From the NCBI GenBank assembly GCA_027483645.1, contig JAIXUD010000009.1, forward strand, positions 428,814 through 492,813: 64,000 nt of DNA, read 5' to 3'. Positions 1 through 64,000 of this stretch are shown piece after piece (position 1 is the stretch's first letter; each line of letters opens with the position of its first letter). This DNA comes from Sphingobacteriales bacterium. GTDB taxonomy: Bacteria; Bacteroidota; Bacteroidia; Chitinophagales; CAIOSU01. Position numbers and translations under genes: made by a program. The notes under the pieces are model-generated. The model did not search any database, was not told the origin of the DNA, and worked only from the letters and a program-made list of their open reading frames with translations.

Positions 1-407
1 TCAACTTTACCTACCCAACTTTCTTTGGCCCGCTCTTGAAGCTCTTTAATGTATTCGGCATCAGCCCTTGGGGCATATTCCACATCTGGGAAAAACTGAT
101 AGTTGGGTTCCCGTCCCTCCTTCTTACTTTCAATCTCAATATTCACCCCATACTCCTGCTCAATTTCGCGCTCTAATTCTTGCAATGATTTATCTTGAAA
201 CAATTCATTGAGTATTTGGATAGCAAAAGCAGTACGTTCTTTCCTTACATCTATCATGTGCGAGACCACGGCCAGTAAAACAGTGACCGCAATATCATCT
301 CCATTGGAAGGCAAAAACCTAAGCGTATCGCCCGCCTTGGGTTGTTGCGCGGCTATTTGCCGTTGCAAACTCCCCCTATCGTTAATATCTACCACTATCG
401 TCTTCAT
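1..407 (-). CDS. Unrecognised protein, N-terminal part (gene leaves the window)
   Basis: The 135 visible codons are open on the minus strand up to the left edge, so the C-terminus is not seen. The protein opens MKTIVVDINDRG, followed by a region rich in Gln, Glu and Lys that looks mostly helical (about residues 50-130). I see no signal peptide, membrane segment or known motif and do not recognise the family. An in-frame ATG ten codons upstream (435-437) is an alternative start; I prefer 405-407 because the strand-like MKTIVVDI is a natural N-terminus. It lies 128 bp downstream of valS on the same strand, so read-through from valS is possible. Only the reading frame is well supported. Confidence 0.6.
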   Translation of the reverse strand, partial: MKTIVVDINDRGSLQRQIAAQQPKAGDTLRFLPSNGDDIAVTVLLAVVSHMIDVRKERTAFAIQILNELFQDKSLQELEREIEQEYGVNIEIESKKEGREPNYQFFPDVEYAPRADAEYIKELQERAKESWVGKV

Positions 408-535
408 AACCCTAAGATATAATTCCTTCAACAACATGGCTGCAATAGTAGTTCTCGCCACTGCGCACAGTAACACTAATTTACTAACTGATTTCGCAGT
501 TTGCAAATTATTTGATGGCGAAAAATGAAACGAGG

Positions 536-3157
536 TTACCCCAGCTTCGCCAAGCTCTCCTCGGTAGCTTTATACTTAGCTTGACCGTCTGCGAGTTTCT
601 TACGCTCGGCATCCACAACCGCTGCGGGTGCGCTGCCTACAAACTTCTCGTTGGTTAGCTTGCCTTCTACCGAGCGGATAAAGCCCTGAAGGTACACCAG
701 CTCCTGTTGAAGCTTAGCACGCTCTTCCTCTACATTTACCACCACACCGGTTGATACAAAGAACCTATCGGTGCCGGCCATAAAGCCTTGGGTGTTGTCC
801 ACCTCGCTTTGTACAAATACAAACGTGCCCAGCTTACCCAGCTTGGTAATCTGAGGGCGGTATAGCTCGAATAGCTCTTGGTCGGCTACTAGGGCGAAAA
901 GGTCCACGGTGTCTTTAGGCTTCACCTGCTGTTGGTTGCGGATGTCGCGGATGCCGCTTACCAGTTGCTTCACCGTTTCAAAGTCGGCCAATAGCTTCTC
1001 ATCCACTTCGCCAGCTTTAGGCCAAGCAGCTACTATCAGGCTGTCCTTTGCCTCACGTGGGCGAATGTGCTGCCAAATGTGCTCGGAGATAAACGGCGTA
1101 AACGGGTGTATCAGCTTCAGCAAATCCTCCAGTATCAGCGTAGTTTGCTCCAGCGTGTAGGCATCTATCGGGTGTTGGTATTCGGGCTTAATCATCTCCA
1201 GGTACCAAGAGCAGTACTCATCCCAAACTAGGTTATAAACCGTCAGCAATGCCTCGCTTAGGCGGAACTGCTCAAAGCTTTGGTCGATGCTGATGATGGC
1301 CTTGTTGATGCGCTCACGCATCCATTGGATGCTGGCTTCGTTCTCTTCGTTCTTGCCCGGTGTTACTTCCCAGCCCTGTATCAAGCGGAATGCGTTCCAC
1401 AGCTTGTTACTGAAGTTACGGCCCTGCTCGCACAGCTTATCATCAAACAGCACATCGCCGCCACTTGGGGCGCTGATAAGGATACCAACACGCATGCCAT
1501 CGGCACCATATTGGTCAATTAGGTCCAGCGGGTCGGGCGAGTTGCCTAATGATTTGCTCATCTTACGGCCCTGCTTATCCCTTACCATGCCGGTAAAGTA
1601 CACATCATTAAAAGGCTTCTCGTCCCTAAACTCATAGCCTGCTATTACCATGCGAGCTACCCAGAAGAAGATGATATCCCAGCCCGTAACCAATACGTTG
1701 GTTGGATAGTAGTAGGCCACTTCTTCGTCGCTCTCAAAGCCATCGAATACCGATATCGGCCACAACCAGCTACTGAACCAAGTATCCAGCACGTCTTCGT
1801 CTTGGTGTAAGTCGGCAGCAGTTACTTTGGTTAAGCCAAATTGCTTTTTGGCAAGCTCCACCGCCTCCTCAATAGTCTCGGCCACTACAAAGCGGCCATC
1901 GCTCAAGTAGAACGCTGGTATCCGTTGGCCCCACCACAATTGGCGCGAAATAGGCCAGTTGCGGATGTTCTCCATCCAGTGCTTATACAGGTTCTTAAAG
2001 CTATCGGGGTGGAAGTGGATGTTGTCGTTCATCACATTCTCCAGAGCCGGCTTCACCAGCTCCTGCATATCCACAAACCATTGCAGGCTCAAGCGCGGCT
2101 CCACCACCGTATCGGGGTTGCGCTCGCTGTAGCCTACCTTGTTCATTATCTCTTCGGTCTTCAATAGTAAGCCGGCAGCCTCTAGGTCGGCCACAATCTG
2201 CTTGCGGGCGGCAAAGCGGTCTTGCCCTATGTACAGCACGCCAGCAGGGCTAATGGTACCATCGGGATTCATGATGTCGATGGTATCCAGGCCGTGCTTC
2301 TTGCCCAGCTCGTAGTCATTGATGTCGTGCGCTGGCGTTACTTTCAGCGCACCGGTACCAAACTCGCGGTCAACGTATTCATCTTGTATTACCGGCACAT
2401 GGCGGTTTACCAGCGGCACTATCACCTTGCGGTTGTGCAGCACGGTGTAGCGCTCATCCAGCGGGTGCACGCACACCGCCGTATCGCCCAGTAGCGTCTC
2501 TGGGCGGGTGGTGGCCACGGTTATATAGTCTTGCGTGCCTTCAATCATGTATTTAATGTGGTATAGCTTGGCCTGCTTGTTCTCCTTGTATATCACCTCC
2601 TCGTTGCTGAGGGTGGTTTGGGCACGAGGGTCCCAGTTTACCATCTTTAGGTCGCGGTAGATGTAGCCTTTGTTGTAGAGGTCTACAAACACCTTCACTA
2701 CTGCCGCGTACAGCTTCGGCTCCATGGTAAACCGCGTGCGCTCCCAGTCGCAACTAGCGCCAAGCTTCTTCAACTGGTCCAGGATGATGCCGCCGTACTT
2801 ATCCTTCCACTCATAGGCATGCACCATAAACTGGTCGCGGCCGATGTCGCTTTTCTTGATGCCCTGCTCTCGCAACAGGTTTACCACCTTGGCCTCGGTT
2901 GCTATGCTGGCGTGGTCGGTTCCCGGCACCCAGCAAGCGTTGTAGCCCCGCATACGGGCACGGCGGATGAGGATATCTTGGATGGTGTTGTTTAGCATGT
3001 GGCCCATGTGCAGCACGCCCGTAACGTTAGGCGGCGGAATGACGATGGTGTAAGGCTCGCGCCCATCGGGCACCGAGCGGAAGAAGCCCTGCTCCATCCA
3101 ATGTTGATACCATCTGTCTTCTACTTCCTTGGGGTTGTACTTTGCTGCGATTTCCAT
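536..3157 (-). CDS. valS: Valyl-tRNA synthetase
   Basis: This cytoplasmic class I synthetase charges tRNA-Val. With the start used here the protein has 873 residues, normal for ValRS. The HIGH signature is HMGH at residues 50-53, the editing (CP1) domain carries TTRPETLLGDT near residues 216-226, and KMSKS is at 532-536. The last 65 residues form the Glu/Lys-rich coiled-coil tRNA arm typical of bacterial ValRS. The frame is open 28 codons further upstream, but that extension is hydrophobic, covers a promoter and 7-bp repeats, and is unlike ValRS. I therefore start at MEIAAKYNPKEVEDRW (ATG 3155-3157). A TATATTTG element ends 8 nt before this ATG. The identification is secure. Confidence 0.97.
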   Translation of the reverse strand: MEIAAKYNPKEVEDRWYQHWMEQGFFRSVPDGREPYTIVIPPPNVTGVLHMGHMLNNTIQDILIRRARMRGYNACWVPGTDHASIATEAKVVNLLREQGIKKSDIGRDQFMVHAYEWKDKYGGIILDQLKKLGASCDWERTRFTMEPKLYAAVVKVFVDLYNKGYIYRDLKMVNWDPRAQTTLSNEEVIYKENKQAKLYHIKYMIEGTQDYITVATTRPETLLGDTAVCVHPLDERYTVLHNRKVIVPLVNRHVPVIQDEYVDREFGTGALKVTPAHDINDYELGKKHGLDTIDIMNPDGTISPAGVLYIGQDRFAARKQIVADLEAAGLLLKTEEIMNKVGYSERNPDTVVEPRLSLQWFVDMQELVKPALENVMNDNIHFHPDSFKNLYKHWMENIRNWPISRQLWWGQRIPAFYLSDGRFVVAETIEEAVELAKKQFGLTKVTAADLHQDEDVLDTWFSSWLWPISVFDGFESDEEVAYYYPTNVLVTGWDIIFFWVARMVIAGYEFRDEKPFNDVYFTGMVRDKQGRKMSKSLGNSPDPLDLIDQYGADGMRVGILISAPSGGDVLFDDKLCEQGRNFSNKLWNAFRLIQGWEVTPGKNEENEASIQWMRERINKAIISIDQSFEQFRLSEALLTVYNLVWDEYCSWYLEMIKPEYQHPIDAYTLEQTTLILEDLLKLIHPFTPFISEHIWQHIRPREAKDSLIVAAWPKAGEVDEKLLADFETVKQLVSGIRDIRNQQQVKPKDTVDLFALVADQELFELYRPQITKLGKLGTFVFVQSEVDNTQGFMAGTDRFFVSTGVVVNVEEERAKLQQELVYLQGFIRSVEGKLTNEKFVGSAPAAVVDAERKKLADGQAKYKATEESLAKLG

Positions 3158-3165
3158 AGTGCTTG

Positions 3166-3194
3166 CAAATATAAATGTTAGACACAAGACACAA
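3166..3194 (-). promoter_or_regulatory. valS promoter (Bacteroidota type)
   Basis: On the minus strand TTG (3192-3194) is followed by an 18-nt spacer and TATATTTG (3166-3173), matching the Bacteroidota sigma consensus TTTG / TAnnTTTG. Only 8 nt separate the -7 element from the valS ATG, so the mRNA would have almost no leader. The TTG lies inside the TCTTGTG heptamer array. Confidence 0.7.
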
Positions 3195-3210
3195 GACACA
3201 AGACGCAAGA
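3181..3210 (-). repeat. TCTTGTG heptamer array, copy 1
   Basis: Read on the minus strand this is TCTTGCG followed by three TCTTGTG units and TC. The same 30 nt occur without a mismatch at 18454-18483 on the plus strand. This copy forms the -33 side of the valS promoter. Confidence 0.85.
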
Positions 3211-3245
3211 CTTTTTGAGGTAATTGATGTACGATGTGCAAAGCT

Positions 3246-3270
3246 TGTCACCCTGAGCGTAGTCGAACGG
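3246..3270 (+). repeat. Dispersed repeat TGTCACCCTGAGCGTAGTCG
   Basis: A short intergenic repeat of the form TGTCA-nn-CTGAGC-nnnn-TCGAA. Related copies lie at 18430-18451 (minus), 55961-55985 and 56336-56357, and a diverged inverted pair lies at 36187-36337. At 3.2 kb and 18.4 kb it sits next to the heptamer array, so the two may belong to one composite element. Confidence 0.6.
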
Positions 3271-3278
3271 GTACGATG

Positions 3279-3333
3279 TGTTTTTGAAGCAACTGTGGCC
3301 TGTCGTCCGTCGTCAGTGGTCCAACCCCGTTTT
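3279..3333 (-). repeat. GACGAC-type dispersed repeat, copy A
   Basis: On the minus strand this reads TGGACCACTGACGACGGACG, then ACAGGCCACAGTTGCTTCAA. Very similar tracts lie at 16576-16630 (plus), 34643-34677 (plus) and, more diverged, 58221-58261 (plus). All are intergenic and none looks coding. Confidence 0.65.
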
Positions 3334-3390
3334 GTCGTCCAAGAAGTGATTATTCATGCGGGTTGTGGATGGTTATTTGCACATAAGATC

Positions 3391-3425
3391 TGTCATCCCG
3401 ACCTTTTCGGAGGGACCTTCGGGCA
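3391..3425 (+). repeat. TGTCATCC...GGGACCTTCGGG dispersed repeat
   Basis: The sequence begins TGTCATCCCGACCTTTTCGG and ends AGGGACCTTCGGGCA. It matches both arms of the inverted repeat at 34808-34958. The 284 bp between it and the small lipoprotein gene at 3710 show no gene or clear site. Confidence 0.6.
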
Positions 3426-3709
3426 GGTAAGGAGTGTACTTGAATATTCTGGGAAACAAGAGTTTTGTCGTCCAGGAAGTGAGCATTGGCGTGGGTCTGG
3501 GGAGGGTTTGGGGAGAGAAGATGTAAGGGGTTGATAGCAATGCGTTTGTGTCGAATAATTTATTGTAAAATATTGATTATCATGGTGTTATTTATGTTGT
3601 GTATTCCCCCACCAAGCACAAAACATAGGCAAGAGAGTGACTGAAAAGCATTTCCTTCCCACTTTGGCTCAATTGCTGCACTATCCCATCCCAAATAAAC
3701 TAAACAGCT

Positions 3710-3868
3710 ATGAAAACGCTAAGGATAATATTGCTGGCATTTATAGTATCGGGTGGGCTGGCAAGCTGCACCAGCACTAAAGAAGTGCCCAACCCAGAGG
3801 TGATGCATACACCCGATACTGTCACGCCTACGGATGCTGCAAACGGTACCGCCGCCGCTGCGGAATAG
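3710..3868 (+). CDS. Small lipoprotein (52 aa)
   Basis: This short ORF encodes 52 residues. It starts MKTLRIILLAFIVSGG and has a clear lipobox, LASC, with the lipidated Cys at residue 20. The mature part is only about 33 residues, is rich in Thr, Pro and Ala, and ends TAAAAE. Such a small extracytoplasmic peptide is probably anchored in the inner or outer membrane, but its function cannot be guessed. The gene stands alone: the next feature is a dispersed repeat 27 bp after the stop, and clpP starts 223 bp downstream. The lipobox and signal sequence are the main reason to call it real. Confidence 0.65.
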   Translation: MKTLRIILLAFIVSGGLASCTSTKEVPNPEVMHTPDTVTPTDAANGTAAAAE

Positions 3869-3895
3869 CGGAGGTTTTGGTACATAGTGTGTATG

Positions 3896-3932
3896 CCTCA
3901 CCTAACCTCTCCCAGAGCGAGAGGGACATAAC
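3896..3932 (+). repeat. CCTCACCTAACCTCTCCC repeat, solo arm
   Basis: The sequence CCTCACCTAACCTCTCCC, then AGAGCGAGAGGGACATAAC, matches one arm of the longer inverted-repeat elements at 18088-18331 and 24231-24382. The arm is itself hyphenated-palindromic (CTCTCCC / GAGAGGG). Confidence 0.7.
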
Positions 3933-4091
3933 GCCCATCATCAAACCAGCTACACACCCATACTTTCCCCAACTTGGCCGGCAAATCACATTCTTTTCAG
4001 CAATTTTTTCCAATAACTAATCACTAGTTGCTAATTACTCTTAAATTTAGCGTTCGAAATCATTAATACGCTATTAAAAAGAACCTATAAC

Positions 4092-4691
4092 ATGTATAAA
4101 TTCGAAGACGAAGAAGAGGACCCGAAAGAATCTTTGCTGAACCAGTTTAAGGATTTTGGCCGATTCGATAAAAAATTTCTTGATGAGCGCAAGGTGTTCC
4201 TTTGGGGCCCAGTAACCGACGAAACCAGCAAATATGTGGTGGATCGCCTGCTTTTCTTGGAGACCCAAAAGCCTGGCAAAGAGATTCAACTATTCATCAA
4301 CAGCCCTGGCGGTATTGTTACCAGCGGTATGGTGATGATGGATGTAATGCAAATGATTAGCTCGCCGGTATCTACCATCTGTATGGGCCTCGCTGCCTCT
4401 ATGGGTTCGTTGCTGTTGAGCCAAGGCGAGAAGGGCCGCCGCTTTATTTTCCCTAACGGTAGGGTGATGATTCACCAGCCGAGCATCGGTGGTGCACAAG
4501 GCAGCGCTAGCGACTTGGCCATTACTGCCCGCGAGATAAAGCGTACCAAGGAGCTGGGTGCCCGCATATTGGCCGACAATTGTGGACAGAGCTTCGAGAA
4601 AGTAATGAAAGACTTCGACCGCGATTACTGGATGACCGCGCAAGAATCAATAGAATATGGCATTGTGGACGGTATTTTAGAGAAATTCTAA
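4092..4691 (+). CDS. clpP: ATP-dependent Clp protease proteolytic subunit, stand-alone paralogue
   Basis: This is a serine peptidase of the ClpP family (199 residues, normal length), which forms the tetradecameric chamber used by Clp ATPases. The triad is visible: Ser103 in LAASMGS, His128 in RVMIHQP and Asp178 in FDRDYWM. The INSPGG motif is at residues 70-75. The N-terminus is acidic ([14 protein letters not shown]) and differs from the other ClpP encoded at 14614-15291. The gene is monocistronic, with a strong terminator 32 bp after its stop. It is not next to an ATPase gene, so its partner is unknown; ClpX from the operon at 15303 is the obvious candidate. All catalytic residues are kept, so it should be active alone or as a mixed barrel. 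Confidence 0.93.
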
Positions 4692-4722
4692 AAAACTTTA
4701 GTCACACTGCAACCGATTGAAT

Positions 4723-4758
4723 AAGGTAGTACGTCTATAAGATGTACTACCTTTTTTA
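4723..4758 (+). terminator. Intrinsic terminator of clpP
   Basis: AAGGTAGTACGTC (4723-4735), a TATAA loop, and GATGTACTACCTT (4741-4753) form a 13-bp stem with one G-T pair. A T-rich tail follows. Confidence 0.9.
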
Positions 4759-4773
4759 TTTAAAACCTTTCCT

Positions 4774-5442
4774 ATGAAGCGTTTTACCATCCTATCTTTA
4801 TTGCTGGCTGCGGTGGCCCTTGCGGCATGGGTGCCATTTGATGATGATTATAGCCTGCGCTATGGCAGGTGGAAGAAGCAATATGCCCAACAACAGGTAA
4901 AGGCGCTGAAGGGCGGCACGCTGCTGGTGCGCTTGCATACCCGCACCAAAGCCATAGACTTGTACCGCCAAAACGGCCAGCACGCTATTGCAAACAAAAT
5001 TGAGGACGACCAGTACCAAGAGAACAAGGCCATAGTTGCCGGCTTTAATGAGTACTTTGATTTCGCGAAGGTGTACTTTTTTTATGCCGACGATACGGAT
5101 AAGGTGAAGGCGGGCAACGTGAACGGCGTTTTCCTAAACAACCAAATGAAGCCCGACCCTACTTTAGTGCTAGAGCTGGATACGTTTTTGGTGGCCGAAT
5201 TCGGCCCGCTAGAAGGGGAAACCCGTGTGATACCGGGCGATACGCTGGTGCCCCTGCCCGATTATGTGCAGGGCGAGGTGCTGGAACGGGCGCTGGTGGT
5301 GCGCGACAAGAACTTTATGCAGATGCGCGACCCGTTCCCTTATTATATACGCGGGGCAAACCGCAACAAGCCAGGCAAGCAGATAGCCCGGTTGAACGAC
5401 CAGTTGAATGTATATTATATAAATGCAACCAAACAGCGGTAG
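4774..5442 (+). CDS. Exported protein of unknown function
   Basis: The protein has 222 residues with a signal peptide (MKRFTILSLLLAAVALAAWV). The mature part is mixed alpha/beta with no Cys or membrane segment. It includes GTLLVRLHTRTKAIDLYRQNG (residues 48-68) and a central segment with YFDFAKVYFFYADDTDKVKA. I recognise this general pattern from conserved exported Bacteroidota proteins but cannot name a family. It starts 16 bp after the clpP terminator and is followed after 33 bp by a lipoprotein gene on the same strand, so the two may be co-transcribed. The likely location is the periplasm. Confidence 0.8.
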   Translation: MKRFTILSLLLAAVALAAWVPFDDDYSLRYGRWKKQYAQQQVKALKGGTLLVRLHTRTKAIDLYRQNGQHAIANKIEDDQYQENKAIVAGFNEYFDFAKVYFFYADDTDKVKAGNVNGVFLNNQMKPDPTLVLELDTFLVAEFGPLEGETRVIPGDTLVPLPDYVQGEVLERALVVRDKNFMQMRDPFPYYIRGANRNKPGKQIARLNDQLNVYYINATKQR

Positions 5443-5475
5443 CTGCGTAAGAGGGGGTACTGACCTCTGTACTCT

Positions 5476-5994
5476 ATGAAAGGAACCTGGATTATTATTT
5501 TGAGCGCCCTTGTGGTAATTATGGGCGCTGTAGTGGGCTGCAAAGACGATATGACTTCGGACGAATGCCCAGTACAATATACCGTTGATACCGAAAATAC
5601 TTACTACCTGCATGGCAAATGGCAGTTTGTAGGCTTTTATGATACCGAAACGGGCGAAATAGACCCGCCGCTATGTGGCGTGGTGGAAAGCTGGATTGAG
5701 TTTACTGATAGTACCCACACCCAAACTGGGCAATCGTATAAATACCCTGTGGTTTTCCGCGGCTCGGCATTGATTAATTACTTCTCCGGCTCTTACCTGC
5801 CCGATACGCAGCAACAGCAATTACAAGTTAGCGAGACCGTAAAAACCAAAGTAAACGGCACCCCGCAAGTGGATGATTTTGAGACCCGTTTCCACAACGT
5901 ACTTTCGGGCGTGAAGAGTTACAAGATTGAAAACAACGAGCTTTTCTTGGTGCCTGATTATGGTACCACGCAGTTGCGCTTTGTGGCGATGTAG
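5476..5994 (+). CDS. Lipoprotein, possibly META/HslJ-like
   Basis: A 172-residue lipoprotein: hydrophobic signal and lipobox (VVGC, Cys22), then an acidic linker DDMTSDECP. The mature domain has HGKWQFVGFYDTETGEIDPP near residues 47-66. This resembles the G-x-W-x-L/F opening of META/HslJ and lipocalin-like domains, with further beta strands such as ESWIEFTD and YPVVFRGSALINYF and a final strand TTQLRFVAM. The barrel-like reading is inference. It follows the exported protein at 4774 by 33 bp. Two mature-part cysteines (SDECP and LCGVV) could form a disulphide. Confidence 0.72.
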   Translation: MKGTWIIILSALVVIMGAVVGCKDDMTSDECPVQYTVDTENTYYLHGKWQFVGFYDTETGEIDPPLCGVVESWIEFTDSTHTQTGQSYKYPVVFRGSALINYFSGSYLPDTQQQQLQVSETVKTKVNGTPQVDDFETRFHNVLSGVKSYKIENNELFLVPDYGTTQLRFVAM

Positions 5995-6126
5995 TATTGT
6001 TTGTCTGAATCAGAATTATCAGAATTTGAGAATTATAGAATTCGTTATTGGGTTTTGAATATCCCTATTAACACTACACTACAACATACCTGTTACCAAT
6101 CCGTTTTATCTCTTTAAACGGGGGTA

Positions 6127-6552
6127 ATGATGGGTTATAAATGCTTTCTACTTTTTATAATGGCTGCAGGCTTTGGCTTGTGGCCACAGCTTAGTTTCGG
6201 GCAGGGCCCATTGCCTGATAGGAACGTTTTTTACATTCAGGGCCAAGTGGTTGATACGCTGAATGAAGGTATACCCTTCGCCAATGTATTTACCAAGACG
6301 CCCCTTTGCGGAACATCTACTGATTTTGATGGTTTCTTTGCATTTACGCTACCGCTGGATTCAATTGCGGCTGCTTTATCTAATGGCTATATTGATTTGC
6401 ATGTGCATAGCTTGGGGTATACGGACCAAATAGTTAAAGTGCCGGTTGCTGGAAACAGCCATTATGACACGAAGGTTGTTTTGATACGCGATACGGTTAA
6501 CCCGAAAGTAAAATTTACTATTTGTCGGATACCATTAATCGATAAAAAATAG
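6127..6552 (+). CDS. Secreted CarbopepD-regulatory-like domain protein
   Basis: This 141-residue protein has a signal peptide (MMGYKCFLLFIMAAGFGLWP, cleavage near FGQG). One beta-sandwich domain follows: FYIQGQVVDTLNEGIPFANV, then GTSTDFDGFFAFTLP, then DLHVHSLGYTDQIVKV. This is the pattern of the carboxypeptidase regulatory-like domain found at the N-terminus of TonB-dependent transporters. No barrel or catalytic domain is attached. The stop lies 7 bp before the next gene, which ends in the same kind of domain, so this looks like the first gene of a three-gene set reaching to 8345. The start may be the first or second of two adjacent ATG codons. Confidence 0.75.
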   Translation: MMGYKCFLLFIMAAGFGLWPQLSFGQGPLPDRNVFYIQGQVVDTLNEGIPFANVFTKTPLCGTSTDFDGFFAFTLPLDSIAAALSNGYIDLHVHSLGYTDQIVKVPVAGNSHYDTKVVLIRDTVNPKVKFTICRIPLIDKK

Positions 6553-6559
6553 CCCAGGC

Positions 6560-7372
6560 ATGAAACTCACCCCCATCAACCCACATTTCAATGCCTGCGA
6601 CCAAAAGTGGGAACTAATGCCCGAGCAGGAGCACGGTGGCCGCCTATGCGAAGCTTGTGAGCGGGTGCTGGTGGATTTCACGCAGCTAAGCGAGCAGCAA
6701 ATACTTAATCAACAGCGGGAAAACAATTACAAGCTGTGCGGGCGATATACTAGGAGCCAAGTGGATAGGTTGCCCCGGCACTTGGCAATAGAAGAAAGTA
6801 AAGACCGCAAGCCGTGGTTGGTGGCAATGGCAATGGCCGCCATCGGGCTGGTGCCTGCCATTGCAATGGCACAGGATACTTCTCGGGTACATATACCCGT
6901 AGATTATACCGTGCCGCTTCCTGGGGTTCCTGGCCAAATGCAATATCCTTTGCTGGCGCAAACAGTTGATTCCCTAATACTACATGGAACGGTAGTAAAG
7001 CAAACCGGCGAGCCTATACCGTTCGCAGATATAGTCATTATCGGGGATGATAATGCAATGATTAGATGCACTACCGACGCCAACGGCAGTTATAGCGCCG
7101 CCGTTCCTGTGGCTAATATAAGGCCGAACAATGGGAAGAGGGAAATCTTGATAACGCTTTATTTATATGACCAACAGCAGTATAGCACAGTGATTGATGA
7201 CGGCGGAAACCAGTTTGCTATAGACCTCTTGCTGGATATCACCATTTACTTTATCGTTCCAGCACCTATAACGGAAGTTGGAATGATATCATTACCAAGG
7301 GTTTATAGGCAAACAGACTATCCAAGTCATACTACCATTTGGTATGATCCTTTTACTTGGAGCTGGCCTTAA
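6560..7372 (+). CDS. Cys4 motif - TM - CarbopepD-like protein, paralogue 1
   Basis: The protein has 270 residues in three parts. Residues 1-63 form a cytosolic-looking domain with four cysteines, C13, C30, C33 and C60 (spacing C-x16-C-x2-C-x26-C), plus conserved W17 and DFT at 39-41. Residues 85-104 are a single hydrophobic segment ending AMAQD, like an uncleaved or internal signal. Residues 140-230 carry a CarbopepD-like domain (LILHGTVVKQTGEPIPFADI). I infer a metal- or Fe-S-binding N-terminus inside the cell and a beta-sandwich in the periplasm. The N-terminal 75 residues are almost identical to those of the next gene, at DNA level too, while the C-terminal parts differ strongly. I know similar N-termini from other Bacteroidota proteins but no function for them. 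Confidence 0.8.
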   Translation: MKLTPINPHFNACDQKWELMPEQEHGGRLCEACERVLVDFTQLSEQQILNQQRENNYKLCGRYTRSQVDRLPRHLAIEESKDRKPWLVAMAMAAIGLVPAIAMAQDTSRVHIPVDYTVPLPGVPGQMQYPLLAQTVDSLILHGTVVKQTGEPIPFADIVIIGDDNAMIRCTTDANGSYSAAVPVANIRPNNGKREILITLYLYDQQQYSTVIDDGGNQFAIDLLLDITIYFIVPAPITEVGMISLPRVYRQTDYPSHTTIWYDPFTWSWP

Positions 7373-7418
7373 AAGCGAACAACAATATGCCGCTATTGAC
7401 CAGAACTAAACCGCACTC

Positions 7419-8345
7419 ATGAAACTCACACCCATCAACCCACATTTCAATGCCTGCGACCAAAAGTGGGAGCTAATGCCCGAGCAAGAGCATGGCGGTC
7501 GCCTCTGCGAAACCTGTGAGCGGGTGCTGGTGGATTTCACGCAGCTCAGCGAGCAGCAGGTACTGAATCAACAACGGGATAATAACTTCAAACTTTGCGG
7601 GCGATATACTAGAGGCCAAGTAGATAGGCTGCACAGGCACTTGGCAATGGAAGAGAGCCAGTACAAAAGACCTTGGTTGGTGTCGCTGGCGATAGGCGTG
7701 GGTAGTTTGCTGCCATTGGGTGTGGCTGCACAGGTAGATACCAATGCGCCTGATAGCACCGCGCCTGAGGCCCCAGTTCGCTCGATTCACATGAAAGGGC
7801 TGGCGGAAGAAGTTGTTAATATTGAGGTATTGCAACCTACCGATAAGAAACGGCATCGTAATGAAACGAAACAGGATATCGCCCCAGATTCCATCACTAT
7901 ACCCATCAAGCAATCGGTACCGTTGCCCGGTGTTCCTGGTGCGTTGACATATCCGATACTGGATGTTGTGCGCAGTAACTATATTATTGAAGGCACTGTA
8001 ACCGATAAAGAAACCGGCGAGCCGATAGCCTATGCAAGCATATATAACCCTTATTTGAAAATTGGAACCGTGGCTGACGATGATGGGAAGTTTAGAATTG
8101 AGGCGCCACACGACAGTGCAGTAATAACCATTGCCGCGGGTTTTATTGGCTACGAAGTTAAGGAGATGCAAGTGTTCCTTGGAAAAGAAACCCTCAATCT
8201 AGATATTCAGTTAGAGTCGTCAGTAATGGGTTTAATGGTTGGCGCAGTAATCTATACCAAGCCAAGCTTGAAACAGCGAGTGGCTAATTCTATAAACCCC
8301 GCCCACTGGTACCGTCGCATCAAGCACCTTATAAAGTATCGGTGA
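7419..8345 (+). CDS. Cys4 motif - TM - CarbopepD-like protein, paralogue 2
   Basis: A 308-residue paralogue of the preceding gene. The four cysteines are again C13, C30, C33 and C60, followed by the membrane segment PWLVSLAIGVGSLLPLGVAA (about residues 85-104). A longer linker of about 80 residues is rich in Pro, Thr and Lys. The C-terminal CarbopepD-like domain starts YIIEGTVTDKETGEPIAYAS (about residues 187-265), ends in a typical LDIQLES strand, and is followed by a basic tail (KQRVANS...HLIKYR). A VPLPGVPG motif just before the domain is shared with paralogue 1 and hints at a conserved linker. It lies 46 bp downstream of paralogue 1 on the same strand. The function is unknown. Confidence 0.8.
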   Translation: MKLTPINPHFNACDQKWELMPEQEHGGRLCETCERVLVDFTQLSEQQVLNQQRDNNFKLCGRYTRGQVDRLHRHLAMEESQYKRPWLVSLAIGVGSLLPLGVAAQVDTNAPDSTAPEAPVRSIHMKGLAEEVVNIEVLQPTDKKRHRNETKQDIAPDSITIPIKQSVPLPGVPGALTYPILDVVRSNYIIEGTVTDKETGEPIAYASIYNPYLKIGTVADDDGKFRIEAPHDSAVITIAAGFIGYEVKEMQVFLGKETLNLDIQLESSVMGLMVGAVIYTKPSLKQRVANSINPAHWYRRIKHLIKYR

Positions 8346-8510
8346 GGCTATTCGTAATCATAAATTTAAGGTTTATCCAAAAGTTCTTAACTTGATTGCA
8401 GTTAGGTTTGTTGTTAGGAGAAAGGAGATGGCAAATACCCTCTTGTGTCAAGATACTAAAATCTACAGGCCCGTTAAGCGTAATCGTTTAAAGCAAAATG
8501 CGCACCATAT

Positions 8511-8558
8511 AAGGCTGATAAATATCTAACTTGAATATGGCATAAATTTCGGGATTTA
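8511..8558 (+). repeat. Direct repeat flanking the 8630-11151 gene set, left copy
   Basis: It begins AAGGCTGATAAATATC, has AACTTG, a variable 9-nt stretch, and TAAATTTCGGGATTTAT. The same string with a 10-nt variable stretch occurs at 11218-11266 in the same orientation. TAAAT and ATTTA make the end of each copy palindromic. The rest of the 8346-8629 spacer shows nothing recognisable. Confidence 0.75.
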
Positions 8559-8629
8559 TGGGGAGAATGAGAAGAGGGGCTTTTAATGTTAGTGCTGGCC
8601 ACATGCAGGCTACTCAAAGTATTATACCC

Positions 8630-9841
8630 TTATCCTTGGTTTATCAGCATGTTTTCTATCACTTCATAGGCTGACTCGCAAGCCCCATGAACGGTTGATT
8701 GGTTTTCGATGGTAAGGGCTTCGCCTGCAAAAAACACCTTATCCAGCAATGGTTTCTTTACCTCCGCTACAATATCGCGCTGGCTGCCGTCAAATGTGTA
8801 CGAATAAGCCCCTTGGATGTAAGGCTCTGCCGACCAGTTTTGAATAACGTGCTTCACATAGTTTTTTGATGCTTTGCCCTCAAATATTTCATCTAGCTCG
8901 GCTATAAATTTATTAATGATTTCGGCTTCGGTTGTTAACTGGGCATAGGGCGTTGCCTTTTCGTTAATAGCAAAAAGTGCCAGAATATGTTTTGTAGTGT
9001 CTTTGCCGAATGCCGCATCATATACATACTTTTCATCGCTGCTTAATGCTTGTATCATAGTACCAAAACCCAAAATATCAGGATAAAACCGCTCCTTGAA
9101 CTCCACAAAAATCTTAATGCCATCGCCCATATAAATGCGGTTGATAGCGTCGGTTTTGCTAGCGGGCAACATGGGGCTGAACTCGATTAGTCGATTTTGA
9201 AGGATTTTTATGGGAGCGGTTACCAGCACTTTATCCGCTTCATAGGTTTCGTTTTTTGCGGTTTTCATTACCACCCGCTCACCACTATAATCAATTTCAA
9301 CAATGGGCTTATTGTATATAATTTGGCTCTGTACGTGTGGCAAAATGTATTGCTCAAAGTAGCTGTGCCAAGTAGTGTTCTTAAATTTCCATTCGCTGTA
9401 AAAATGGCTTACATAGTTGTGTGCCTTTAGTTTGCCATTGTTCCATGACTTTATCGTTTGTGGATTGTAAAGAATAATATCGATGTTGGCCTTTACATCC
9501 GGATTGTTGATGATGTCCGCCAAAATGGAAGGATCGATATGTATCCACTCCGCACCGGTATCAATAGGGAAGTCGGCAAAGCCATCAACCCTTTTTACCC
9601 TACCCCCAAATACAGGCGCCGCTTCAATAATCTCAAACTCCACGCCATATCTTGATAATAGGTAGCCAGCCGCCAAACCGGCCGCCCCGGCGCCCACAAT
9701 AATCACTTTGCCCGAAAAATTGGTTTTGAATTTCGGGAAAATGGAATCATCCTTACTGCACGATTCCAGCAAAAGCGTAGAAAGAAATGGGAAACCAATG
9801 CCCAACGCTAAGGCATTTTTGATAAACTCTTTCCTAGTCAT
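8630..9841 (-). CDS. Flavin monoamine oxidase family protein, exported
   Basis: A 403-residue FAD-dependent amine oxidase. The Rossmann motif is VGAGAAGLAAG at residues 49-59, with Glu73 placed to bind the ribose, GGR at 79-81, and the C-terminal FAD motif FAGEA near 372-376. Family members oxidise primary or polyamine-type amines to aldehydes with release of ammonia and peroxide; the substrate here is unknown. The N-terminus (MTRKEFIKNALALGIGFPFL) looks Tat-like but has a single Arg, and LESC at residues 25-28 could be a degenerate lipobox, so a periplasmic or lipid-anchored enzyme is likely. Its start overlaps the stop of the upstream gene at 9834-10418 by 8 bp, indicating translational coupling. 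Confidence 0.88.
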   Translation of the reverse strand: MTRKEFIKNALALGIGFPFLSTLLLESCSKDDSIFPKFKTNFSGKVIIVGAGAAGLAAGYLLSRYGVEFEIIEAAPVFGGRVKRVDGFADFPIDTGAEWIHIDPSILADIINNPDVKANIDIILYNPQTIKSWNNGKLKAHNYVSHFYSEWKFKNTTWHSYFEQYILPHVQSQIIYNKPIVEIDYSGERVVMKTAKNETYEADKVLVTAPIKILQNRLIEFSPMLPASKTDAINRIYMGDGIKIFVEFKERFYPDILGFGTMIQALSSDEKYVYDAAFGKDTTKHILALFAINEKATPYAQLTTEAEIINKFIAELDEIFEGKASKNYVKHVIQNWSAEPYIQGAYSYTFDGSQRDIVAEVKKPLLDKVFFAGEALTIENQSTVHGACESAYEVIENMLINQG

Positions 9842-10418
9842 GCCTTTCGTTTTTGTATTTTAAGTTGATAAGAATACCTGTGGAGAAACCAATGAAAGCC
9901 GTGTTGACGGCACCGAACCGGAGTTGCCTGCCGTAGTATGCCTTAAAAAAGAAACCAATCGCTGTGCGTGGGGCCACACCAAAGCCTAAGCTCATGTTCG
10001 GTACGAAACTATGTAACTGCTTATATCGATAGTCAATTTCGCCCGTGCCCAGGTTTAATATGCCATCTTGCTTTTTGAAAGTGAGCTGGTATCCAGCTCC
10101 TACCGCTGCCAAAAGGAAAAACCGCTTATCCTGTTTCTGCCATTTGTATAACAATTCCGGATTAAAAAGTACATTATGTGATACCCTTGGCTGATGGTAG
10201 TAAGCTACCTGCGGCAGCAACTGCAAGCTATGGGTCTTGTTTCGTTTGTTCGGTGGGGTTCTTTCCCAAGTCTTTAACGTAAAGGCATACCCCACGGTGC
10301 CACCAATGTTAGTAAAATATGGGCCGATGTACCCTACATGCAACGTATTATCCGCTTTTTGGGCGAAAAGGCTGCCACTAAGTAGCAAGGTAATTATAAG
10401 CCCCAATAGTGTTTTCAT
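9834..10418 (-). CDS. Small outer-membrane beta-barrel-like protein
   Basis: A 194-residue protein with a cleavable signal peptide (MKTLLGLIITLLLSGSLFAQ). The mature part alternates aromatic and polar residues in short strands such as THSLQLLPQVAYYHQ, RFFLLAAVGAGYQLTF and MSLGFGVAPRTAIGFFFKAYY, ending STGILINLKYKN. That is the look of a small eight-strand barrel. The family is not recognised. It is the upstream partner of the amine oxidase (8-bp overlap) and lies 163 bp downstream of the Crp-like regulator, all on the minus strand. A role in passage or sensing of the oxidase substrate is only a guess. Confidence 0.72.
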   Translation of the reverse strand: MKTLLGLIITLLLSGSLFAQKADNTLHVGYIGPYFTNIGGTVGYAFTLKTWERTPPNKRNKTHSLQLLPQVAYYHQPRVSHNVLFNPELLYKWQKQDKRFFLLAAVGAGYQLTFKKQDGILNLGTGEIDYRYKQLHSFVPNMSLGFGVAPRTAIGFFFKAYYGRQLRFGAVNTAFIGFSTGILINLKYKNERHD

Positions 10419-10581
10419 CGGTTGTATTTTGATGATCCTTTAGCCCATAACGTTATTAATCATTAATCAAGTATGGCTCCAGCTTCCGAGCTTTGGATAC
10501 CATGGGTTGCTGGTATTTGATATAATGATTGGGTAAAGATAAACAGCCAAAATTGATGCCCATTTGATTTATGTCACAAAA

Positions 10582-11151
10582 TCATTTGGCCCGCAGGCGA
10601 CTGAGCGTTTCGCGAGAAATACCTAAGAAGGAAGCGATATAGGTTAAGGGCACGCGCCTGAACACATTGGGTTCTTGGGCCAATAAAGCGGTGTACCGCT
10701 CCCGTGCCGACCGTAAGTGCGTATAGTACAGCTTATCTTCCAGATACAGGCAGTACTCGCCAATAACTTGGTTGATGAAATTGGAAATCTCAATATTCTC
10801 CGCCATGAGCGGCTTGATGCCGTTGATGTTGAACGATAGCAGGGTGCTATCTTCCAGCAGTTCAATCGTTTCTCTCGATGGCAGGTTGTTGTAGTTTCGC
10901 AACGACCCTACCATCTCGTTTTCAAAAGCGAACCAACTGTTTATTTCCATACCGTTGTGTAGGTAGTAACTTCGGGCCGCGCCCTTAACCAGTAGATAGG
11001 CATATCCACTGTTGTGGTTCGCCTTTATCAGTTCATATTTTTTAGGATGGTGCAATACTTTCACATTAGGCATCAGCAACCCGATTGCCGTCTCGGTCAA
11101 TCTGGGCCTATACCTTTCAAAGAAAGCATCAACCATGTCTACACTATCCAC
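10582..11151 (-). CDS. Crp/Fnr family transcriptional regulator
   Basis: A 189-residue cytoplasmic regulator. Residues 20-120 fit a cyclic-nucleotide-binding-like beta-roll (YELIKANHNSGYAYLLVKGA, then MEINSWFAFENEMVGSLRNY). The C-terminus carries the compact helix-turn-helix usual in Bacteroidota members: ARERYTALLAQEPNVFRRVP, then LTYIASFLGISRETLSRLR. No Fnr-type cysteine cluster is seen, so it is not an Fe-S oxygen sensor; the ligand is unknown. It is encoded upstream of the small barrel and amine oxidase genes on the same strand, so it may control them. The predicted length is normal for this subgroup. Confidence 0.9.
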   Translation of the reverse strand: MDSVDMVDAFFERYRPRLTETAIGLLMPNVKVLHHPKKYELIKANHNSGYAYLLVKGAARSYYLHNGMEINSWFAFENEMVGSLRNYNNLPSRETIELLEDSTLLSFNINGIKPLMAENIEISNFINQVIGEYCLYLEDKLYYTHLRSARERYTALLAQEPNVFRRVPLTYIASFLGISRETLSRLRAK

Positions 11152-11217
11152 TAGTATTAATTTAGAGGTGTTCCTTAAGCAAGTCCTAGTGTTTTATACA
11201 CGCACCCAGCGCTTTGC

Positions 11218-11266
11218 AAGGCTGATAAATATCAAACTTGCCCGTGGGGGTAAATTTCGGGATTTA
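11218..11266 (+). repeat. Direct repeat flanking the 8630-11151 gene set, right copy
   Basis: AAGGCTGATAAATATC, AACTTG and TAAATTTCGGGATTTAT are kept exactly as in 8511-8558; only the middle 9-10 nt and flanks differ. It lies just upstream of the leftward regulator gene. Confidence 0.75.
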
Positions 11267-11375
11267 TTGCGGAAATTAGGAGCGAGGCTCAGCCTCTTAC
11301 CTCCAGGGCTGCGAAAGTATAACGTCCACAGAGTGGCGGGTATTATTGATGCTACAAAGAACCGCGACCAACATA

Positions 11376-11405
11376 TTTGAAATTAAAAAACAAACAGTAA
11401 TTTTA
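11376..11405 (+). promoter_or_regulatory. Promoter of the 11423 T9SS cargo gene
   Basis: TTTG (11376-11379), an 18-nt A-rich spacer and TAATTTTA (11398-11405) fit the Bacteroidota consensus. The ATG follows 17 nt later. This supports the start at 11423 rather than a TTG nine bases upstream. Confidence 0.6.
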
Positions 11406-11422
11406 GGGGTAAATTGCTAGTT

Positions 11423-12874
11423 ATGAAACAACTATACACTGCATTGCTTATAGCTTTTACACTTGGGGAGCTTGTGGCGCAGCAGCCAACCGAAACCAAT
11501 GTGCTCAATTCTAGATTGATTGCTTACAATACCGAAAAATGGACTTCGGGAAATTGGGTGGAGCAAGATTCCAACTTTTTAGTCTATTCCGGTACCCGGG
11601 GAGGTGAATTGGTAAATGGCACTTTGGAAGCTGACTTTGATACCCGCCAAACTTGGTATTGGCAAAATGGTACGCCCACCAACACCAATCTTTATGAAAA
11701 CACCTACGATGCCGAAAACCGATTGACCCAAGAGGTAGTAAAAGAATGGGTAAACGGTGCCTGGATCAACGCTAGCAGGGAAACGAATACTTATGGGCCT
11801 TTTGGCATAACGAATTTTCTTTTGGAAGAGTGGGACGGCAGCGCTTGGGTAGGCGCCTATAGGCTTAGTTACACTTTTGATGCTAATGGCAACCAAACAA
11901 GCGGTCAACGCGACAATTGGAGCGGCAGTATGTGGGTAGGTAGCACAAAAACTATCTCAACCTACGATGCCGACAACCAGAGGATAGTTAAGGTAACCCA
12001 AAATTTTGTGTCGAATAACTGGAGGAACCAAAGCCGCGACAGCTACACGTACGATACAGCGGGCAATATCGTAATTGCAACTTACGAAAGCTGGAATATC
12101 GGAAGCAATATATGGCAGTTTTCATCAAGAGCTTTTTTGACTTACACCGCAACGGGCCAACTAGAGACCGATTTGAGCCAAGAATATAACAATGGTAACT
12201 GGGAGGATGATACCCGCCAAACATGGACTTACAACGGGCAGGGATACCTAACCCGCAATCTAAAAGAAGCATACGCCAGCGGTACCTGGCAAAACACACA
12301 ACGAACCGACTACACGCCTAATAGCCTTGGTTTGTTTACGGAAACTATAAGGTATACATGGACTAACGCTACTTGGAACGAAAGCACCCGCACGCAAAGC
12401 ACCTTTGATGCGGCTGGGAATATTATAACCAGTTTTAGCAGTAACTACGTTTCTGGTGCTTGGAACGACCAGTACTACTTTGTTTTTACCTACAACGCCT
12501 TTAACCAACGGGTTACTCAAGTATTCCAAGAAAACTTCGGCACTGGGCTGGAAAACAATACCCGTACGTTTTATTATTATGACACATACGAGGATGGCAC
12601 ATCGGGCATTACAACACTGCCTACGCTGTCATCAATGGTATTACCAAACCCGTTCACCATCAATGTAGCCATACAATTGGAGGTAACCGAGGCAGGCAGC
12701 CATACGTTTGAGGTGTATAACATGGCTGGCCAGCGGGTGCACACCGAGAGCCGCCACCTAGCACCCGGCCTACAAACTATAGTATGGGATGGGCAGCAAG
12801 TGCCCCAAGGAGTGTACTTTTATAAAATAAATACCCAAAGCGGCTTAGCCAGCGGAAGGTTGATAAAGCAATAA
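11423..12874 (+). CDS. T9SS type A cargo with tandem Trp-rich repeats
   Basis: A 483-residue secreted protein starting MKQLYTALLIAFTLGELVAQ. From about residue 30 to 395 it holds roughly twelve repeats of 34-40 residues, each with a W/Y-x2-G/N-x-W core and a following Y-T/D-Y/F element; examples are KEWVNGAWINASRE, DNWSGSMWVGSTK and QEYNNGNWEDDTRQ. Many repeats contain D-A-x-G-N, which recalls YD/RHS repeats, so a beta-rich spiral is plausible. The C-terminal 75 residues (VLPNPF...MAGQRV...GVYFYKI...GRLIKQ) are a type A sorting domain, directing export by the type IX system and attachment at the cell surface. It is monocistronic with its own promoter. The exact function is unknown. Confidence 0.85.
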   Translation: MKQLYTALLIAFTLGELVAQQPTETNVLNSRLIAYNTEKWTSGNWVEQDSNFLVYSGTRGGELVNGTLEADFDTRQTWYWQNGTPTNTNLYENTYDAENRLTQEVVKEWVNGAWINASRETNTYGPFGITNFLLEEWDGSAWVGAYRLSYTFDANGNQTSGQRDNWSGSMWVGSTKTISTYDADNQRIVKVTQNFVSNNWRNQSRDSYTYDTAGNIVIATYESWNIGSNIWQFSSRAFLTYTATGQLETDLSQEYNNGNWEDDTRQTWTYNGQGYLTRNLKEAYASGTWQNTQRTDYTPNSLGLFTETIRYTWTNATWNESTRTQSTFDAAGNIITSFSSNYVSGAWNDQYYFVFTYNAFNQRVTQVFQENFGTGLENNTRTFYYYDTYEDGTSGITTLPTLSSMVLPNPFTINVAIQLEVTEAGSHTFEVYNMAGQRVHTESRHLAPGLQTIVWDGQQVPQGVYFYKINTQSGLASGRLIKQ

Positions 12875-12898
12875 AGGCACCGCTTAATACAGTTGCCC

Positions 12899-13040
12899 CT
12901 CGCTGCCTTAAGCCTCCGAGCTTAAGGCGTATCATGTTTCAGCGTCCTCGCTGTTTAAAATAGCGGATTTTGCTTTGTATTGAAACTGCCTAAAGGCTGC
13001 AATGTAATGACACCTTAAGCCCAGAGGCTTAAGGCAGCAG
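12899..13040. repeat. Palindromic intergenic element, GCTGCCTTAAGCCT family
   Basis: The left arm begins CTCGCTGCCTTAAGCCTCCG. The right arm is its imperfect inverse (ending AGAGGCTTAAGGCAGCAG) and the two arms stay alignable for about 60 nt. Each arm also folds on itself (CCTTAAGC / GCTTAAGG). Related arms lie at 58295-58364 and 62142-62175. The rest of the 12875-13243 spacer contains a small palindrome CCTCGCCTGAGGCGAGG near 13085 and the tig promoter. Confidence 0.8.
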
Positions 13041-13125
13041 ACGAGATAATAACCAAGTAAACCAATAACCAATCAACCCATAACCCTCGCCTGAGGCGAG
13101 GCAAGCTAATAACCCACAATAACCC

Positions 13126-13156
13126 TTTACTTCTACACCAATAAATTGTATCTTTG
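13126..13156 (+). promoter_or_regulatory. Promoter of the tig-clpP-clpX operon
   Basis: TTTA (13126-13129), a 19-nt spacer and TATCTTTG (13149-13156) match the Bacteroidota consensus. A leader of about 80 nt to the tig start would result. Confidence 0.75.
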
Positions 13157-13243
13157 CACCCCTGTACTATTTGGAAACCAAAACCGCCACTTTCGGGGTT
13201 TACTGGGTACACTTAAAAAACTTGAAAAAAAATTACTGATAAC

Positions 13244-14617
13244 GTGAACGTAACATCAACTCCTGGCGAACAACTCACCGCCGTACTTTCCATCAAAATC
13301 GATCAAGCTGACTACCAACCACGTGTAGAAGAAGCGCTGAAAAACCTCCGCAAGAAGGTAGATATGAAAGGTTTCCGCAAGGGCATGGTGCCTCCGGGCC
13401 TAGTAAAGAAAATGTACGGCACTGGCGTACTGGCCGAAGAGCTGGATAAGGTGCTTAACCAAGAGCTGGACAAGTACATTAAAGACAACAACATCAACAT
13501 GCTTGGCCAGCCGCTACCGCAGGTAAACGACCAGCAGAACGTGGACATCAACACTCTTGGCGATTTCGAGTTCAACTTCGAGATTGGCATGGCCCCTAAG
13601 TTTGAACTGGATTTCCTTTCCAACAAAACCGTTGGATCTAAATACAAAATTACGGTTGACGATACCATTTTGAACGAGGAGTTGGAAAACTTGCGCAAGC
13701 GTTTCGGCAAAATAGAAAACCCTGAAAATACCCCGGTAATTGATACCGACGTAATTGTGGTGAAACTGCAAGAGCTAGAGAATGGCAAGGTAAAGGAAGG
13801 TGGCGTTGAAAGCGACACTTCTATTGCAGTGGATATGCTGAGCGATGCTGCCAAGAAAGATATTGTTGGTCTTAATGCAGGTGGTACTGCTAAAGGCAAC
13901 ATATTTGAGTTGCTGAAAAACAAAACCAACGAGGAAACGGCTAAGCACCTATTGAACCTGAACGACGGCCTACCTGAAGGCGCCAATGAGCAGTTTCAGC
14001 TTACCGTGGAGAAAATAAACCGCCAAACCCCTGCCGAAATCAACCAAGAGCTTTTCGACCAAGTATTTGGTCCAGAGGCGGTAGATAGCGAAGAGGCTTT
14101 CCGCAACAAGTTGCGCGAGGAAATACAAAAATCTTTCGACAACGAGACTGACCAGAAATTGGGTTACGACTTGCTGGAGCAGCTATTGGATGCTACCCCA
14201 TTGGAGTTGCCTGAAGACTTCTTGAAGCGTTGGATTAAGCACAGTAACGAGAAGCCCGTAACCGACGAGCAGATTGCCGAAGAATTTGGCGCATTTGCCC
14301 GCAACCTTCGCTACCAGTTGATAGTGAACAAGTTGAGCAAAGACAACAACATCACCGTATCTCCAGAAGAGATTAAGGAGCGTACCCGCCAGCAACTATT
14401 TGCACAATACGGCCAATACTTTGGCGGTATGGATGTAGATAAGGTACTTGGCGAATGGGCCGACGGTATGCTGAAAAAGCGCGAGCACGTAGAGAAAACC
14501 TACCAAGAAGTGTTGGACGAAAAATTGATTGCCTTCATCAAGGAACAGGTTAGTATTGAAGAAAAAACCGTAACATTGGAAGAATTCAAAAACCTGAACA
14601 AGCAAGAAACCGTATGA
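13244..14617 (+). CDS. tig: Trigger factor, ribosome-associated chaperone
   Basis: A 457-residue protein that binds the ribosome exit tunnel and shelters nascent chains. The ribosome-binding signature GFRKGMVP is at residues 43-50. The central region (about 150-245) corresponds to a diverged FKBP-type domain without the usual active-site aromatics, as is common in this phylum, so peptidyl-prolyl isomerase activity is doubtful. The C-terminal half is helical and charged. The start is GTG (13244-13246), read as MNVTSTPGEQ; this agrees with the usual N-terminus of the family. The stop overlaps the next clpP start by 4 bp (ATGA), making tig-clpP-clpX a coupled proteostasis operon. Confidence 0.95.
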   Translation: MNVTSTPGEQLTAVLSIKIDQADYQPRVEEALKNLRKKVDMKGFRKGMVPPGLVKKMYGTGVLAEELDKVLNQELDKYIKDNNINMLGQPLPQVNDQQNVDINTLGDFEFNFEIGMAPKFELDFLSNKTVGSKYKITVDDTILNEELENLRKRFGKIENPENTPVIDTDVIVVKLQELENGKVKEGGVESDTSIAVDMLSDAAKKDIVGLNAGGTAKGNIFELLKNKTNEETAKHLLNLNDGLPEGANEQFQLTVEKINRQTPAEINQELFDQVFGPEAVDSEEAFRNKLREEIQKSFDNETDQKLGYDLLEQLLDATPLELPEDFLKRWIKHSNEKPVTDEQIAEEFGAFARNLRYQLIVNKLSKDNNITVSPEEIKERTRQQLFAQYGQYFGGMDVDKVLGEWADGMLKKREHVEKTYQEVLDEKLIAFIKEQVSIEEKTVTLEEFKNLNKQETV

Positions 14618-15291
14618 ACCACTATAAAGAGTTCATGAGCTATGCGGTTAAAGACCGTCAGCTTAGTAGTATGCACGTTGAAAGTGCGCTGAAAAGGCAG
14701 TTTACCAACCTTACCCCCTACATCATTGAAGAGCGCCAGTTGAACATTGCCCAAATGGACGTGTTTAGCCGCTTGATGATGGACCGTATCCTTTTCTTAG
14801 GTAGCGGTGTGGATGATTATGTAGCCAGCGTATTGCAGGCCCAGTTGTTGTTCTTAGAGTCAACCGACCCGAAGAGCGATATACAGATATACATAAACAG
14901 CCCAGGTGGAATGGTATATGCCGGATTGGGCATTTACGACACCATGCAGTACATTAGCCCCGATGTGGCTACCATTTGTACCGGTATTGCCGCCAGTATG
15001 GCCGCAGTGCTATTGTGTGCTGGTGCCAAAGGAAAGCGTACCGCGTTGAAACACAGCCGCGTAATGATTCACCAACCGCTTGGCGGTGCAGGTGGCCAAG
15101 CCAGCGATGTGGAGATAACCGCGAACGAAATACTGAAGCTTCGGGTAGAATTGTACGAAATTATAGCCAAACACAGCGAACAGCCGTATGAGAAGGTAGA
15201 GAAGGACAGCGACCGGGATTACTGGTTGAAGGCCGACGAAGCCCTGGAGTACGGTATGATTGACGAAGTGCTTGAGCGTAAGAAACCCTAA
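14614..15291 (+). CDS. clpP: ATP-dependent Clp protease proteolytic subunit (operon copy)
   Basis: A 225-residue ClpP. Its triad is Ser128 (GIAASMA), His153 (RVMIHQPLGG) and Asp202 (SDRDYWL), and the INSPGG strand lies at residues 95-100. The N-terminal extension of about 25 residues before the core (MNHYKEFMSYAVKDRQLSSM) is longer than in the stand-alone paralogue and may be a propeptide. Its position between tig and clpX, with a 4-bp overlap upstream and 11 bp to clpX, is the classical arrangement and identifies it as the main ClpP of the ClpXP protease. Confidence 0.95.
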   Translation: MNHYKEFMSYAVKDRQLSSMHVESALKRQFTNLTPYIIEERQLNIAQMDVFSRLMMDRILFLGSGVDDYVASVLQAQLLFLESTDPKSDIQIYINSPGGMVYAGLGIYDTMQYISPDVATICTGIAASMAAVLLCAGAKGKRTALKHSRVMIHQPLGGAGGQASDVEITANEILKLRVELYEIIAKHSEQPYEKVEKDSDRDYWLKADEALEYGMIDEVLERKKP

Positions 15292-15302
15292 AATAACACT
15301 GG

Positions 15303-16538
15303 ATGAAGCGGGACAAAGGTTACAAATGCTCCTTTTGTGGGCGTAGCAAAGAGGAAACTATGATCCTCATAGCTGGCTTGGAAGGGCATATATGTGAAAA
15401 CTGTGTGGCACAAGCCCAGACGATTATTGACGAAGAGCTGTACCAACAGGACCAGAAGTTCCAGTTCAGTATGTCTAAATCTATCAAGCCAAAAGAGATT
15501 TTCAGCTTCCTTAACCAGTACGTAATTGGGCAAGACGATGCGAAGAAGTTTCTTTCGGTAGCGGTATACAACCACTACAAGCGCTTGAACCAGAAGACTG
15601 ATGACGACGTAGAAATAGAGAAATCGAACATTGTGATGGTGGGCCAAACCGGTACGGGTAAAACCTTGCTGGCGCGCACTATTGCCCGTTTCCTCAACGT
15701 GCCGTTTACCATTGTTGATGCCACAGTGTTTACCGAAGCTGGTTATGTGGGCGAAGACGTGGAAAGCATCCTAAGCCGCTTGTTACAAGTGTGCAACTAC
15801 GATGTAAAACTGGCCGAGAAGGGCATTATCTACATCGATGAGATTGATAAGGTTGCCCGCAAGAGCGACAACCCTAGCATAACCCGCGACGTAAGCGGCG
15901 AGGGCGTGCAGCAATCGCTGTTGAAACTGTTGGAAGGCAGCGACGTTCAAGTACCACCGCAAGGCGGCCGCAAGCACCCGGAGCAGAAGATGGTGAAAAT
16001 CAATACCCAGAACATCCTGTTTATATGTGGCGGTGCATTTGACGGTATTGAGCGCATCATCGGGAAGCGTATGAACCAGCAGGCCATCGGTTACAAATCC
16101 AAAGACAAGGATAAGGAATTGGTGAATCGCAACAACCTGTTGCAGTACATCAACCCACTAGATTTGAAAACATTTGGTTTGATACCGGAGTTGATTGGCC
16201 GTTTGCCGGTGCTGGTACATTTGGACCCGCTGGATAAGAAAACGCTTCGCGCCATTCTTACCGAGCCTAAGAATGCTTTGGTAAAACAGTACCAAAAGCT
16301 GTTTAAGTTGGAAGGTATCAACTTGGATTTCTCTGAAGATGCCTTGGAATACATTGTAACCAAAGCCGATGAGTTTAAACTTGGTGCACGTGGCTTACGC
16401 TCTATTTGCGAAGCCATCATGACGGATGCGATGTTCGATATGCCAAGCCAAAGCGAAATCAAGAACTTCACTATTACAGAGGAATACTGCAAAGAGAAGT
16501 TGCGTAACGAAGTGGTGAATAGGTTGAAAGTGGCTTAA
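15303..16538 (+). CDS. clpX: Clp protease ATP-binding subunit ClpX
   Basis: An AAA+ unfoldase of 411 residues, the normal length. The N-terminal zinc domain has C9, C12, C31 and C34 (C-x2-C-x18-C-x2-C). Walker A is GQTGTGKT and Walker B is IIYIDEIDK; the [10 protein letters not shown] stretch precedes the ClpP-facing loop region. The ring recognises tagged substrates and threads them into ClpP. It is the last gene of the tig-clpP-clpX operon. No terminator hairpin is evident right after the stop; the spacer to fabH holds dispersed repeats instead. Confidence 0.97.
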
Positions 16539-16575
16539 TTCTTTTGGACGATGGACCATAGACGATGGACCATGG

Positions 16576-16630
16576 ATGCTTCAAAAAATTGGACCACGAC
16601 AGACGACAGGCCACGGTTTGCTTCAAAAAT
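16576..16630 (+). repeat. GACGAC-type dispersed repeat, copy B
   Basis: ATGCTTCAAAAAATTGGACC is followed by ACGACAGACGACAGGCCACG and TTTGCTTCAAAAA. It matches copy A (3279-3333, opposite strand) over nearly its whole length. The TGCTTCAAAAA string brackets it on both sides. A GACGATGGACCAT tract precedes it. Confidence 0.65.
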
Positions 16631-16696
16631 GATATAATGGGTTTGCTGCGATGCAGTGAACCCATTTTTTTTTAGCTAGTGTTGCGAGGAAGTAGC

Positions 16697-16893
16697 TGAG
16701 CGGTCTGACGACTTCGGTGCGATGGGCATGGAAGTCAATATTTCTCATACGTCTGCCCTCAAACAGTCGTCCGAACGCTTCACCTAGACTCCTCCAATAC
16801 GCAGAAAACTAGTGTTCGGACGGCGATTGTGGCTAATTCAGTACTAAAATTGCAGATTCCTGGCTCTATTCAGCAAAGCCGTCAGACCACTCA
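16697..16893. repeat. MITE-like inverted-repeat element (197 bp)
   Basis: The left end TGAGCGGTCTGACGACTTCG and the inverse of the right end, TGAGTGGTCTGACGGCTTTG, agree at 16 of 20 positions. An inner pair, CGTCCGAAC (16768-16776) and GTTCGGACG (16814-16822), is perfectly inverted. No ORF is contained. Just outside the left end, GCGAGGAAGTAGCTGA resembles an end of the 22762-23043 element. Confidence 0.65.
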
Positions 16894-16943
16894 ATACCAG
16901 AAAATTATTTCGCGTTAAGAAGAACACCATTCCCGTAATATAT

Positions 16944-16995
16944 ACTTTGTGAACATTGTGCCTTTTTCTTAGTGCTCTTAGTGGTTAAATTTTCT
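16944..16995 (-). repeat. ACCACTAAG...GGCAC dispersed repeat
   Basis: On the minus strand this reads AGAAAATTTAACCACTAAGA, then GCACTAAGAAAAAGGCAC. The tract at 25631-25680 is nearly the same. Both lie in spacers. Confidence 0.65.
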
Positions 16996-17053
16996 CAAAA
17001 TGAAAAAGGATAAGCCGATATCGCGCCCACACCTCCCCAAATACCCTTTTGCG

Positions 17054-17061
17054 TATATTTG
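17054..17061 (+). promoter_or_regulatory. -7 element before fabH
   Basis: TATATTTG lies only 6 nt before the fabH ATG (17068). I see no good TTTG at the expected upstream distance. If used, the mRNA would be leaderless or nearly so. Confidence 0.5.
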
Positions 17062-17067
17062 CAATCT

Positions 17068-18057
17068 ATGACTAAAGTAACTGCGGCGATTACGGGGGTG
17101 CATGCTTGGTTGCCGGAATACCGGCTGACCAACGAGGAACTGGAGCGGATGGTGGATACCAACGCGGAGTGGATACTGAGCCGGACTGGTATCAGCGAGC
17201 GGCGCATATTACGCGGCGAAGGGCTGGGGACCAGCGATATGGCCGACAAAGCCGTGCTGGGCCTGCTGGAAAAAACGGGCACCAAACCCGAGGAAATTGA
17301 CCTGCTGATTTGCGCCACGGTAACGCCCGATATGCAGTTCCCCGCTACGGCCAACATTATTTGCGATAAGGTGGGCATCAAAAACGCTTTTAGCTACGAT
17401 ATCAATGCCGCCTGTTCGGGTTTTTTATATGCCCTTACCGCTGCCAGCGCTTACATACAGGCGGGTATGTACAAAAAGGTGATTGTGGTTGGGGCCGATA
17501 AAATGAGCAGCATCATCGACTACGAAGACCGCCAAACCTGCGTTATTTTCGGTGATGGCGCTGGCGCGGTGTTGCTAGAGCCAACTACCAGTGGCCACGG
17601 CTTGCTGGACCAGGTGATGCAAAGCGACGGCCACGGCCGTATACACTTGCACCAAAAGGCTGGTGGTAGTGCCAAGCCTGCCACGCTAGAAACCGTGATG
17701 GCCAAAGAGCACTACGTATACCAAGAAGGTGCGGCGGTGTTTAAATGGGCCGTGGTGAAAATGGCCGATGCTGCTGAGCAGATTATGCAGCGCAACGGCC
17801 TTACCGCCGATGATGTAAACTGGCTGGTGCCTCACCAAGCCAACAAACGCATTATTGATGCCTGTGCCGAGCGCGTGGGCCTGCCTTCCGAAAAAGTAAT
17901 GCTGAATATTGACCGATACGGCAATACTACCAATGGCACCATCCCGATTTGCCTATGGGAGTGGGAAAACCAACTAAGGCCCGGCGACAACCTTATACTT
18001 GCTGCCTTCGGTGGCGGGTTTACGTGGGGCGCAATGTGGCTGAAATGGGGGAAATGA
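17068..18057 (+). CDS. fabH: 3-oxoacyl-ACP synthase III (KAS III)
   Basis: A 329-residue thiolase-fold enzyme that condenses acetyl-CoA or a branched acyl-CoA with malonyl-ACP to start fatty acid synthesis. The catalytic triad is Cys116 (NAACSGF), His256 (VPHQANKR) and Asn286 (YGNTTNG), all in the expected FabH contexts. The start is ATG 17068; a TTG three codons upstream is also in frame but lies inside the -7 element. The gene is monocistronic. A KAS III that starts branched chains would fit a Bacteroidota cell, but the primer specificity cannot be read from the sequence. It is followed by a large inverted-repeat element and a bidirectional terminator. Confidence 0.95.
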   Translation: MTKVTAAITGVHAWLPEYRLTNEELERMVDTNAEWILSRTGISERRILRGEGLGTSDMADKAVLGLLEKTGTKPEEIDLLICATVTPDMQFPATANIICDKVGIKNAFSYDINAACSGFLYALTAASAYIQAGMYKKVIVVGADKMSSIIDYEDRQTCVIFGDGAGAVLLEPTTSGHGLLDQVMQSDGHGRIHLHQKAGGSAKPATLETVMAKEHYVYQEGAAVFKWAVVKMADAAEQIMQRNGLTADDVNWLVPHQANKRIIDACAERVGLPSEKVMLNIDRYGNTTNGTIPICLWEWENQLRPGDNLILAAFGGGFTWGAMWLKWGK

Positions 18058-18087
18058 GTGGATGGTGGACGATAAAATAACCACCAT

Positions 18088-18331
18088 CGCCTGAGAAACT
18101 GTTTAAAATTACAAAGAAGGTACATGTTCCGGGTCCCTCACCTAGCCTCTCCCTGAGGGAGAGGGACTTAAACGCCTCGCCTTCGGCTCGTTTTTACAAT
18201 AAATTATGCCTGTTTTTACGAAGTAAAAAGCTCCTTCTCCCCCTGGTAGAAGGCTCGGGTGAGGGACATAACACCAGTCCCATTTAATGACACATAAGGT
18301 GCAAATATAATTTTAAACAGTCTCTAAGGCG
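18088..18331. repeat. MITE-like composite inverted-repeat element (244 bp)
   Basis: Terminal arms CGCCTGAGAAACTGTTTAAA (from 18088, 24 nt) and the inverse of 18308-18331 agree at 22 of 24 positions. Nested inside are the CCTCACCTAGCCTCTCCCTG arm (18135 onward) and a degraded inverse near 18230-18270, with GCCTCGCCTTCGGCTCG in the centre. The same inner arms and centre recur at 24231-24382. No ORF is present. Confidence 0.8.
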
Positions 18332-18373
18332 AGGCAGGCTGGAGCACACGGAAAAACACGGAATTAATAAAAC

Positions 18374-18410
18374 AAAAAAAGCCCAAACTGATGTCTGGGC
18401 TTTTTTTATT
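18374..18410. terminator. Bidirectional terminator between fabH and queA
   Basis: AAAAAAAGCCCA (18374-18385), a 10-nt loop and TGGGCTTTTTTT (18396-18407) form a stem flanked by A and T runs, so it can end both the rightward fabH and the leftward queA transcripts. Confidence 0.9.
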
Positions 18411-18429
18411 TTGAAGCAATCTTGCGTAC

Positions 18430-18451
18430 TTCGACACGGCTCAGTATGACA
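18430..18451 (-). repeat. TGTCATACTGAGCCGTGTCG dispersed repeat
   Basis: On the minus strand it matches the TGTCACCCTGAGCGTAGTCG repeat at 3246-3270 with a few changes. It again lies next to a heptamer array, but here only 2 bp away. Confidence 0.6.
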
Positions 18452-18453
18452 TT

Positions 18454-18483
18454 TCTTGCGTCTTGTGTCTTGTGTCTTGTGTC
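18454..18483 (+). repeat. TCTTGTG heptamer array, copy 2
   Basis: TCTTGCG, three TCTTGTG units and TC; identical over 30 nt to 3181-3210 on the other strand. It ends 6 bp before the 3' end of queA. Confidence 0.85.
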
Positions 18484-18489
18484 TAAAAT

Positions 18490-19536
18490 TTAGATAATCA
18501 ACATCGCATCGCCATAGGTAAAGAAGCGGTACTTCTCTTTAATGGCTTCTTCGTAGGCTTTCATTGTCAAATCGTAGCCGGCAAACGCAGCAATCATTAT
18601 CAACAAGCTCGATTTTGGCAAGTGGAAGTTGCTTATCATACAGTTTGCAATGCTAAACTCGTGTGGTGGGTGTATAAATAGGTTTGTCCAGCCTTCCTCG
18701 GGCTTCAGCAACTTGTGTGCACTTACTGCCGATTCCATGGAGCGCATGGATGTAGTACCCACAGCACAAATACGGTGCTTACCTTCTTTGCCCTTGTTTA
18801 CTATATCGCAGTTCTTTTGGTTGATTTGGAAGTACTCCGCATCCATCTTGTGCTTGCTGAGGTCTTCCACGTCAATAGTACGGAAGGTACCCAGGCCCAC
18901 GTGCAAGGTAAGCTCGGCAAAGTTCACGCCTTTAATCTCCAGGCGCTTCATCAGCTCCTTGCTAAAGTGCATACCGGCTGTTGGGGCGGCCACAGCGCCT
19001 TCGTTGCTAGCAAATACGGTTTGGTAGCGGTCCTTATCCACGTCCTCAGGCTTGCGCTTAATGGCTTTAGGCAGCGGGGTTTCGCCAAGGCTGTATAGTA
19101 GGTTTTTGAATTCTTCGTAGGTACCATCATGCAGAAAGCGGATGGTGCGGCCGCGGCTGGTGGTGTTATCTACCACTTCGGCAACCAAATCATCCTCGCC
19201 AAAGTACAGCTTGTTGCCTACGCGTATTTTACGGGCAGGGTCAACCAGTACATCCCAAAGTTTGTTCTCGGCGTTCAGTTCGCGCAGCAAGAATACTTCG
19301 ATTTTGGCACCGGTTTTCTCTTTTTTGCCGTACATACGGGCTGGGAACACCTTGGTATTGTTCAACACCATTACATCTCCGTCGTCAAAGTATCCTAGCA
19401 CATCTTTAAACATTTTGTGCTCAATAGTTCCGGTTTTTCTGTTTACCACCATCAAGCGGCTCTGGTCACGCTCTTCGTTAGGATAAGATGCGATAAGGTC
19501 GAGTGGTAATTCGAAGTTGAACTGGGATAGCTTCAT
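18490..19536 (-). CDS. queA: S-adenosylmethionine:tRNA ribosyltransferase-isomerase
   Basis: This 348-residue enzyme transfers and isomerises the ribosyl part of SAM onto 7-aminomethyl-7-deazaguanine in tRNA, giving epoxyqueuosine at wobble position 34. Family hallmarks include an N-terminal F-x-LP-x-LIA-x-P-x-ERD-SR segment ([20 protein letters not shown]), [13 protein letters not shown]-like residues near 55-68, PTAGMHFS near 188-195 and HVGLGTF near 211-217. The C-terminal [20 protein letters not shown] is the strongly conserved signature. Length is normal. No other queuosine genes are in the window. A TATTTTTG element lies 29 nt upstream. Confidence 0.96.
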
Positions 19537-19565
19537 ATTTGGGGGATAATGTTTTTTTAGAGATG

Positions 19566-19573
19566 CAAAAATA
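19566..19573 (-). promoter_or_regulatory. -7 element of queA
   Basis: On the minus strand TATTTTTG fits TAnnTTTG, 29 nt before the ATG. No clear -33 partner is seen. Confidence 0.45.
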
Positions 19574-19605
19574 CGGATTGTAAGTGTAAAAGACGAAAAT
19601 CGGGG

Positions 19606-19613
19606 TATATTTG
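19606..19613 (+). promoter_or_regulatory. -7 element of the ABC permease gene
   Basis: TATATTTG lies 71 nt before the ATG at 19685. The -33 region is not convincing. It is divergent to the queA element. Confidence 0.45.
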
Positions 19614-19684
19614 TTCCAAGTGAAGGTCTGCCCCGTAATTATTGCCCTCAACCACAGACCTTATCCTTGCCTTAATACGCTGTA

Positions 19685-20950
19685 ATGAAGGTGCTACTCA
19701 ATCTGGTTAAAGAAAGTTTCTTAAGTGCGTTCCACGAGATTGTGGGCAACAAGCTGCGGGCGTTCCTTTCGTTGTTGGGCATCACTATTGGCATCTTCTG
19801 CATCGTCTCCGTTTTTACCGCCATCGGCTCGTTGGAGTACAACGTACATACCAGCTTGGATAAGATTGGCAGCCGGGTTTTCTATATCGAGAAATTCCCG
19901 TGGAGCGATGAGGTGCGCACCAGTTGGTTTAAGTACCTGCGCCGCCCCAACCCCGATTTGGATGATTTCAATGCCTTAAAGTCGGGCGTAAAAGGCGCTG
20001 AGGGCATCAGTATGATGTTCACCATCAAAAAAACCGTGAAGCAGGAAAGCAACGCCATGACTGCCAACGTATTTGGGGTGAGCTATGATTACTACCTGAT
20101 AAAGGATATGGCCTTTAGCGAGGGCCGCTACTTCAGTGTAAGCGAGGTGGAGCGCGGTGCCAACGTGGCCATCATCGGCACCGAGGTGGCCAACATCCTT
20201 TTTCCAGGCTCTCGTAGCGCGATTGGTAGGGATATCAACGTATTTGGTGCCGATGTACAGGTGATAGGCGTGCTTGAAAAAGAAGGCGAGGACATGCTGG
20301 GCATTACTGCCGACGATGCCGTGATACTCAACTACAACTACATCCGCAAGCTGGTGGACCTTACCAGCAACTTTGTGGGTACCCGCATAGCTGTAAAAGG
20401 TGCGCTCAACATTGCTAGTGAGGACTTGAAAGATGAGATAATGGTGACCATGCGCCAAGAACGGAAGCTGAGCCCCTTGCAGGAAGATAATTTCGCCATC
20501 AACGAGCTCAGCATGTTCAGCAACATTCTCGATGCCATATTTGCCGGCATCAGGGCTGGCGGGGCGTTTATCGGGCTGTTCTCCATATTGGTGGGCGGCT
20601 TTGGCGTGGCCAATATTATGTTTGTAAGCGTAAAAGAACGCACCGCCATCATCGGTATCAAAAAGGCGCTGGGTGCCCGCAACTCTTTTATACTACTGGA
20701 GTTTTTGATTGAGGCCATCGTGCTGTGTATGATAGGCGGCATCCTCGGGCTGCTACTGGTTTACATTTTGGTTACCGTGGGTGAATACGTCATCCTCCAC
20801 AGCTTCGAGATGCAGTTTAAGTTCGTTATCTCCGCAACGCAGGTGGTGCTGGGGCTGGCTGGTTCTGCCGCCATCGGCATCATCTTCGGCATCATCCCGG
20901 CCTTCCAAGCCTCCCGCATGCGCCCGGTGGATGCGATACGCTCGAAGTAA
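19685..20950 (+). CDS. ABC transporter permease, MacB/FtsX type
   Basis: A 421-residue inner-membrane protein with the MacB-like layout. A first membrane helix (FLSLLGITIGIFCIVSVFTA, about residues 29-48) is followed by a periplasmic MacB_PCD-type domain (about 50-270), then three membrane helices around 285-315 (GGAFIGLFSILVGGFGVANI), 335-365 and 380-410. The VKERTAIIGIKKALGARN motif between TM2 and TM3 is the typical ATPase-coupling loop. Such permeases work with a separate ATPase in export or in mechanotransmission to periplasmic partners. No ATPase gene is adjacent, so the partner must be encoded elsewhere. The gene is monocistronic. Confidence 0.9.
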   Translation: MKVLLNLVKESFLSAFHEIVGNKLRAFLSLLGITIGIFCIVSVFTAIGSLEYNVHTSLDKIGSRVFYIEKFPWSDEVRTSWFKYLRRPNPDLDDFNALKSGVKGAEGISMMFTIKKTVKQESNAMTANVFGVSYDYYLIKDMAFSEGRYFSVSEVERGANVAIIGTEVANILFPGSRSAIGRDINVFGADVQVIGVLEKEGEDMLGITADDAVILNYNYIRKLVDLTSNFVGTRIAVKGALNIASEDLKDEIMVTMRQERKLSPLQEDNFAINELSMFSNILDAIFAGIRAGGAFIGLFSILVGGFGVANIMFVSVKERTAIIGIKKALGARNSFILLEFLIEAIVLCMIGGILGLLLVYILVTVGEYVILHSFEMQFKFVISATQVVLGLAGSAAIGIIFGIIPAFQASRMRPVDAIRSK

Positions 20951-20991
20951 TATTTTTGCATAGGCCCTTACAACTATATGTGGGGTTTCGG

Positions 20992-20999
20992 TATCTTTA
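20992..20999 (+). promoter_or_regulatory. -7 element directly before the 21006 gene
   Basis: TATCTTTA, one mismatch to TAnnTTTG, ends 6 nt before the ATG at 21006, the same geometry as at fabH. No clear -33 partner is visible. Confidence 0.4.
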
Positions 21000-21005
21000 G
21001 GGTTG

Positions 21006-22709
21006 ATGCGCTACCTGCTAACTGCCTTTTTATTCGTATTGCTTTCAGCCACTGCTTTTGCACAGACACGGCATGATGCAAACTGGTGCTTTGGAGAAGG
21101 GGCAGGGATGCATTTTAATGAGGATGGGAGTGTTGATATATTTCACTGTGAAACTTCCAATTTTGAGTCTTGCGCAACTTTTTCATCAGACTCTGGCAAC
21201 TTACTTTTTTACACCTTAGTGCCAGATTTGCTTGATTCGGGAGGTATCATCGTACCGTCAAGCGGTTTGACAATATCAAATGGTGATTCTATCAATACTT
21301 TTAATTCCATTACAAACGGAGGTATATTTCTACCGGATGCATCTGATTCCATCTACCACTACATTTACTTAGGAGATGACCTTGACTCCTTGGCCACGGG
21401 CGTTTTAGCATTAAATCTAATGTCAACAAAGATTACACTGCGGGGCAACCTAGCAGAAGTAACGAAGAAGAATAGAATATTAGTAAAGGGATCTTTGCAA
21501 GAAAAAATAGCCATATGCAAGGCTCTTGAGCCTGATTGCTGGTGGGTGGTTACCCATAACAGCACTTCAAGTGGCTGTGGTAATGAATTTATTACCCTAA
21601 AGATGTGCAACGGAGCAATAATAGACAGCTTTACCCAACAGGTAGGACGGTTGCTTTGCAATGCAACCTGTTTTTTTGGAGATATGAAATTCTCAGAGGA
21701 TGGTACGTTGTTGATATATCCACTAGGTTGGGAAGCCGCATTGGAGATATACAACTTTGATCGTTGCTCGGGAAGGTTGGCACTTAACAGGACGGTCACT
21801 GGATTTAGAGCCACTTCAACCAATAGTGCGATTTATGGGGCAGAAATTAGCAACGAAAACATATATCTTACTGAGTCAGGAGGTACCAATCTGGTTTCGA
21901 TTGTTTATCAATATAACTTGCAAGATTCAATCCTTTCAAATATTGATACTTTTTATAGTATACAAAATGAAGTATGGGCTATTGAAAGAGCACCAAACGG
22001 TAAAATCTACATATCCCACACAGGATTGGCTTATAGCCCTGGCCAAACCAACAACTCTACCCAGTGCCTGAGCGTCATTCACAACCCAGATCAACCGGGC
22101 CAAGCTTGTAACTTTGAGCCATTCGGATTTTGCTTTCCAGACAGTATGAAAATGAATACCGGCCTGCCCAACTTCCCCAACTACGATTTACCGCCCGCTC
22201 CAGTGTTTACGGTTTCGGCAGGTAGGGATACAGCCGTCTGCTCCGAAGACACGGCAGATGTGTTATTGGGTGCACCTCCTGTACCGAACATCGTTTATAT
22301 ATGGCAGCCAGCCGACGGCCTCAGCGCTACCAACATCGCCCAACCCATCGCCAGCCCAACCCAAAGCACGTGGTACTACCTTATTGCTACCGATACCACT
22401 GCCACTAGTTGTGCCATAAACACCGACAGCATCTATATCGAAGTAACCACCTGCACCGGCCTCAACGAAACCCCTACACAAGAAGCCAAAATATACCCGA
22501 ACCCCACCACCGGGCTGCTCACCATTGAGCTGCCGCAAGCCATCCACAACCACACGTTTACGCTCTTCAATCTATTGGGTGAGCTGGTGCTGCAAAAGCC
22601 GCTTACCGCCCAGCAAACCTCGCTGCAAATTGATTTCGCTGCGGGTATTTATCTATACCAGATAACGGGCAATGGCGCGGTACAAAATGGGAAGTTGGTG
22701 GTGGAGTGA
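21006..22709 (+). CDS. T9SS type A cargo with beta-propeller-like N-terminus
   Basis: A 567-residue secreted protein. The signal peptide is MRYLLTAFLFVLLSATAFAQ. The N-terminal half starts with the W-x-FG-x-GAGMHF motif (ANWCFGEGAGMHFNEDG), known from large Bacteroidota surface proteins that have a propeller-like N-terminus. Further blades carry FSEDGTLLIYP-type and APNGKIYISHTG-type motifs. Around residues 400-480 there is an Ig-like repeat (AGRDTAVCSEDTADVLLGAP). The final 75 residues (YPNPTTGLLTIE...GIYLYQI...GKLVVE) are a type A sorting domain for T9SS export. ATG 21006 is preferred to a TTG one codon upstream. Ligand and role are unknown. Confidence 0.85.
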   Translation: MRYLLTAFLFVLLSATAFAQTRHDANWCFGEGAGMHFNEDGSVDIFHCETSNFESCATFSSDSGNLLFYTLVPDLLDSGGIIVPSSGLTISNGDSINTFNSITNGGIFLPDASDSIYHYIYLGDDLDSLATGVLALNLMSTKITLRGNLAEVTKKNRILVKGSLQEKIAICKALEPDCWWVVTHNSTSSGCGNEFITLKMCNGAIIDSFTQQVGRLLCNATCFFGDMKFSEDGTLLIYPLGWEAALEIYNFDRCSGRLALNRTVTGFRATSTNSAIYGAEISNENIYLTESGGTNLVSIVYQYNLQDSILSNIDTFYSIQNEVWAIERAPNGKIYISHTGLAYSPGQTNNSTQCLSVIHNPDQPGQACNFEPFGFCFPDSMKMNTGLPNFPNYDLPPAPVFTVSAGRDTAVCSEDTADVLLGAPPVPNIVYIWQPADGLSATNIAQPIASPTQSTWYYLIATDTTATSCAINTDSIYIEVTTCTGLNETPTQEAKIYPNPTTGLLTIELPQAIHNHTFTLFNLLGELVLQKPLTAQQTSLQIDFAAGIYLYQITGNGAVQNGKLVVE

Positions 22710-22761
22710 GATGGGGATAAACACCTCCAATCTTTGAAGTAAGCGCTTATGCTGCTTAAGA

Positions 22762-23043
22762 GCGAGGGTTTGCCAGATGTCCTCCTTGGGAAGACCGACG
22801 CGCAACTAACTTTAGCAATTCAAGGCACAGCCTCACCGCGCGTCGAGGTGGGTGGGTCGTCGTTAAGATTCCCTACTTTGCAGTAAATCTAATGCGAGCA
22901 GGTTAACTCGGTAGCCTGCGCACCAACCCACCCCAGCACGCCATACCACGATTAGAAAGTTGTCCTAAAATCGAATGAACCCCCCGCTGCACGTACCATG
23001 TAGCGTGCTGACCCTCCCAAGAGGGTATCAGCCACTTCCTCGC
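22762..23043. repeat. Long imperfect inverted-repeat element (282 bp)
   Basis: The left end GCGAGGGTTTGCCAGATGTC and the inverse of the right end GCGAGGAAGTGGCTGATACC align over about 40 nt. Further inside, GAGGTGGGTGGGTCGTCG (22833 onward) is partly inverted against CGCACCAACCCACCCCAGCACG (22918 onward). It has no ORF and fills much of the 800-bp spacer 22710-23508. The remainder shows only the stem-loop at 23279 and no gene. Confidence 0.55.
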
Positions 23044-23278
23044 TAAAATTGCAACTTCTTTCCTTAACGCAAACGCCCGTTTTAAGATGTGTGCTACGTG
23101 AGGGATACATAACAGCAGTCACTAAACACCTAAATCAAATGATGTCGCTAAGTGGGTTTCTGGCAGTATGTTCCCATCACCTGCTCTTTTATCCTCCTAC
23201 ACAAATAATCACATAATATTTCCAATGGTTAATATTTTTCTGAAAAGTCTTTATTCATCAAGGTTTCAGGCCCATATT

Positions 23279-23311
23279 TTTTGGGTGTCTAACAGGTGTT
23301 GACACCCAAAA
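23279..23311. repeat. Perfect inverted repeat TTTTGGGTGTC / GACACCCAAAA
   Basis: Two 11-nt arms surround an 11-nt loop. A third GACACCC lies at 23390-23396. The T run is on the wrong side for a terminator in either direction. It may be an operator for the gene at 23509, whose possible promoter (TTTG 23442, then TACCTGTT 17 nt on) lies just downstream. Confidence 0.6.
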
Positions 23312-23508
23312 GGCAATTTCTTTATTTTATTATAACACATTGATAGACAGCAATATAATACATGATATGCAAATACCGTATTGGTTTTGGACACCCTAAA
23401 TGCTTCCTTTTTGTTATTGCCGACTGGGGCAACTAAAGGTAGCTTTGACCGTGTAATAACATAATACCTGTTACAATAGATTGAAGGGTATACCAAAAAC
23501 GAAAAGGC

Positions 23509-24096
23509 ATGAAAAAGATAAGCACCCGAAACTACCGCAAGCACTACATTGTAAACCTAATGCCCACTAAGGTGAAGGCTGCCGATGTGCCCTACATAGC
23601 CACTGCCGATGAGGCTGCCAACTGGAGCAAATGGCTGCGCTCCCTCATCCGCAGCTTAGTAACCGACCCCGTGATTGCTAAAAGGCTGATACTGAAAACC
23701 GACCAACTGAAAAAACAGGGCGGCCTTGTAGCCACCTTGCAAACGGTGGTGCTACCCTTGGGCCCTGCCGACATTACCCAGCACTTGGTGCACCTAGACC
23801 TAAGCTACACCCAAAGCAAAGAGGTGCAGCTTACCTTCGGCGGTTTGGATGTAACCGCGGCTGTGGCCAACTCTGATAAATTGACTGGCTTAGTAACCCG
23901 TTTCCTAAAAGAACTGCACGCCAGCCACGAAGAGTACTACGAGTGCGCCGGCAAAGATGCCTTTGTAGAAGAGCTATACGAGACCGACGATATTGACGTG
24001 GTGATTGACGAGGCAAGCACTTTGAGGGTTCAGGTGGACCGATCACTTACCGATTACTTACTAGCATTAAACACTCGCCTACGCATCAACGCGTAG
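23509..24096 (+). CDS. Unrecognised soluble protein
   Basis: A 195-residue protein with no signal peptide or membrane segment, starting MKKISTRNYRKHYIVNLMPT. It is mostly helical, with LRSLIRSLVTDPVIAKRLIL near residues 43-62, and a more beta-like middle (QHLVHLDLSYTQSKEVQLTF). The C-terminal third is acidic (FVEELYETDDIDVVIDEAST). There is no Cys pair or catalytic motif. Upstream lies an 800-bp spacer with a long inverted-repeat element and a perfect stem-loop, and downstream there is a terminator, so the gene is expressed on its own. I do not recognise the family. Intact length, normal codon use and the flanking signals support a real gene. Confidence 0.75.
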   Translation: MKKISTRNYRKHYIVNLMPTKVKAADVPYIATADEAANWSKWLRSLIRSLVTDPVIAKRLILKTDQLKKQGGLVATLQTVVLPLGPADITQHLVHLDLSYTQSKEVQLTFGGLDVTAAVANSDKLTGLVTRFLKELHASHEEYYECAGKDAFVEELYETDDIDVVIDEASTLRVQVDRSLTDYLLALNTRLRINA

Positions 24097-24166
24097 TGAA
24101 AATATACGCGGGTGGGTTTCTAATTTTCCCTAGCCGCCGCCAGGTTTCCTGTCCGCGTATTTGTTT

Positions 24167-24199
24167 AAGCCCTGAGATGAGCGTCTTGGGGCTTTTTTT
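24167..24199 (+). terminator. Intrinsic terminator after 24096
   Basis: AAGCCC pairs with GGGCTT around an imperfect inner stem (AGA/TCT), followed by seven T. It lies 71 nt after the stop of the 23509 gene. Confidence 0.7.
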
Positions 24200-24230
24200 A
24201 TAGCCGTATTGTGGTTGAATGGTGTTATGT

Positions 24231-24382
24231 GCCCTCACCTAACCTCTCCCAGGGGGGAGAGGGACTTGTGACTCCTTGCCTCCGGCAAGCAGGTTACACT
24301 AATTTTCATTAATAGTATTAATCACGAGCCGAAAGGCGAGGCTTGAAAAGTCCCTCTCCCCAAGGGAGAGGCTAGGTGAGGG
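24231..24382. repeat. MITE-like inverted-repeat element, second copy
   Basis: The left arm GCCCTCACCTAACCTCTCCC continues AGGGGGGAGAGGGACTT, and the right arm (24348-24382) is its inverse (AAGTCCCTCTCCCCAAGGGA and on). The centre contains CGAGCCGAAAGGCGAGGC, the inverse form of the centre of 18088-18331. The outer CGCCTGAGAAACTG arms of the first copy are absent. Confidence 0.8.
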
Positions 24383-24417
24383 ATTCACAACACAAGTCAA
24401 TCATTCAATGCGAGCAC

Positions 24418-24450
24418 AAAAAAACCCCAGCTCATTGCTGAACTGGGGCT
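24418..24450 (-). terminator. Intrinsic terminator of the NMO-family gene
   Basis: On the minus strand AGCCCCAG, an inner stem-loop, CTGGGG and a run of seven T form a standard terminator 25 nt after the stop of the gene at 24475. Confidence 0.85.
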
Positions 24451-24474
24451 ATGTATGTCTCAAACTAGATATCC

Positions 24475-25482
24475 TTACGCCTCTACACTCTTGCTTTCTT
24501 GCTTGGCCAAAGCCGCATCGTACTCGCTAACCAGCGTTTGGATGATTTCCCTAACCGGTTTAATGGCGTGCACGTATTCAATGGTAGGGCCGGCACACCA
24601 TACGGTTTTGTAGGTGGCGCTAAATGCGGCCTTCTCCACAGCTTTCATGCCTTTGTAGAAGGTGAGCATTTTGATGTACTTTTTAAGGCTTTTGTTGCGG
24701 GCCAGCATCACTTCTAGCCAGTTTTGCTCGGTGCCAATTTTCTGCACGTATGGGGTATTAATTACGGTGCAGGGCGTGCCGCTTATCTTGTTGGTAAACA
24801 CGATGTCCTTCGCGCCATAGTCTACACAGGCTTGCTTGTACTCTTGGCTTACTTCGGCCTCGTAAGTAGCGATAAACAAACTACCAATGGATGCCCCGCA
24901 AGCACCACGCTGCAATACGCGCAACAAGTGCTCGCCCTTGCCCACTTCGCCAGCATTGATAACGGGGATGTTTACGGCAGCAAGTAAGCTAGGTATTAAT
25001 TGGGCGGATGGCAATGGGCCAGCGTGTCCGCCAGCGCCAGAGTTAACGGCGATAACGGCATCGGCGCCTAGGTCTTCCACTTTGCGGGCAAACCTATCGT
25101 CCACCACATCGCAAAACACCTTGATGCCTTCTGGCTTGCAAGCATTGATGATTTCCTCGGGGCTACCCAAAGAGGTAATGATATAATCCACGTGCATATC
25201 CAAGCAAGTGCGCAAGTGCTCTTGTAGCTTGATGTTGCTTTTATTAGCGATGATGTTGATGCCGATAGGGCCTTTGCTGTTGTCGCGTATCTGTTGCAAC
25301 GCCGCGCGAAACTCCTTATCGGTGCGGTAGTTGAGGGCTGGTATGGCACCGGTGGCACCCGCGTTGATAGCTTCAATGGTCATAGCAGCATTGCTTACCA
25401 AAAACATAGGGGCCATAATGATTGGGTAACGGATGCCCAGCATGTCGGTGAGGGCAGTATCGATAGTGTGCAGCTTATTCAT
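24475..25482 (-). CDS. NMO-family flavoprotein (nitronate monooxygenase-like)
   Basis: A 335-residue TIM-barrel flavoprotein of the nitronate monooxygenase / 2-nitropropane dioxygenase family. Supporting motifs are YPIIMAPM at the N-terminus, PIGINIIANKSN on strand 3, SGAGGHAG (the FMN-phosphate loop with the conserved GGHxG) and INAGEVGKGEHLLRVLQRGA with GASIGSLF after it. Members oxidise nitronates, or act as FMN-dependent enoyl reductases in lipid pathways; the substrate cannot be decided here. The gene is monocistronic with its own terminator. The next leftward gene upstream encodes an acyl-CoA ligase, but 367 bp of repeats separate them, so a shared pathway is only a possibility. Confidence 0.88.
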   Translation of the reverse strand: MNKLHTIDTALTDMLGIRYPIIMAPMFLVSNAAMTIEAINAGATGAIPALNYRTDKEFRAALQQIRDNSKGPIGINIIANKSNIKLQEHLRTCLDMHVDYIITSLGSPEEIINACKPEGIKVFCDVVDDRFARKVEDLGADAVIAVNSGAGGHAGPLPSAQLIPSLLAAVNIPVINAGEVGKGEHLLRVLQRGACGASIGSLFIATYEAEVSQEYKQACVDYGAKDIVFTNKISGTPCTVINTPYVQKIGTEQNWLEVMLARNKSLKKYIKMLTFYKGMKAVEKAAFSATYKTVWCAGPTIEYVHAIKPVREIIQTLVSEYDAALAKQESKSVEA

Positions 25483-25521
25483 GGGGCAAAAAAGAGGATA
25501 TCATTGGATAAAAACAAAGTA

Positions 25522-25529
25522 CAAAGATA
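25522..25529 (-). promoter_or_regulatory. -7 element of the NMO-family gene
   Basis: On the minus strand TATCTTTG fits TAnnTTTG and lies 39 nt before the ATG. A clear -33 partner is not visible. Confidence 0.5.
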
Positions 25530-25630
25530 ATTATTTTGGCGGATGCCCACAGCCTTTTATGCTGTGATAATCAATAGACTATCATGTGGGTAGATGGTGG
25601 CGTGGCTTACCTTATTATTAGTATTTCTAG

Positions 25631-25709
25631 AAAATCTGACCACTAAGAACACTAAGAAATAAGGCACGAAGAACACTAAGCCCGCAGTACGTACTTAGTG
25701 TTCTTCGTG
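25631..25709. repeat. ACCACTAAG repeat with a perfect 16-bp hairpin
   Basis: AGAAAATCTGACCACTAAGA starts the repeat, a close match to 16944-16995. Its end CACGAAGAACACTAAG (25665-25680) is perfectly inverted at 25694-25709 around a 13-nt loop. Further right in the same spacer (25483-25849) are small palindromes, GTCGGGAGGTGCCCGAC (25756 onward) and TCCGCCTCAGGCGGA (25788 onward). No gene is seen in the spacer. Confidence 0.75.
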
Positions 25710-25849
25710 ATTTCCTTTGTGTGCTTCGTAGTTGAAGGTTATGTTCAATGCGCACGTCGGGAGGTGCCCGACGTACGTATTATGATGCTCCGCCTCAGGC
25801 GGACGTACCGCGTTACATATCAATCAACCAATAGCCAATCAACAAATAA

Positions 25850-27565
25850 CTACTTCTTATTTGCTTGATCGGCTTCCTTTAGTGCCCGGCGTAGTATTTT
25901 ACCTACTGGGGTTTTAGGTAGTTCGGTTTTAAACTCCACGTGCTTAGGGCACTTGTAAGCGGTAAGGTTTTGCTTGCAGTGGGCTATTACTTCTTCCACG
26001 GTTAAGCTATCGTCCTTCTTCACTACAAAGGCTTTTACGGCTTCCGAAGTTTTATCATCAGGCACGCCTATTACTCCCACTTCCAGTACCTTAGGGTGCG
26101 AGGCAATTACGTTCTCCACTTCGCTCGGGTATACGTTAAAGCCCGAAACCAGTACCATCTCCTTCTTCCTATCTACTATCTTGAAGAAGCCTTCCTCATC
26201 CATAATACCAATATCGCCGGTTTTAAACCAATCATTATGGAACACATTGGCGGTTTCTTCAGGCTTCTGCCAGTAGCCGCTCATTACTTGCGGTCCGCGG
26301 GCCCAAATCTCGCCACGCTCGCCGGCTGGCAAAAAGTTGCCCTCGTCGTCAGCTATCACTACCTCAGTGCTCGGTATTGGTAGACCTATATAGCCTAATT
26401 TATGTGTGCCATCAACAGGGTTGGCGGTTAGGCCAGGGCTGGTTTCCGATAGGCCGTATGCCTCCACCAAATCAGATCCGGTCATTTCTTTCCAACGCGT
26501 AGCTACTATATCTTGCACGGCCATACCGCCGCCCAGCGACATGCGCAGTTGGCTAAAGTCGAAAGTTTTAAACTCAGGCTGGTTCATCAACCCATTAAAC
26601 AAGGTATTAACCCCGGTAAACACTGTAAACTTATATTTCTTTAACTCCTTTAAGAAGGCCGGCATATCGCGCGGGTTGGTAATCAACACATTTTTGCCAC
26701 CCACTTTAAATATGGCCAGACAGTTAACCGTAAGTGCAAAGATGTGATAGAGTGGAAGTGCGGTAATAATGATTTCCTTACCTGGTATGAACGCGGTACC
26801 TACCCAGCCAAAAATCTGCTCCATATTGGCGATGATGTTGCGGTGGGTAAGCGTAGCGCCTTTTGATAGGCCTGTAGTGCCACCCGTATACTGCAGGAAT
26901 GCCACATCGGTATTTACCACCGCTGGGCGCACCAGTTTGTGCTTGGCACCTTCGCTAAGTGCGGTACTAAAGCGGATGTGCCCAGGCAAGCTGTAGGCCG
27001 GTACCATCTTCTTTACATACTTCACTACTAGGTTTACAATGTGCTTCTTCAAGCCGGGGAACAAGTCGCCGATGTCGGTAACTATTACCGTTTTAATCTT
27101 GGTTTGCGCTACAATCTGCTCCAGGTTGCTGGCAAAGTTGCTAAGGATAACGATGGCTATAGCGCCAGAGTCGTTCAATTGGTGCTTTAGCTCATGCGGC
27201 GTATACAGCGGGTTTACATTTACCACGGTAAGCCCTGCTTTAATAGCCCCGAACATCGCCACGGGGAACTGTAGCATATTAGGCATCTGTATGGCTATGC
27301 GGTCGCCTTTTTTCAAGCCTAGCACGTTGCTTAGGTATGCGCCAAAGTCATCAGTAAGCTTATCCAGTTGCTTATAGGTAAGCGTTACATCCATGTGTAC
27401 AAACGCATGTAGGTCGGCATATTGGCGCACGCTTTCATCAAAAAGCTCGGCTATGTTCTTATACTTATCGGGGTTTATTTCTTGCTGTACATTCTTGGGG
27501 TAGCTCTTTAGCCAAGGCCTTTCAATTTGGTTTTGGGTTTGGGTTGCTCCTGCTTCCATGGTCAT
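25850..27565 (-). CDS. Long-chain fatty-acid-CoA ligase
   Basis: An AMP-forming ligase of 571 residues from this start. It activates long-chain fatty acids as acyl-adenylates, then thioesters with CoA. The AMP-binding signature YTGGTTGLSKGATLTHRN, the VEAYGLSETSPG motif, WFKTGDIG, and the hinge VDRKKEMVLVSGFNVYPSE are all present, and the catalytic Lys is in GKILRRALK near the C-terminus. The frame extends 31 codons further upstream, but that part covers a good promoter at 27583-27614 and is hydrophobic, so I start at MTMEAGATQTQ (ATG 27563-27565). A second ATG two codons later is equally possible. The symbol fadD would fit, but several paralogues usually exist. Confidence 0.93.
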   Translation of the reverse strand: MTMEAGATQTQNQIERPWLKSYPKNVQQEINPDKYKNIAELFDESVRQYADLHAFVHMDVTLTYKQLDKLTDDFGAYLSNVLGLKKGDRIAIQMPNMLQFPVAMFGAIKAGLTVVNVNPLYTPHELKHQLNDSGAIAIVILSNFASNLEQIVAQTKIKTVIVTDIGDLFPGLKKHIVNLVVKYVKKMVPAYSLPGHIRFSTALSEGAKHKLVRPAVVNTDVAFLQYTGGTTGLSKGATLTHRNIIANMEQIFGWVGTAFIPGKEIIITALPLYHIFALTVNCLAIFKVGGKNVLITNPRDMPAFLKELKKYKFTVFTGVNTLFNGLMNQPEFKTFDFSQLRMSLGGGMAVQDIVATRWKEMTGSDLVEAYGLSETSPGLTANPVDGTHKLGYIGLPIPSTEVVIADDEGNFLPAGERGEIWARGPQVMSGYWQKPEETANVFHNDWFKTGDIGIMDEEGFFKIVDRKKEMVLVSGFNVYPSEVENVIASHPKVLEVGVIGVPDDKTSEAVKAFVVKKDDSLTVEEVIAHCKQNLTAYKCPKHVEFKTELPKTPVGKILRRALKEADQANKK

Positions 27566-27582
27566 TGCTCTAAGTTTTGCTA

Positions 27583-27614
27583 TAAATATAACTAAGGAAT
27601 GACCTTTCACCAAA
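27583..27614 (-). promoter_or_regulatory. Promoter of the acyl-CoA ligase gene
   Basis: On the minus strand TTTG (27611-27614), a 20-nt spacer and TATATTTA (27583-27590) fit the Bacteroidota consensus. It decides the start of the ligase, since the -7 element is 17 nt before ATG 27565 and inside the longer frame. Confidence 0.7.
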
Positions 27615-27681
27615 CTTAGGTCGATTAAAATAAGATTAATTGGCATTTGCTTTGCCATAGCGCTGCGAGATAAATCTGTAT

Positions 27682-28656
27682 ATGAATAAGCGTAGGGTAG
27701 TGTTGGGAATTGTATTTAGTGTATTGATAATTTTGTTGTTGGTTTTCTTGGTGTATCCTGCAATGATTATCGCCCGTTTCAATACTGATTTGGTACGCGT
27801 ATCAACCATACAGGTGGAACTACAAGACAAGACCATTAACTTGGGGCTGGATATAGCCATAAGGCGCGAGGCACCTTTCCATAAACTGCTGGATAGCATC
27901 AGTTATACTGTAAGTTTCGATACGTTTCAATTTGTAACTGGTGCGGTAAAAATGGATAGTGTGAGGCCAGGTATAGAGTTTGATTCTATTTTATTGCCTG
28001 TGGTAATTGACAAAAGCACCCTAAAGAGGGCCATAAAAACCCTTGAAGGAAAAGATAGTGTAGACCTCACCATAAAGTTTGTGGCTCATTACCGTTGGCC
28101 GATAATAGACCGGGTAGATGTGCCTATTGAAATAGTGCGCCGTATGCCGCCACCTAACCCGCCCGAGATAAAATTGGTGAGTGTAGATGTAGAAAAATTT
28201 AGCTTTAATGAGCCTATTGTGGATATTACGCTACAGTTAATTAATGAAAACTCATTTTCGCTAGTATTGGAGGATGTTTATTTGTTTGCCGACTTTGGTG
28301 AGTATTTTACAGCCGAGGTAAACCATCCTGAAAAAATATACATCAAAGCCAAAAATATTACCGTGATTGACCTTACCGCGGAGGTACATCAGCTTAAGAC
28401 CTTAAAAACGGTGTGGGCTTTGATGGTTTCGCGCAAAGAGGTACCCTACTCTATTAGGGTAAGAGCAAACTATATTGACGAAACGGGCAAGTCGGAGCCG
28501 ATAAACATAACGGTGACTACCGCCGGAGTGGTGCAAACCAAGAGCAAAAAGGAAAAGCGCGAAGAATCGGGTCAAACTAAGAGAGAAGCCAGGCAAGAAA
28601 GAAAAGACAAGAAAGAAGCCAGAAAAGAACTTCAAGATGATGTAAACGGCAAGTAA
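27682..28656 (+). CDS. LEA-2-like membrane-anchored protein with charged tail
   Basis: A 324-residue protein with one N-terminal membrane helix (VVLGIVFSVLIILLLVFLVY, residues 6-25) and a large periplasmic part. The segment from about 165 to 290 (IKLVSVDVEKFSFNEPIVDI, then LQLINENSFSLVLEDVYLFA, IYIKAKNITVIDLTAEVHQL) has the pattern of LEA type 2 / WHy domains. These are immunoglobulin-like folds linked to stress and envelope proteins. The first half (40-165) may be a second, weaker copy of the fold. The last 35 residues are extremely rich in Lys, Glu and Arg. It is divergent from the acyl-CoA ligase gene and ends in a strong terminator. Function is unknown. Confidence 0.78.
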   Translation: MNKRRVVLGIVFSVLIILLLVFLVYPAMIIARFNTDLVRVSTIQVELQDKTINLGLDIAIRREAPFHKLLDSISYTVSFDTFQFVTGAVKMDSVRPGIEFDSILLPVVIDKSTLKRAIKTLEGKDSVDLTIKFVAHYRWPIIDRVDVPIEIVRRMPPPNPPEIKLVSVDVEKFSFNEPIVDITLQLINENSFSLVLEDVYLFADFGEYFTAEVNHPEKIYIKAKNITVIDLTAEVHQLKTLKTVWALMVSRKEVPYSIRVRANYIDETGKSEPINITVTTAGVVQTKSKKEKREESGQTKREARQERKDKKEARKELQDDVNGK

Positions 28657-28661
28657 TAATG

Positions 28662-28688
28662 AGAGGGGGCTTCTGCCCCCTTTTTTAT
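28662..28688 (+). terminator. Intrinsic terminator after the LEA-like gene
   Basis: GGGGGC (28665-28670), a TTCT loop, GCCCCC (28675-28680) and six T follow the stop within 10 nt. The stem is short but all G-C. Confidence 0.93.
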
Positions 28689-28896
28689 TGGTGGAAACTT
28701 ACAAATTAAAAAGGCAACAGAGACTTTTTTATAATACAAAATTTCCTGAGACATTGATAATCAACCCCTATTGTCCCTTTTCGTATCCACTGTAACCTAC
28801 ACTGAACATTTTTTTAGCAAAGGCGTAACCAAACCCAAGGTGTGGCGTATAAGACACTGACCCTCTCAAGGTCGCTCTTAACCAAACCTCAATACA

Positions 28897-31800
28897 ATGA
28901 ACTCTTTTCAACGGCTGGCGCTTGTCATCGTGTGGCTTTTAGTGTTGTCAACAACTGGTGCCTTTGCACAAGTAACCGCAAATTTTACGGCAGACCGCAC
29001 TTCATCCTGCAGTCCATTACTGGTACGTTTTACTGATCTCTCCACGGGTAACATAACTTCGTGGAGGTGGCTTTTGGGAAATGGCAACATTTCTTCCCAA
29101 AAGAACCCAGGGGCCATTTACCTTACCCCAGGCTTTAAAACCGTTACGCTCATAGTATCTGATGGGGTAACCAGCGATACCATGGTAAAGACTGATTACC
29201 TGCAGGTGTTCAAAAACCCAGAGGCTAATTTTGGGGTAAGCGGCACCACAGGTTGCGCGCCCATTACGGTCTCGTTTAGGGATAGCACCGTGGTAGGCGA
29301 TGCGCCAATAGTAACTTGGCTATGGGACTTTGGTGATGGGCACAGCAGCACAGCACCCAACCCTACCAACACCTACACGCAGGGTGGCACCTACACCGTA
29401 ACCTTGGTTGTGAGAGACCAAAATGGTTGCGAGAGCCAAAAGACCTTTAACAATTTGATAACCATACAGCCCGAGCTAGTGGCCGATTTTACTAGCAATA
29501 TACAAGCAGCTTGTAACCCACCACTTAGTGTTCAGTTTACCAGACTTACCCAATCAAGCTTGCCACTTACCTATTCTTGGAATTTTGGTAATTTAAACGC
29601 TTCGCCTGCTGCTAACCCAAGTGCCATTTACACCCAAACTGGAGTATTCGATGTAAGCTTAATAGTAGCCAACTCCATAGGCTGCAGAGATACGATAGTA
29701 AAGCCGGGTTTTATTGCCGTGGAAGATTTGATTGCCGACTTTAGTAGCAGCGTAACCCGCGGTTGTGTGGGCGAGCCAATACAGTTTACTGATCTATCAA
29801 CCTCAAACCCTAATATTTGGGCTTGGGATTTTGGTGATGGCGCTACCGATACCACTGGCAACCCCAGCCACACTTATACCGCCCCGGGTACTTACACCGT
29901 GAGCCTAATAGCAGCCAACTCAGGCTCTTGCGGCGACACCATTACGCGCGTGGGATACATTACTGTAATACCGTCGCCAGAGGCTAAGTTTGGTTCAAAT
30001 AACCCGAATGCTTGTAGCGCACCGCATACGGTACAGTTTGCTGATAGCTCTATAAACGCTGTTTCTTGGCTTTGGAATTTTGGCGACAGCACTACCAGCA
30101 CTTTGCGCAACCCAAGCCACACCTATACTACTATTGATACCTATACGGTTAGCTTGACCGTGATGAATGCCGACAGTTGCACCAATACTTTAGTAAAACC
30201 TGGCTTTGTAAAACTTAGTCCACCTGAGGCTAGGATAAGCGCCGACACTACCCGTGGTTGCTCGCCGCTTACCGTAAACTTCCGTAGCGATTCATCGCGC
30301 AGCACCTCGCCTGTTGTGGGCTGGTTCTGGGATTTTGGTAATGGACAAACATCAACCCAACAAAACCCTACCCACGTTTTCGCGCAAGACCGTATGTACG
30401 ATATCACCCTCATTATTTTTAATGCTGATGGCTGTACCGATACTATTGTGCGCAACAGCTACATACGCGCAGGCAGCAAGCCTACCGCCAACTTTACCGT
30501 AAGCGATACCTCAATTTGTTTGTACTCGCCATTGCAGTTTACCGATTTGTCGACCAGCAATGGCAACGAGTGGATTTGGGAGTTTGGCGATGGTGGCAAC
30601 TCTATTGACCAAGACCCGGTTTATAGCTACTCCGATACTGGCTATTTCGATATCAGGTTGATTGTAGGCCACAACGGCTGCCGCGATACCTTGATAAAGC
30701 CAAGATACATTTACGTAGCCCCGCCCGATGCCCGTTTTAGCTTTACCCGCGATTGCTCAGACCCTTACACCATCAGGTTCCTTGATAACTCTTTGGCACC
30801 TGATACTTGGTACTGGAGCTTTGGCGATGGTAATACCAGCGATGCGCAAAGCCCAACCCATACTTATAGCGCCCGTGGTTTCTTTACCCCAACACTAACG
30901 GTGGAAGATACGGTAAACGGCTGTTTTGATGTGGAAGCATTCCCTATCCGCATTGCGGAGCCGATTGCAAACTTTGCTGCTGATGCGGTAATGGGTTGCC
31001 GCCCGTTCACTACCACTTTCCGCGATAGCTCTATTGATGCAGCTTCTTATGCTTGGAGGGTGGGTACGTTAACCTCTACCCAACGCACCCCTACCTTTAC
31101 TTTTACTACCCCTGGCATATATGATGCACAGTTGGTAATTACCGATGCAAATGGCTGTAGGGATACCCTATTTCGCCCGGCATACATTACCGTATTAGGC
31201 CCGGCCGCTGAGTTTGCTGCTGCGCCTACTACCGGTTGCGCCCCACTTACGGTTGTGTTTGCAGATTCGGCCAGACCGTTTATGTCACCAATCGTAGCTT
31301 GGAAATGGCAGTTTGGCGATGGCGATAGCAGCAGTCTACAGCACCCAACCCACGTATACGACTCAACTGGCAGCTTCAGGGTAAGCTTGATGGTAACCGA
31401 TAGCAACGGCTGCAGCCATAGCATAGCCCGTAGTAACTTTATTAAGCCTTCATTCCCTAACCCGAGCTTTACGGTGGATACCTTGAGCTGTGTAGGCGCG
31501 CCACTAGTGTTTAGCAACAACAGCCTCGGCACTTCGCTCACTTTTGCCTGGACATTTGGCGACGGCGGAACCAGCACCCAAATTACCCCAACGCACATTT
31601 ATACCCAAGAAGGTACCTACACCGTGACCCTAAGAGCGATAGATCCTAATGGTTGCGATAGTACTTTGATACGTACCAATTACATTACCGTGCGCAACCC
31701 AATTGCTGACTTTACTGCCGATAGCACCAGCGTGCCTTGCCCGCCACTGTTGGTTAACTTTACCGATTTATCAAGCACCGATATAACAGCTTGGGAATGG

Positions 31801-34611
31801 CACTTTGGCGATGGCTCAACAAGTAACCTGAAAGACCCTTCGCACTTGTACCTTAACCCAGGTAACTTTACCGTGACCCTGATAACCACCAACAGCAAAG
31901 GCTGCCGCGATACGCTTGTGAAAGCCGACTTTGTGGTAGTACTAGGCCCCGATGGTGTGTTCACCTTTACGCCCAACAAAGCTTGTATTGACAAAAACAT
32001 CCTTTTCACCGCCACTACTACTAATACCGCAGTGCGCACTTGGGATTATGGCGATGGATCAGTACAAAATGCCGGCGATACCGTATTGCACTCTTACAGT
32101 AACCACGGCGTATACTACCCAGTGCTGATTTTGGATGATGGCCTTGGATGTATATATGCAGTTCCTTCGCAAGATTCGGTGGTGGTTGGCTACATAAATG
32201 CCGACTTTGATGCAAGCCGCACATATGTATGCCACAGTGGTATGGTTAGCTTTGCTGATTCTACCGTATCACTGCCGGGCATTACTGCTTGGATGTGGCA
32301 CTTTGGCGACGGCGATAGCAGTACTTTGCAAAACCCTACCCACTTTTATGCAACACCTGGCGTGTATGATGTGATGATGATTACCACTAACGGCTACTGC
32401 GTGGATACTTTGGTAAAACCAGGCTTTGTAACGGTTGACGAAGGCCCGATGCCAAGGTTCGACCTTTCAGTGGCCACGGGATGCTCTCCGCAGCTAGTAA
32501 CTATTACCAATACCACCGCATCGGCAACCAATATGGCCACATGGGAATGGACATTCGGCAATGGGCTAATTGATTCCGTTCAAAACCCTGCCGACATTGT
32601 TTATACTACCTCGGGCACGTACCAAATACAATTGATTGCAACATCACTAAGCGGCTGTGTGGATACCTTTACTAGAACCCTACCCATCAATGCAGCACCA
32701 ATAATACGTGCTGGCAACGATACCTCTATTTGCTTTAACGACAGTATTGGTTTGCTGGCAACTGGTGCGGTAAGCTACGTATGGAGCCCAACAACGGGCC
32801 TTAGCAATGCTAATATTGCCAACCCTTTAGCATCACCTGACTCAACTACCATGTATGTAGTGCTTGGTACTGATACCAACGGCTGCCAAAGTGTGGATAC
32901 CATTACGGTAACCGTGAATCCATTGCCCAAAACATCCATTACTGACGACCTAGCCATTTGTATTGGCGAAAGTGTGGAACTGGATGCCACTGGTGGCAAT
33001 AAATATGATTGGTCGCCAGTGGGTACTTTGGATTGCCCAACTTGCGCATCGGTAATTGCTACGCCATTGGCTTCCACTACTTACCAAGTAACTATTACCA
33101 ACCAGTTTGGTTGTATAGCTGTAGAGGATGTGTTGGTTACCGTAAACCCATACCCAATTGGCATCCCTTCACTTGGCGAAAGCATTTGTATTGGCGAAAG
33201 TATAACTTTGGAAGCCATTGGCGGCACTAGCCAAGTATGGGGCCCTGCCGGTACGTTGGATTGCGATACTTGCGCCATGGTGGTAGCCCAACCAAATATT
33301 ACTACCACCTATTCAGTATTGGTTACCAACCAGTTTAACTGTGCCTTGGAAGATACCGTGGTGGTAACCGTAAACCCACTACCCGTAGTAGCAATAGCTG
33401 GCCGGACTGAAATTTGCCGTGGTGAAACCATTGAATTGGTTGCAACTGGTGGCGGTACTTACAACTGGACACCTGCACAAGGCCTGAGCTGCACTACATG
33501 CGACGCACCAACCGTGACTATAGATAGCGCTACCACCTACCAAGTAGTGGTAACCAGTGCTGAGGGTTGCATGGATAGCACAACGCACACCATAATAGTA
33601 CATGATTTGCCGACCGTGGCTACCATTGATGACATTACCATTTGCGGTGGCGACGATATTGAGTTGACTAGCACCGGTACTTTGGTTGACCATTTAGAAT
33701 GGTCTCCAGCAGCAGGTTTGAGCGACTCTAGCATCTTAAGCCCAATGGCTAGCCCAGCGCAAACTACCAACTACATGATTACGGTGTTCACAGAGCATGG
33801 CTGTATGGCTAGTGATGCGGTTACTGTAACCATCATTAATAAAGTATCAGTTAACCTAACTGGCGACAACAACATTTGCGCTGGCGAATCAATCCAACTG
33901 AATACGGAGATTGTACAAGCCGGTAACTTGGGTGTGAATTATGTTTGGAACCCAATAAACTTCTTTAGCCAGCAGGATATTGCCAACCCGATTCTGACCC
34001 CTGATACCACCCGTACCTTTACTTTGATTGCCTATAGCGGCAGTTGCACACCCGATACGCAACAGATAAGCGTAACGGTAAACCCGCTACCGGTATTGGG
34101 CGAAGGCCAAACACACCGTGTGGTGGAAGGTAGCCCAGTAACGCTAAGCATACCAGTGGTTAGCGGCGAGCCGACTAACTATAGCTGGACACCAAACTAC
34201 AACCTAAGCTGTAGCGACTGCGAAAGGCCGACCATATTAGCTAACCAAACCGAGCGCTACCAGTTGGTCATTACCGATGTGCATGGCTGCCAAGATGCTG
34301 GCGATGTAATGGTGGATGTGATTGGCCGTTGTGGCGACGACATCTATGTGCCGAACACCTTTAGCCCTAACCGTGATGGTAAAAACGATGTGTTTAAAGT
34401 GCGTGGTTTGGCTGATAACGGCCTGAAGACTTTCCGCATCTTCGACCGCTGGGGCAACCTAGTGTTTGAAACAAGCAACATTGACGAGGGCTGGAATGGC
34501 ATCTACAATGGTAAGCCTCTGGATTCAGGTGTGTTTGTTTACTACCTGCAAGCTACGTGCACCAACGGATTGAGCGTGGTGCGCCAAGGAAACGTAACCT
34601 TGTTGAAGTAA
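28897..34611 (+). CDS. Giant PKD/Ig-like surface protein with T9SS type B sorting domain
   Basis: A 1904-residue secreted protein. A signal peptide (about residues 5-25, ending GAFAQ) is followed by about 15 PKD domains of roughly 82 residues each. Most hold the W-x-FGDG-x-S/T core (for example WLWDFGDGHSST) and end in Y-x-G-x-Y/F-x-V-x-L strands plus a conserved GC-x-DT. From about residue 1270 to 1800 come seven Ig-like repeats of about 75 residues marked by I-C-x-G-E-S/T and a VTVNPLP linker. The final 90 residues (IYVPNTFSPNRDGKNDVFKV, then IFDRWGNLVFE) form a gliding-type (type B) C-terminal sorting domain. The protein is thus expected to be exported by T9SS and held at the surface as a long stalk-like adhesin. 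It has no enzyme domain. It is monocistronic. Confidence 0.92.
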   Translation: MNSFQRLALVIVWLLVLSTTGAFAQVTANFTADRTSSCSPLLVRFTDLSTGNITSWRWLLGNGNISSQKNPGAIYLTPGFKTVTLIVSDGVTSDTMVKTDYLQVFKNPEANFGVSGTTGCAPITVSFRDSTVVGDAPIVTWLWDFGDGHSSTAPNPTNTYTQGGTYTVTLVVRDQNGCESQKTFNNLITIQPELVADFTSNIQAACNPPLSVQFTRLTQSSLPLTYSWNFGNLNASPAANPSAIYTQTGVFDVSLIVANSIGCRDTIVKPGFIAVEDLIADFSSSVTRGCVGEPIQFTDLSTSNPNIWAWDFGDGATDTTGNPSHTYTAPGTYTVSLIAANSGSCGDTITRVGYITVIPSPEAKFGSNNPNACSAPHTVQFADSSINAVSWLWNFGDSTTSTLRNPSHTYTTIDTYTVSLTVMNADSCTNTLVKPGFVKLSPPEARISADTTRGCSPLTVNFRSDSSRSTSPVVGWFWDFGNGQTSTQQNPTHVFAQDRMYDITLIIFNADGCTDTIVRNSYIRAGSKPTANFTVSDTSICLYSPLQFTDLSTSNGNEWIWEFGDGGNSIDQDPVYSYSDTGYFDIRLIVGHNGCRDTLIKPRYIYVAPPDARFSFTRDCSDPYTIRFLDNSLAPDTWYWSFGDGNTSDAQSPTHTYSARGFFTPTLTVEDTVNGCFDVEAFPIRIAEPIANFAADAVMGCRPFTTTFRDSSIDAASYAWRVGTLTSTQRTPTFTFTTPGIYDAQLVITDANGCRDTLFRPAYITVLGPAAEFAAAPTTGCAPLTVVFADSARPFMSPIVAWKWQFGDGDSSSLQHPTHVYDSTGSFRVSLMVTDSNGCSHSIARSNFIKPSFPNPSFTVDTLSCVGAPLVFSNNSLGTSLTFAWTFGDGGTSTQITPTHIYTQEGTYTVTLRAIDPNGCDSTLIRTNYITVRNPIADFTADSTSVPCPPLLVNFTDLSSTDITAWEWHFGDGSTSNLKDPSHLYLNPGNFTVTLITTNSKGCRDTLVKADFVVVLGPDGVFTFTPNKACIDKNILFTATTTNTAVRTWDYGDGSVQNAGDTVLHSYSNHGVYYPVLILDDGLGCIYAVPSQDSVVVGYINADFDASRTYVCHSGMVSFADSTVSLPGITAWMWHFGDGDSSTLQNPTHFYATPGVYDVMMITTNGYCVDTLVKPGFVTVDEGPMPRFDLSVATGCSPQLVTITNTTASATNMATWEWTFGNGLIDSVQNPADIVYTTSGTYQIQLIATSLSGCVDTFTRTLPINAAPIIRAGNDTSICFNDSIGLLATGAVSYVWSPTTGLSNANIANPLASPDSTTMYVVLGTDTNGCQSVDTITVTVNPLPKTSITDDLAICIGESVELDATGGNKYDWSPVGTLDCPTCASVIATPLASTTYQVTITNQFGCIAVEDVLVTVNPYPIGIPSLGESICIGESITLEAIGGTSQVWGPAGTLDCDTCAMVVAQPNITTTYSVLVTNQFNCALEDTVVVTVNPLPVVAIAGRTEICRGETIELVATGGGTYNWTPAQGLSCTTCDAPTVTIDSATTYQVVVTSAEGCMDSTTHTIIVHDLPTVATIDDITICGGDDIELTSTGTLVDHLEWSPAAGLSDSSILSPMASPAQTTNYMITVFTEHGCMASDAVTVTIINKVSVNLTGDNNICAGESIQLNTEIVQAGNLGVNYVWNPINFFSQQDIANPILTPDTTRTFTLIAYSGSCTPDTQQISVTVNPLPVLGEGQTHRVVEGSPVTLSIPVVSGEPTNYSWTPNYNLSCSDCERPTILANQTERYQLVITDVHGCQDAGDVMVDVIGRCGDDIYVPNTFSPNRDGKNDVFKVRGLADNGLKTFRIFDRWGNLVFETSNIDEGWNGIYNGKPLDSGVFVYYLQATCTNGLSVVRQGNVTLLK

Positions 34612-34642
34612 CTAGTCGATGGTCGATGGTCCACGGTTAAAA

Positions 34643-34677
34643 ACAACTGGACCGCAGACGACTGACGACAGACCACA
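34643..34677 (+). repeat. GACGAC-type dispersed repeat, copy C
   Basis: ACTGGACCGCAGACGACTGA and then CGACAGACCACAGTT match copies A and B, after a GTCGATGGTC tract. It sits just after the PKD gene. Confidence 0.6.
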
Positions 34678-34807
34678 GTTATATAGAAATTATTGAGGAC
34701 CGTACTGGAGATAGTACATAAAAAATGTTGAGAGCGTTTTTGGTTAATGAGCATATTTGGCCTCTTCCTTTATTGGGAGGGGCCTTGTATGTTGTGGATA
34801 CCCGTCC

Positions 34808-34958
34808 TGTCATCCTGTGTTTTTCACGAGGGACCTTCGGGCACCTATGTACTGCATTAAAATGACGCTGCGAAACAATTTAACAATGAAAATTGCACAC
34901 TGACGGTTAAACCTAACTTACTCACTGGAAGGTCCCTCGTGAAAAACTCGGGATGACA
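34808..34958. repeat. Inverted-repeat element, TGTCATCC...GGGACCTTC family
   Basis: The left arm TGTCATCCTGTGTTTTTCAC (34808-34840 in all) and the inverse of 34926-34958 (TGTCATCCCGAGTTTTTCAC and on) share about 28 of 33 positions. An 85-nt AT-rich spacer lies between them. A solo arm lies at 3391-3425. The right end is 6 bp from the purT stop, so a role as mRNA end structure is possible. Confidence 0.8.
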
Positions 34959-34964
34959 AATATG

Positions 34965-36137
34965 TTAGGTGTTAGGCATTACTACAATACTATCCGCTAC
35001 TTCCTTTGCCCGCTTGCGGAGTGACTCCAAACTGGCAGTAAGCTCATCATACGCCAAGCCCACAGCCATGCGGCGATAAGGGCGAGTAGTAGGTTTACCG
35101 AAAATGCGGAAATCGGTTTTGGGGAATGAGGCAGCTTTGTCCAAACCTTCGTAAGAGGGTCGACCGCCTTCTTCACTGGCCAATACAACGGCGCTCGCAC
35201 CAGCTTTGAATAGTTCAATGCTAGGTATAGGCAGGTTCAGCACTGCCCGCAGGTGCAGCTCAAACTCATTAAAGTTCTGAGTACCTGCTAGCGTAACCAT
35301 ACCCGTATCGTGCGGACGGGGCGATAGCTCGGAAAAGTACACGCCGTCTTCACCCAAAAAGAACTCCACGCCCCAAATGCCTTGGCCGGTAAGGGCTGCG
35401 GTTACTTTTCGGGCCATGTTTTGTGCTTCGGCAAGTTGCTCGGCGGGGATGGGTACTGGTTGCCAGCTTTCTTGGTAGTCGCCGCGCTCTTGGCGGTGCC
35501 CGATTGGCGCACAGAACAAGGTTTCACCATTCTTTTGCGTAACGGTAAGGAGGGTTATCTCCAGCTCAAATTTAACGAAAGCCTCCACTATTACCTCGCC
35601 ATAATCACCACGACCTTTGGCAGCGGCGCTTTCCCAAGCGGGCAGTATGTCGGCCTCGCTCTTGATGTAGCTTTGGCCTTTACCTGATGAGGACATCAGT
35701 GGTTTTACCACACACGGTATACCAATTACTTTCACGGCTGCCTGCAGCTCCTCGGCGCTTTTGGCGTAGGTATAGTTTGCGGTTTTAAGTCCGAGCTCCT
35801 TTGCTGCCAAATCGCGGATGGCCTTGCGGTTCATGGTATAGTTGGCCGCTTTGGCGCTGGGTACTACTTGTATGCCCTGCTGCTCGTAATCATAAAAGCG
35901 CTCCGTGCGGATGGCTTCTATCTCGGGTACGATAATGTCTGGTTGGTGCTTGGCTACCACTGCATCCAAGGCATCGCCATCCAGCATATTTATTACATCA
36001 AAACCATGAGCTACCTGCATGGCAGGTGCATCGGCATAGCTATCTACTGCTATCACCTGCTGCCCGAGGCGTTGGGCCGCTATTACAAATTCCTTTCCCA
36101 ATTCGCCTGAGCCTAGTAGTAATATTTTTTTATGCAT
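34965..36137 (-). CDS. purT: Formate-dependent GAR transformylase
   Basis: A 390-residue ATP-grasp enzyme that uses formate and ATP to formylate GAR (glycinamide ribonucleotide) in step 3 of purine synthesis, without folate. The N-terminal dinucleotide-like segment is [20 protein letters not shown], the ATP-grasp part has [14 protein letters not shown] and [15 protein letters not shown], and the metal-binding [15 protein letters not shown] motif is diagnostic of PurT. The length fits the family. The gene is monocistronic, between the 151-bp inverted-repeat element and a 318-bp spacer with another repeat pair. The presence of PurT suggests formate is available in the cell. Confidence 0.95.
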
Positions 36138-36186
36138 GGTGTTTGGTGGATTGGTTGATTATTGGCATTTGCTTACTGTTGCCAGG

Positions 36187-36337
36187 TGTCATGGTGATAC
36201 CTTCGGCAAAAGCTCAGGATAAACTCCGTCCGAACCATTCATAATGTAGGTGGCATAATTCCATTTTATATAACAGGTAATATGTGACTGTGGTTCGTGA
36301 CCATGTTGCGGATGGTTCGGCTCCGCTCATCATGACA
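36187..36337. repeat. Diverged inverted pair of TGTCATGGTGA repeats
   Basis: TGTCATGGTGATACC...CCGTCCGAACCATTC (36187-36240) and the inverse of 36310-36337 (TGTCATGATGAGCGGAGCCG and on) face each other. They resemble the TGTCA-nn-CTGAGC repeat family. Nothing else is recognisable in the 36138-36455 spacer. Confidence 0.5.
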
Positions 36338-36455
36338 CACTTGGGAATGCAGCACAAGCTACTATTAGCAAATCTATGCTTGGGATTTACCGCACGCAAG
36401 CTCTAAAAACAAAAAGGGATAGAACTGAAATATACTATCCCACCTATGCTTTTCT

Positions 36456-38468
36456 TTACTCCTTAATGATATTTCCTTCTTCCAACTCACCGATTACCTT
36501 AAACTCGGTACGGCGGTTTACTTGGTGCTGCTCTTCGGTGCATTTTGATTTATCACCGCAGTCGTTCAATAGTTTATCCTCACCATAGCCTACGGCAACT
36601 AAGCGCTTCGCATCAATACCCTTCTCAATTAGGTACTTGGTGCAGCTTTCGGCGCGTTGCTGGCTTAGGGTTTTATTGTATTCGGCCCCTCCCCTGCTAT
36701 CCGTGTGGGAGCTCAGCTCAATTACGATGCTTGGGTTGTTGGTCAGCAACTCTAGCAATCCATCCAATACCAGCTTAGAGCTATCACGCAGGTTGGCCGA
36801 GTTGTAATCGTAGTAGATGTTATCCAGCTTATATACCTTGTCTTTCTCTATCTTATCCAGGTTGAAGGTGATGAACTTCTTACCGTCGGCTACCAAGTCA
36901 ATCTCTTGTTTGCTTACTTGTTTAATATCGTTCAAGTACTTGGCCTTGCTGGCAATCATTTTATAATCCTTTCCGGCCTTCAGCGGAATGTTGAACTGCC
37001 CTTTGGCGTCGAACGTAGGTTTAAAATCTGTTACTTCTTCAAACTTGCCAGTGGTGGCATTCTTCTCATAAAGGGTGATAGTAACGTCCTTCAGCGGAAT
37101 CTCGTTGGTATCACCCAACTGGTAAGCGTAACCGTAGTAGTTCACGGTCTTTTTAATACTCACGGTAAAGATATCCTCGCTGGTGGTAGAAGCCAATAGG
37201 CTGATGCTACCTTCACGATTGCTCGATACAAATCCTTGCAAGCCAGCTTTATCTAGGTTGAAGTACCAGTCGTCGGCAGAGGTATTGATGGGTTTATCCA
37301 AGTGGGTGATAGCCTCCCACTTGCCGTCTACTTCTTTGGTGCTGTACACATCCAAACCGCCCACGCCCGGGTGGCCGTTGGTGCTGAAGTAAAAGGTATT
37401 GCTATTGGTGTGGTAAAAAGGCGAAACCTCATCCCAAGGAGTATTGATTTCACTTATAGGGCTAGCATTGCCGAAAGTCATTGTTTCGGCAATGTAGTCC
37501 ACCACCCAAATGTCAAAGCCACCTTTACCGCCATCGCGGTTGGATGCAAAATACAAAGCGCTCGAAGTACCATCATGCAATCCTGCAGTTGGCTGGGTGT
37601 TGCTGGTACCGGTACGGTTCACGCTCTCGGGCAGTTTTACTGGGCTCTCAAAGTTATTGCCCACCACTTTGCTTACATAAATGTCGCAGATGTTCTCTAG
37701 CTTATCGTTGGTTACACAATGGGTAAAAAAGAACAAATTACCATCTGGAGAGAAACTACCATTGGCCGTGTGCTGGGCACTGTTCAAGCTATGCAAAGGC
37801 TCCGCTACACCAAAGGAAGTGTTGGTGGTCTTAGCCCGGTATAGGTTGCACAATGTATTCGGCATGGTAGCACCGTCAGCTATTACTATAGCAGTATCCG
37901 AAGCGATGGAAGAAAATACCACACTACCATCTGGCGCATGCACCGCACCAAAGTTAGGGTAAGAGCCATTGATGTTGCCGCCGCCGTGCTTTACAGTAAT
38001 ATCGGCATTATTGGTGCTATTGGAATATAGCTCACAGCCCTTAATTTGTACCTGTGCCCAACTAATATACTCTTGTGGGGCACCATTTGGGTTTTGCACG
38101 AATATCCTGTATGCTTCCAAGGCTTCCATGTGCTTGCCATTGGCCTTCAACATACTCGCATAATGGAACACCGCCAAAGGATATGTCTTGCTATCTTCTG
38201 GGGTGAAGAAACGATATAGGTTTTCCGCCTTGCCATAGTGTCGCACTTGGCGATATGATTCGGCCAAGTTGTAGCGAGCCTCCAAATTATCGGGCTTGTC
38301 TTTAATTACTTTTTCATAAAACCCAATGGCATTATAAAAACTGTTACGCTCAAAAAGGTCGTTGGCTAGCTCCAGGTTTTGCTTCCAATTCAGCTTATCC
38401 AAATTTTGCTGCGCCTGTGCAGCCCAAATATTTACCAGGCAAAATAGTAGTGCTATAGTGGTTCTCAT
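36456..38468 (-). CDS. PorE-like OmpA family protein (TPR, PD40, CarbopepD, OmpA)
   Basis: A 670-residue envelope protein with the domain order of T9SS component PorE. A signal peptide (to about residue 20, AQAQQ) is followed by TPR repeats (about 25-145), PD40/WD40-like propeller repeats (about 155-400) with SxDGxxFFF-type blades, a CarbopepD- or CNA-B-like domain (about 440-525), and a C-terminal OmpA domain (about 545-655). The OmpA part keeps the peptidoglycan contacts, HTDSRG and SQQRAES. It is likely a lipid-free periplasmic protein binding peptidoglycan and bridging to outer-membrane partners. It follows the PorP/SprF gene by 9 bp, the third gene of the adhesin operon. Several paralogues normally exist per genome, so a dedicated role for this operon's adhesin is plausible. 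Confidence 0.88.
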   Translation of the reverse strand: MRTTIALLFCLVNIWAAQAQQNLDKLNWKQNLELANDLFERNSFYNAIGFYEKVIKDKPDNLEARYNLAESYRQVRHYGKAENLYRFFTPEDSKTYPLAVFHYASMLKANGKHMEALEAYRIFVQNPNGAPQEYISWAQVQIKGCELYSNSTNNADITVKHGGGNINGSYPNFGAVHAPDGSVVFSSIASDTAIVIADGATMPNTLCNLYRAKTTNTSFGVAEPLHSLNSAQHTANGSFSPDGNLFFFTHCVTNDKLENICDIYVSKVVGNNFESPVKLPESVNRTGTSNTQPTAGLHDGTSSALYFASNRDGGKGGFDIWVVDYIAETMTFGNASPISEINTPWDEVSPFYHTNSNTFYFSTNGHPGVGGLDVYSTKEVDGKWEAITHLDKPINTSADDWYFNLDKAGLQGFVSSNREGSISLLASTTSEDIFTVSIKKTVNYYGYAYQLGDTNEIPLKDVTITLYEKNATTGKFEEVTDFKPTFDAKGQFNIPLKAGKDYKMIASKAKYLNDIKQVSKQEIDLVADGKKFITFNLDKIEKDKVYKLDNIYYDYNSANLRDSSKLVLDGLLELLTNNPSIVIELSSHTDSRGGAEYNKTLSQQRAESCTKYLIEKGIDAKRLVAVGYGEDKLLNDCGDKSKCTEEQHQVNRRTEFKVIGELEEGNIIKE

Positions 38469-38477
38469 CGCTGGTAA

Positions 38478-39482
38478 TTAGAATTTAGGGGCAAAGAAAA
38501 TGGATGGCTGGTTAGGTAATTTCTTCCAAGGCATAACGTAGCTCACCGAGAACTCCAAGGCATTGTTGCCGCTGGCTGCCTGTTTGAGGTCTGATGTGTT
38601 GAAATCGTAGCTCATGGTTGCGTTTACGCCTTTGTAGCCAATGCCAATCATCGGTATCACGGCATCGCTCACGCGGTAGTAAGCACCTACTATAAAGTTG
38701 AAGTCGCTCTTAAATTTGTAGCCCAAACCTAAGCCCGCATTTATCTCGTCAGCAGAAGCCTGTGTTTGGTAAATAACGCTTGGCAACAACTGGAAGCCGC
38801 CTTTGCCAATGCCGATTTCGGCACCAGCATTAATAGAGATGCGGTAAGGCAGGCGTTGACTGTCATCGTTTAAAAAGCTTTCTTTTGGCTGTGTAACGTT
38901 GAACATAGAACCACCGATGTAGATGGCGCTCTTCTCAGAAAAACGACCACTGTATGATAAGCCTACATTTAGGTTTTCATGGATGATAGAGTTGCTACTC
39001 AGGTTTTCGGCAGTTACGCCGCCGCCTACTAGCGAAGGGTCAATCTGGTCCTCAAACGTGCCATCGCCCAAGTCGAAACGCTTTTGGGTAAAGCCCACTT
39101 GCAAGCCAAGGCTCAAGTAATGGCGCTGATCTTTATCCAACACCTTGTGGTAGGCAAACGAGCCGTTCACGTTCAGAGTAGTAAAGTTATACTCTCCCGT
39201 TTGGTCATGGAAAAACACCAAGCCTACGCCTAGCTTATCGCCATCGGCAAAGCCTTTTTGTATCGGCATATCGAACGCTACCGAAGCGGTGCGGAACGGC
39301 CTTGCCACCTTGCTCCACTGGGTGCGGTACAAGCCGCCCACGCGAAACTTACCATCGGCCAAACCGGTCAAGGTTGGATTGAGGGTAAGTGGCGAATTAT
39401 AGAATTGGGAAAAATGTATATCCTGCGCGAAAGCTGCTATGGCAGATAGGCACAGTATGTATATGATAGAGAGCTTTTTCAT
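38478..39482 (-). CDS. PorP/SprF family outer-membrane protein
   Basis: A 334-residue T9SS-associated membrane protein. The signal peptide is MKKLSIIYILCLSAIAAFAQ. Mature motifs are DIHFSQFYNSPLTLNPTLTG and GGLYRTQWSKV (typical start of PorP_SprF), a series of alternating strands such as YLSLGLQVGFTQKRFD, and the late NAGLGLGYKF and MSYDFNTSDL. In Flavobacterium johnsoniae SprF is needed for secretion of the adhesin SprB encoded next to it; here the gene sits between a SprB-repeat adhesin (10 bp) and a PorE-like gene (9 bp). I infer the same kind of role for the adhesin at 39493. It probably forms an outer-membrane barrel of about 14 strands. Confidence 0.93.
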   Translation of the reverse strand: MKKLSIIYILCLSAIAAFAQDIHFSQFYNSPLTLNPTLTGLADGKFRVGGLYRTQWSKVARPFRTASVAFDMPIQKGFADGDKLGVGLVFFHDQTGEYNFTTLNVNGSFAYHKVLDKDQRHYLSLGLQVGFTQKRFDLGDGTFEDQIDPSLVGGGVTAENLSSNSIIHENLNVGLSYSGRFSEKSAIYIGGSMFNVTQPKESFLNDDSQRLPYRISINAGAEIGIGKGGFQLLPSVIYQTQASADEINAGLGLGYKFKSDFNFIVGAYYRVSDAVIPMIGIGYKGVNATMSYDFNTSDLKQAASGNNALEFSVSYVMPWKKLPNQPSIFFAPKF

Positions 39483-39492
39483 CAGCTTAATT

Positions 39493-43473
<3,981 letters not shown>

Positions 43474-43501
43474 AATTTGGTCAATTAGTTGCTTGCGCTA
43501 A

Positions 43502-43524
43502 CCCGAAACTATTAATATTTCGGG
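43502..43524. promoter_or_regulatory. Inverted repeat upstream of the adhesin operon
   Basis: CCCGAAAC (43502-43509) and TTTCGGG (43518-43524) surround an AT loop, 29 nt before the adhesin ATG. No T run follows in either direction, so an operator or mRNA structure is more likely than a terminator. Confidence 0.4.
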
Positions 43525-43555
43525 ATATTTTCATTTCCTGTTAATTCGTAATTTA

Positions 43556-44530
43556 TTACTTTCCGGTCTTTTTCACAGGAGGTGCTGGGGGCGTGTAATC
43601 TTTATTGGGTGTTATAGCCAACTTTGATATGTTGCTGCCACCAAAATAAATATTCATCCTCGCCGAGCCGTAATTGTAATATATGGCCCCGTTTTCCTCA
43701 CCTGCCGGGGTACCCAGTTTTTGTATCACATCAGCCTTACTATCTTGAAACTTTAATCCATAAGGCAGCGGATAGATAAACGAACCGGTAGTTTCGCCTT
43801 GTGAGCTACTTTGTCCTTTGCTAAACACTATTATCTCCTGTATAAAACCAGAGTAATCCGTAACCACCTCCAAGCCTTGCTCGGCGTAAATAATATGGGT
43901 TTTATCGCTGTAGGAATAGAATACATCGAAGAGGGTGACGAGTTTTTGCAACTCATAATTCGATTTCGATTTCCGCACCATGCTTAACAGGCTTTCGCCC
44001 GTAAACCCGCTTTTGTTTACTGAGCCGTCGGCCATCAGGTTGCCACTACTGCCTTCTTCTAAAATCATGGAAACGCTAATCAGCCTACCAGTTATAAACT
44101 CCACCGTCAACTTGTAGCCATCGTGGTTGTCCAGTTGAAATTGCTTAATTAAGAAGTAGGTAGCCGAAATCTCCCCGTCGGCCTCGAAGCCCTCCCCTAT
44201 TTTCTTCTTTACGTCCACAATCTTATCGGTAAAGGCAATAGCAAAAGGCAATTTACCTTGAAACTTTTGTATTGCTTCTCCCCAAGGGTTATCGCCATTA
44301 AACAATTCAATACGGGTGAGCTTCGCGTCGGGGTTGTAATGCAGCTTAATGCCATTGGGCTCGTAAGCACCGCCAATATGCGTTTCTAAGGCCTGCACTT
44401 GGCCACTGGTTTTCTGCTGGCCAAGCAGTTTAGGCAAGCCGTCGCCCTCTACGGGCATTTGCCCATACAGCATACCCGATGCGGCGATAGCGATAAACAA
44501 AAAAAATAACCTCATTGAAATACTACCCAT
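43556..44530 (-). CDS. Secreted protein of unknown function
   Basis: A 324-residue protein with a signal peptide (MRLFFLFIAIAASGMLYGQ, five residues after the first Met). The mature part contains two related segments: KLPFAIAFTDKIVDVKKKIG (about residue 92) and PLPYGLKFQDSKADVIQKLG (about 253). Each is followed by a strand, suggesting a duplicated fold in which a helix of the type DSKADVIQKLG-P recurs. The tail is KDYTPPAPPVKKTGK. The alternative start at ATG 44515 gives a cleaner signal peptide; the chosen ATG is 10 nt from a TTACTTTG element. It lies 83 bp upstream of the adhesin operon on the same strand. Function unknown. Confidence 0.72.
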   Translation of the reverse strand: MGSISMRLFFLFIAIAASGMLYGQMPVEGDGLPKLLGQQKTSGQVQALETHIGGAYEPNGIKLHYNPDAKLTRIELFNGDNPWGEAIQKFQGKLPFAIAFTDKIVDVKKKIGEGFEADGEISATYFLIKQFQLDNHDGYKLTVEFITGRLISVSMILEEGSSGNLMADGSVNKSGFTGESLLSMVRKSKSNYELQKLVTLFDVFYSYSDKTHIIYAEQGLEVVTDYSGFIQEIIVFSKGQSSSQGETTGSFIYPLPYGLKFQDSKADVIQKLGTPAGEENGAIYYNYGSARMNIYFGGSNISKLAITPNKDYTPPAPPVKKTGK

Positions 44531-44602
44531 GGTAAGGGCACAAAGTAAGGGTTTTTGGGAGGGAATAAAAATTGCGATTTGTCCACCTATGTGAGGAAAA
44601 TG

Positions 44603-45100
44603 CTAAAGCGGCATCCCATACGCTTCGTGCGCATAACTATACTTACCCAATGAAATAGGCACTTCGGCTTCTACAGCTCCGCCGCTTTTTATATAGAATT
44701 GTTTGCTGGGGTTGTCTTTCAACACCCACACAATCACTTGTTTAAATCCAGCCGCTTTAAGTACTTTAATACAACTTTTCCAAAGCCCTTTGCCTAACCC
44801 CATGCCGTGGTAGGCTGCTAAAAGATAAATGGCATAAACTTCTGCATCATAGTCTTTCAATGCCTCCCGGTTTGGACCACAAGTGGCAAAACCTACCACT
44901 TGACCATCTACCTCGGCCACGAAAATCATCCGATTATCCTTCAGGGCATTCTCCCAATATCGGCGTCTGCCTTCTACGTTCAGGTGATCCAATATCTCAT
45001 CGGCCATGATACCAAGGTATGTTTCTCGCCAAGCTTTGATGTGTACCTGCACTATGGCATTAAGGTCTGTTGGCTGGGCGTTGCGGATGAGGGAGGGCAT
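44603..45100 (-). CDS. GNAT family N-acetyltransferase
   Basis: A 165-residue GNAT protein. Motif A is visible as VYAIYLLAAYHGMGLGKGLW, with the acetyl-CoA-binding Q/R-x-x-G-x-G/A replaced by YHGMGLG, and motif B as VIVWVLKDNPSKQFYIKSGG. The N-terminal IRNAQPTDLNAIVQVHIKAW fits the usual beta1-alpha1. The substrate is unknown; many such small members acetylate amines or amino groups of antibiotics or peptides. It is the last gene of the operon panB - M1 peptidase - hydroxyacyl-CoA dehydrogenase - GNAT, 5 bp after its neighbour. Confidence 0.88.
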   Translation of the reverse strand: MPSLIRNAQPTDLNAIVQVHIKAWRETYLGIMADEILDHLNVEGRRRYWENALKDNRMIFVAEVDGQVVGFATCGPNREALKDYDAEVYAIYLLAAYHGMGLGKGLWKSCIKVLKAAGFKQVIVWVLKDNPSKQFYIKSGGAVEAEVPISLGKYSYAHEAYGMPL

Positions 45101-45105
45101 GGAGA

Positions 45106-45999
45106 TTACTTCTTATTGAAGCTAGGCGCTACCACCAGCTCCTTGCTACCAGCGGTATAGCTATAAAACCCTTCGCCAGATTTGGCGCCGAGCTTACCGG
45201 CAGTTACCATATTTACCAATAGTGGGCTAGGGGCATATTTTGGGTTGCCCAACCCATCGTGCAATACGCGGAGGATGGCTAGACATACGTCCAATCCGAT
45301 AAAGTCGGCCAACTGCAGCGGGCCCATTGGGTGGGCCATACCCAGTTTCATTACCGTATCAATTTCATATACACCGGCCACGCCTTCTTGCAGGCTAATG
45401 ATGGCCTCGTTGATCATCGGCATCAAAATGCGGTTGGCCACAAATCCAGGGAAGTCGTTTACCTCGGTAGGTATCTTGCCCAGTTTTTTCGAGAGGTCCA
45501 TAATGGTAGCTGTAACATCATCGGTAGTGGCATAGCCGCGGATAACCTCTACCAATTGCATTACGGGCACCGGGTTCATGAAGTGCATACCTATTACTTT
45601 ATCAGGCCGTTGGGTAACGCTGCCCAATTTGGTAATAGAAATAGAGGAAGTATTGCTGGCGAGGATGGCATTGGCATCGGCCACCTCATCCATTTGCTTG
45701 AAAATTTTCAGCTTTAGGTCGATGTTTTCAGTAGCGGCTTCTACAATTAGCTGGCTGCCTTTGGCACCTTCAGCAAGGCTGGTGTAGGTAGTTATGTTTC
45801 CAAGGGTATTGGTTTTGTCGGCTTCAGTTATCTTTTCCTTGGCCACCATACGGTCCAAGTTTTTGCCGATGGTGGCTAATGCCTTTTCCAAGGCGGGGCC
45901 GCTTACATCTACCAACGAAACCTTATACCCACTCTGCGCGAAAACGTGGGCAATACCGTTGCCCATAGTGCCTGCTCCTATAACTGTAACCTGTTGCAT
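45106..45999 (-). CDS. 3-hydroxybutyryl-CoA dehydrogenase family protein
   Basis: A 297-residue NAD-dependent dehydrogenase that oxidises or forms 3-hydroxyacyl-CoA. The Rossmann motif VIGAGTMGNGIAHVFAQSGY begins at residue 5, the catalytic His lies in IGMHFMNPVPVMQLVEVI (about residue 140) with its Glu partner, and NRILMPMINEAI and PMGPLQLADFIGLD mark the C-terminal helical domain. Length and motifs fit Hbd/PaaH type enzymes of butyrate, PHB or phenylacetate pathways. The start lies 9 bp after the peptidase stop and the stop 5 bp before the GNAT gene. The acyl-CoA ligase and acyl-CoA dehydrogenase genes elsewhere in the window could feed the same beta-oxidation route. Confidence 0.93.
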   Translation of the reverse strand: MQQVTVIGAGTMGNGIAHVFAQSGYKVSLVDVSGPALEKALATIGKNLDRMVAKEKITEADKTNTLGNITTYTSLAEGAKGSQLIVEAATENIDLKLKIFKQMDEVADANAILASNTSSISITKLGSVTQRPDKVIGMHFMNPVPVMQLVEVIRGYATTDDVTATIMDLSKKLGKIPTEVNDFPGFVANRILMPMINEAIISLQEGVAGVYEIDTVMKLGMAHPMGPLQLADFIGLDVCLAILRVLHDGLGNPKYAPSPLLVNMVTAGKLGAKSGEGFYSYTAGSKELVVAPSFNKK

Positions 46000-46008
46000 G
46001 TGCTGTCT

Positions 46009-48477
46009 TTATTCGGTTTTGATGATTTTCTGTGATTGAACGGTATTATCCGTTAAAGTAATTTTGATAAGGTAAGTACCCTTGGCCCAACTACTGGCAT
46101 TTACCACCCACGGGGTATAGCTATTGATTGGAAATGTTTTGGCTAGTACTACTTTCCCTGCCAAGTCAACAATCTCAGCTTTAAGCGGAGGCTTAATGCC
46201 ACTATTAAATTCCAATGTAAAGGTATCGCTAGTAGGATTAGGATAAACTACAAATTGTTTTGGAGTAACAATACTATTGATAGCAGTACCCAACTCTAGG
46301 CAAGGTGTGCTGTTTGGTGTATTAATAGGTAAGGCAAGTGTTTCGTCATATTTGGCCAATACATAATCACCTTGCTGTAAGTTGTTCAAAGTTACCGTGC
46401 CGCGTTTGTCGTTCAGGTTTCCGGTAACAATCTGGGCATCGGTATAAACGGTCCAATCGCCTTTACCGTGCGTGCGGTACAATACTACCAAGCTATCCTC
46501 TCCATTAACCAACAAGCTATTGTCTAGGTTACCCGCCGTTGCAGGTGTGCCATTATAATCAAAAGTAGCAGTGGCATTAAATCCATTAGGCCAAACACCA
46601 TCTACAGTAAAGTAGCGGTCGGGCGATACGTGTAGATTGGCGGCCAAAGTATTCCAAACCGTTGGCCCTAGCCAGTGGTGCTCCACGCGCACTAAAGCGC
46701 TATCAGTAACTTGGGTGACATTTATAGCCATTCGGGCCTCTTCAAAGTCATAGTTTCCGTTGGTGCTTACAGTAAGGTACTTATCGGTAATGGCATCGCT
46801 TATTTTTTCCTCCATATCCAGCGCAACATAAATGGGCGCAAAAGGCAGGCTTATGGTAAAAGTGCCACAGCTACCGCCCATGAGTACAGACTGAGTTACT
46901 TTCTCGCCAGCTAGGCCATAAAAGGTAATATCAAGCGGCACGTTCTGGTACAATGAGTCTGCCTCCTTAATCAGTTGGCGAATTTCTACTTGTACCGAGT
47001 AGCTGCTGCCCACCGGTACAGTCATTACCGCATCAATATTAAAATGGGTAAAGCCTTTGCCAAACACCCAATCCTCAAAAAACGAGGTAAGGTTGATGCC
47101 CGAACAATTGCTCAAATAATCCCTAAAATCCTCACTACTGGCATGGGTAAAACCGAATGCCGATAGGTAACTACCTACACAACTGAAAAACAGACTATCG
47201 CCCATATAGCCGCGCAAGGTGTGCGCCACATCGGCACCTTTATCATATACGTGCGATGAGTAGGTTAAATCGTGCCCGATGCCAGAAATGGGGAAGTAGT
47301 CGCCATCGCGAATGTGGGTGCGGCGGATTACATCTTCATGATTTACACGCACCTCTTTAGTGTAGGCCGGTTTGCCATAAACGTGCTCCAGGTATATCTT
47401 CTCGCAATAGCTGGCCCAGCCTTCGTTTAGCCACATATCCTCGGCCGTTTCGCAGGTTACCCAGTCGCCAAACCAGTGGTGGCCCAGCTCGTGCGCCATG
47501 AGCAGTTCTCCAGCTATATTGGCTTGGGTACCGGCCGGGAAGGCAATATTAGTAGCATGCTCCATGGCGCCTGCATTAAATGGCACCATCGCAAAGCCCA
47601 CACGGCTAAAAGGTTGCGGACCAAAATTGGCCTCAAACGCCCCAATAGCATCGGGCAAGTTGGCAAACACCAAGCTGATGCGCGACGAATCCACCGGCCT
47701 AACCGCTAATACTACAGGGAAATCCCTATCGATGCCATTGTACGTATATTCAATGCTGGTATAGTCTGCCACGGCCACCGATGCCAAATAGGTGGGGATG
47801 GTTTCATCCAAGCGCCAGTGCCATAACATGTTGCCGGCAGTGTTAGTGCTATCCAATAATAAGCCACTGCAAAACGCCTTATCATCGGCATCAGTAGTTA
47901 TGTACATTTCGTAAGTAGAGCGGCTTACAAAATTATCGATGCAAGGAAACCAAACCCTTCCGTAGTTGTGCGGCTCATCGGCAAAAGCCACGCCTATATT
48001 ATAGGCATAGGTATTGGTCATATAAAAACCACCAAAACCTGATGGGTCAGTAACTGGGGTGCCGCCATAGTATACTTTTACCAAGGCCGTATCGCCAGTT
48101 GATAAAGCTTGGCTAGTAATAGAAAGCAGCTCCCCCACATGGGTGAAGGTTCGGATGGTGCCATTTACCTTTACAGAATCTACTGTTAAACCTTTTAGGT
48201 CGAGGTCGATTTTGGTGAGGCTGTTGATTTTGGAAACCACCTCCAGCTCACAGTTACCGTTTATTTTGCGTGAAGCAAGGTCGCTTATGTCCAAGCTAAT
48301 AATGTATTGGGCTACCTCAATAGTATCGCTCCTCCCCTGCCCCGCCATCTGTTTGAAACCGCCGCCCAATTGGTGGTGGCGATGCTGACAGCTAAACGTA
48401 CCCACATCGGGCAGGAAGTTTTGGGCTTGTATTACCATTGCCCATAGCATCAGGATACTTATTGATAGGGCTTTCAT
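46009..48477 (-). CDS. M1 family metallopeptidase with T9SS type A sorting domain
   Basis: A secreted zinc aminopeptidase-like protein of 822 residues. The zinc site is HELGHHWFGDW: His329, Glu330, His333, and Glu352 in LNEGWAS; the substrate-binding exopeptidase motif is GAMEH at 303-307 in place of the usual GAMEN, with the last Asn changed to His. A signal peptide is present at residues 1-18 and the last 80 residues (YPNPTSDTFTLEF, GTYLIKITL, SQKIIKTE) form a type A sorting domain, so the enzyme should act at the cell surface or outside. Its ATG shares one base with the stop of panB (TAATG), implying coupled translation. The altered GAMEN may change the specificity. Confidence 0.93.
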   Translation of the reverse strand: MKALSISILMLWAMVIQAQNFLPDVGTFSCQHRHHQLGGGFKQMAGQGRSDTIEVAQYIISLDISDLASRKINGNCELEVVSKINSLTKIDLDLKGLTVDSVKVNGTIRTFTHVGELLSITSQALSTGDTALVKVYYGGTPVTDPSGFGGFYMTNTYAYNIGVAFADEPHNYGRVWFPCIDNFVSRSTYEMYITTDADDKAFCSGLLLDSTNTAGNMLWHWRLDETIPTYLASVAVADYTSIEYTYNGIDRDFPVVLAVRPVDSSRISLVFANLPDAIGAFEANFGPQPFSRVGFAMVPFNAGAMEHATNIAFPAGTQANIAGELLMAHELGHHWFGDWVTCETAEDMWLNEGWASYCEKIYLEHVYGKPAYTKEVRVNHEDVIRRTHIRDGDYFPISGIGHDLTYSSHVYDKGADVAHTLRGYMGDSLFFSCVGSYLSAFGFTHASSEDFRDYLSNCSGINLTSFFEDWVFGKGFTHFNIDAVMTVPVGSSYSVQVEIRQLIKEADSLYQNVPLDITFYGLAGEKVTQSVLMGGSCGTFTISLPFAPIYVALDMEEKISDAITDKYLTVSTNGNYDFEEARMAINVTQVTDSALVRVEHHWLGPTVWNTLAANLHVSPDRYFTVDGVWPNGFNATATFDYNGTPATAGNLDNSLLVNGEDSLVVLYRTHGKGDWTVYTDAQIVTGNLNDKRGTVTLNNLQQGDYVLAKYDETLALPINTPNSTPCLELGTAINSIVTPKQFVVYPNPTSDTFTLEFNSGIKPPLKAEIVDLAGKVVLAKTFPINSYTPWVVNASSWAKGTYLIKITLTDNTVQSQKIIKTE

Positions 48478-49292
48478 TAGTATTGCTCGGTTTCGTTAGG
48501 GAAGTCCTTGTGCTTCACGTCTTCCACATATTTGTTTACCGCATTGCGAATCTCGTCGTACAAGTTGGCGTATCGGCGCAAAAAGCGAGGCTTAAACTCT
48601 TGGGTAATGCCCAGCAAATCGTGCAACACCAGCACTTGACCATCTACGCCGCCACCGGCACCGATACCGATAACGGGTATGGTTACTTGCTGTGCTACCT
48701 TGGTGGCTAAGGTGGCCGGTATTTTCTCCAATACTAAGGCAAAACAGCCTATTTCCTGTAGCATTTGGGCATCATCCAACAATTGCTGGGCCTCTGCCTC
48801 TTCCTTTGCGCGCACGTTGTAAGTACCGAATTTGTAAATGGATTGCGGGGTAAGCCCCAAGTGACCCATTACGGGTATGCCTGCGGTTAATATCCTAATG
48901 ATGGATTCCTTGATTTCTGCTCCGCCTTCCAGCTTCACGGCATGTGCGCCAGATTCTTTCATAATGCGTATCGCCGACTCCAACGCCAAGCGTGAGTTGC
49001 CTTGGTATGAGCCAAACGGCAAATCGACCACTACTAGGGCTTTTTTTACCCCACGCACCACGCCTTGGGCATGGTATATCATCTGGTCGAGGGTGATAGG
49101 TAGCGTGGTTTCGTGGCCGGCCATCACGTTGCTGGCCGAGTCGCCCACCAATATCACATCGATACCGCCATCGTCCACAATGCTTGCCAGCGAATAGTCG
49201 TAGGCAGTGAGCATAGAGATTTTCTCTCCTTTTTCCTTCATTGCTTGCAAGGTGTGGGTGGTAATGCGCTTTACCTGTTTGCTTATCGACAT
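48477..49292 (-). CDS. panB: 3-methyl-2-oxobutanoate hydroxymethyltransferase
   Basis: A 271-residue (beta/alpha)8 enzyme making ketopantoate from alpha-ketoisovalerate and 5,10-methylene-tetrahydrofolate, the first step of pantothenate and CoA synthesis. Motifs are [40 protein letters not shown] (metal-binding DS) and [12 protein letters not shown] with the [12 protein letters not shown] loop. Then come [13 protein letters not shown] with the conserved Glu and [20 protein letters not shown]. Length is normal. It is the first gene of the operon with the M1 peptidase, a hydroxyacyl-CoA dehydrogenase and a GNAT. panC/panD are not nearby. Confidence 0.96.
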
Positions 49293-49384
49293 GGTGGTAG
49301 GGCTTTATATGCGTTGCAAATTAGCAAATAAAACCTTGATTCGGTTGATTTGAGAATGGGAAATAGATTGCCCGCTAATAATTT

Positions 49385-49417
49385 AAAAAATAGCCCCCGG
49401 TTGGTGAAACCGAGGGC
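49385..49417 (-). terminator. Terminator-like hairpin, minus strand
   Basis: On the minus strand GCCCTCGGTT, a TCACC loop, AACCGGGGGC, then TATTTTTTAAA. It lies 92 nt before panB and would end a leftward transcript coming from 49418-49870, where no convincing gene is seen. Confidence 0.7.
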
Positions 49418-50013
49418 CTGCACAATAATTAAAACTAACGGCAAAGCCTAAAGGTGAATGTAGTAGCGTGCCGTACAATCTTGTGATTTTCTTATTTCTT
49501 GTAACAGTAAGATAGCGCTTTTGTTTTTAAAATCCTAATGATATGGCAAAATTATTGCTAATAATCAATGTTAATGACAATAAGTTATATAGTTGTATCA
49601 AGATTAAGACAAAGTTGCTAAGGCGACCTAAAATAATGATACCAGTAAACCCGCAGATGCATTTGGAAGGTAAGCTAATACCGCTACGTAGGTTAAACTC
49701 ACAGAAAAGCCTTACCAACTTAGCGTAAACCACATGCTTAGAACCTAATAAATTTTGAACCCCCGCCGCGCTTTTGGGGAATCCACTTTTCCCCAAGTAC
49801 CACATTTTGTACCCCCAATATCGAAACCCGCATTTTGTCCCACATTACCATTAGCACTACCAAGGTGTAGTGCTAGTAACACTTTTGGCGCGGAAACACC
49901 TCATCAACCCATTATGTTCAAATTCTCTTGGCTTGCTAATTGCCTTATGCGGCTTTTGTATAGGTGCCTATAAACACCCGTGCAATTACCATTCACCCAT
50001 AAAACCTAAATAC
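49418..50013. other. Gene-poor spacer with ATTTTG repeats and possible small RNA
   Basis: The two ORFs here (49527-49805 minus, 49543-49728 plus) lack coding character. Three related strings ATTTTGAACCCCC (49752), ATTTTGTACCCCC (49804) and ATTTTGTCCCACA (49832) recur on the plus strand. A leftward non-coding transcript ending at the hairpin 49385-49417 is possible but has no recognised promoter. Confidence 0.35.
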
Positions 50014-52113
50014 ATGAAACAATTGTTTACTATCGTGGCTGTAACCATGATTACTGTACTTACTTCTTCTGTGGCCTATAGCCAAGTGGTTACTAGCAGC
50101 CTTGACTCGGGTCTAGGCTCATTGCGCCAAGAAATTGCCGATGCTAACGCTGGCGACACCATTACTTTCGGACCATTGGTTAATACCATTGTATTGCTTA
50201 CTCAACTGGAAATCGATAAGGCTTTGACCATAACCAACACCAATGCCTTGGATGTAACCATTAGCGGTGCTTCCGTAACGCGTATTTTTAACATTACTGC
50301 AGGCCCTGTAAACCTTAACAACCTTGTTATTACCAACGGACGTGCTGATGATGGTGGTGCTATTTATGTAGCCAATGCATCAGTTACCATTACCGGTTGT
50401 GAGATTACCAATAGCACAGCTAATGGCGCATCAGGCTCTGGTGGCGGTATTTTCAATAGTGTTGGCGGCTCGCTTAACATTATCGATACCGAGATTTCTG
50501 GCAACGTTGCCAACCGTGCAGGTGGCGGTATTGAAGACAATGCCGGTGCCGGCTTGAACATTACCCTTAACAACGTAATACTGCTAAATAACAACACTGG
50601 CGTTGCTCCTGCTATTGGCGCCCCAGGCAACGGTGGTGGCTTGCACATTACTGGCCCAGGCTCGGTAGCCATTACAGGTGGTATGGTAAATGGTAACCGC
50701 GCATCGCTTGAAGGTGGTGGCCTGTGGAACGGTACCGGCACCATGACCATTATCGGCACTCAAATTGACGGCAACACGGCCTTTGGCAGTGCAGCTAATG
50801 ATGGCGGTGGCGGCATTTTTAACAATGGCGGTACTGTCGATATTGATAGTGCTAACATTACTGATAATATTGCCTCCGGCATATTGGGTTCAGGTGGTGG
50901 CTTGTTCAGCTTGGCTGGCATGGTTACTATCAACCACTCAATGTTCTCTGGCAACAATGCTATCCGCGCTGGCGGCGCCATTGAAATACTCGATGGCGAT
51001 TTGATGTTTAGCAATAGCCAAATGGTAGGAAACGACGTGAACGGTTTGGCAGGTACTGCCAACCCTGGTAACGGTGGTGGATTGCATGTAACTGGCATGG
51101 CTAGCGACATTAACATTGAAAACAGCATGATTATGGACAACGAGGCATTTAGCGAAGGCGGTGGCTTGTGGAACCAGAATGGTTGTATTATGACTGTTAG
51201 CCGCACTACTATCGATGGCAACCTATCTTTCGGTACTGATAGAACCGAAGGTGGTGGTGGCATCTTTAACAATGGCGGCGTACTTAATGTAAGCAACTCT
51301 ACCATTAGCAACAACGATGCTTCTGGTATCTCGGCTGCTGGTGGCGGCATTCATAATGCTGACTCAGGCAAGGTATATATAATGACCAGTACTATTAGCA
51401 CTAATAATGCTGACGGTATCGGCGGAGGCGTATATAGCATCGGCGATTCGGCAGTGCTTAATGCCGTAACCGTGGTTTACAATACTACCGCTGGCGAAGG
51501 TGCTGGCTTGTATGGCGAAACAGGTATCTGGTTGAAAAACACCATTGCTGCCGCCAATGACGGCGGATTTGGCGGAGATGACGCCTACGGCGAGTTGTAC
51601 TCTAACAATTATAATCTGATAGCAACTGACGACTCAAGCGACTTTACCCCAATGGCCAACGACATTGAAGGTTTGATGCCTATGTTGGGTGCTTTGCAAG
51701 ACAATGGCGGTACTACCTTTACCCATGCTTTGCTTAATGGCAGCCCTGGCCTTAACGCTGGCGACCCTGCATCGACCTTTAACGACCAAAGGGATAGCAG
51801 CCTAGTAGGTGTGCGTGATATTGGTGCTTATGAATACGGTACTTTAGTTGGAATCAATGAAGTAAACGGCGTGGTTAATAGCAGCGTTTATCCTAACCCT
51901 ACCACAGGTAGCTTTAGTGTAGCAATTGCTGCCAACAACGGCCAATCTGCAGTTGTAAAAGTGGTTTCGGTAATGGGTCAGTTGGTAAGCGAAACTACCA
52001 TGGATAACGCTACTAAAACTTTGGATATAGCAGCTTTACCTGCCGGTGTGTACTATATAAGCGTACAAACCGAAACCAGCACTACCACACACAACTTGCT
52101 GCTAGTGAAGTAA
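50014..52113 (+). CDS. Beta-helix T9SS type A cargo (choice-of-anchor Q type)
   Basis: A 699-residue secreted protein. The frame is open 48 codons further upstream, but MKQLFTIVAVTMITVLTSSV with cleavage near AYSQ is a proper signal peptide, so I start at 50014. SLDSGLGSLRQEIADANAGD is the typical opening of surface beta-helix proteins. Then follow many parallel beta-helix coils with GGG, N-x-GGG-hydrophobic and NNGGT motifs (about residues 80-540), as in polymorphic membrane proteins and choice-of-anchor Q proteins. The segment LNAGDPASTFNDQRDSSLVG...RDIGAYEYG ends the helix. The last 75 residues (YPNPTTGSFSVAI...GVYYISV...HNLLLVK) are a type A sorting domain. A strong terminator follows. 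Enzymatic activity is not indicated; adhesion or carbohydrate binding is possible. Confidence 0.88.
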   Translation: MKQLFTIVAVTMITVLTSSVAYSQVVTSSLDSGLGSLRQEIADANAGDTITFGPLVNTIVLLTQLEIDKALTITNTNALDVTISGASVTRIFNITAGPVNLNNLVITNGRADDGGAIYVANASVTITGCEITNSTANGASGSGGGIFNSVGGSLNIIDTEISGNVANRAGGGIEDNAGAGLNITLNNVILLNNNTGVAPAIGAPGNGGGLHITGPGSVAITGGMVNGNRASLEGGGLWNGTGTMTIIGTQIDGNTAFGSAANDGGGGIFNNGGTVDIDSANITDNIASGILGSGGGLFSLAGMVTINHSMFSGNNAIRAGGAIEILDGDLMFSNSQMVGNDVNGLAGTANPGNGGGLHVTGMASDINIENSMIMDNEAFSEGGGLWNQNGCIMTVSRTTIDGNLSFGTDRTEGGGGIFNNGGVLNVSNSTISNNDASGISAAGGGIHNADSGKVYIMTSTISTNNADGIGGGVYSIGDSAVLNAVTVVYNTTAGEGAGLYGETGIWLKNTIAAANDGGFGGDDAYGELYSNNYNLIATDDSSDFTPMANDIEGLMPMLGALQDNGGTTFTHALLNGSPGLNAGDPASTFNDQRDSSLVGVRDIGAYEYGTLVGINEVNGVVNSSVYPNPTTGSFSVAIAANNGQSAVVKVVSVMGQLVSETTMDNATKTLDIAALPAGVYYISVQTETSTTTHNLLLVK

Positions 52114-52151
52114 GCAATACGGAATGAAAAGTAATTAGGGATTTTAATGTT

Positions 52152-52188
52152 GTACGCCAATGGGGAAACCTGTTGGCGTGCTTTTTTT
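52152..52188 (+). terminator. Intrinsic terminator of the beta-helix gene
   Basis: GTACGCCAA (52152-52160), a 12-nt loop, TTGGCGTGC (52173-52181; one G-T pair) and seven T. Confidence 0.9.
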
Positions 52189-52213
52189 GGTAGAGGGTAG
52201 CACAAAAAAAATA

Positions 52214-52305
52214 GGCAAGGACTCACATCGCACCGCTCAACCATCTACCCTTGCTTCGATCAAGACCTGGGGGATTCGACAGGAGCTGGTCGTATAAGCC
52301 TTGCC
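52214..52305 (-). ncRNA. ffs: Signal recognition particle RNA (4.5S type)
   Basis: On the minus strand a 92-nt RNA is closed by GGCAAGG (52299-52305) and CCTTGCC (52214-52220). The Ffh-binding internal loop is recognisable: CAGG (52266-52269) and AGCA (52252-52255), separated by a 10-nt apical part TCTTGATCGA, the same length as the E. coli TCCGGAAGGA. AGGGTAGATG follows, as in the E. coli AAGGCAGATG. The closing stem plus TATTTTTTTT after it would also terminate transcription. The promoter at 52312-52343 predicts the start within a few bases of 52306. The usual GGAA tetraloop is replaced by TTGATC/TGAT. The call rests on structure and motif match, not on a covariance-model search. Confidence 0.85.
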
Positions 52306-52311
52306 CGAGTG

Positions 52312-52343
52312 CAAAAGTATGCTTTTTTGAACGGTTGCTGCAA
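52312..52343 (-). promoter_or_regulatory. Promoter of the SRP RNA gene
   Basis: On the minus strand TTG (52341-52343), a 21-nt spacer and TACTTTTG (52312-52319) fit the Bacteroidota consensus, 6 nt before the closing stem of the RNA. Confidence 0.75.
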
Positions 52344-52399
52344 GGTTGGGTGAAAAAAGTTTTTCCCATGCTCAACTTCACATGCTGTGGGCCCATTCG

Positions 52400-54655
52400 C
52401 TACTTGGTAAACCGCCTAATAAGCACAGGCAGCAGCAGCAAATCGAAAACTAAGGCGGTGGCTAACGTAATGCTTACCAACATACCTACTTTCATGGTAA
52501 GCATCATTTGCGAGCCGAGCAATACCGCAAAGCCAAAGAAGAGCACTACCGTAGTCAATATCAACGCCTTGCCAGTAATATCGAAACTGCGGGCGATGGC
52601 TTCCTCTTTATCGTAGCCATTAGATAGTTCCACCTTGTACCGGCTAAGAAAGTGTATAGTATCATCCACCGCTATACCTAAGGCAATGGTGAAAACTATT
52701 GTAGTGGGGGCATCCATTACAATACCTGCAAAGCCCATAAAAGCTGCGGTAAGCACTAGCGGTAGTACGTTGGGCAATAGAGAAACAATTACCATACGCC
52801 AATTTCGAAACAACAGCGCCATAACGATGCTGATAACGATAAAAGCGAACCCAATGCCTTGCATTAACCCGCTAACCACATAAATATTGTTGTTATCGTA
52901 CAGTAGCGAGCTGCCTGTTACTTGCACCTTCAATACGCTTTCAGGTACATACTGGCCCACCCAATCGCGAAGGTTTTGATAGAGGCGTGCGGTGGAGTCG
53001 CTACCTACATCATTTACCCTGCCGCCCAACCGGCCCATGGTAGCATCTTGGTTTATAAGCACCCTGCTCAGGTCATTAGGGTTATCTGCAATCAGTTTTT
53101 GGTAGTTGGCGTAGGTTGCGTCATCGGTGGGTAGGGTGTAATATGCTGCCCTATCGGCATGGTGCGCCCGGTGCAAACTTTTGTACAGCGTAGTGGGCGA
53201 TAACACCGCCCGCACCTCGTTTCTTCCGGCAAGGTAAGATTCAATTTGGCTAATGGCAATCAGTACTTCGGGGTGGTGCATATCCTTACCGCCTTGGGGC
53301 AGCAATGCCAGCTCAAACGAACGGAAGCCGCCCATCTTTTCTTCAAAAAATATAAAGTCGCTCTTGAGCTGTTCTCGGCGGGGCAGGTCGTTCAGTAGTC
53401 GCGCCTCTGTGCTTATCTGGCTAATGCCATATAGCCCAACAATCAAAAGAGCTGCGCTCACCCATAGTACCCGATTGCCATGCAATTTGCCAGTTAGGTA
53501 GCACCATTGAACCACGGCCTCCAGCCGGTGCAGTGATGTTTTGGCTGCTATTTTACGCGGATTTAGCAACATCAACAAGGTAGGAACTACTATAGTAGCC
53601 GTTGCATAAGCCATCATTACCCCTAGGGCGGCCGTGTAGCCAAACGTTTGCAAGGGCCCGATACGACTGGTAACCAACGACAGAAAGCCTATAGCCGTAG
53701 TAAAAGAAGTAAGAAAAACCGCCAAACCAATATCATTGATAGTCCGCTTCATCGCTAGTCGCTGCTGGGTGGGTTCTTCGGCAACACACTCTTGATAGCG
53801 GGCAATGATGTGTATCACATCCGAAAGGCCCACAATGAGCATCAGTATCGGGAAGAGGGCGCTCATTAAATCGAGCGGTATGCCCAGTAAGCCCAAGAAA
53901 CCCAAAAAGTAAATCAATGCCAATAAAACTGTACCCAGCGCAACGGCTATTAGCCATATACTGCGGTAAATCAACCAAAGTATCACCAGTACTAGTAAAC
54001 CCGACAGGGCCGTGAACAGCATCACCTCCTCTTGCTGCACCCGCACGTACTCAGCCTGTATAATGGCCTTGCCTGCCAAGTGCCAACGCTGCGGGAAGTA
54101 CTGCTCTAACAGGCTCTTCAGTTCACCATTGAGGGTACTTGCAGCAGTTTGGGTAAGGGTATCTTCAACCTCCAATATAATCACTACCGATTTGGCATCA
54201 CTGCCCACAAGGCGGCCTACCAAGCGCTCATCTTCATATATCCTAGTAGAGTCAGTGCTATAACCCGCTGGATCATCAGTATGCAGCACTTGCCGCATAA
54301 TAAAACCGAAAGGGGACTTGATGGGGTTTTTGATGCGGTTAATGGCTACCACATCGGTTATGCTGGGCACACTATCAAGGGTATTGGTAAGGGCATCCAA
54401 CTGTTGCAAAAATTGTTGCTGGAAAATGCCATCAGGCGCTTCAATGGCTATAAACAGGTTGTTGTCGTCGGGTCCGAAAGAGGCTTTGTAATCTTGGTAA
54501 AAAGCTAAATCGGGGTCGCCCTTTGGGAAAAACGCTTCGAAATCATACACCATCTGCAACTTGCTGATGCCATAAAAAGATAGGCCCAACAGCAGTAACA
54601 ATACCGGTACTAACTTTTTGCAGTTGCCCAGCCACCAATCAATGAGTCTATCCAT
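52400..54655 (-). CDS. RND superfamily transporter, MMPL type
   Basis: A 751-residue inner-membrane protein with the double layout of RND/MMPL exporters: TM1 (KKLVPVLLLLLGLSFYGI), a periplasmic domain (about 35-205), a block of five membrane helices (about 215-370), TM7 (about 400), a second periplasmic domain (about 420-590) and five more helices (about 600-745). The conserved LDLMSALFPILMLIVGLSDV and AIGIAVDDTIHFLSRYK motifs contain the Asp residues that usually carry protons. Substrates of this branch include lipids, hopanoids and pigments; which applies here is unknown. No membrane fusion or outer-membrane partner is adjacent. It converges with nothing on its 3' side except the SRP RNA gene region. 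Confidence 0.92.
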   Translation of the reverse strand: MDRLIDWWLGNCKKLVPVLLLLLGLSFYGISKLQMVYDFEAFFPKGDPDLAFYQDYKASFGPDDNNLFIAIEAPDGIFQQQFLQQLDALTNTLDSVPSITDVVAINRIKNPIKSPFGFIMRQVLHTDDPAGYSTDSTRIYEDERLVGRLVGSDAKSVVIILEVEDTLTQTAASTLNGELKSLLEQYFPQRWHLAGKAIIQAEYVRVQQEEVMLFTALSGLLVLVILWLIYRSIWLIAVALGTVLLALIYFLGFLGLLGIPLDLMSALFPILMLIVGLSDVIHIIARYQECVAEEPTQQRLAMKRTINDIGLAVFLTSFTTAIGFLSLVTSRIGPLQTFGYTAALGVMMAYATATIVVPTLLMLLNPRKIAAKTSLHRLEAVVQWCYLTGKLHGNRVLWVSAALLIVGLYGISQISTEARLLNDLPRREQLKSDFIFFEEKMGGFRSFELALLPQGGKDMHHPEVLIAISQIESYLAGRNEVRAVLSPTTLYKSLHRAHHADRAAYYTLPTDDATYANYQKLIADNPNDLSRVLINQDATMGRLGGRVNDVGSDSTARLYQNLRDWVGQYVPESVLKVQVTGSSLLYDNNNIYVVSGLMQGIGFAFIVISIVMALLFRNWRMVIVSLLPNVLPLVLTAAFMGFAGIVMDAPTTIVFTIALGIAVDDTIHFLSRYKVELSNGYDKEEAIARSFDITGKALILTTVVLFFGFAVLLGSQMMLTMKVGMLVSITLATALVFDLLLLPVLIRRFTK

Positions 54656-54845
54656 AATGTGCTACAGCAGGGTAACATTGGCGAAGGTAAAATGTTTTAA
54701 CTTCCAAATGCCTTTTTTATCCGTAATTGGGGCACTCAGTTAAAAGATGCTAAGTTTTAATGTGAAATGTTAAAATACTGGTTTTCGGTAATTTATAGGT
54801 TTAATATTGATTGGCAATCAGTCATCACCCCATAAACCTTTGGCT

Positions 54846-55928
54846 ATGATACGCTCAACTTTAGTAGCAGTATGGTCTTTATCGCTTCTCGTATTTGTAG
54901 CTTCTTGCCAAAGGCAAAAGCCCCTGACCACCGAGAATGAAACGCCTGTGCACCTCACCTCCGACACTAGCAAATATGTACGTAAGTATGGGCCGGAGAT
55001 TGACTATAATGTGGCCATAAGCGAATACGTACCTTGCATATTTCAAGATAGCCGGGGCGATATTTGGTTTGCCACCAATGGCGACGGTGTGGCCCGCCAT
55101 GATGGAAAGACCTTGATATACTACACTCCTGCGGATGGCTTTGGAGACATAACCGTGAGGGACATAGTGGAAGACCAGCAAAGCAACCTGTGGTTTGCCA
55201 CCAACGAGGGCATTACCCGGTATGATGGCACTACCTTCCACAACTATACCACCAAAGATGGGCTGCCACACCCTCACGGCTGGGCACTTTTGGTGGACAA
55301 GGCGGGTACGCTGTGGGTAGGTACCGAGGGCGGTGTATGTAAGTTTGATGGCAAGAGGTTCCAGCCCTTCCAACTGCCGCTGGAGGAAACAGCAGTAAAA
55401 AGCGAGGCTTACCCCGCATCGCAACTGGTGAATGGCATGATGCAGGATAGGGCGGGCAACATCTGGTTTGCTACCAACGGCAACGGCGTGTTCCGCTACG
55501 ATGGCAAGGAGCTGACCCATCTAACCGATCAAGACGGATTGAGCAGCAACTTTGTGCAGGCCGTAATTGAAGACAAGCAGGGTAATATGTGGTTCAGCAC
55601 GCTCTATGGCGGGGTGTGCCGCTACAATGGCAAGACGTTTACCAAATTCGATACCCGCGATGGACTGGAAACCGAGCACGTATGGACCATCTTTGAAGAC
55701 CGCGACGGCAACATCTGGATGGCCGACCGCGGCGGCGCCCTGCGCTACGATGGCACCACCTTCACCCGCTTCGGTGAAAGGGAAGGCCTGGGCAACAGGC
55801 ATGTACAAAGCTTTATGCAAGACACTAAAGGCCACATCTGGTTCGGTACCTCCGGAGGCGCGTACCACTACGATGGCAAGACTATTACCCATTTTAGGAA
55901 GATGGATGCGATGGGTAGGGGGTGTTGA
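54846..55928 (+). CDS. Two-component-regulator propeller lipoprotein without kinase
   Basis: A 360-residue lipoprotein. The lipobox is VASC after MIRSTLVAVWSLSLLVF; an in-frame TTG 13 codons upstream is a less likely start. About seven repeats of 40-45 residues follow, each with an I/V-x-x-D-x-x-G-N/D-I/L-W-F-A/G-T core and then a YDGK/T-F/L element, for example DSRGDIWFATNGDG. These are the Reg_prop beta-propeller blades that form the periplasmic sensor of hybrid two-component systems, where two propellers precede a Y_Y_Y domain and a kinase. Here there is only one propeller and no membrane helix or kinase. It may be a carbohydrate-binding or decoy lipoprotein; no glycan-use genes are adjacent. 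Confidence 0.87.
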   Translation: MIRSTLVAVWSLSLLVFVASCQRQKPLTTENETPVHLTSDTSKYVRKYGPEIDYNVAISEYVPCIFQDSRGDIWFATNGDGVARHDGKTLIYYTPADGFGDITVRDIVEDQQSNLWFATNEGITRYDGTTFHNYTTKDGLPHPHGWALLVDKAGTLWVGTEGGVCKFDGKRFQPFQLPLEETAVKSEAYPASQLVNGMMQDRAGNIWFATNGNGVFRYDGKELTHLTDQDGLSSNFVQAVIEDKQGNMWFSTLYGGVCRYNGKTFTKFDTRDGLETEHVWTIFEDRDGNIWMADRGGALRYDGTTFTRFGEREGLGNRHVQSFMQDTKGHIWFGTSGGAYHYDGKTITHFRKMDAMGRGC

Positions 55929-55960
55929 GTTGGTCGATGGTCCTTGGTCGATGGGCAGGC

Positions 55961-55985
55961 TGTCACCCTGAGCGATAGCCAAAGG
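55961..55985 (+). repeat. TGTCACCCTGAGCGATAGCC dispersed repeat
   Basis: The sequence TGTCACCCTGAGCGATAGCC is followed by AAAGG. It belongs to the family of 3246-3270, next to a GTCGATGGTCC tract. The remainder of the spacer (55986-56335) shows no gene or clear signal. Confidence 0.6.
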
Positions 55986-56335
55986 GTTTGCGATATTGCT
56001 GCGCGCTCCGAGGCTTTTCGCGCAGGAGGGCAACGAACGAGCACTGCCTTTGCCGTTTGCTCACTTTCGCCTCGACTTGGGTATCGTTACAAGCACTAAC
56101 TTCCCTCTAGGTAAATTTATATCTCCAGTTACTAAGTCGTTTCATCCAAATGATGGTCGCGAAACTTGATGGTTTAAACCAGCATATTAACGGTAAAATG
56201 TTGGTATTATGCCATATACCTTTCGGATGGTTAAACTCCTTTTAACATGATCTATGGAGGTGTCATCTAGATAAGGTAATGTCAGTTTTGAATCCTAATG
56301 GTATAACCATTTAAAAAATCCACAAATCGGATTTT

Positions 56336-56357
56336 ATACTGAGTGTAGCCGAAGTGC
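56336..56357 (+). repeat. TATACTGAGTGTAGCCGAAG dispersed repeat
   Basis: A diverged member of the CTGAGC-nnnn-TCGAA family, 5 bp from the 3' end of lepA. Confidence 0.45.
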
Positions 56358-56361
56358 AAAT

Positions 56362-58152
56362 CTAGTCTTCATTCAACTTCAGTACAGCCATAAATGCCTC
56401 TTGTGGTACTTCTACGCTGCCTACTTGGCGCATACGCTTTTTACCCTTCTTCTGTTTTTCCAAGAGCTTCCGCTTACGGCTGATGTCACCACCATAACAC
56501 TTGGCAGTTACGTCCTTACGCATGGCGCTGATGGTTTCGCGAGCAATGATTTTAGCACCAATGGCTGCCTGTATGGCAATTACGAACTGCTGCTTTGGTA
56601 CCAAATCCTTCAACTTGGCGCACAGGCGGCGACCGAAGTCATAAGCCTTATCTCGGTGGATGAGCGATGAGAAAGCATCTACGTTTTCGCTGTTCAGCTT
56701 AATGTCCATTTTCACCATATCGCCTTGCTCGTAGCCGCTCATGTGGTAATCAAACGAAGCATAGCCTTTTGAGATAGACTTCAATCGATCATAGAAGTCA
56801 AACACAATCTCCGCCAATGGCATGTGGAAGGTAAGCTCCACACGGGTTGGGGTAAGGTAGCTCTGGTTTTTAAGGATACCACGCTTGTCCATGCACAGCT
56901 TCATGATGCTGCCGATGTATTCCGGCTTAGTGATTACCTGCGCCTTGATGTACGGCTCCTCCACATAATCGAGCATGGTAGGGTCTGGTAGGTCAGTAGG
57001 GTTATTTACCACCAGCTTCTCTCCTTTCGTTGTGTAGGCAAAATAGCTCACGTTCGGTACGGTGGTTATCACCGTCATATCAAACTCGCGCTCCAAGCGC
57101 TCCGTCACAATATCCAAGTGCAACATCCCTAGAAAACCGCAACGGAAACCGAAGCCCAATGCTACCGAGCTCTCTGGCTCAAATATCAACGAAGCATCGT
57201 TCAACTGCAATTTCTCCAATGATTCGCGAAGCTCCTCAAAATCATCGTTATCAATCGGGTAGATACCGGCAAATACCATCGGTTTCACATCCTCAAAGCC
57301 CTTAATGCTGGGCGCCGAGCTGCTAAAATGCGTAATGGTATCGCCCACTTTAATCTCCCTAGAAACCTTGATGCCGGTAATAATATAACCTACGTTGCCC
57401 GCAGCAAGTGATTCTTTAGGTTCGTCTTTAAAACGAAGGATACCCACCTCATCGGCCACGTATACCTTACCTGTGTTCACAAACTTTACCTTATCGTGCT
57501 TGGCCAAAGTACCGTTGATGATACGGAAGTAAGCCACTACGCCACGAAAGGGGTTGAAAAACGAATCGAAAATTAGGGCTTGTAGCGGTGCATCAGGGTC
57601 GCCTTTAGGGGCGGGTATGCGCTTCACGATGGCGGCTAGAATCTCTTCCATACCGATACCGGTTTTGCCACTGGCTAACAAAATATCCTCGGCTTTGCAG
57701 CCTACTAGGTCCACGATTTGGTCGGTCACTTCCTCAATCATCGCGCCGTCCATATCAATCTTATTGATAACGGGGATAATTTCAAGGTTGTTTTCGATGG
57801 CAAGGTACAGGTTGCTAATGGTTTGTGCTTGGATACCTTGTGAGGCATCAACTAGCAACAATGCACCTTCACAAGCCGCCAGTGCACGCGATACTTCGTA
57901 AGAAAAATCGACGTGGCCTGGGGTATCAATCAAATTGAAGGTATACTCCTGCCCATCCATTTTATAGTACATCTGTATGGCGTGGCTCTTAATGGTGATG
58001 CCGCGCTCACGCTCCAAGTCCATGTTATCCAACACTTGGTCTTGCATTTCCCTTTCGCCAACAGTCTTGGTTAGGGTCAACAAACGGTCGGCCAAGGTAC
58101 TCTTGCCGTGGTCAATATGCGCAATAATGCAGAAGTTGCGGATGTTCTTCAT
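56362..58152 (-). CDS. lepA: Elongation factor 4 (back-translocase)
   Basis: A 596-residue translation GTPase. G1 is AHIDHGKST (residues 11-19), G2 lies in [10 protein letters not shown]3 is DTPGHVD and G4 is NKID. The C-terminal unique domain ends [20 protein letters not shown], as in other LepA proteins. It binds ribosomes, especially under ionic stress. Length is normal. The gene is monocistronic; TAATTTTG lies 7 nt before the ATG, another case of a very short leader. No lepB is adjacent, although lepB often is in other phyla. Confidence 0.96.
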
Positions 58153-58159
58153 AAGGGTG

Positions 58160-58167
58160 CAAAATTA
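58160..58167 (-). promoter_or_regulatory. -7 element before lepA
   Basis: On the minus strand TAATTTTG matches TAnnTTTG and is separated from the lepA ATG by 7 nt only. There is no obvious TTTG at -33. Confidence 0.5.
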
Positions 58168-58220
58168 CGCAATTTTGGTGATTGGTGTGTGGTTATTGGT
58201 TACTAGTTATTGGTTTAGAC

Positions 58221-58261
58221 AACGGACTACAGACGACTGACCACCGATGCTTAAAAATTGG
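58221..58261 (+). repeat. GACGAC-type dispersed repeat, copy D
   Basis: CAACGGACTACAGACGACTG, then ACCACCGATGCTTAAAAATTG: the most diverged of the four copies seen. Confidence 0.5.
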
Positions 58262-58294
58262 CTTAACTGGTTATTGGTTGATGGGAATAACTGG

Positions 58295-58364
58295 GCGCTG
58301 CCTTGAGCCTTTGGACTTAGCGCATATTGATATTACAGCCTCTTGGCTGTTTCGGCACAAAGCA
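58295..58364 (+). repeat. GCTGCCTTAAGCCT family, solo arm
   Basis: GCGCTGCCTTGAGCCTTTGG continues with ATTACAGCCTCTTGGCTGTT and matches one arm of 12899-13040 for about 70 nt. Confidence 0.65.
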
Positions 58365-58405
58365 TTAAAAAAGATGTTTACAATGCAGACGCGAATTATT
58401 GTCAA

Positions 58406-59023
58406 TTACCGCTTCACCAGTTTAAATGCCAAATCCCTGCCATGGCCTTGCATAATGGCCAGGTTTATCCAGCATAGGGCAAGATGTTCTAATAACTCCA
58501 CTTTGCTGTCATCCCCAAAATCATAACACTGCTCAAACCCAATATCGGTAGACAATGCTGCAGCTACTTGCTTGGCTTGGGTATTGCTGCCAGCGGCAAA
58601 CATATCAATACCACCAGCACTATATACGGGTTGCGCCATGTTTTCAAACCCCGTTGAATTGAAACATTTTACCACTAAATCGTTTCCCGTTACCGCCTTT
58701 ATGGCATGGTACGCTGTGGAGTAAGGTGCTGGTTTTGCGCGTATGGAGTTAGTGGTGTCAATAATCACTTTACCGGTTACATCACCCAATTGCGGTATCA
58801 GCTCCAATATGGCATCTGGCGGGGTGGCAATTACTATTACATTGGCATGTTCGCTAGCTTCCGTTATGGTTGCTATTTGGGCATTAGGAATTTGGTAAAG
58901 GGCCTTTTGCACCTTTGCCGAGTAGGGGTCTCGCACACCGAAGGTAACAGTATGGTTGGCTTTCAACCAGCCACTGCCCAATGCTGTACCTACATTACCT
59001 GCACCTATTATGGCTATTTTCAT
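58406..59023 (-). CDS. F420-type NADP oxidoreductase family protein
   Basis: A 205-residue protein with a Rossmann fold (IGAGNVGTALGSGWLKANHT, residues 5-24) of the NADP oxidoreductase, coenzyme F420-dependent family. FGVRDP at 28-33 is the place that binds the adenine ribose phosphate; the Arg favours NADP. Further motifs are VIVIATPPDA, DTTNSI and VVKCFNSTGFENM. In bacteria without F420, such proteins are NADP-dependent reductases of unknown substrate. It is the last gene of a leftward group with a DJ-1/PfpI protein, a barrel protein and a bestrophin-like channel (12 bp after the last). Confidence 0.85.
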   Translation of the reverse strand: MKIAIIGAGNVGTALGSGWLKANHTVTFGVRDPYSAKVQKALYQIPNAQIATITEASEHANVIVIATPPDAILELIPQLGDVTGKVIIDTTNSIRAKPAPYSTAYHAIKAVTGNDLVVKCFNSTGFENMAQPVYSAGGIDMFAAGSNTQAKQVAAALSTDIGFEQCYDFGDDSKVELLEHLALCWINLAIMQGHGRDLAFKLVKR

Positions 59024-59035
59024 TAGGTTGTTTTT

Positions 59036-59983
59036 TTAGTAAATATATCCGTTTTCCGGTATTATTTTGGGCGGCAGCTCAGTTTCGCCAAGCATCTCCA
59101 GCAGGTCGCGCTCAATGGTGTTGCACAGTGCCGTAAGCGGCACATCGGTAATCAGGTTTTCAAAAGGGTCTTCGTTGGCTGCCCCGGTACGCTCCATAAT
59201 AATAAACACACCCGCCACCAGTATGCTTAGCGGAATACTTAGCCACGAATAGGCTATATTGACATCGCTGGTAAAAAAGCCCAAAATACCGAATGGCAAA
59301 AGCAATGTGAACAGGCCCACAAAAAGGCGCGTAAAAAAATCATACTGCCTTAGCAGCGGGGTGTTTTTTATCCGCTCACAACCACCTTGGCAATTGGCCA
59401 AGGCAAGCAGTTGCCCTTCCAACTGAAAGCTATCGAAACCGCCCAAGGTACCATTGCCCATGGCTTCGTAAATTTTTCGGCCAATGATGAGTTGTATGTA
59501 ATTGGGTTTGTTTTGGGCAGCGATTACCGCACGGTACTCATCAGGCGAAAGCAATGGTTCTAATACGTCCCATTGCTGTTGGTTGCGCAGCTGCAGCCGC
59601 AGTGCATGGGCCCAGGCTATACATTTATATACAAGCTCTTTTTTAAACAGCTCGCTACGGCTTGCATTGTAGTTTGGCAGCTGGGCGTGGCTGTCAGCAA
59701 ATGTAACCACCAACCTAGCCAGTACCCGGCTTGAGTTTACAATACCGCCCCAAAGGGTGCGGGCTTCCCACCAACGGCCATAAGCCGAGTTGTTGCGGAA
59801 GGCCACAAAAATAGCCAAAGCGGAGCCCAGCAAACCGATGGGTGTAAAGTTGAGCACCAAAAAATGGGCACCGGCGAAGGTAAATAGGGCCCATGCTAAC
59901 ACCGAACAACCCATGGCAAAAAGCATTTGGCCCCTTATGTATTGCCAAATCTTAATTGGGCTAAAATTGCGTTTCACTATCAT
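59036..59983 (-). CDS. Bestrophin-like (UPF0187) ion channel
   Basis: A 315-residue membrane protein of the bestrophin family. RGQMLFAMGCSVLAWALFTF and LNFTPIGLLGSALAIFVAFR are the first two helices, followed at once by NNSAYGRWWEARTLWGGIVN, the strongest family signature. A later helix pair is LFVGLFTLLLPFGILGFF and IPLSILVAGVFIIMER, before the FENLITDVPLTALCNTIERD tail that binds the channel body. Prokaryotic members form pentamers and conduct cations or anions. Its start overlaps the stop of the DUF481-like gene by 4 bp, and the oxidoreductase gene follows after 12 bp. Confidence 0.92.
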   Translation of the reverse strand: MIVKRNFSPIKIWQYIRGQMLFAMGCSVLAWALFTFAGAHFLVLNFTPIGLLGSALAIFVAFRNNSAYGRWWEARTLWGGIVNSSRVLARLVVTFADSHAQLPNYNASRSELFKKELVYKCIAWAHALRLQLRNQQQWDVLEPLLSPDEYRAVIAAQNKPNYIQLIIGRKIYEAMGNGTLGGFDSFQLEGQLLALANCQGGCERIKNTPLLRQYDFFTRLFVGLFTLLLPFGILGFFTSDVNIAYSWLSIPLSILVAGVFIIMERTGAANEDPFENLITDVPLTALCNTIERDLLEMLGETELPPKIIPENGYIY

Positions 59984-60783
59984 GGCTTCGGATTTCGTTT
60001 GTCAAATCTTGCGGTGTATGCCAATCCAAAACTTACTATCTGGTCGGTTTGGGCGGTTTTAACAGCAACCACATTCTCCAAGGTATAAGTGTAATGGGCA
60101 TTGAATGCAAGCCCTTTCCAAACTTGCAGCTCTATGCCCAAGTCTGCCTGCAACCGATAGTTGTATCTATCTTGAAAAGATGGCTGCCAATACATGCTAT
60201 AATAGCCGGTAAGCCTGTTTTGCCAAATGCGGTGCTTACCCCAGAGCCAAGTAGTTGCCCGCCAATTGTTTATAGTGTTGCTGCCATTATACTTACCATA
60301 GTTATACATCTCAGAGGTAAATTTTGACTGCTCATATACTACGCCCACCGAAGCCTTTAGTTGATGGTTTTCGGCTTGCAGTATTTGTGCAGTTGCCCCT
60401 AAGCCTGTAAAATACCGCCAAGCTATCTGGCGCCTAAAGTTGGTACTTACATAAGCAATAGCGAAAGGATAAAACCTGCGGTAGGGCCGGTAATAAATGA
60501 AGTTTCGGCTAAGCACATCGTTGTCGGCCTTAGTCTTGAAGAACGCTTGGTATAGGCTGACGTTTTGCGATTTCAATACCCAGTTTTTACTAGGCGCCAC
60601 ACTTGCTTCCAAATATCCACGGAGCAGCAACAGGTTCACGTTCCCCTTTTGGAAGTTGCCCGAAACACTGGCACGCAGTTGCAATAGGGCAGTATCGCTC
60701 TCGTTTAACTGCCCATAGGCTGCCCCGTTGTAGCACAGGGCAGCCCACAAACCAATTGTAGCAAATGTTTTAAAAAAGCGCAT
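59980..60783 (-). CDS. DUF481-like outer-membrane barrel protein
   Basis: A 267-residue exported protein with a signal peptide (to about residue 24, AAYGQ). LQLRASVSGNFQKGNVNLLL (about 35-54) is the usual opening of DUF481 (salt-induced outer-membrane) proteins, followed by many amphipathic strands and a C-terminal strand ending FGLAYTARFDK. It is probably a small barrel. It overlaps the bestrophin-like gene by 4 bp and starts 5 bp after the DJ-1/PfpI gene, which argues for one mRNA. Confidence 0.83.
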   Translation of the reverse strand: MRFFKTFATIGLWAALCYNGAAYGQLNESDTALLQLRASVSGNFQKGNVNLLLLRGYLEASVAPSKNWVLKSQNVSLYQAFFKTKADNDVLSRNFIYYRPYRRFYPFAIAYVSTNFRRQIAWRYFTGLGATAQILQAENHQLKASVGVVYEQSKFTSEMYNYGKYNGSNTINNWRATTWLWGKHRIWQNRLTGYYSMYWQPSFQDRYNYRLQADLGIELQVWKGLAFNAHYTYTLENVVAVKTAQTDQIVSFGLAYTARFDKRNPKP

Positions 60784-60788
60784 AGCAA

Positions 60789-61559
60789 TTATTCGCCAAG
60801 GGCGGTAATAATTACATCGGCGGTTTCGCTACCACTAAAATTTTGTTGCCCGGTTATCAAGTTGCCATCGCGTATAGCAAAACCTTTCCACAGGCCAGCT
60901 AGAATGAAATTGGCACCGAGTTTTTTAAGCTCATCCTCAATACGGAACGGCATCAGGTTTTGGCCCTTTGGCAGCAAGCCCATTCCCCATACTGCTTCAT
61001 CGGCAAAATCTTCTTCAATATTGGCAAAGCCTGTTACCGTCTTACCTGCTACCAAATGGTTGCCATTGGCTAATTTGGCGTAGCGCAGTATTGCTACCCC
61101 ATGGCATAGGGCTGCGGCAATTTTCCCTGCTTCATAAAATGCCACAAACTTTTCGATAGTATCATGAGCCTTTTCAATGGAGAACATGGGCGCTTGGCCG
61201 CCAGCAATAACTATTGCGTCAAATTTATCCACCGCTATTTCTTTTGCTGGGCGGGTATTGTCTATCAGTTTTAAAAGGTCAGGGTCGCCTATAAAGCCGC
61301 GGCTTATAAGGTCTTCGGCTTGCCATTTACTGGCATCATCGGGGTTGCTCATGGCGTCGCCCTCACACTTGCCACCAAAGTAGCTAAACACCTCTACTTC
61401 ATATCCTTTTTCAATAAACTTGTAGTAAGGGTGGGTAAGCTCGCTCCACCAAAACCCAACTGGCCAGCCGGTAATTGATGAAGTTGCAGGGTTAGCAATT
61501 ACAATGGCTACCCGCTTGGGGTTGCTAGGGTTTACGGGATTGGTATTTTTGTGCGACAT
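60789..61559 (-). CDS. DJ-1/PfpI family (type 1 glutamine amidotransferase-like) protein
   Basis: A 256-residue protein of the DJ-1/PfpI superfamily. The nucleophile elbow is AALCHGVAIL with Cys152 followed by His153, and Gly-rich IAGGQAPMF precedes it at 118-126. Glu66 in KCEGDAM may be the acidic partner of Cys. GWPVGFWWSELTHPYYKF (31-48) is typical of the HchA/Hsp31-like branch, which includes glyoxalase III and chaperone activities. It is the first gene of a four-gene leftward group and is divergent from the HxlR regulator, which is probably its regulator. Confidence 0.9.
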   Translation of the reverse strand: MSHKNTNPVNPSNPKRVAIVIANPATSSITGWPVGFWWSELTHPYYKFIEKGYEVEVFSYFGGKCEGDAMSNPDDASKWQAEDLISRGFIGDPDLLKLIDNTRPAKEIAVDKFDAIVIAGGQAPMFSIEKAHDTIEKFVAFYEAGKIAAALCHGVAILRYAKLANGNHLVAGKTVTGFANIEEDFADEAVWGMGLLPKGQNLMPFRIEDELKKLGANFILAGLWKGFAIRDGNLITGQQNFSGSETADVIITALGE

Positions 61560-61644
61560 GATGGTAATCTTTAAGTTTTAACAGATAATGAGGTTGTAAA
61601 ATTGGCAACCATACCATCATTTGCGGCTATACTACTTTTTTGTG

Positions 61645-61655
61645 AGATACTATCT
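61645..61655. promoter_or_regulatory. Candidate HxlR operator AGATACTATCT
   Basis: A perfect 11-nt palindrome, 3 bp upstream of the -33 element of the HxlR promoter, in the divergent spacer. Size and position are consistent with an operator but this is inference. Confidence 0.4.
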
Positions 61656-61657
61656 TT

Positions 61658-61686
61658 TTGGAAAGAAAGCATACTTGCTATCTTTG
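61658..61686 (+). promoter_or_regulatory. Promoter of the HxlR regulator
   Basis: TTG (61658-61660), an 18-nt spacer and TATCTTTG (61679-61686). The ATG is 31 nt downstream. A weaker candidate (TTG, 18 nt, TATCTGTT) points left towards the PfpI gene near 61578-61606. Confidence 0.75.
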
Positions 61687-61717
61687 CAATCATTCCTTCG
61701 CTCGATAATCGCCTGCC

Positions 61718-62071
61718 ATGCCCGACTTTATCTATGATAACAAGGTGTTTTACAATCCAGTAGAATTTGCGCTACACTTTATTGGAGGCACTTGGAAAAT
61801 GCCCATACTATGGAGGTTAAACCAAAAGATGATGAGGTACGGCGAGCTGAAGAAGGCCATACCGCATATAACCCATAAAATGCTGTCAAGCCAGTTGCGG
61901 GAGTTGGAAACGCATGGGTACATTTCTAGGAAGGCTTACCCCGTAGTACCCCCCAAAGTAGAATATACCATTACTGAAAAAGGCGAGGAGGCTATGCCTA
62001 TTATAGAGGCAATAAGAACTTATGGGCTGAAGCTTATAGCAGAAACTGAATCGGACCATCCAATAAAATAA
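61718..62071 (+). CDS. HxlR family transcriptional regulator lacking the N-terminal Cys
   Basis: A 117-residue winged-helix regulator. The family pattern is clear: FIGGTWKMPILWRLNQKMMRYGELKKAIPHITHKMLSSQLRELE (22-65, in parts) and the wing VVPPKVEYTITEKGE. HxlR proteins usually have a Cys in C-P-V-E near the start, which serves as thiol sensor in HypR/YodB-type members; here it is Asn13 (NPVE), so a different signal is likely. The gene is divergent from the DJ-1/PfpI operon and has its own good promoter. It probably represses that operon and itself. Confidence 0.93.
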   Translation: MPDFIYDNKVFYNPVEFALHFIGGTWKMPILWRLNQKMMRYGELKKAIPHITHKMLSSQLRELETHGYISRKAYPVVPPKVEYTITEKGEEAMPIIEAIRTYGLKLIAETESDHPIK

Positions 62072-62141
62072 ACTAATCAGCTAGGATTGGCGAGCTGCGA
62101 CAAATAGCCTCTTATACCCTACGGTGATGATAAGGCATGAT

Positions 62142-62175
62142 GGCGTTTCTTAGGCGATGAGGCTTAAGGCAGCGG
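62142..62175 (-). repeat. GCTGCCTTAAGCCT family, short copy
   Basis: On the minus strand CCGCTGCCTTAAGCCTCATC, then GCCTAAGAAACGCC; it matches the start of the 12899 arm and diverges further on. Confidence 0.55.
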
Positions 62176-62191
62176 AGGAACCATCGACCAT

Positions 62192-63139
62192 TCAATTGGA
62201 GCTAACCTTACCTACCCCTTTCTTAGTTTGTTTTACTTTTTTTATGCTGCCGTCGGGTTCATAGTAAAGTTTATCTACGCATACCGAGCGGCGGTACCAG
62301 CGTTTCAATAGCCCCAAGCGCATCGCCCACGGATGCTTTTTGAAAAACAATGCGGAATTGTGATAGAAGATATACCACTCCTCGTGGTACTGTACTATGC
62401 TGTGGTGGTTGTTGCCGCTGCTCACCTTGCCCAGCATCACGCCTTGATACTGGAACGGGCCATAGGGGCTATCACTGGTAGCATACAATATTTTTCGGTT
62501 GCCTGAGTAGCTCAGGTAGTATTTGCCGTTATATTTATGTATCCAAGCGGCTTCAAAAAAATCCTTGGCACCGTCAATTATCCGCACAGTATCGCTAAAC
62601 GAAACCATGTCGTCGTTCAGTTTTACAATGTTCACATGGTTTTGCCCGAAGACAAGATAGGGGGTGCCATCATCATCCATAAATATGGTCGGGTCAATGA
62701 GGCCGTTGGTAGCCACTACCCCCGGTGTTTCGCGGCTAATGAGGGGCTTGCCCAACGCGTCGGTAAAGGGGCCCGTGGGCTTATCGGCAACTGCCACGCC
62801 TATATAGTCCTTATCCGTAGGGAAGTAGAAGTAGTACTTGCCGTTGTGGTATTGGCAATCGGGTGCCCATGCCCATTTGGTGGCCCAAGTAATACTATCC
62901 AAGCAGAGTGCCACGCCATGATCGGTCCAGTTCACCATATCGGTAGTGCTCAGCACATGCCAATCATCCATAGTAAACCATCGCGCGTCATCCCTGTCGT
63001 GCGAGGGATATATGTAAAGTGTATCCTTAAAAACATGTGCCGATGGGTCGGCAGTGTAGATGTGGGTAACAATAGGGTTTTGGCCAAAGCAATATAGCGG
63101 CAGCAGAAAGTAGATAATTATAATAACAATGCCTTTCAT
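62192..63139 (-). CDS. Glycoside hydrolase family 43 protein
   Basis: A 315-residue secreted glycosidase. Signal peptide: MKGIVIIIIYFLLPLYCFGQ; a TTG three codons upstream is an alternative start. The five-bladed propeller of GH43 is shown by the catalytic base Asp31 in YTADPSAHVF, the pKa modulator Asp149 in IDPTIFMDDDG and the acid Glu196 in DFFEAAW. Members cleave alpha-L-arabinofuranosides or beta-xylosides (or galactan in some). Extracytoplasmic location fits polysaccharide use, but no SusC/SusD pair is adjacent. The C-terminal tail is very basic (KKVKQTKKG). Confidence 0.92.
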   Translation of the reverse strand: MKGIVIIIIYFLLPLYCFGQNPIVTHIYTADPSAHVFKDTLYIYPSHDRDDARWFTMDDWHVLSTTDMVNWTDHGVALCLDSITWATKWAWAPDCQYHNGKYYFYFPTDKDYIGVAVADKPTGPFTDALGKPLISRETPGVVATNGLIDPTIFMDDDGTPYLVFGQNHVNIVKLNDDMVSFSDTVRIIDGAKDFFEAAWIHKYNGKYYLSYSGNRKILYATSDSPYGPFQYQGVMLGKVSSGNNHHSIVQYHEEWYIFYHNSALFFKKHPWAMRLGLLKRWYRRSVCVDKLYYEPDGSIKKVKQTKKGVGKVSSN

Positions 63140-63211
63140 TGCCAGCAATGGTTAAATAAAAATGGGCAAACAACTAACCAATCAACCGATTAACTAATAA
63201 CCAATTAACAG

Positions 63212-64000
63212 TTAAACAGCTTGCCCACGCGCTTTCAGAAACTGGCGCTTGTACTGCTTATCGTCCACTATCATTTTGCTGATGATTTCGTGCATTACTT
63301 CGGTGGTGCCGGCGCCGATGGTCATCAAGCGGGTATCGCGCCAGGCACGGGCAAGGCCGTAGTCTTCATGGTAGCCCCAGCCGCCATGTATCTGTATGGC
63401 ATCGTGTATTACTTTTAGGCTCTCTTCGCTCACGAAGGCTTTGGCCATGGTGATGGTTTGGATGGCCTCGGGGCCTTTCTCCAAGAACTCCTCCACCGCA
63501 CGGAAGGCAAACGAGCGGCAAGCCTCAACGGTTATGGCCATTTGTGCCATTTTGTGGCGCAACACTTGGAATTTGCCAATCTGGCGGCCAAATGCTTCAC
63601 GCTCTTTGCTGTACTGTATCGCTTTGCCCAGCGCCCATTCGGCGGCATAAGTGCCCATTACGGCAGCTATTAAGCGCTCCTCTTGTATGTTGTTCATTAG
63701 GTAGTAGAACCCAAAGTCTTTCTCGCCTAACAGATTTTCTTTAGGAACTACACAATTTTCAAAATACAACTGCCCAGTATCGCTAGTATGCATACCAAGC
63801 TTGTTATGCACCGGCACTGCCGAAAAGCCTGGGGTGTTGGTATCAAAAATCAGCAGGCTTAGGTTGTGGCCAGGGCCAGTGCGGGTTACCAATACTATAA
63901 AGTCGGCCATGGTGCCGTTGGTAATCCACATTTTAGAGCCATTTACCACAAAATGGTCGCCCATATCATCGGCTTTGGTAATGATGCCACCCACGTCGCT
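63212..64000 (-). CDS. Acyl-CoA dehydrogenase, C-terminal part (gene leaves the window)
   Basis: The last 262 codons of an acyl-CoA dehydrogenase are visible; the N-terminus lies past the right edge. The frame begins SDVGGI, the FAD/substrate loop typical of the middle domain, followed by GSKMWITNGTMADFIVLVTR, then the C-terminal four-helix domain with ERLIAAVMGTYAAEWALGKA and QYSKEREAFGRQIGKFQVLR. QIHGGWGYHEDYGLARAWRDTRLM with GAGTTEVMHEIISK ends it. The catalytic base of the short-chain type is not identified with certainty; the Glu in GTTEVM near the end is the candidate. It likely works in fatty acid or branched amino acid breakdown. Confidence 0.93.
   Translation of the reverse strand, partial: SDVGGIITKADDMGDHFVVNGSKMWITNGTMADFIVLVTRTGPGHNLSLLIFDTNTPGFSAVPVHNKLGMHTSDTGQLYFENCVVPKENLLGEKDFGFYYLMNNIQEERLIAAVMGTYAAEWALGKAIQYSKEREAFGRQIGKFQVLRHKMAQMAITVEACRSFAFRAVEEFLEKGPEAIQTITMAKAFVSEESLKVIHDAIQIHGGWGYHEDYGLARAWRDTRLMTIGAGTTEVMHEIISKMIVDDKQYKRQFLKARGQAV

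Follow-up and report, generated by a model that had tools for sequence, protein, structure and literature searches.

A conserved four-cysteine domain as the probable folded head of cleavable signal peptides in Bacteroidota

Signal peptides are usually regarded as short and simple. Among the closest described systems is the extended signal peptide region (ESPR), a conserved N-terminal extension that stands before a part resembling a normal signal peptide and is common to proteins with different passengers; the ESPR of EspP has been proposed, in the sections cited here, to slow export (PMC8151025, PMC2805444). Removal of the ESPR changes little in the cases recounted in the cited part of one of these papers (Pet, FhaB and Hbp): Pet lacking its ESPR is still efficiently secreted, and the extension is assigned little role in the choice of targeting pathway (PMC8151025). 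In Gram-positive bacteria, the conserved motif of YSIRK/GXXS signal peptides adds a septal secretion function to Sec export, according to the cited portion of that study (PMC5962339).

The locus described here lies on the + strand of the window (the whole stretch of 64,000 nucleotides that was analysed). It consists of three open reading frames, 6127-6552 (141 amino acids), 6560-7372 (270 amino acids, gene A) and 7419-8345 (308 amino acids, gene B), separated by intergenic gaps of 7 and 46 bases, and the first frame is a probable first member of a three-gene operon. Genes A and B begin with a four-cysteine domain, referred to below as the head, and what follows the hydrophobic segment is referred to as the cargo. 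The features are as follows, with an arrow at each predicted cleavage site.

6127 to 6552, + strand: CarbopepD-like protein without the head, with an ordinary-looking N-terminal signal peptide (SFG↓Q end, by eye); PF13715, E=2.3e-10, 40.8 bits, above the Pfam gathering cut-off of 32.2
6560 to 6799, + strand: four-cysteine head domain, gene A codons 1-80 (C13, C30, C33, C60; W17; M20; D39-F40-T41); sequence
6812 to 6871, + strand: gene A hydrophobic core with a signal peptidase I site predicted at A102-M103-A104↓Q105; sequence and family-wide statistics
6872 to 7372, + strand: gene A predicted exported part, with a weak CarbopepD-like match at residues 141-186; PF13620, E=3e-7, 31.1 bits, cut-off 32.3
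7419 to 7658, + strand: four-cysteine head domain, gene B codons 1-80; sequence and an AlphaFold2 model of residues 1-109
7671 to 7730, + strand: gene B hydrophobic core with a signal peptidase I site predicted at V102-A103-A104↓Q105; sequence and family-wide statistics
7731 to 8345, + strand: gene B predicted exported part, with CarbopepD_reg_2 at residues 190-271 (bases 7986-8231); PF13715, E=6.4e-15, 55.4 bits, cut-off 32.2

The preliminary description of this DNA had assigned a CarbopepD-like domain to all three genes. This assignment is secure for gene B and for 6127, which carries the domain without a head, as had been noted, behind an ordinary signal peptide; gene A falls just below the PF13620 cut-off and scores 20.4 bits against 32.2 for PF13715. 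No window protein matches the type IX sorting domain Por_Secre_tail (PF18962) at E<=1. A profile search of the window's own genome (E<=0.001) detected only the two heads of this locus.

Genes A and B show 92% protein identity and 88% DNA identity over their first 75 codons; these values fall to 27% and 43%, respectively, over aligned codons 111-270, in agreement with the near-identical N-termini and diverged C-terminal halves first reported. Cysteines 13, 30, 33 and 60 are common to both; gene B has no further cysteine and gene A has one extra (C170). The likeness of the heads had been ascribed to recent duplication or gene conversion. The 75 codons in common have a Ks of 0.63 and a Ka of 0.034 (Ka/Ks about 0.05), and synonymous change in the cargo is saturated. 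Because so high a Ks accompanies so low a Ka, strong purifying selection, perhaps together with older gene conversion, likely accounts for the likeness better than a recent duplication. In 77 Flavobacterium orthologues, four-fold and synonymous sites differ about equally in head and cargo, so selection there acts on the protein, and a constraint on the head at the RNA level was rejected for these orthologues. Separately, the first 15 codons of the window pair are 98% identical in DNA, an observation for which we offer no explanation.

Heads are widely but unevenly distributed. Of the 247 genomes sampled from the class, 73 (46 of 136 genera) contain the domain according to a profile built from six heads (E<=0.001). 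With a profile built from 37 heads, the domain was detected in at least 55 of the 395 genomes searched across the phylum, including six that do not belong to the class (E<=0.0001; 15 candidates scored in nearly all listed genomes). Since the domain recurs in this many genomes of class and phylum, it represents more than a chance likeness, and the earlier remark that such N-termini occur elsewhere in Bacteroidota is borne out. Three of six other genomes searched in the same family have one or two heads. Similar proteins are also known from myxobacteria, and no phage relatives of the head were matched. A plasmid of Calothrix brevissima encodes a stand-alone relative of 107 residues that shares 40% identity with the divergent head at locus L226 over a 70-residue stretch and, judged by eye, has no hydrophobic segment. 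This relative supports the view that the head may be an autonomous, soluble cytosolic domain.

For family-wide statistics, a scan of named genomes gave 477 matching stretches and 460 relatives, of which the best 80 were kept, corresponding to 77 loci (Flavobacterium, three other Flavobacteriaceae and one [Flexibacter]). In all, 334 head frames came from 244 loci, with some genes counted more than once where loci overlap. The 333 with enough coverage were reduced to 180 by clustering at 60% identity, and removal of two short frames without a hydrophobic segment (L121 and L237) and of 18 frames from the best-80 loci left 160 homologues. Several frames are apparently broken, including L111, L145 and L230. 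The four cysteine columns hold cysteine in 158, 159, 159 and 160 of the 160 homologues, the remainder being gaps, an invariance that is partly built in, as the profile favours cysteine-bearing sequences. The tryptophan, methionine and aspartate of the head are kept in 145, 144 and 155 homologues, respectively. A single substitution of a cysteine was seen in the short L237 frame left out of this set, where serine replaces the fourth.

The contrast between head and cargo extends to other tandem arrangements. Outside the Flavobacterium-rich best-80 loci, head identity exceeds cargo identity in 26 of 26 tandem pairs at 22 loci (medians 0.62 vs 0.29; 88 adjacent pairs before duplicates were merged, one dropped for a cargo of fewer than 30 residues). 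The same holds for 55 of 55 pairs at 40 of the best-80 loci (medians 0.76 vs 0.31), which come from related species and are not independent. A constant head with changing cargo is thus a general rule, of which the window locus is one case. It could be argued that tandem duplication and gene conversion have simply spread the head as a neutral N-terminal fusion, given how frequent tandem copies are (the 26 pairs outside the best-80 loci), the broken copies and the patchy presence of the domain (at least 55 of 395 genomes). We find this barely credible: a Ka/Ks of about 0.05 at a Ks of 0.63, together with near-invariant cysteines, indicates selection on the protein.

What is selected is predicted to be a compact folded domain. 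An AlphaFold2 model of gene B residues 1-109 (134 alignment rows) has a mean pLDDT of 71, with block means of 78-92 over residues 11-80, and consists of strands at 27-30, 35-39 and 60-62 and helices at 45-54 and 65-83. A Flavobacterium head gives a near-identical order of elements (mean pLDDT 77). In the gene B model, C30 ends the first strand, C33 lies in the hairpin turn and C60 starts a strand; zinc knuckles place their cysteines similarly on a hairpin. Judging from the cysteine pattern and this predicted hairpin, the head is probably stabilised by zinc. Fold searches with the two models returned no match at E<=0.001, and a second look gave a best Z of 2.1 for the first model (3 of 77 chains with Z>=2) and 0 of 35 chains with Z>=2 for the second. 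The lists for the first model contain chains at E 5.6-7.9 and Z 2.1 of what we take to be a ribosomal zinc-ribbon protein; these are not used as evidence.

Profile searches of the Pfam and NCBIfam libraries found no convincing family for the head. Weak Maf-like matches in 3 of 37 members (best values: NCBIfam, 0.00085; Pfam, 0.002) are regarded as coincidental. The best sequence match in the PDB, HMGB1 (E 0.022), spans 19 residues that exclude the CxxC and was rejected. The ESPR profile PF13018 and the anti-sigma zinc-finger (zf-HC2/ZAS) families are both absent from the 15 Pfam families matched by 37 heads (E<=0.1) and from the 22 matched by 150 full proteins (E<=0.001).

The hydrophobic segment behind the head had been taken for a single transmembrane anchor. 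We compared its end with two control sets using fixed patterns. A cleavage-type motif ends the segment in 126 of 160 homologues, 54 with a lipobox and 72 with an AxA-type signal peptidase I site. The same patterns occur in 34 (lipobox) and 49 (AxA) of 173 ordinary hydrophobic segments at the N-termini of neighbouring and window open reading frames, and in 11 and 17, respectively, of 285 internal hydrophobic segments (28 of 285 in total; Fisher's test against the head set, p about 2e-50). Shuffling the same 18 residues of each protein gave 36.0 +/- 5.1 of 160, with a maximum of 51 in 500 rounds. The excess of motifs lies at the end of the core alone. The control genes are mechanical open reading frames. 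Examples had been seen before the patterns were written, which we infer flatters the head set somewhat, but not by a difference of the size observed. The strict patterns fail in 34 homologues; a looser pattern is present in all but one of these, that is, in 33; L226 has no convincing cleavage motif.

Other features of the segment point the same way. On reading the homologues, the typical endings are -A-x-A↓Q or a lipobox such as LFSC, and the two window proteins have AMA↓Q (gene A) and VAA↓Q (gene B) after residue 104. Among head proteins of the best-80 loci, the lipobox is kept in 131 of 133, the exceptions being one short frame and one protein without the cysteine. In 126 of 160 homologues the residues ahead of the core carry a higher net charge than those behind it; the two sides are equal in 19, and the order is reversed in 15 (means of +1.93 before and -0.29 after). 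Positive charge before the core, the hydrophobic core itself and an AxA or lipobox at its end are the features of a type I or type II Sec signal peptide; core length was uninformative here for telling an anchor from a signal peptide. The charge distribution supports a cysteine region inside the cell, and on this topology, as on the conservation of the cysteines and a predicted fold (for both gene B and the Flavobacterium head), the preliminary description has fared well.

The cargo also bears on where these proteins go. Two of the 160 homologues contain X and were left out of the Pfam scan, and from the 158 usable proteins 150 were scanned (E<=0.001). CarbopepD_reg_2 (PF13715) was detected in 63 and CarboxypepD_reg in 53, in overlapping sets, followed by TonB_C (17), Por_Secre_tail (10), Plug (2) and CHU_C (1, in the L171 protein, which also has Por_Secre_tail). 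The listing of partner domains proposed earlier is thus headed by CarbopepD, TonB_C and Por_Secre_tail, and the passenger and beta-barrel cargo of type V secretion is not among these frequent types. Nine Por_Secre_tail proteins checked singly all score above the Pfam cut-off of 27 bits, seven with a strict and two with a looser cleavage pattern. A tail pattern picked out 12 frames, one of which (L224) is a chance match; among the remaining 11, L171 and L187 have a lipobox, and L117 and L132 match no cleavage pattern but the looser one. L201 and L220, also among the 11, contain X and stayed outside the scan, and all of the 11 except these two are the nine proteins checked singly. T9SS cargo, marked by a type IX sorting domain, has to be freed from the inner membrane, so the presence of this domain in head proteins speaks for cleavage of the signal and against an anchor. 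Cargo type and exit route also seem to be linked, because a crude CarbopepD pattern is frequent in AxA-type proteins (33 of 72) and rare in lipobox proteins (4 of 54); it occurs in 14 of 33 looser-pattern proteins and in 0 of 1 with no pattern.

Since cleavage-type motifs end the segment in 126 of 160 homologues and type IX sorting domains occur in 10 of 150, the most likely identity of the hydrophobic segment is a cleavable signal peptide, of which the four-cysteine domain forms the folded cytosolic head; together they span about 104 residues. We hold this cleavable architecture with good confidence, and after export the head is probably no longer joined to the beta-sandwich. The preliminary description had instead proposed a permanent anchor, with an intracellular metal- or Fe-S-type switch coupled across the membrane to a periplasmic beta-sandwich. 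The topology, the near-invariant cysteines, the predicted fold and a compatible core length all suit this model, and its cytosolic four-cysteine domain is retained here. Its lasting link to the beta-sandwich, on the other hand, sits poorly with the end motifs (126 of 160 against 28 of 285 internal segments), the lipobox cysteine kept in 131 of 133 proteins of the best-80 loci, the type IX sorting domains and a cargo too divergent for conserved coupling, and we consider it improbable.

The gene neighbourhoods were surveyed for a partner of the head. No widely conserved neighbour gene was seen among genes of at least 100 amino acids within about 2 kb of heads outside the best-80 loci. The larger neighbour clusters (25 listed) derive mainly from related genomes (tadA- and dxs-like by eye) or are apparently joined through TonB_C. 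An ECF sigma-like gene, named by eye, stands beside heads at three loci only (L117, L212 and L237), where it is divergent and has its own membrane-protein neighbour, and no sigma factor gene is present among the open reading frames at 3500-11500 of the window.

These neighbourhoods bear on two further explanations. The general layout (a cytosolic cysteine motif, one hydrophobic segment and a variable periplasmic part) resembles that of ZAS-like zinc-binding anti-sigma membrane proteins, in which case the head would hold an ECF sigma factor, and the gene adjoining heads at the three loci would be its partner. ZAS proteins have a different Cys/His pattern, an uncut anchor and a sigma gene as partner, whereas heads match no anti-sigma profile in either set of Pfam families and lack a regular sigma neighbour; with only three loci, each having a divergent sigma-like gene next to its own membrane protein, and none near the window locus, this explanation is very improbable. 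A second possibility is that the remnant left in the membrane by cleavage, about 104 residues long, has its own function, signalling or being cut further and so reporting export status or a metal or redox state to the cytosol. Strong selection on the head as a protein, the excess of head over cargo conservation in 81 of 81 tandem pairs and the stand-alone Calothrix relative would all suit such a role, but no widely conserved partner gene was seen and the ECF sigma-like gene clusters with three loci only. We regard a signalling remnant as unlikely.

We favour the reading, with a probability of roughly 0.6, that genes A and B encode CarbopepD-like proteins made as export precursors, with a signal peptide fronted by a folded, probably zinc-stabilised four-cysteine head acting as an ESPR-like leader that would set the timing or route of export. 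The head would fold in the cytosol, around zinc, and Sec would export the precursor. Signal peptidase would then cut after residue 104, releasing the cargo to the periplasm, or in relatives also to a lipoprotein or type IX route, and the head with its hydrophobic segment would stay in the inner membrane and be degraded. That the head governs when or by which route export takes place is a guess by analogy with the 25-residue ESPR, which may have such an effect; given the cleavable architecture, we lean only slightly towards such an export-control role. A tentative and rather unlikely refinement would make the head an export gate, metal- or redox-loaded: a zinc or Fe-S domain that would pass or stop Sec export according to the state of the cytosol, with a remnant that may report back.

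The analogy with the ESPR (PF13018), as far as the cited sections describe it, lies in a conserved N-terminal extension before a signal-peptide-like part with varied cargo. The ESPR there is about 25 residues long and belongs to type V secretion, whereas the head has 70-80 residues, a predicted fold and four near-invariant cysteines, and it occurs in Bacteroidota before signal peptidase I, signal peptidase II and type IX cargo without a PF13018 match. YSIRK/GXXS signal peptides share with the head, in the portion of the literature cited above, a conserved signal-peptide element that adds a trafficking function. YSIRK/GXXS is a short motif. It lacks a separate cysteine domain and is found on Gram-positive surface proteins. 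Finally, the CarboxypepD_reg-like families (PF13715/PF13620) include the cargo of 6127 and gene B, but they exclude the four-cysteine head, and 6127 pairs the domain with an ordinary signal peptide. No literature on this head was found among open-licence papers judged by title and the start of the abstract, which does not prove that it is unpublished. Extended signal peptides are already known; as far as these searches reach, a folded four-cysteine version before signal peptidase I, signal peptidase II and type IX cargo is undescribed.

Because their hydrophobic segment lies some 85 or more residues from the start, head proteins may be misread as membrane-anchored sensors. If the head is indeed an export gate, it would be a post-translational switch inside the signal peptide, reused in tandem arrays with exchangeable cargo. 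More generally, a widespread folded four-cysteine leader outside the domain libraries used here suggests that there may be an additional layer of export control in these bacteria.

The two heads of the window, the four-Cys N-terminal domains of the genes at 6560-7372 and 7419-8345, are 98% identical in DNA over codons 1-15 (6560-6604 compared with 7419-7463), and 78-93% identical, in blocks of 15 codons, over codons 16-75. Two further genes of the window were annotated:

5476-5994, META-domain protein (PF03724, 34.9 bits; cut-off 24)
11414-12874, repeat protein, C-terminus resembling, by eye, a type IX sorting tail

The META-domain gene lies immediately upstream of the three genes at 6127-8345, and the start of its protein resembles a lipobox.

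Among the lipobox-bearing head proteins of 77 loci, by title mostly Flavobacterium (L038-L114), C-[QA]-D-K-[DEN]-G is frequent as the mature N-terminus, directly after the lipobox Cys. PMC5080379 describes export signals of lipoproteins that this motif resembles without being identical to them. At three other loci (L117, L212 and L237), the heads adjoin a divergent gene that by eye looks ECF sigma-like and is accompanied by a membrane-protein gene.

Relatives of the head are also found on plasmids:

L245:2947-3270, Calothrix plasmid AP018211.1, stand-alone head relative of 107 residues, annotated as hypothetical protein
L246:2998-4451, Aureibacter plasmid, adjoining gene pair with head

The Calothrix protein is, by eye, without a hydrophobic segment. 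In the Aureibacter pair, the first gene encodes a complete head and the annotated frame of the second starts within the head; transglutaminase and alpha-2-macroglobulin genes follow the pair.

Finally, short or broken head frames occur at six loci (L237, L121, L111, L097, L145 and L230), some of them adjoined by intact tandem copies; head arrays seem to gain and lose members.
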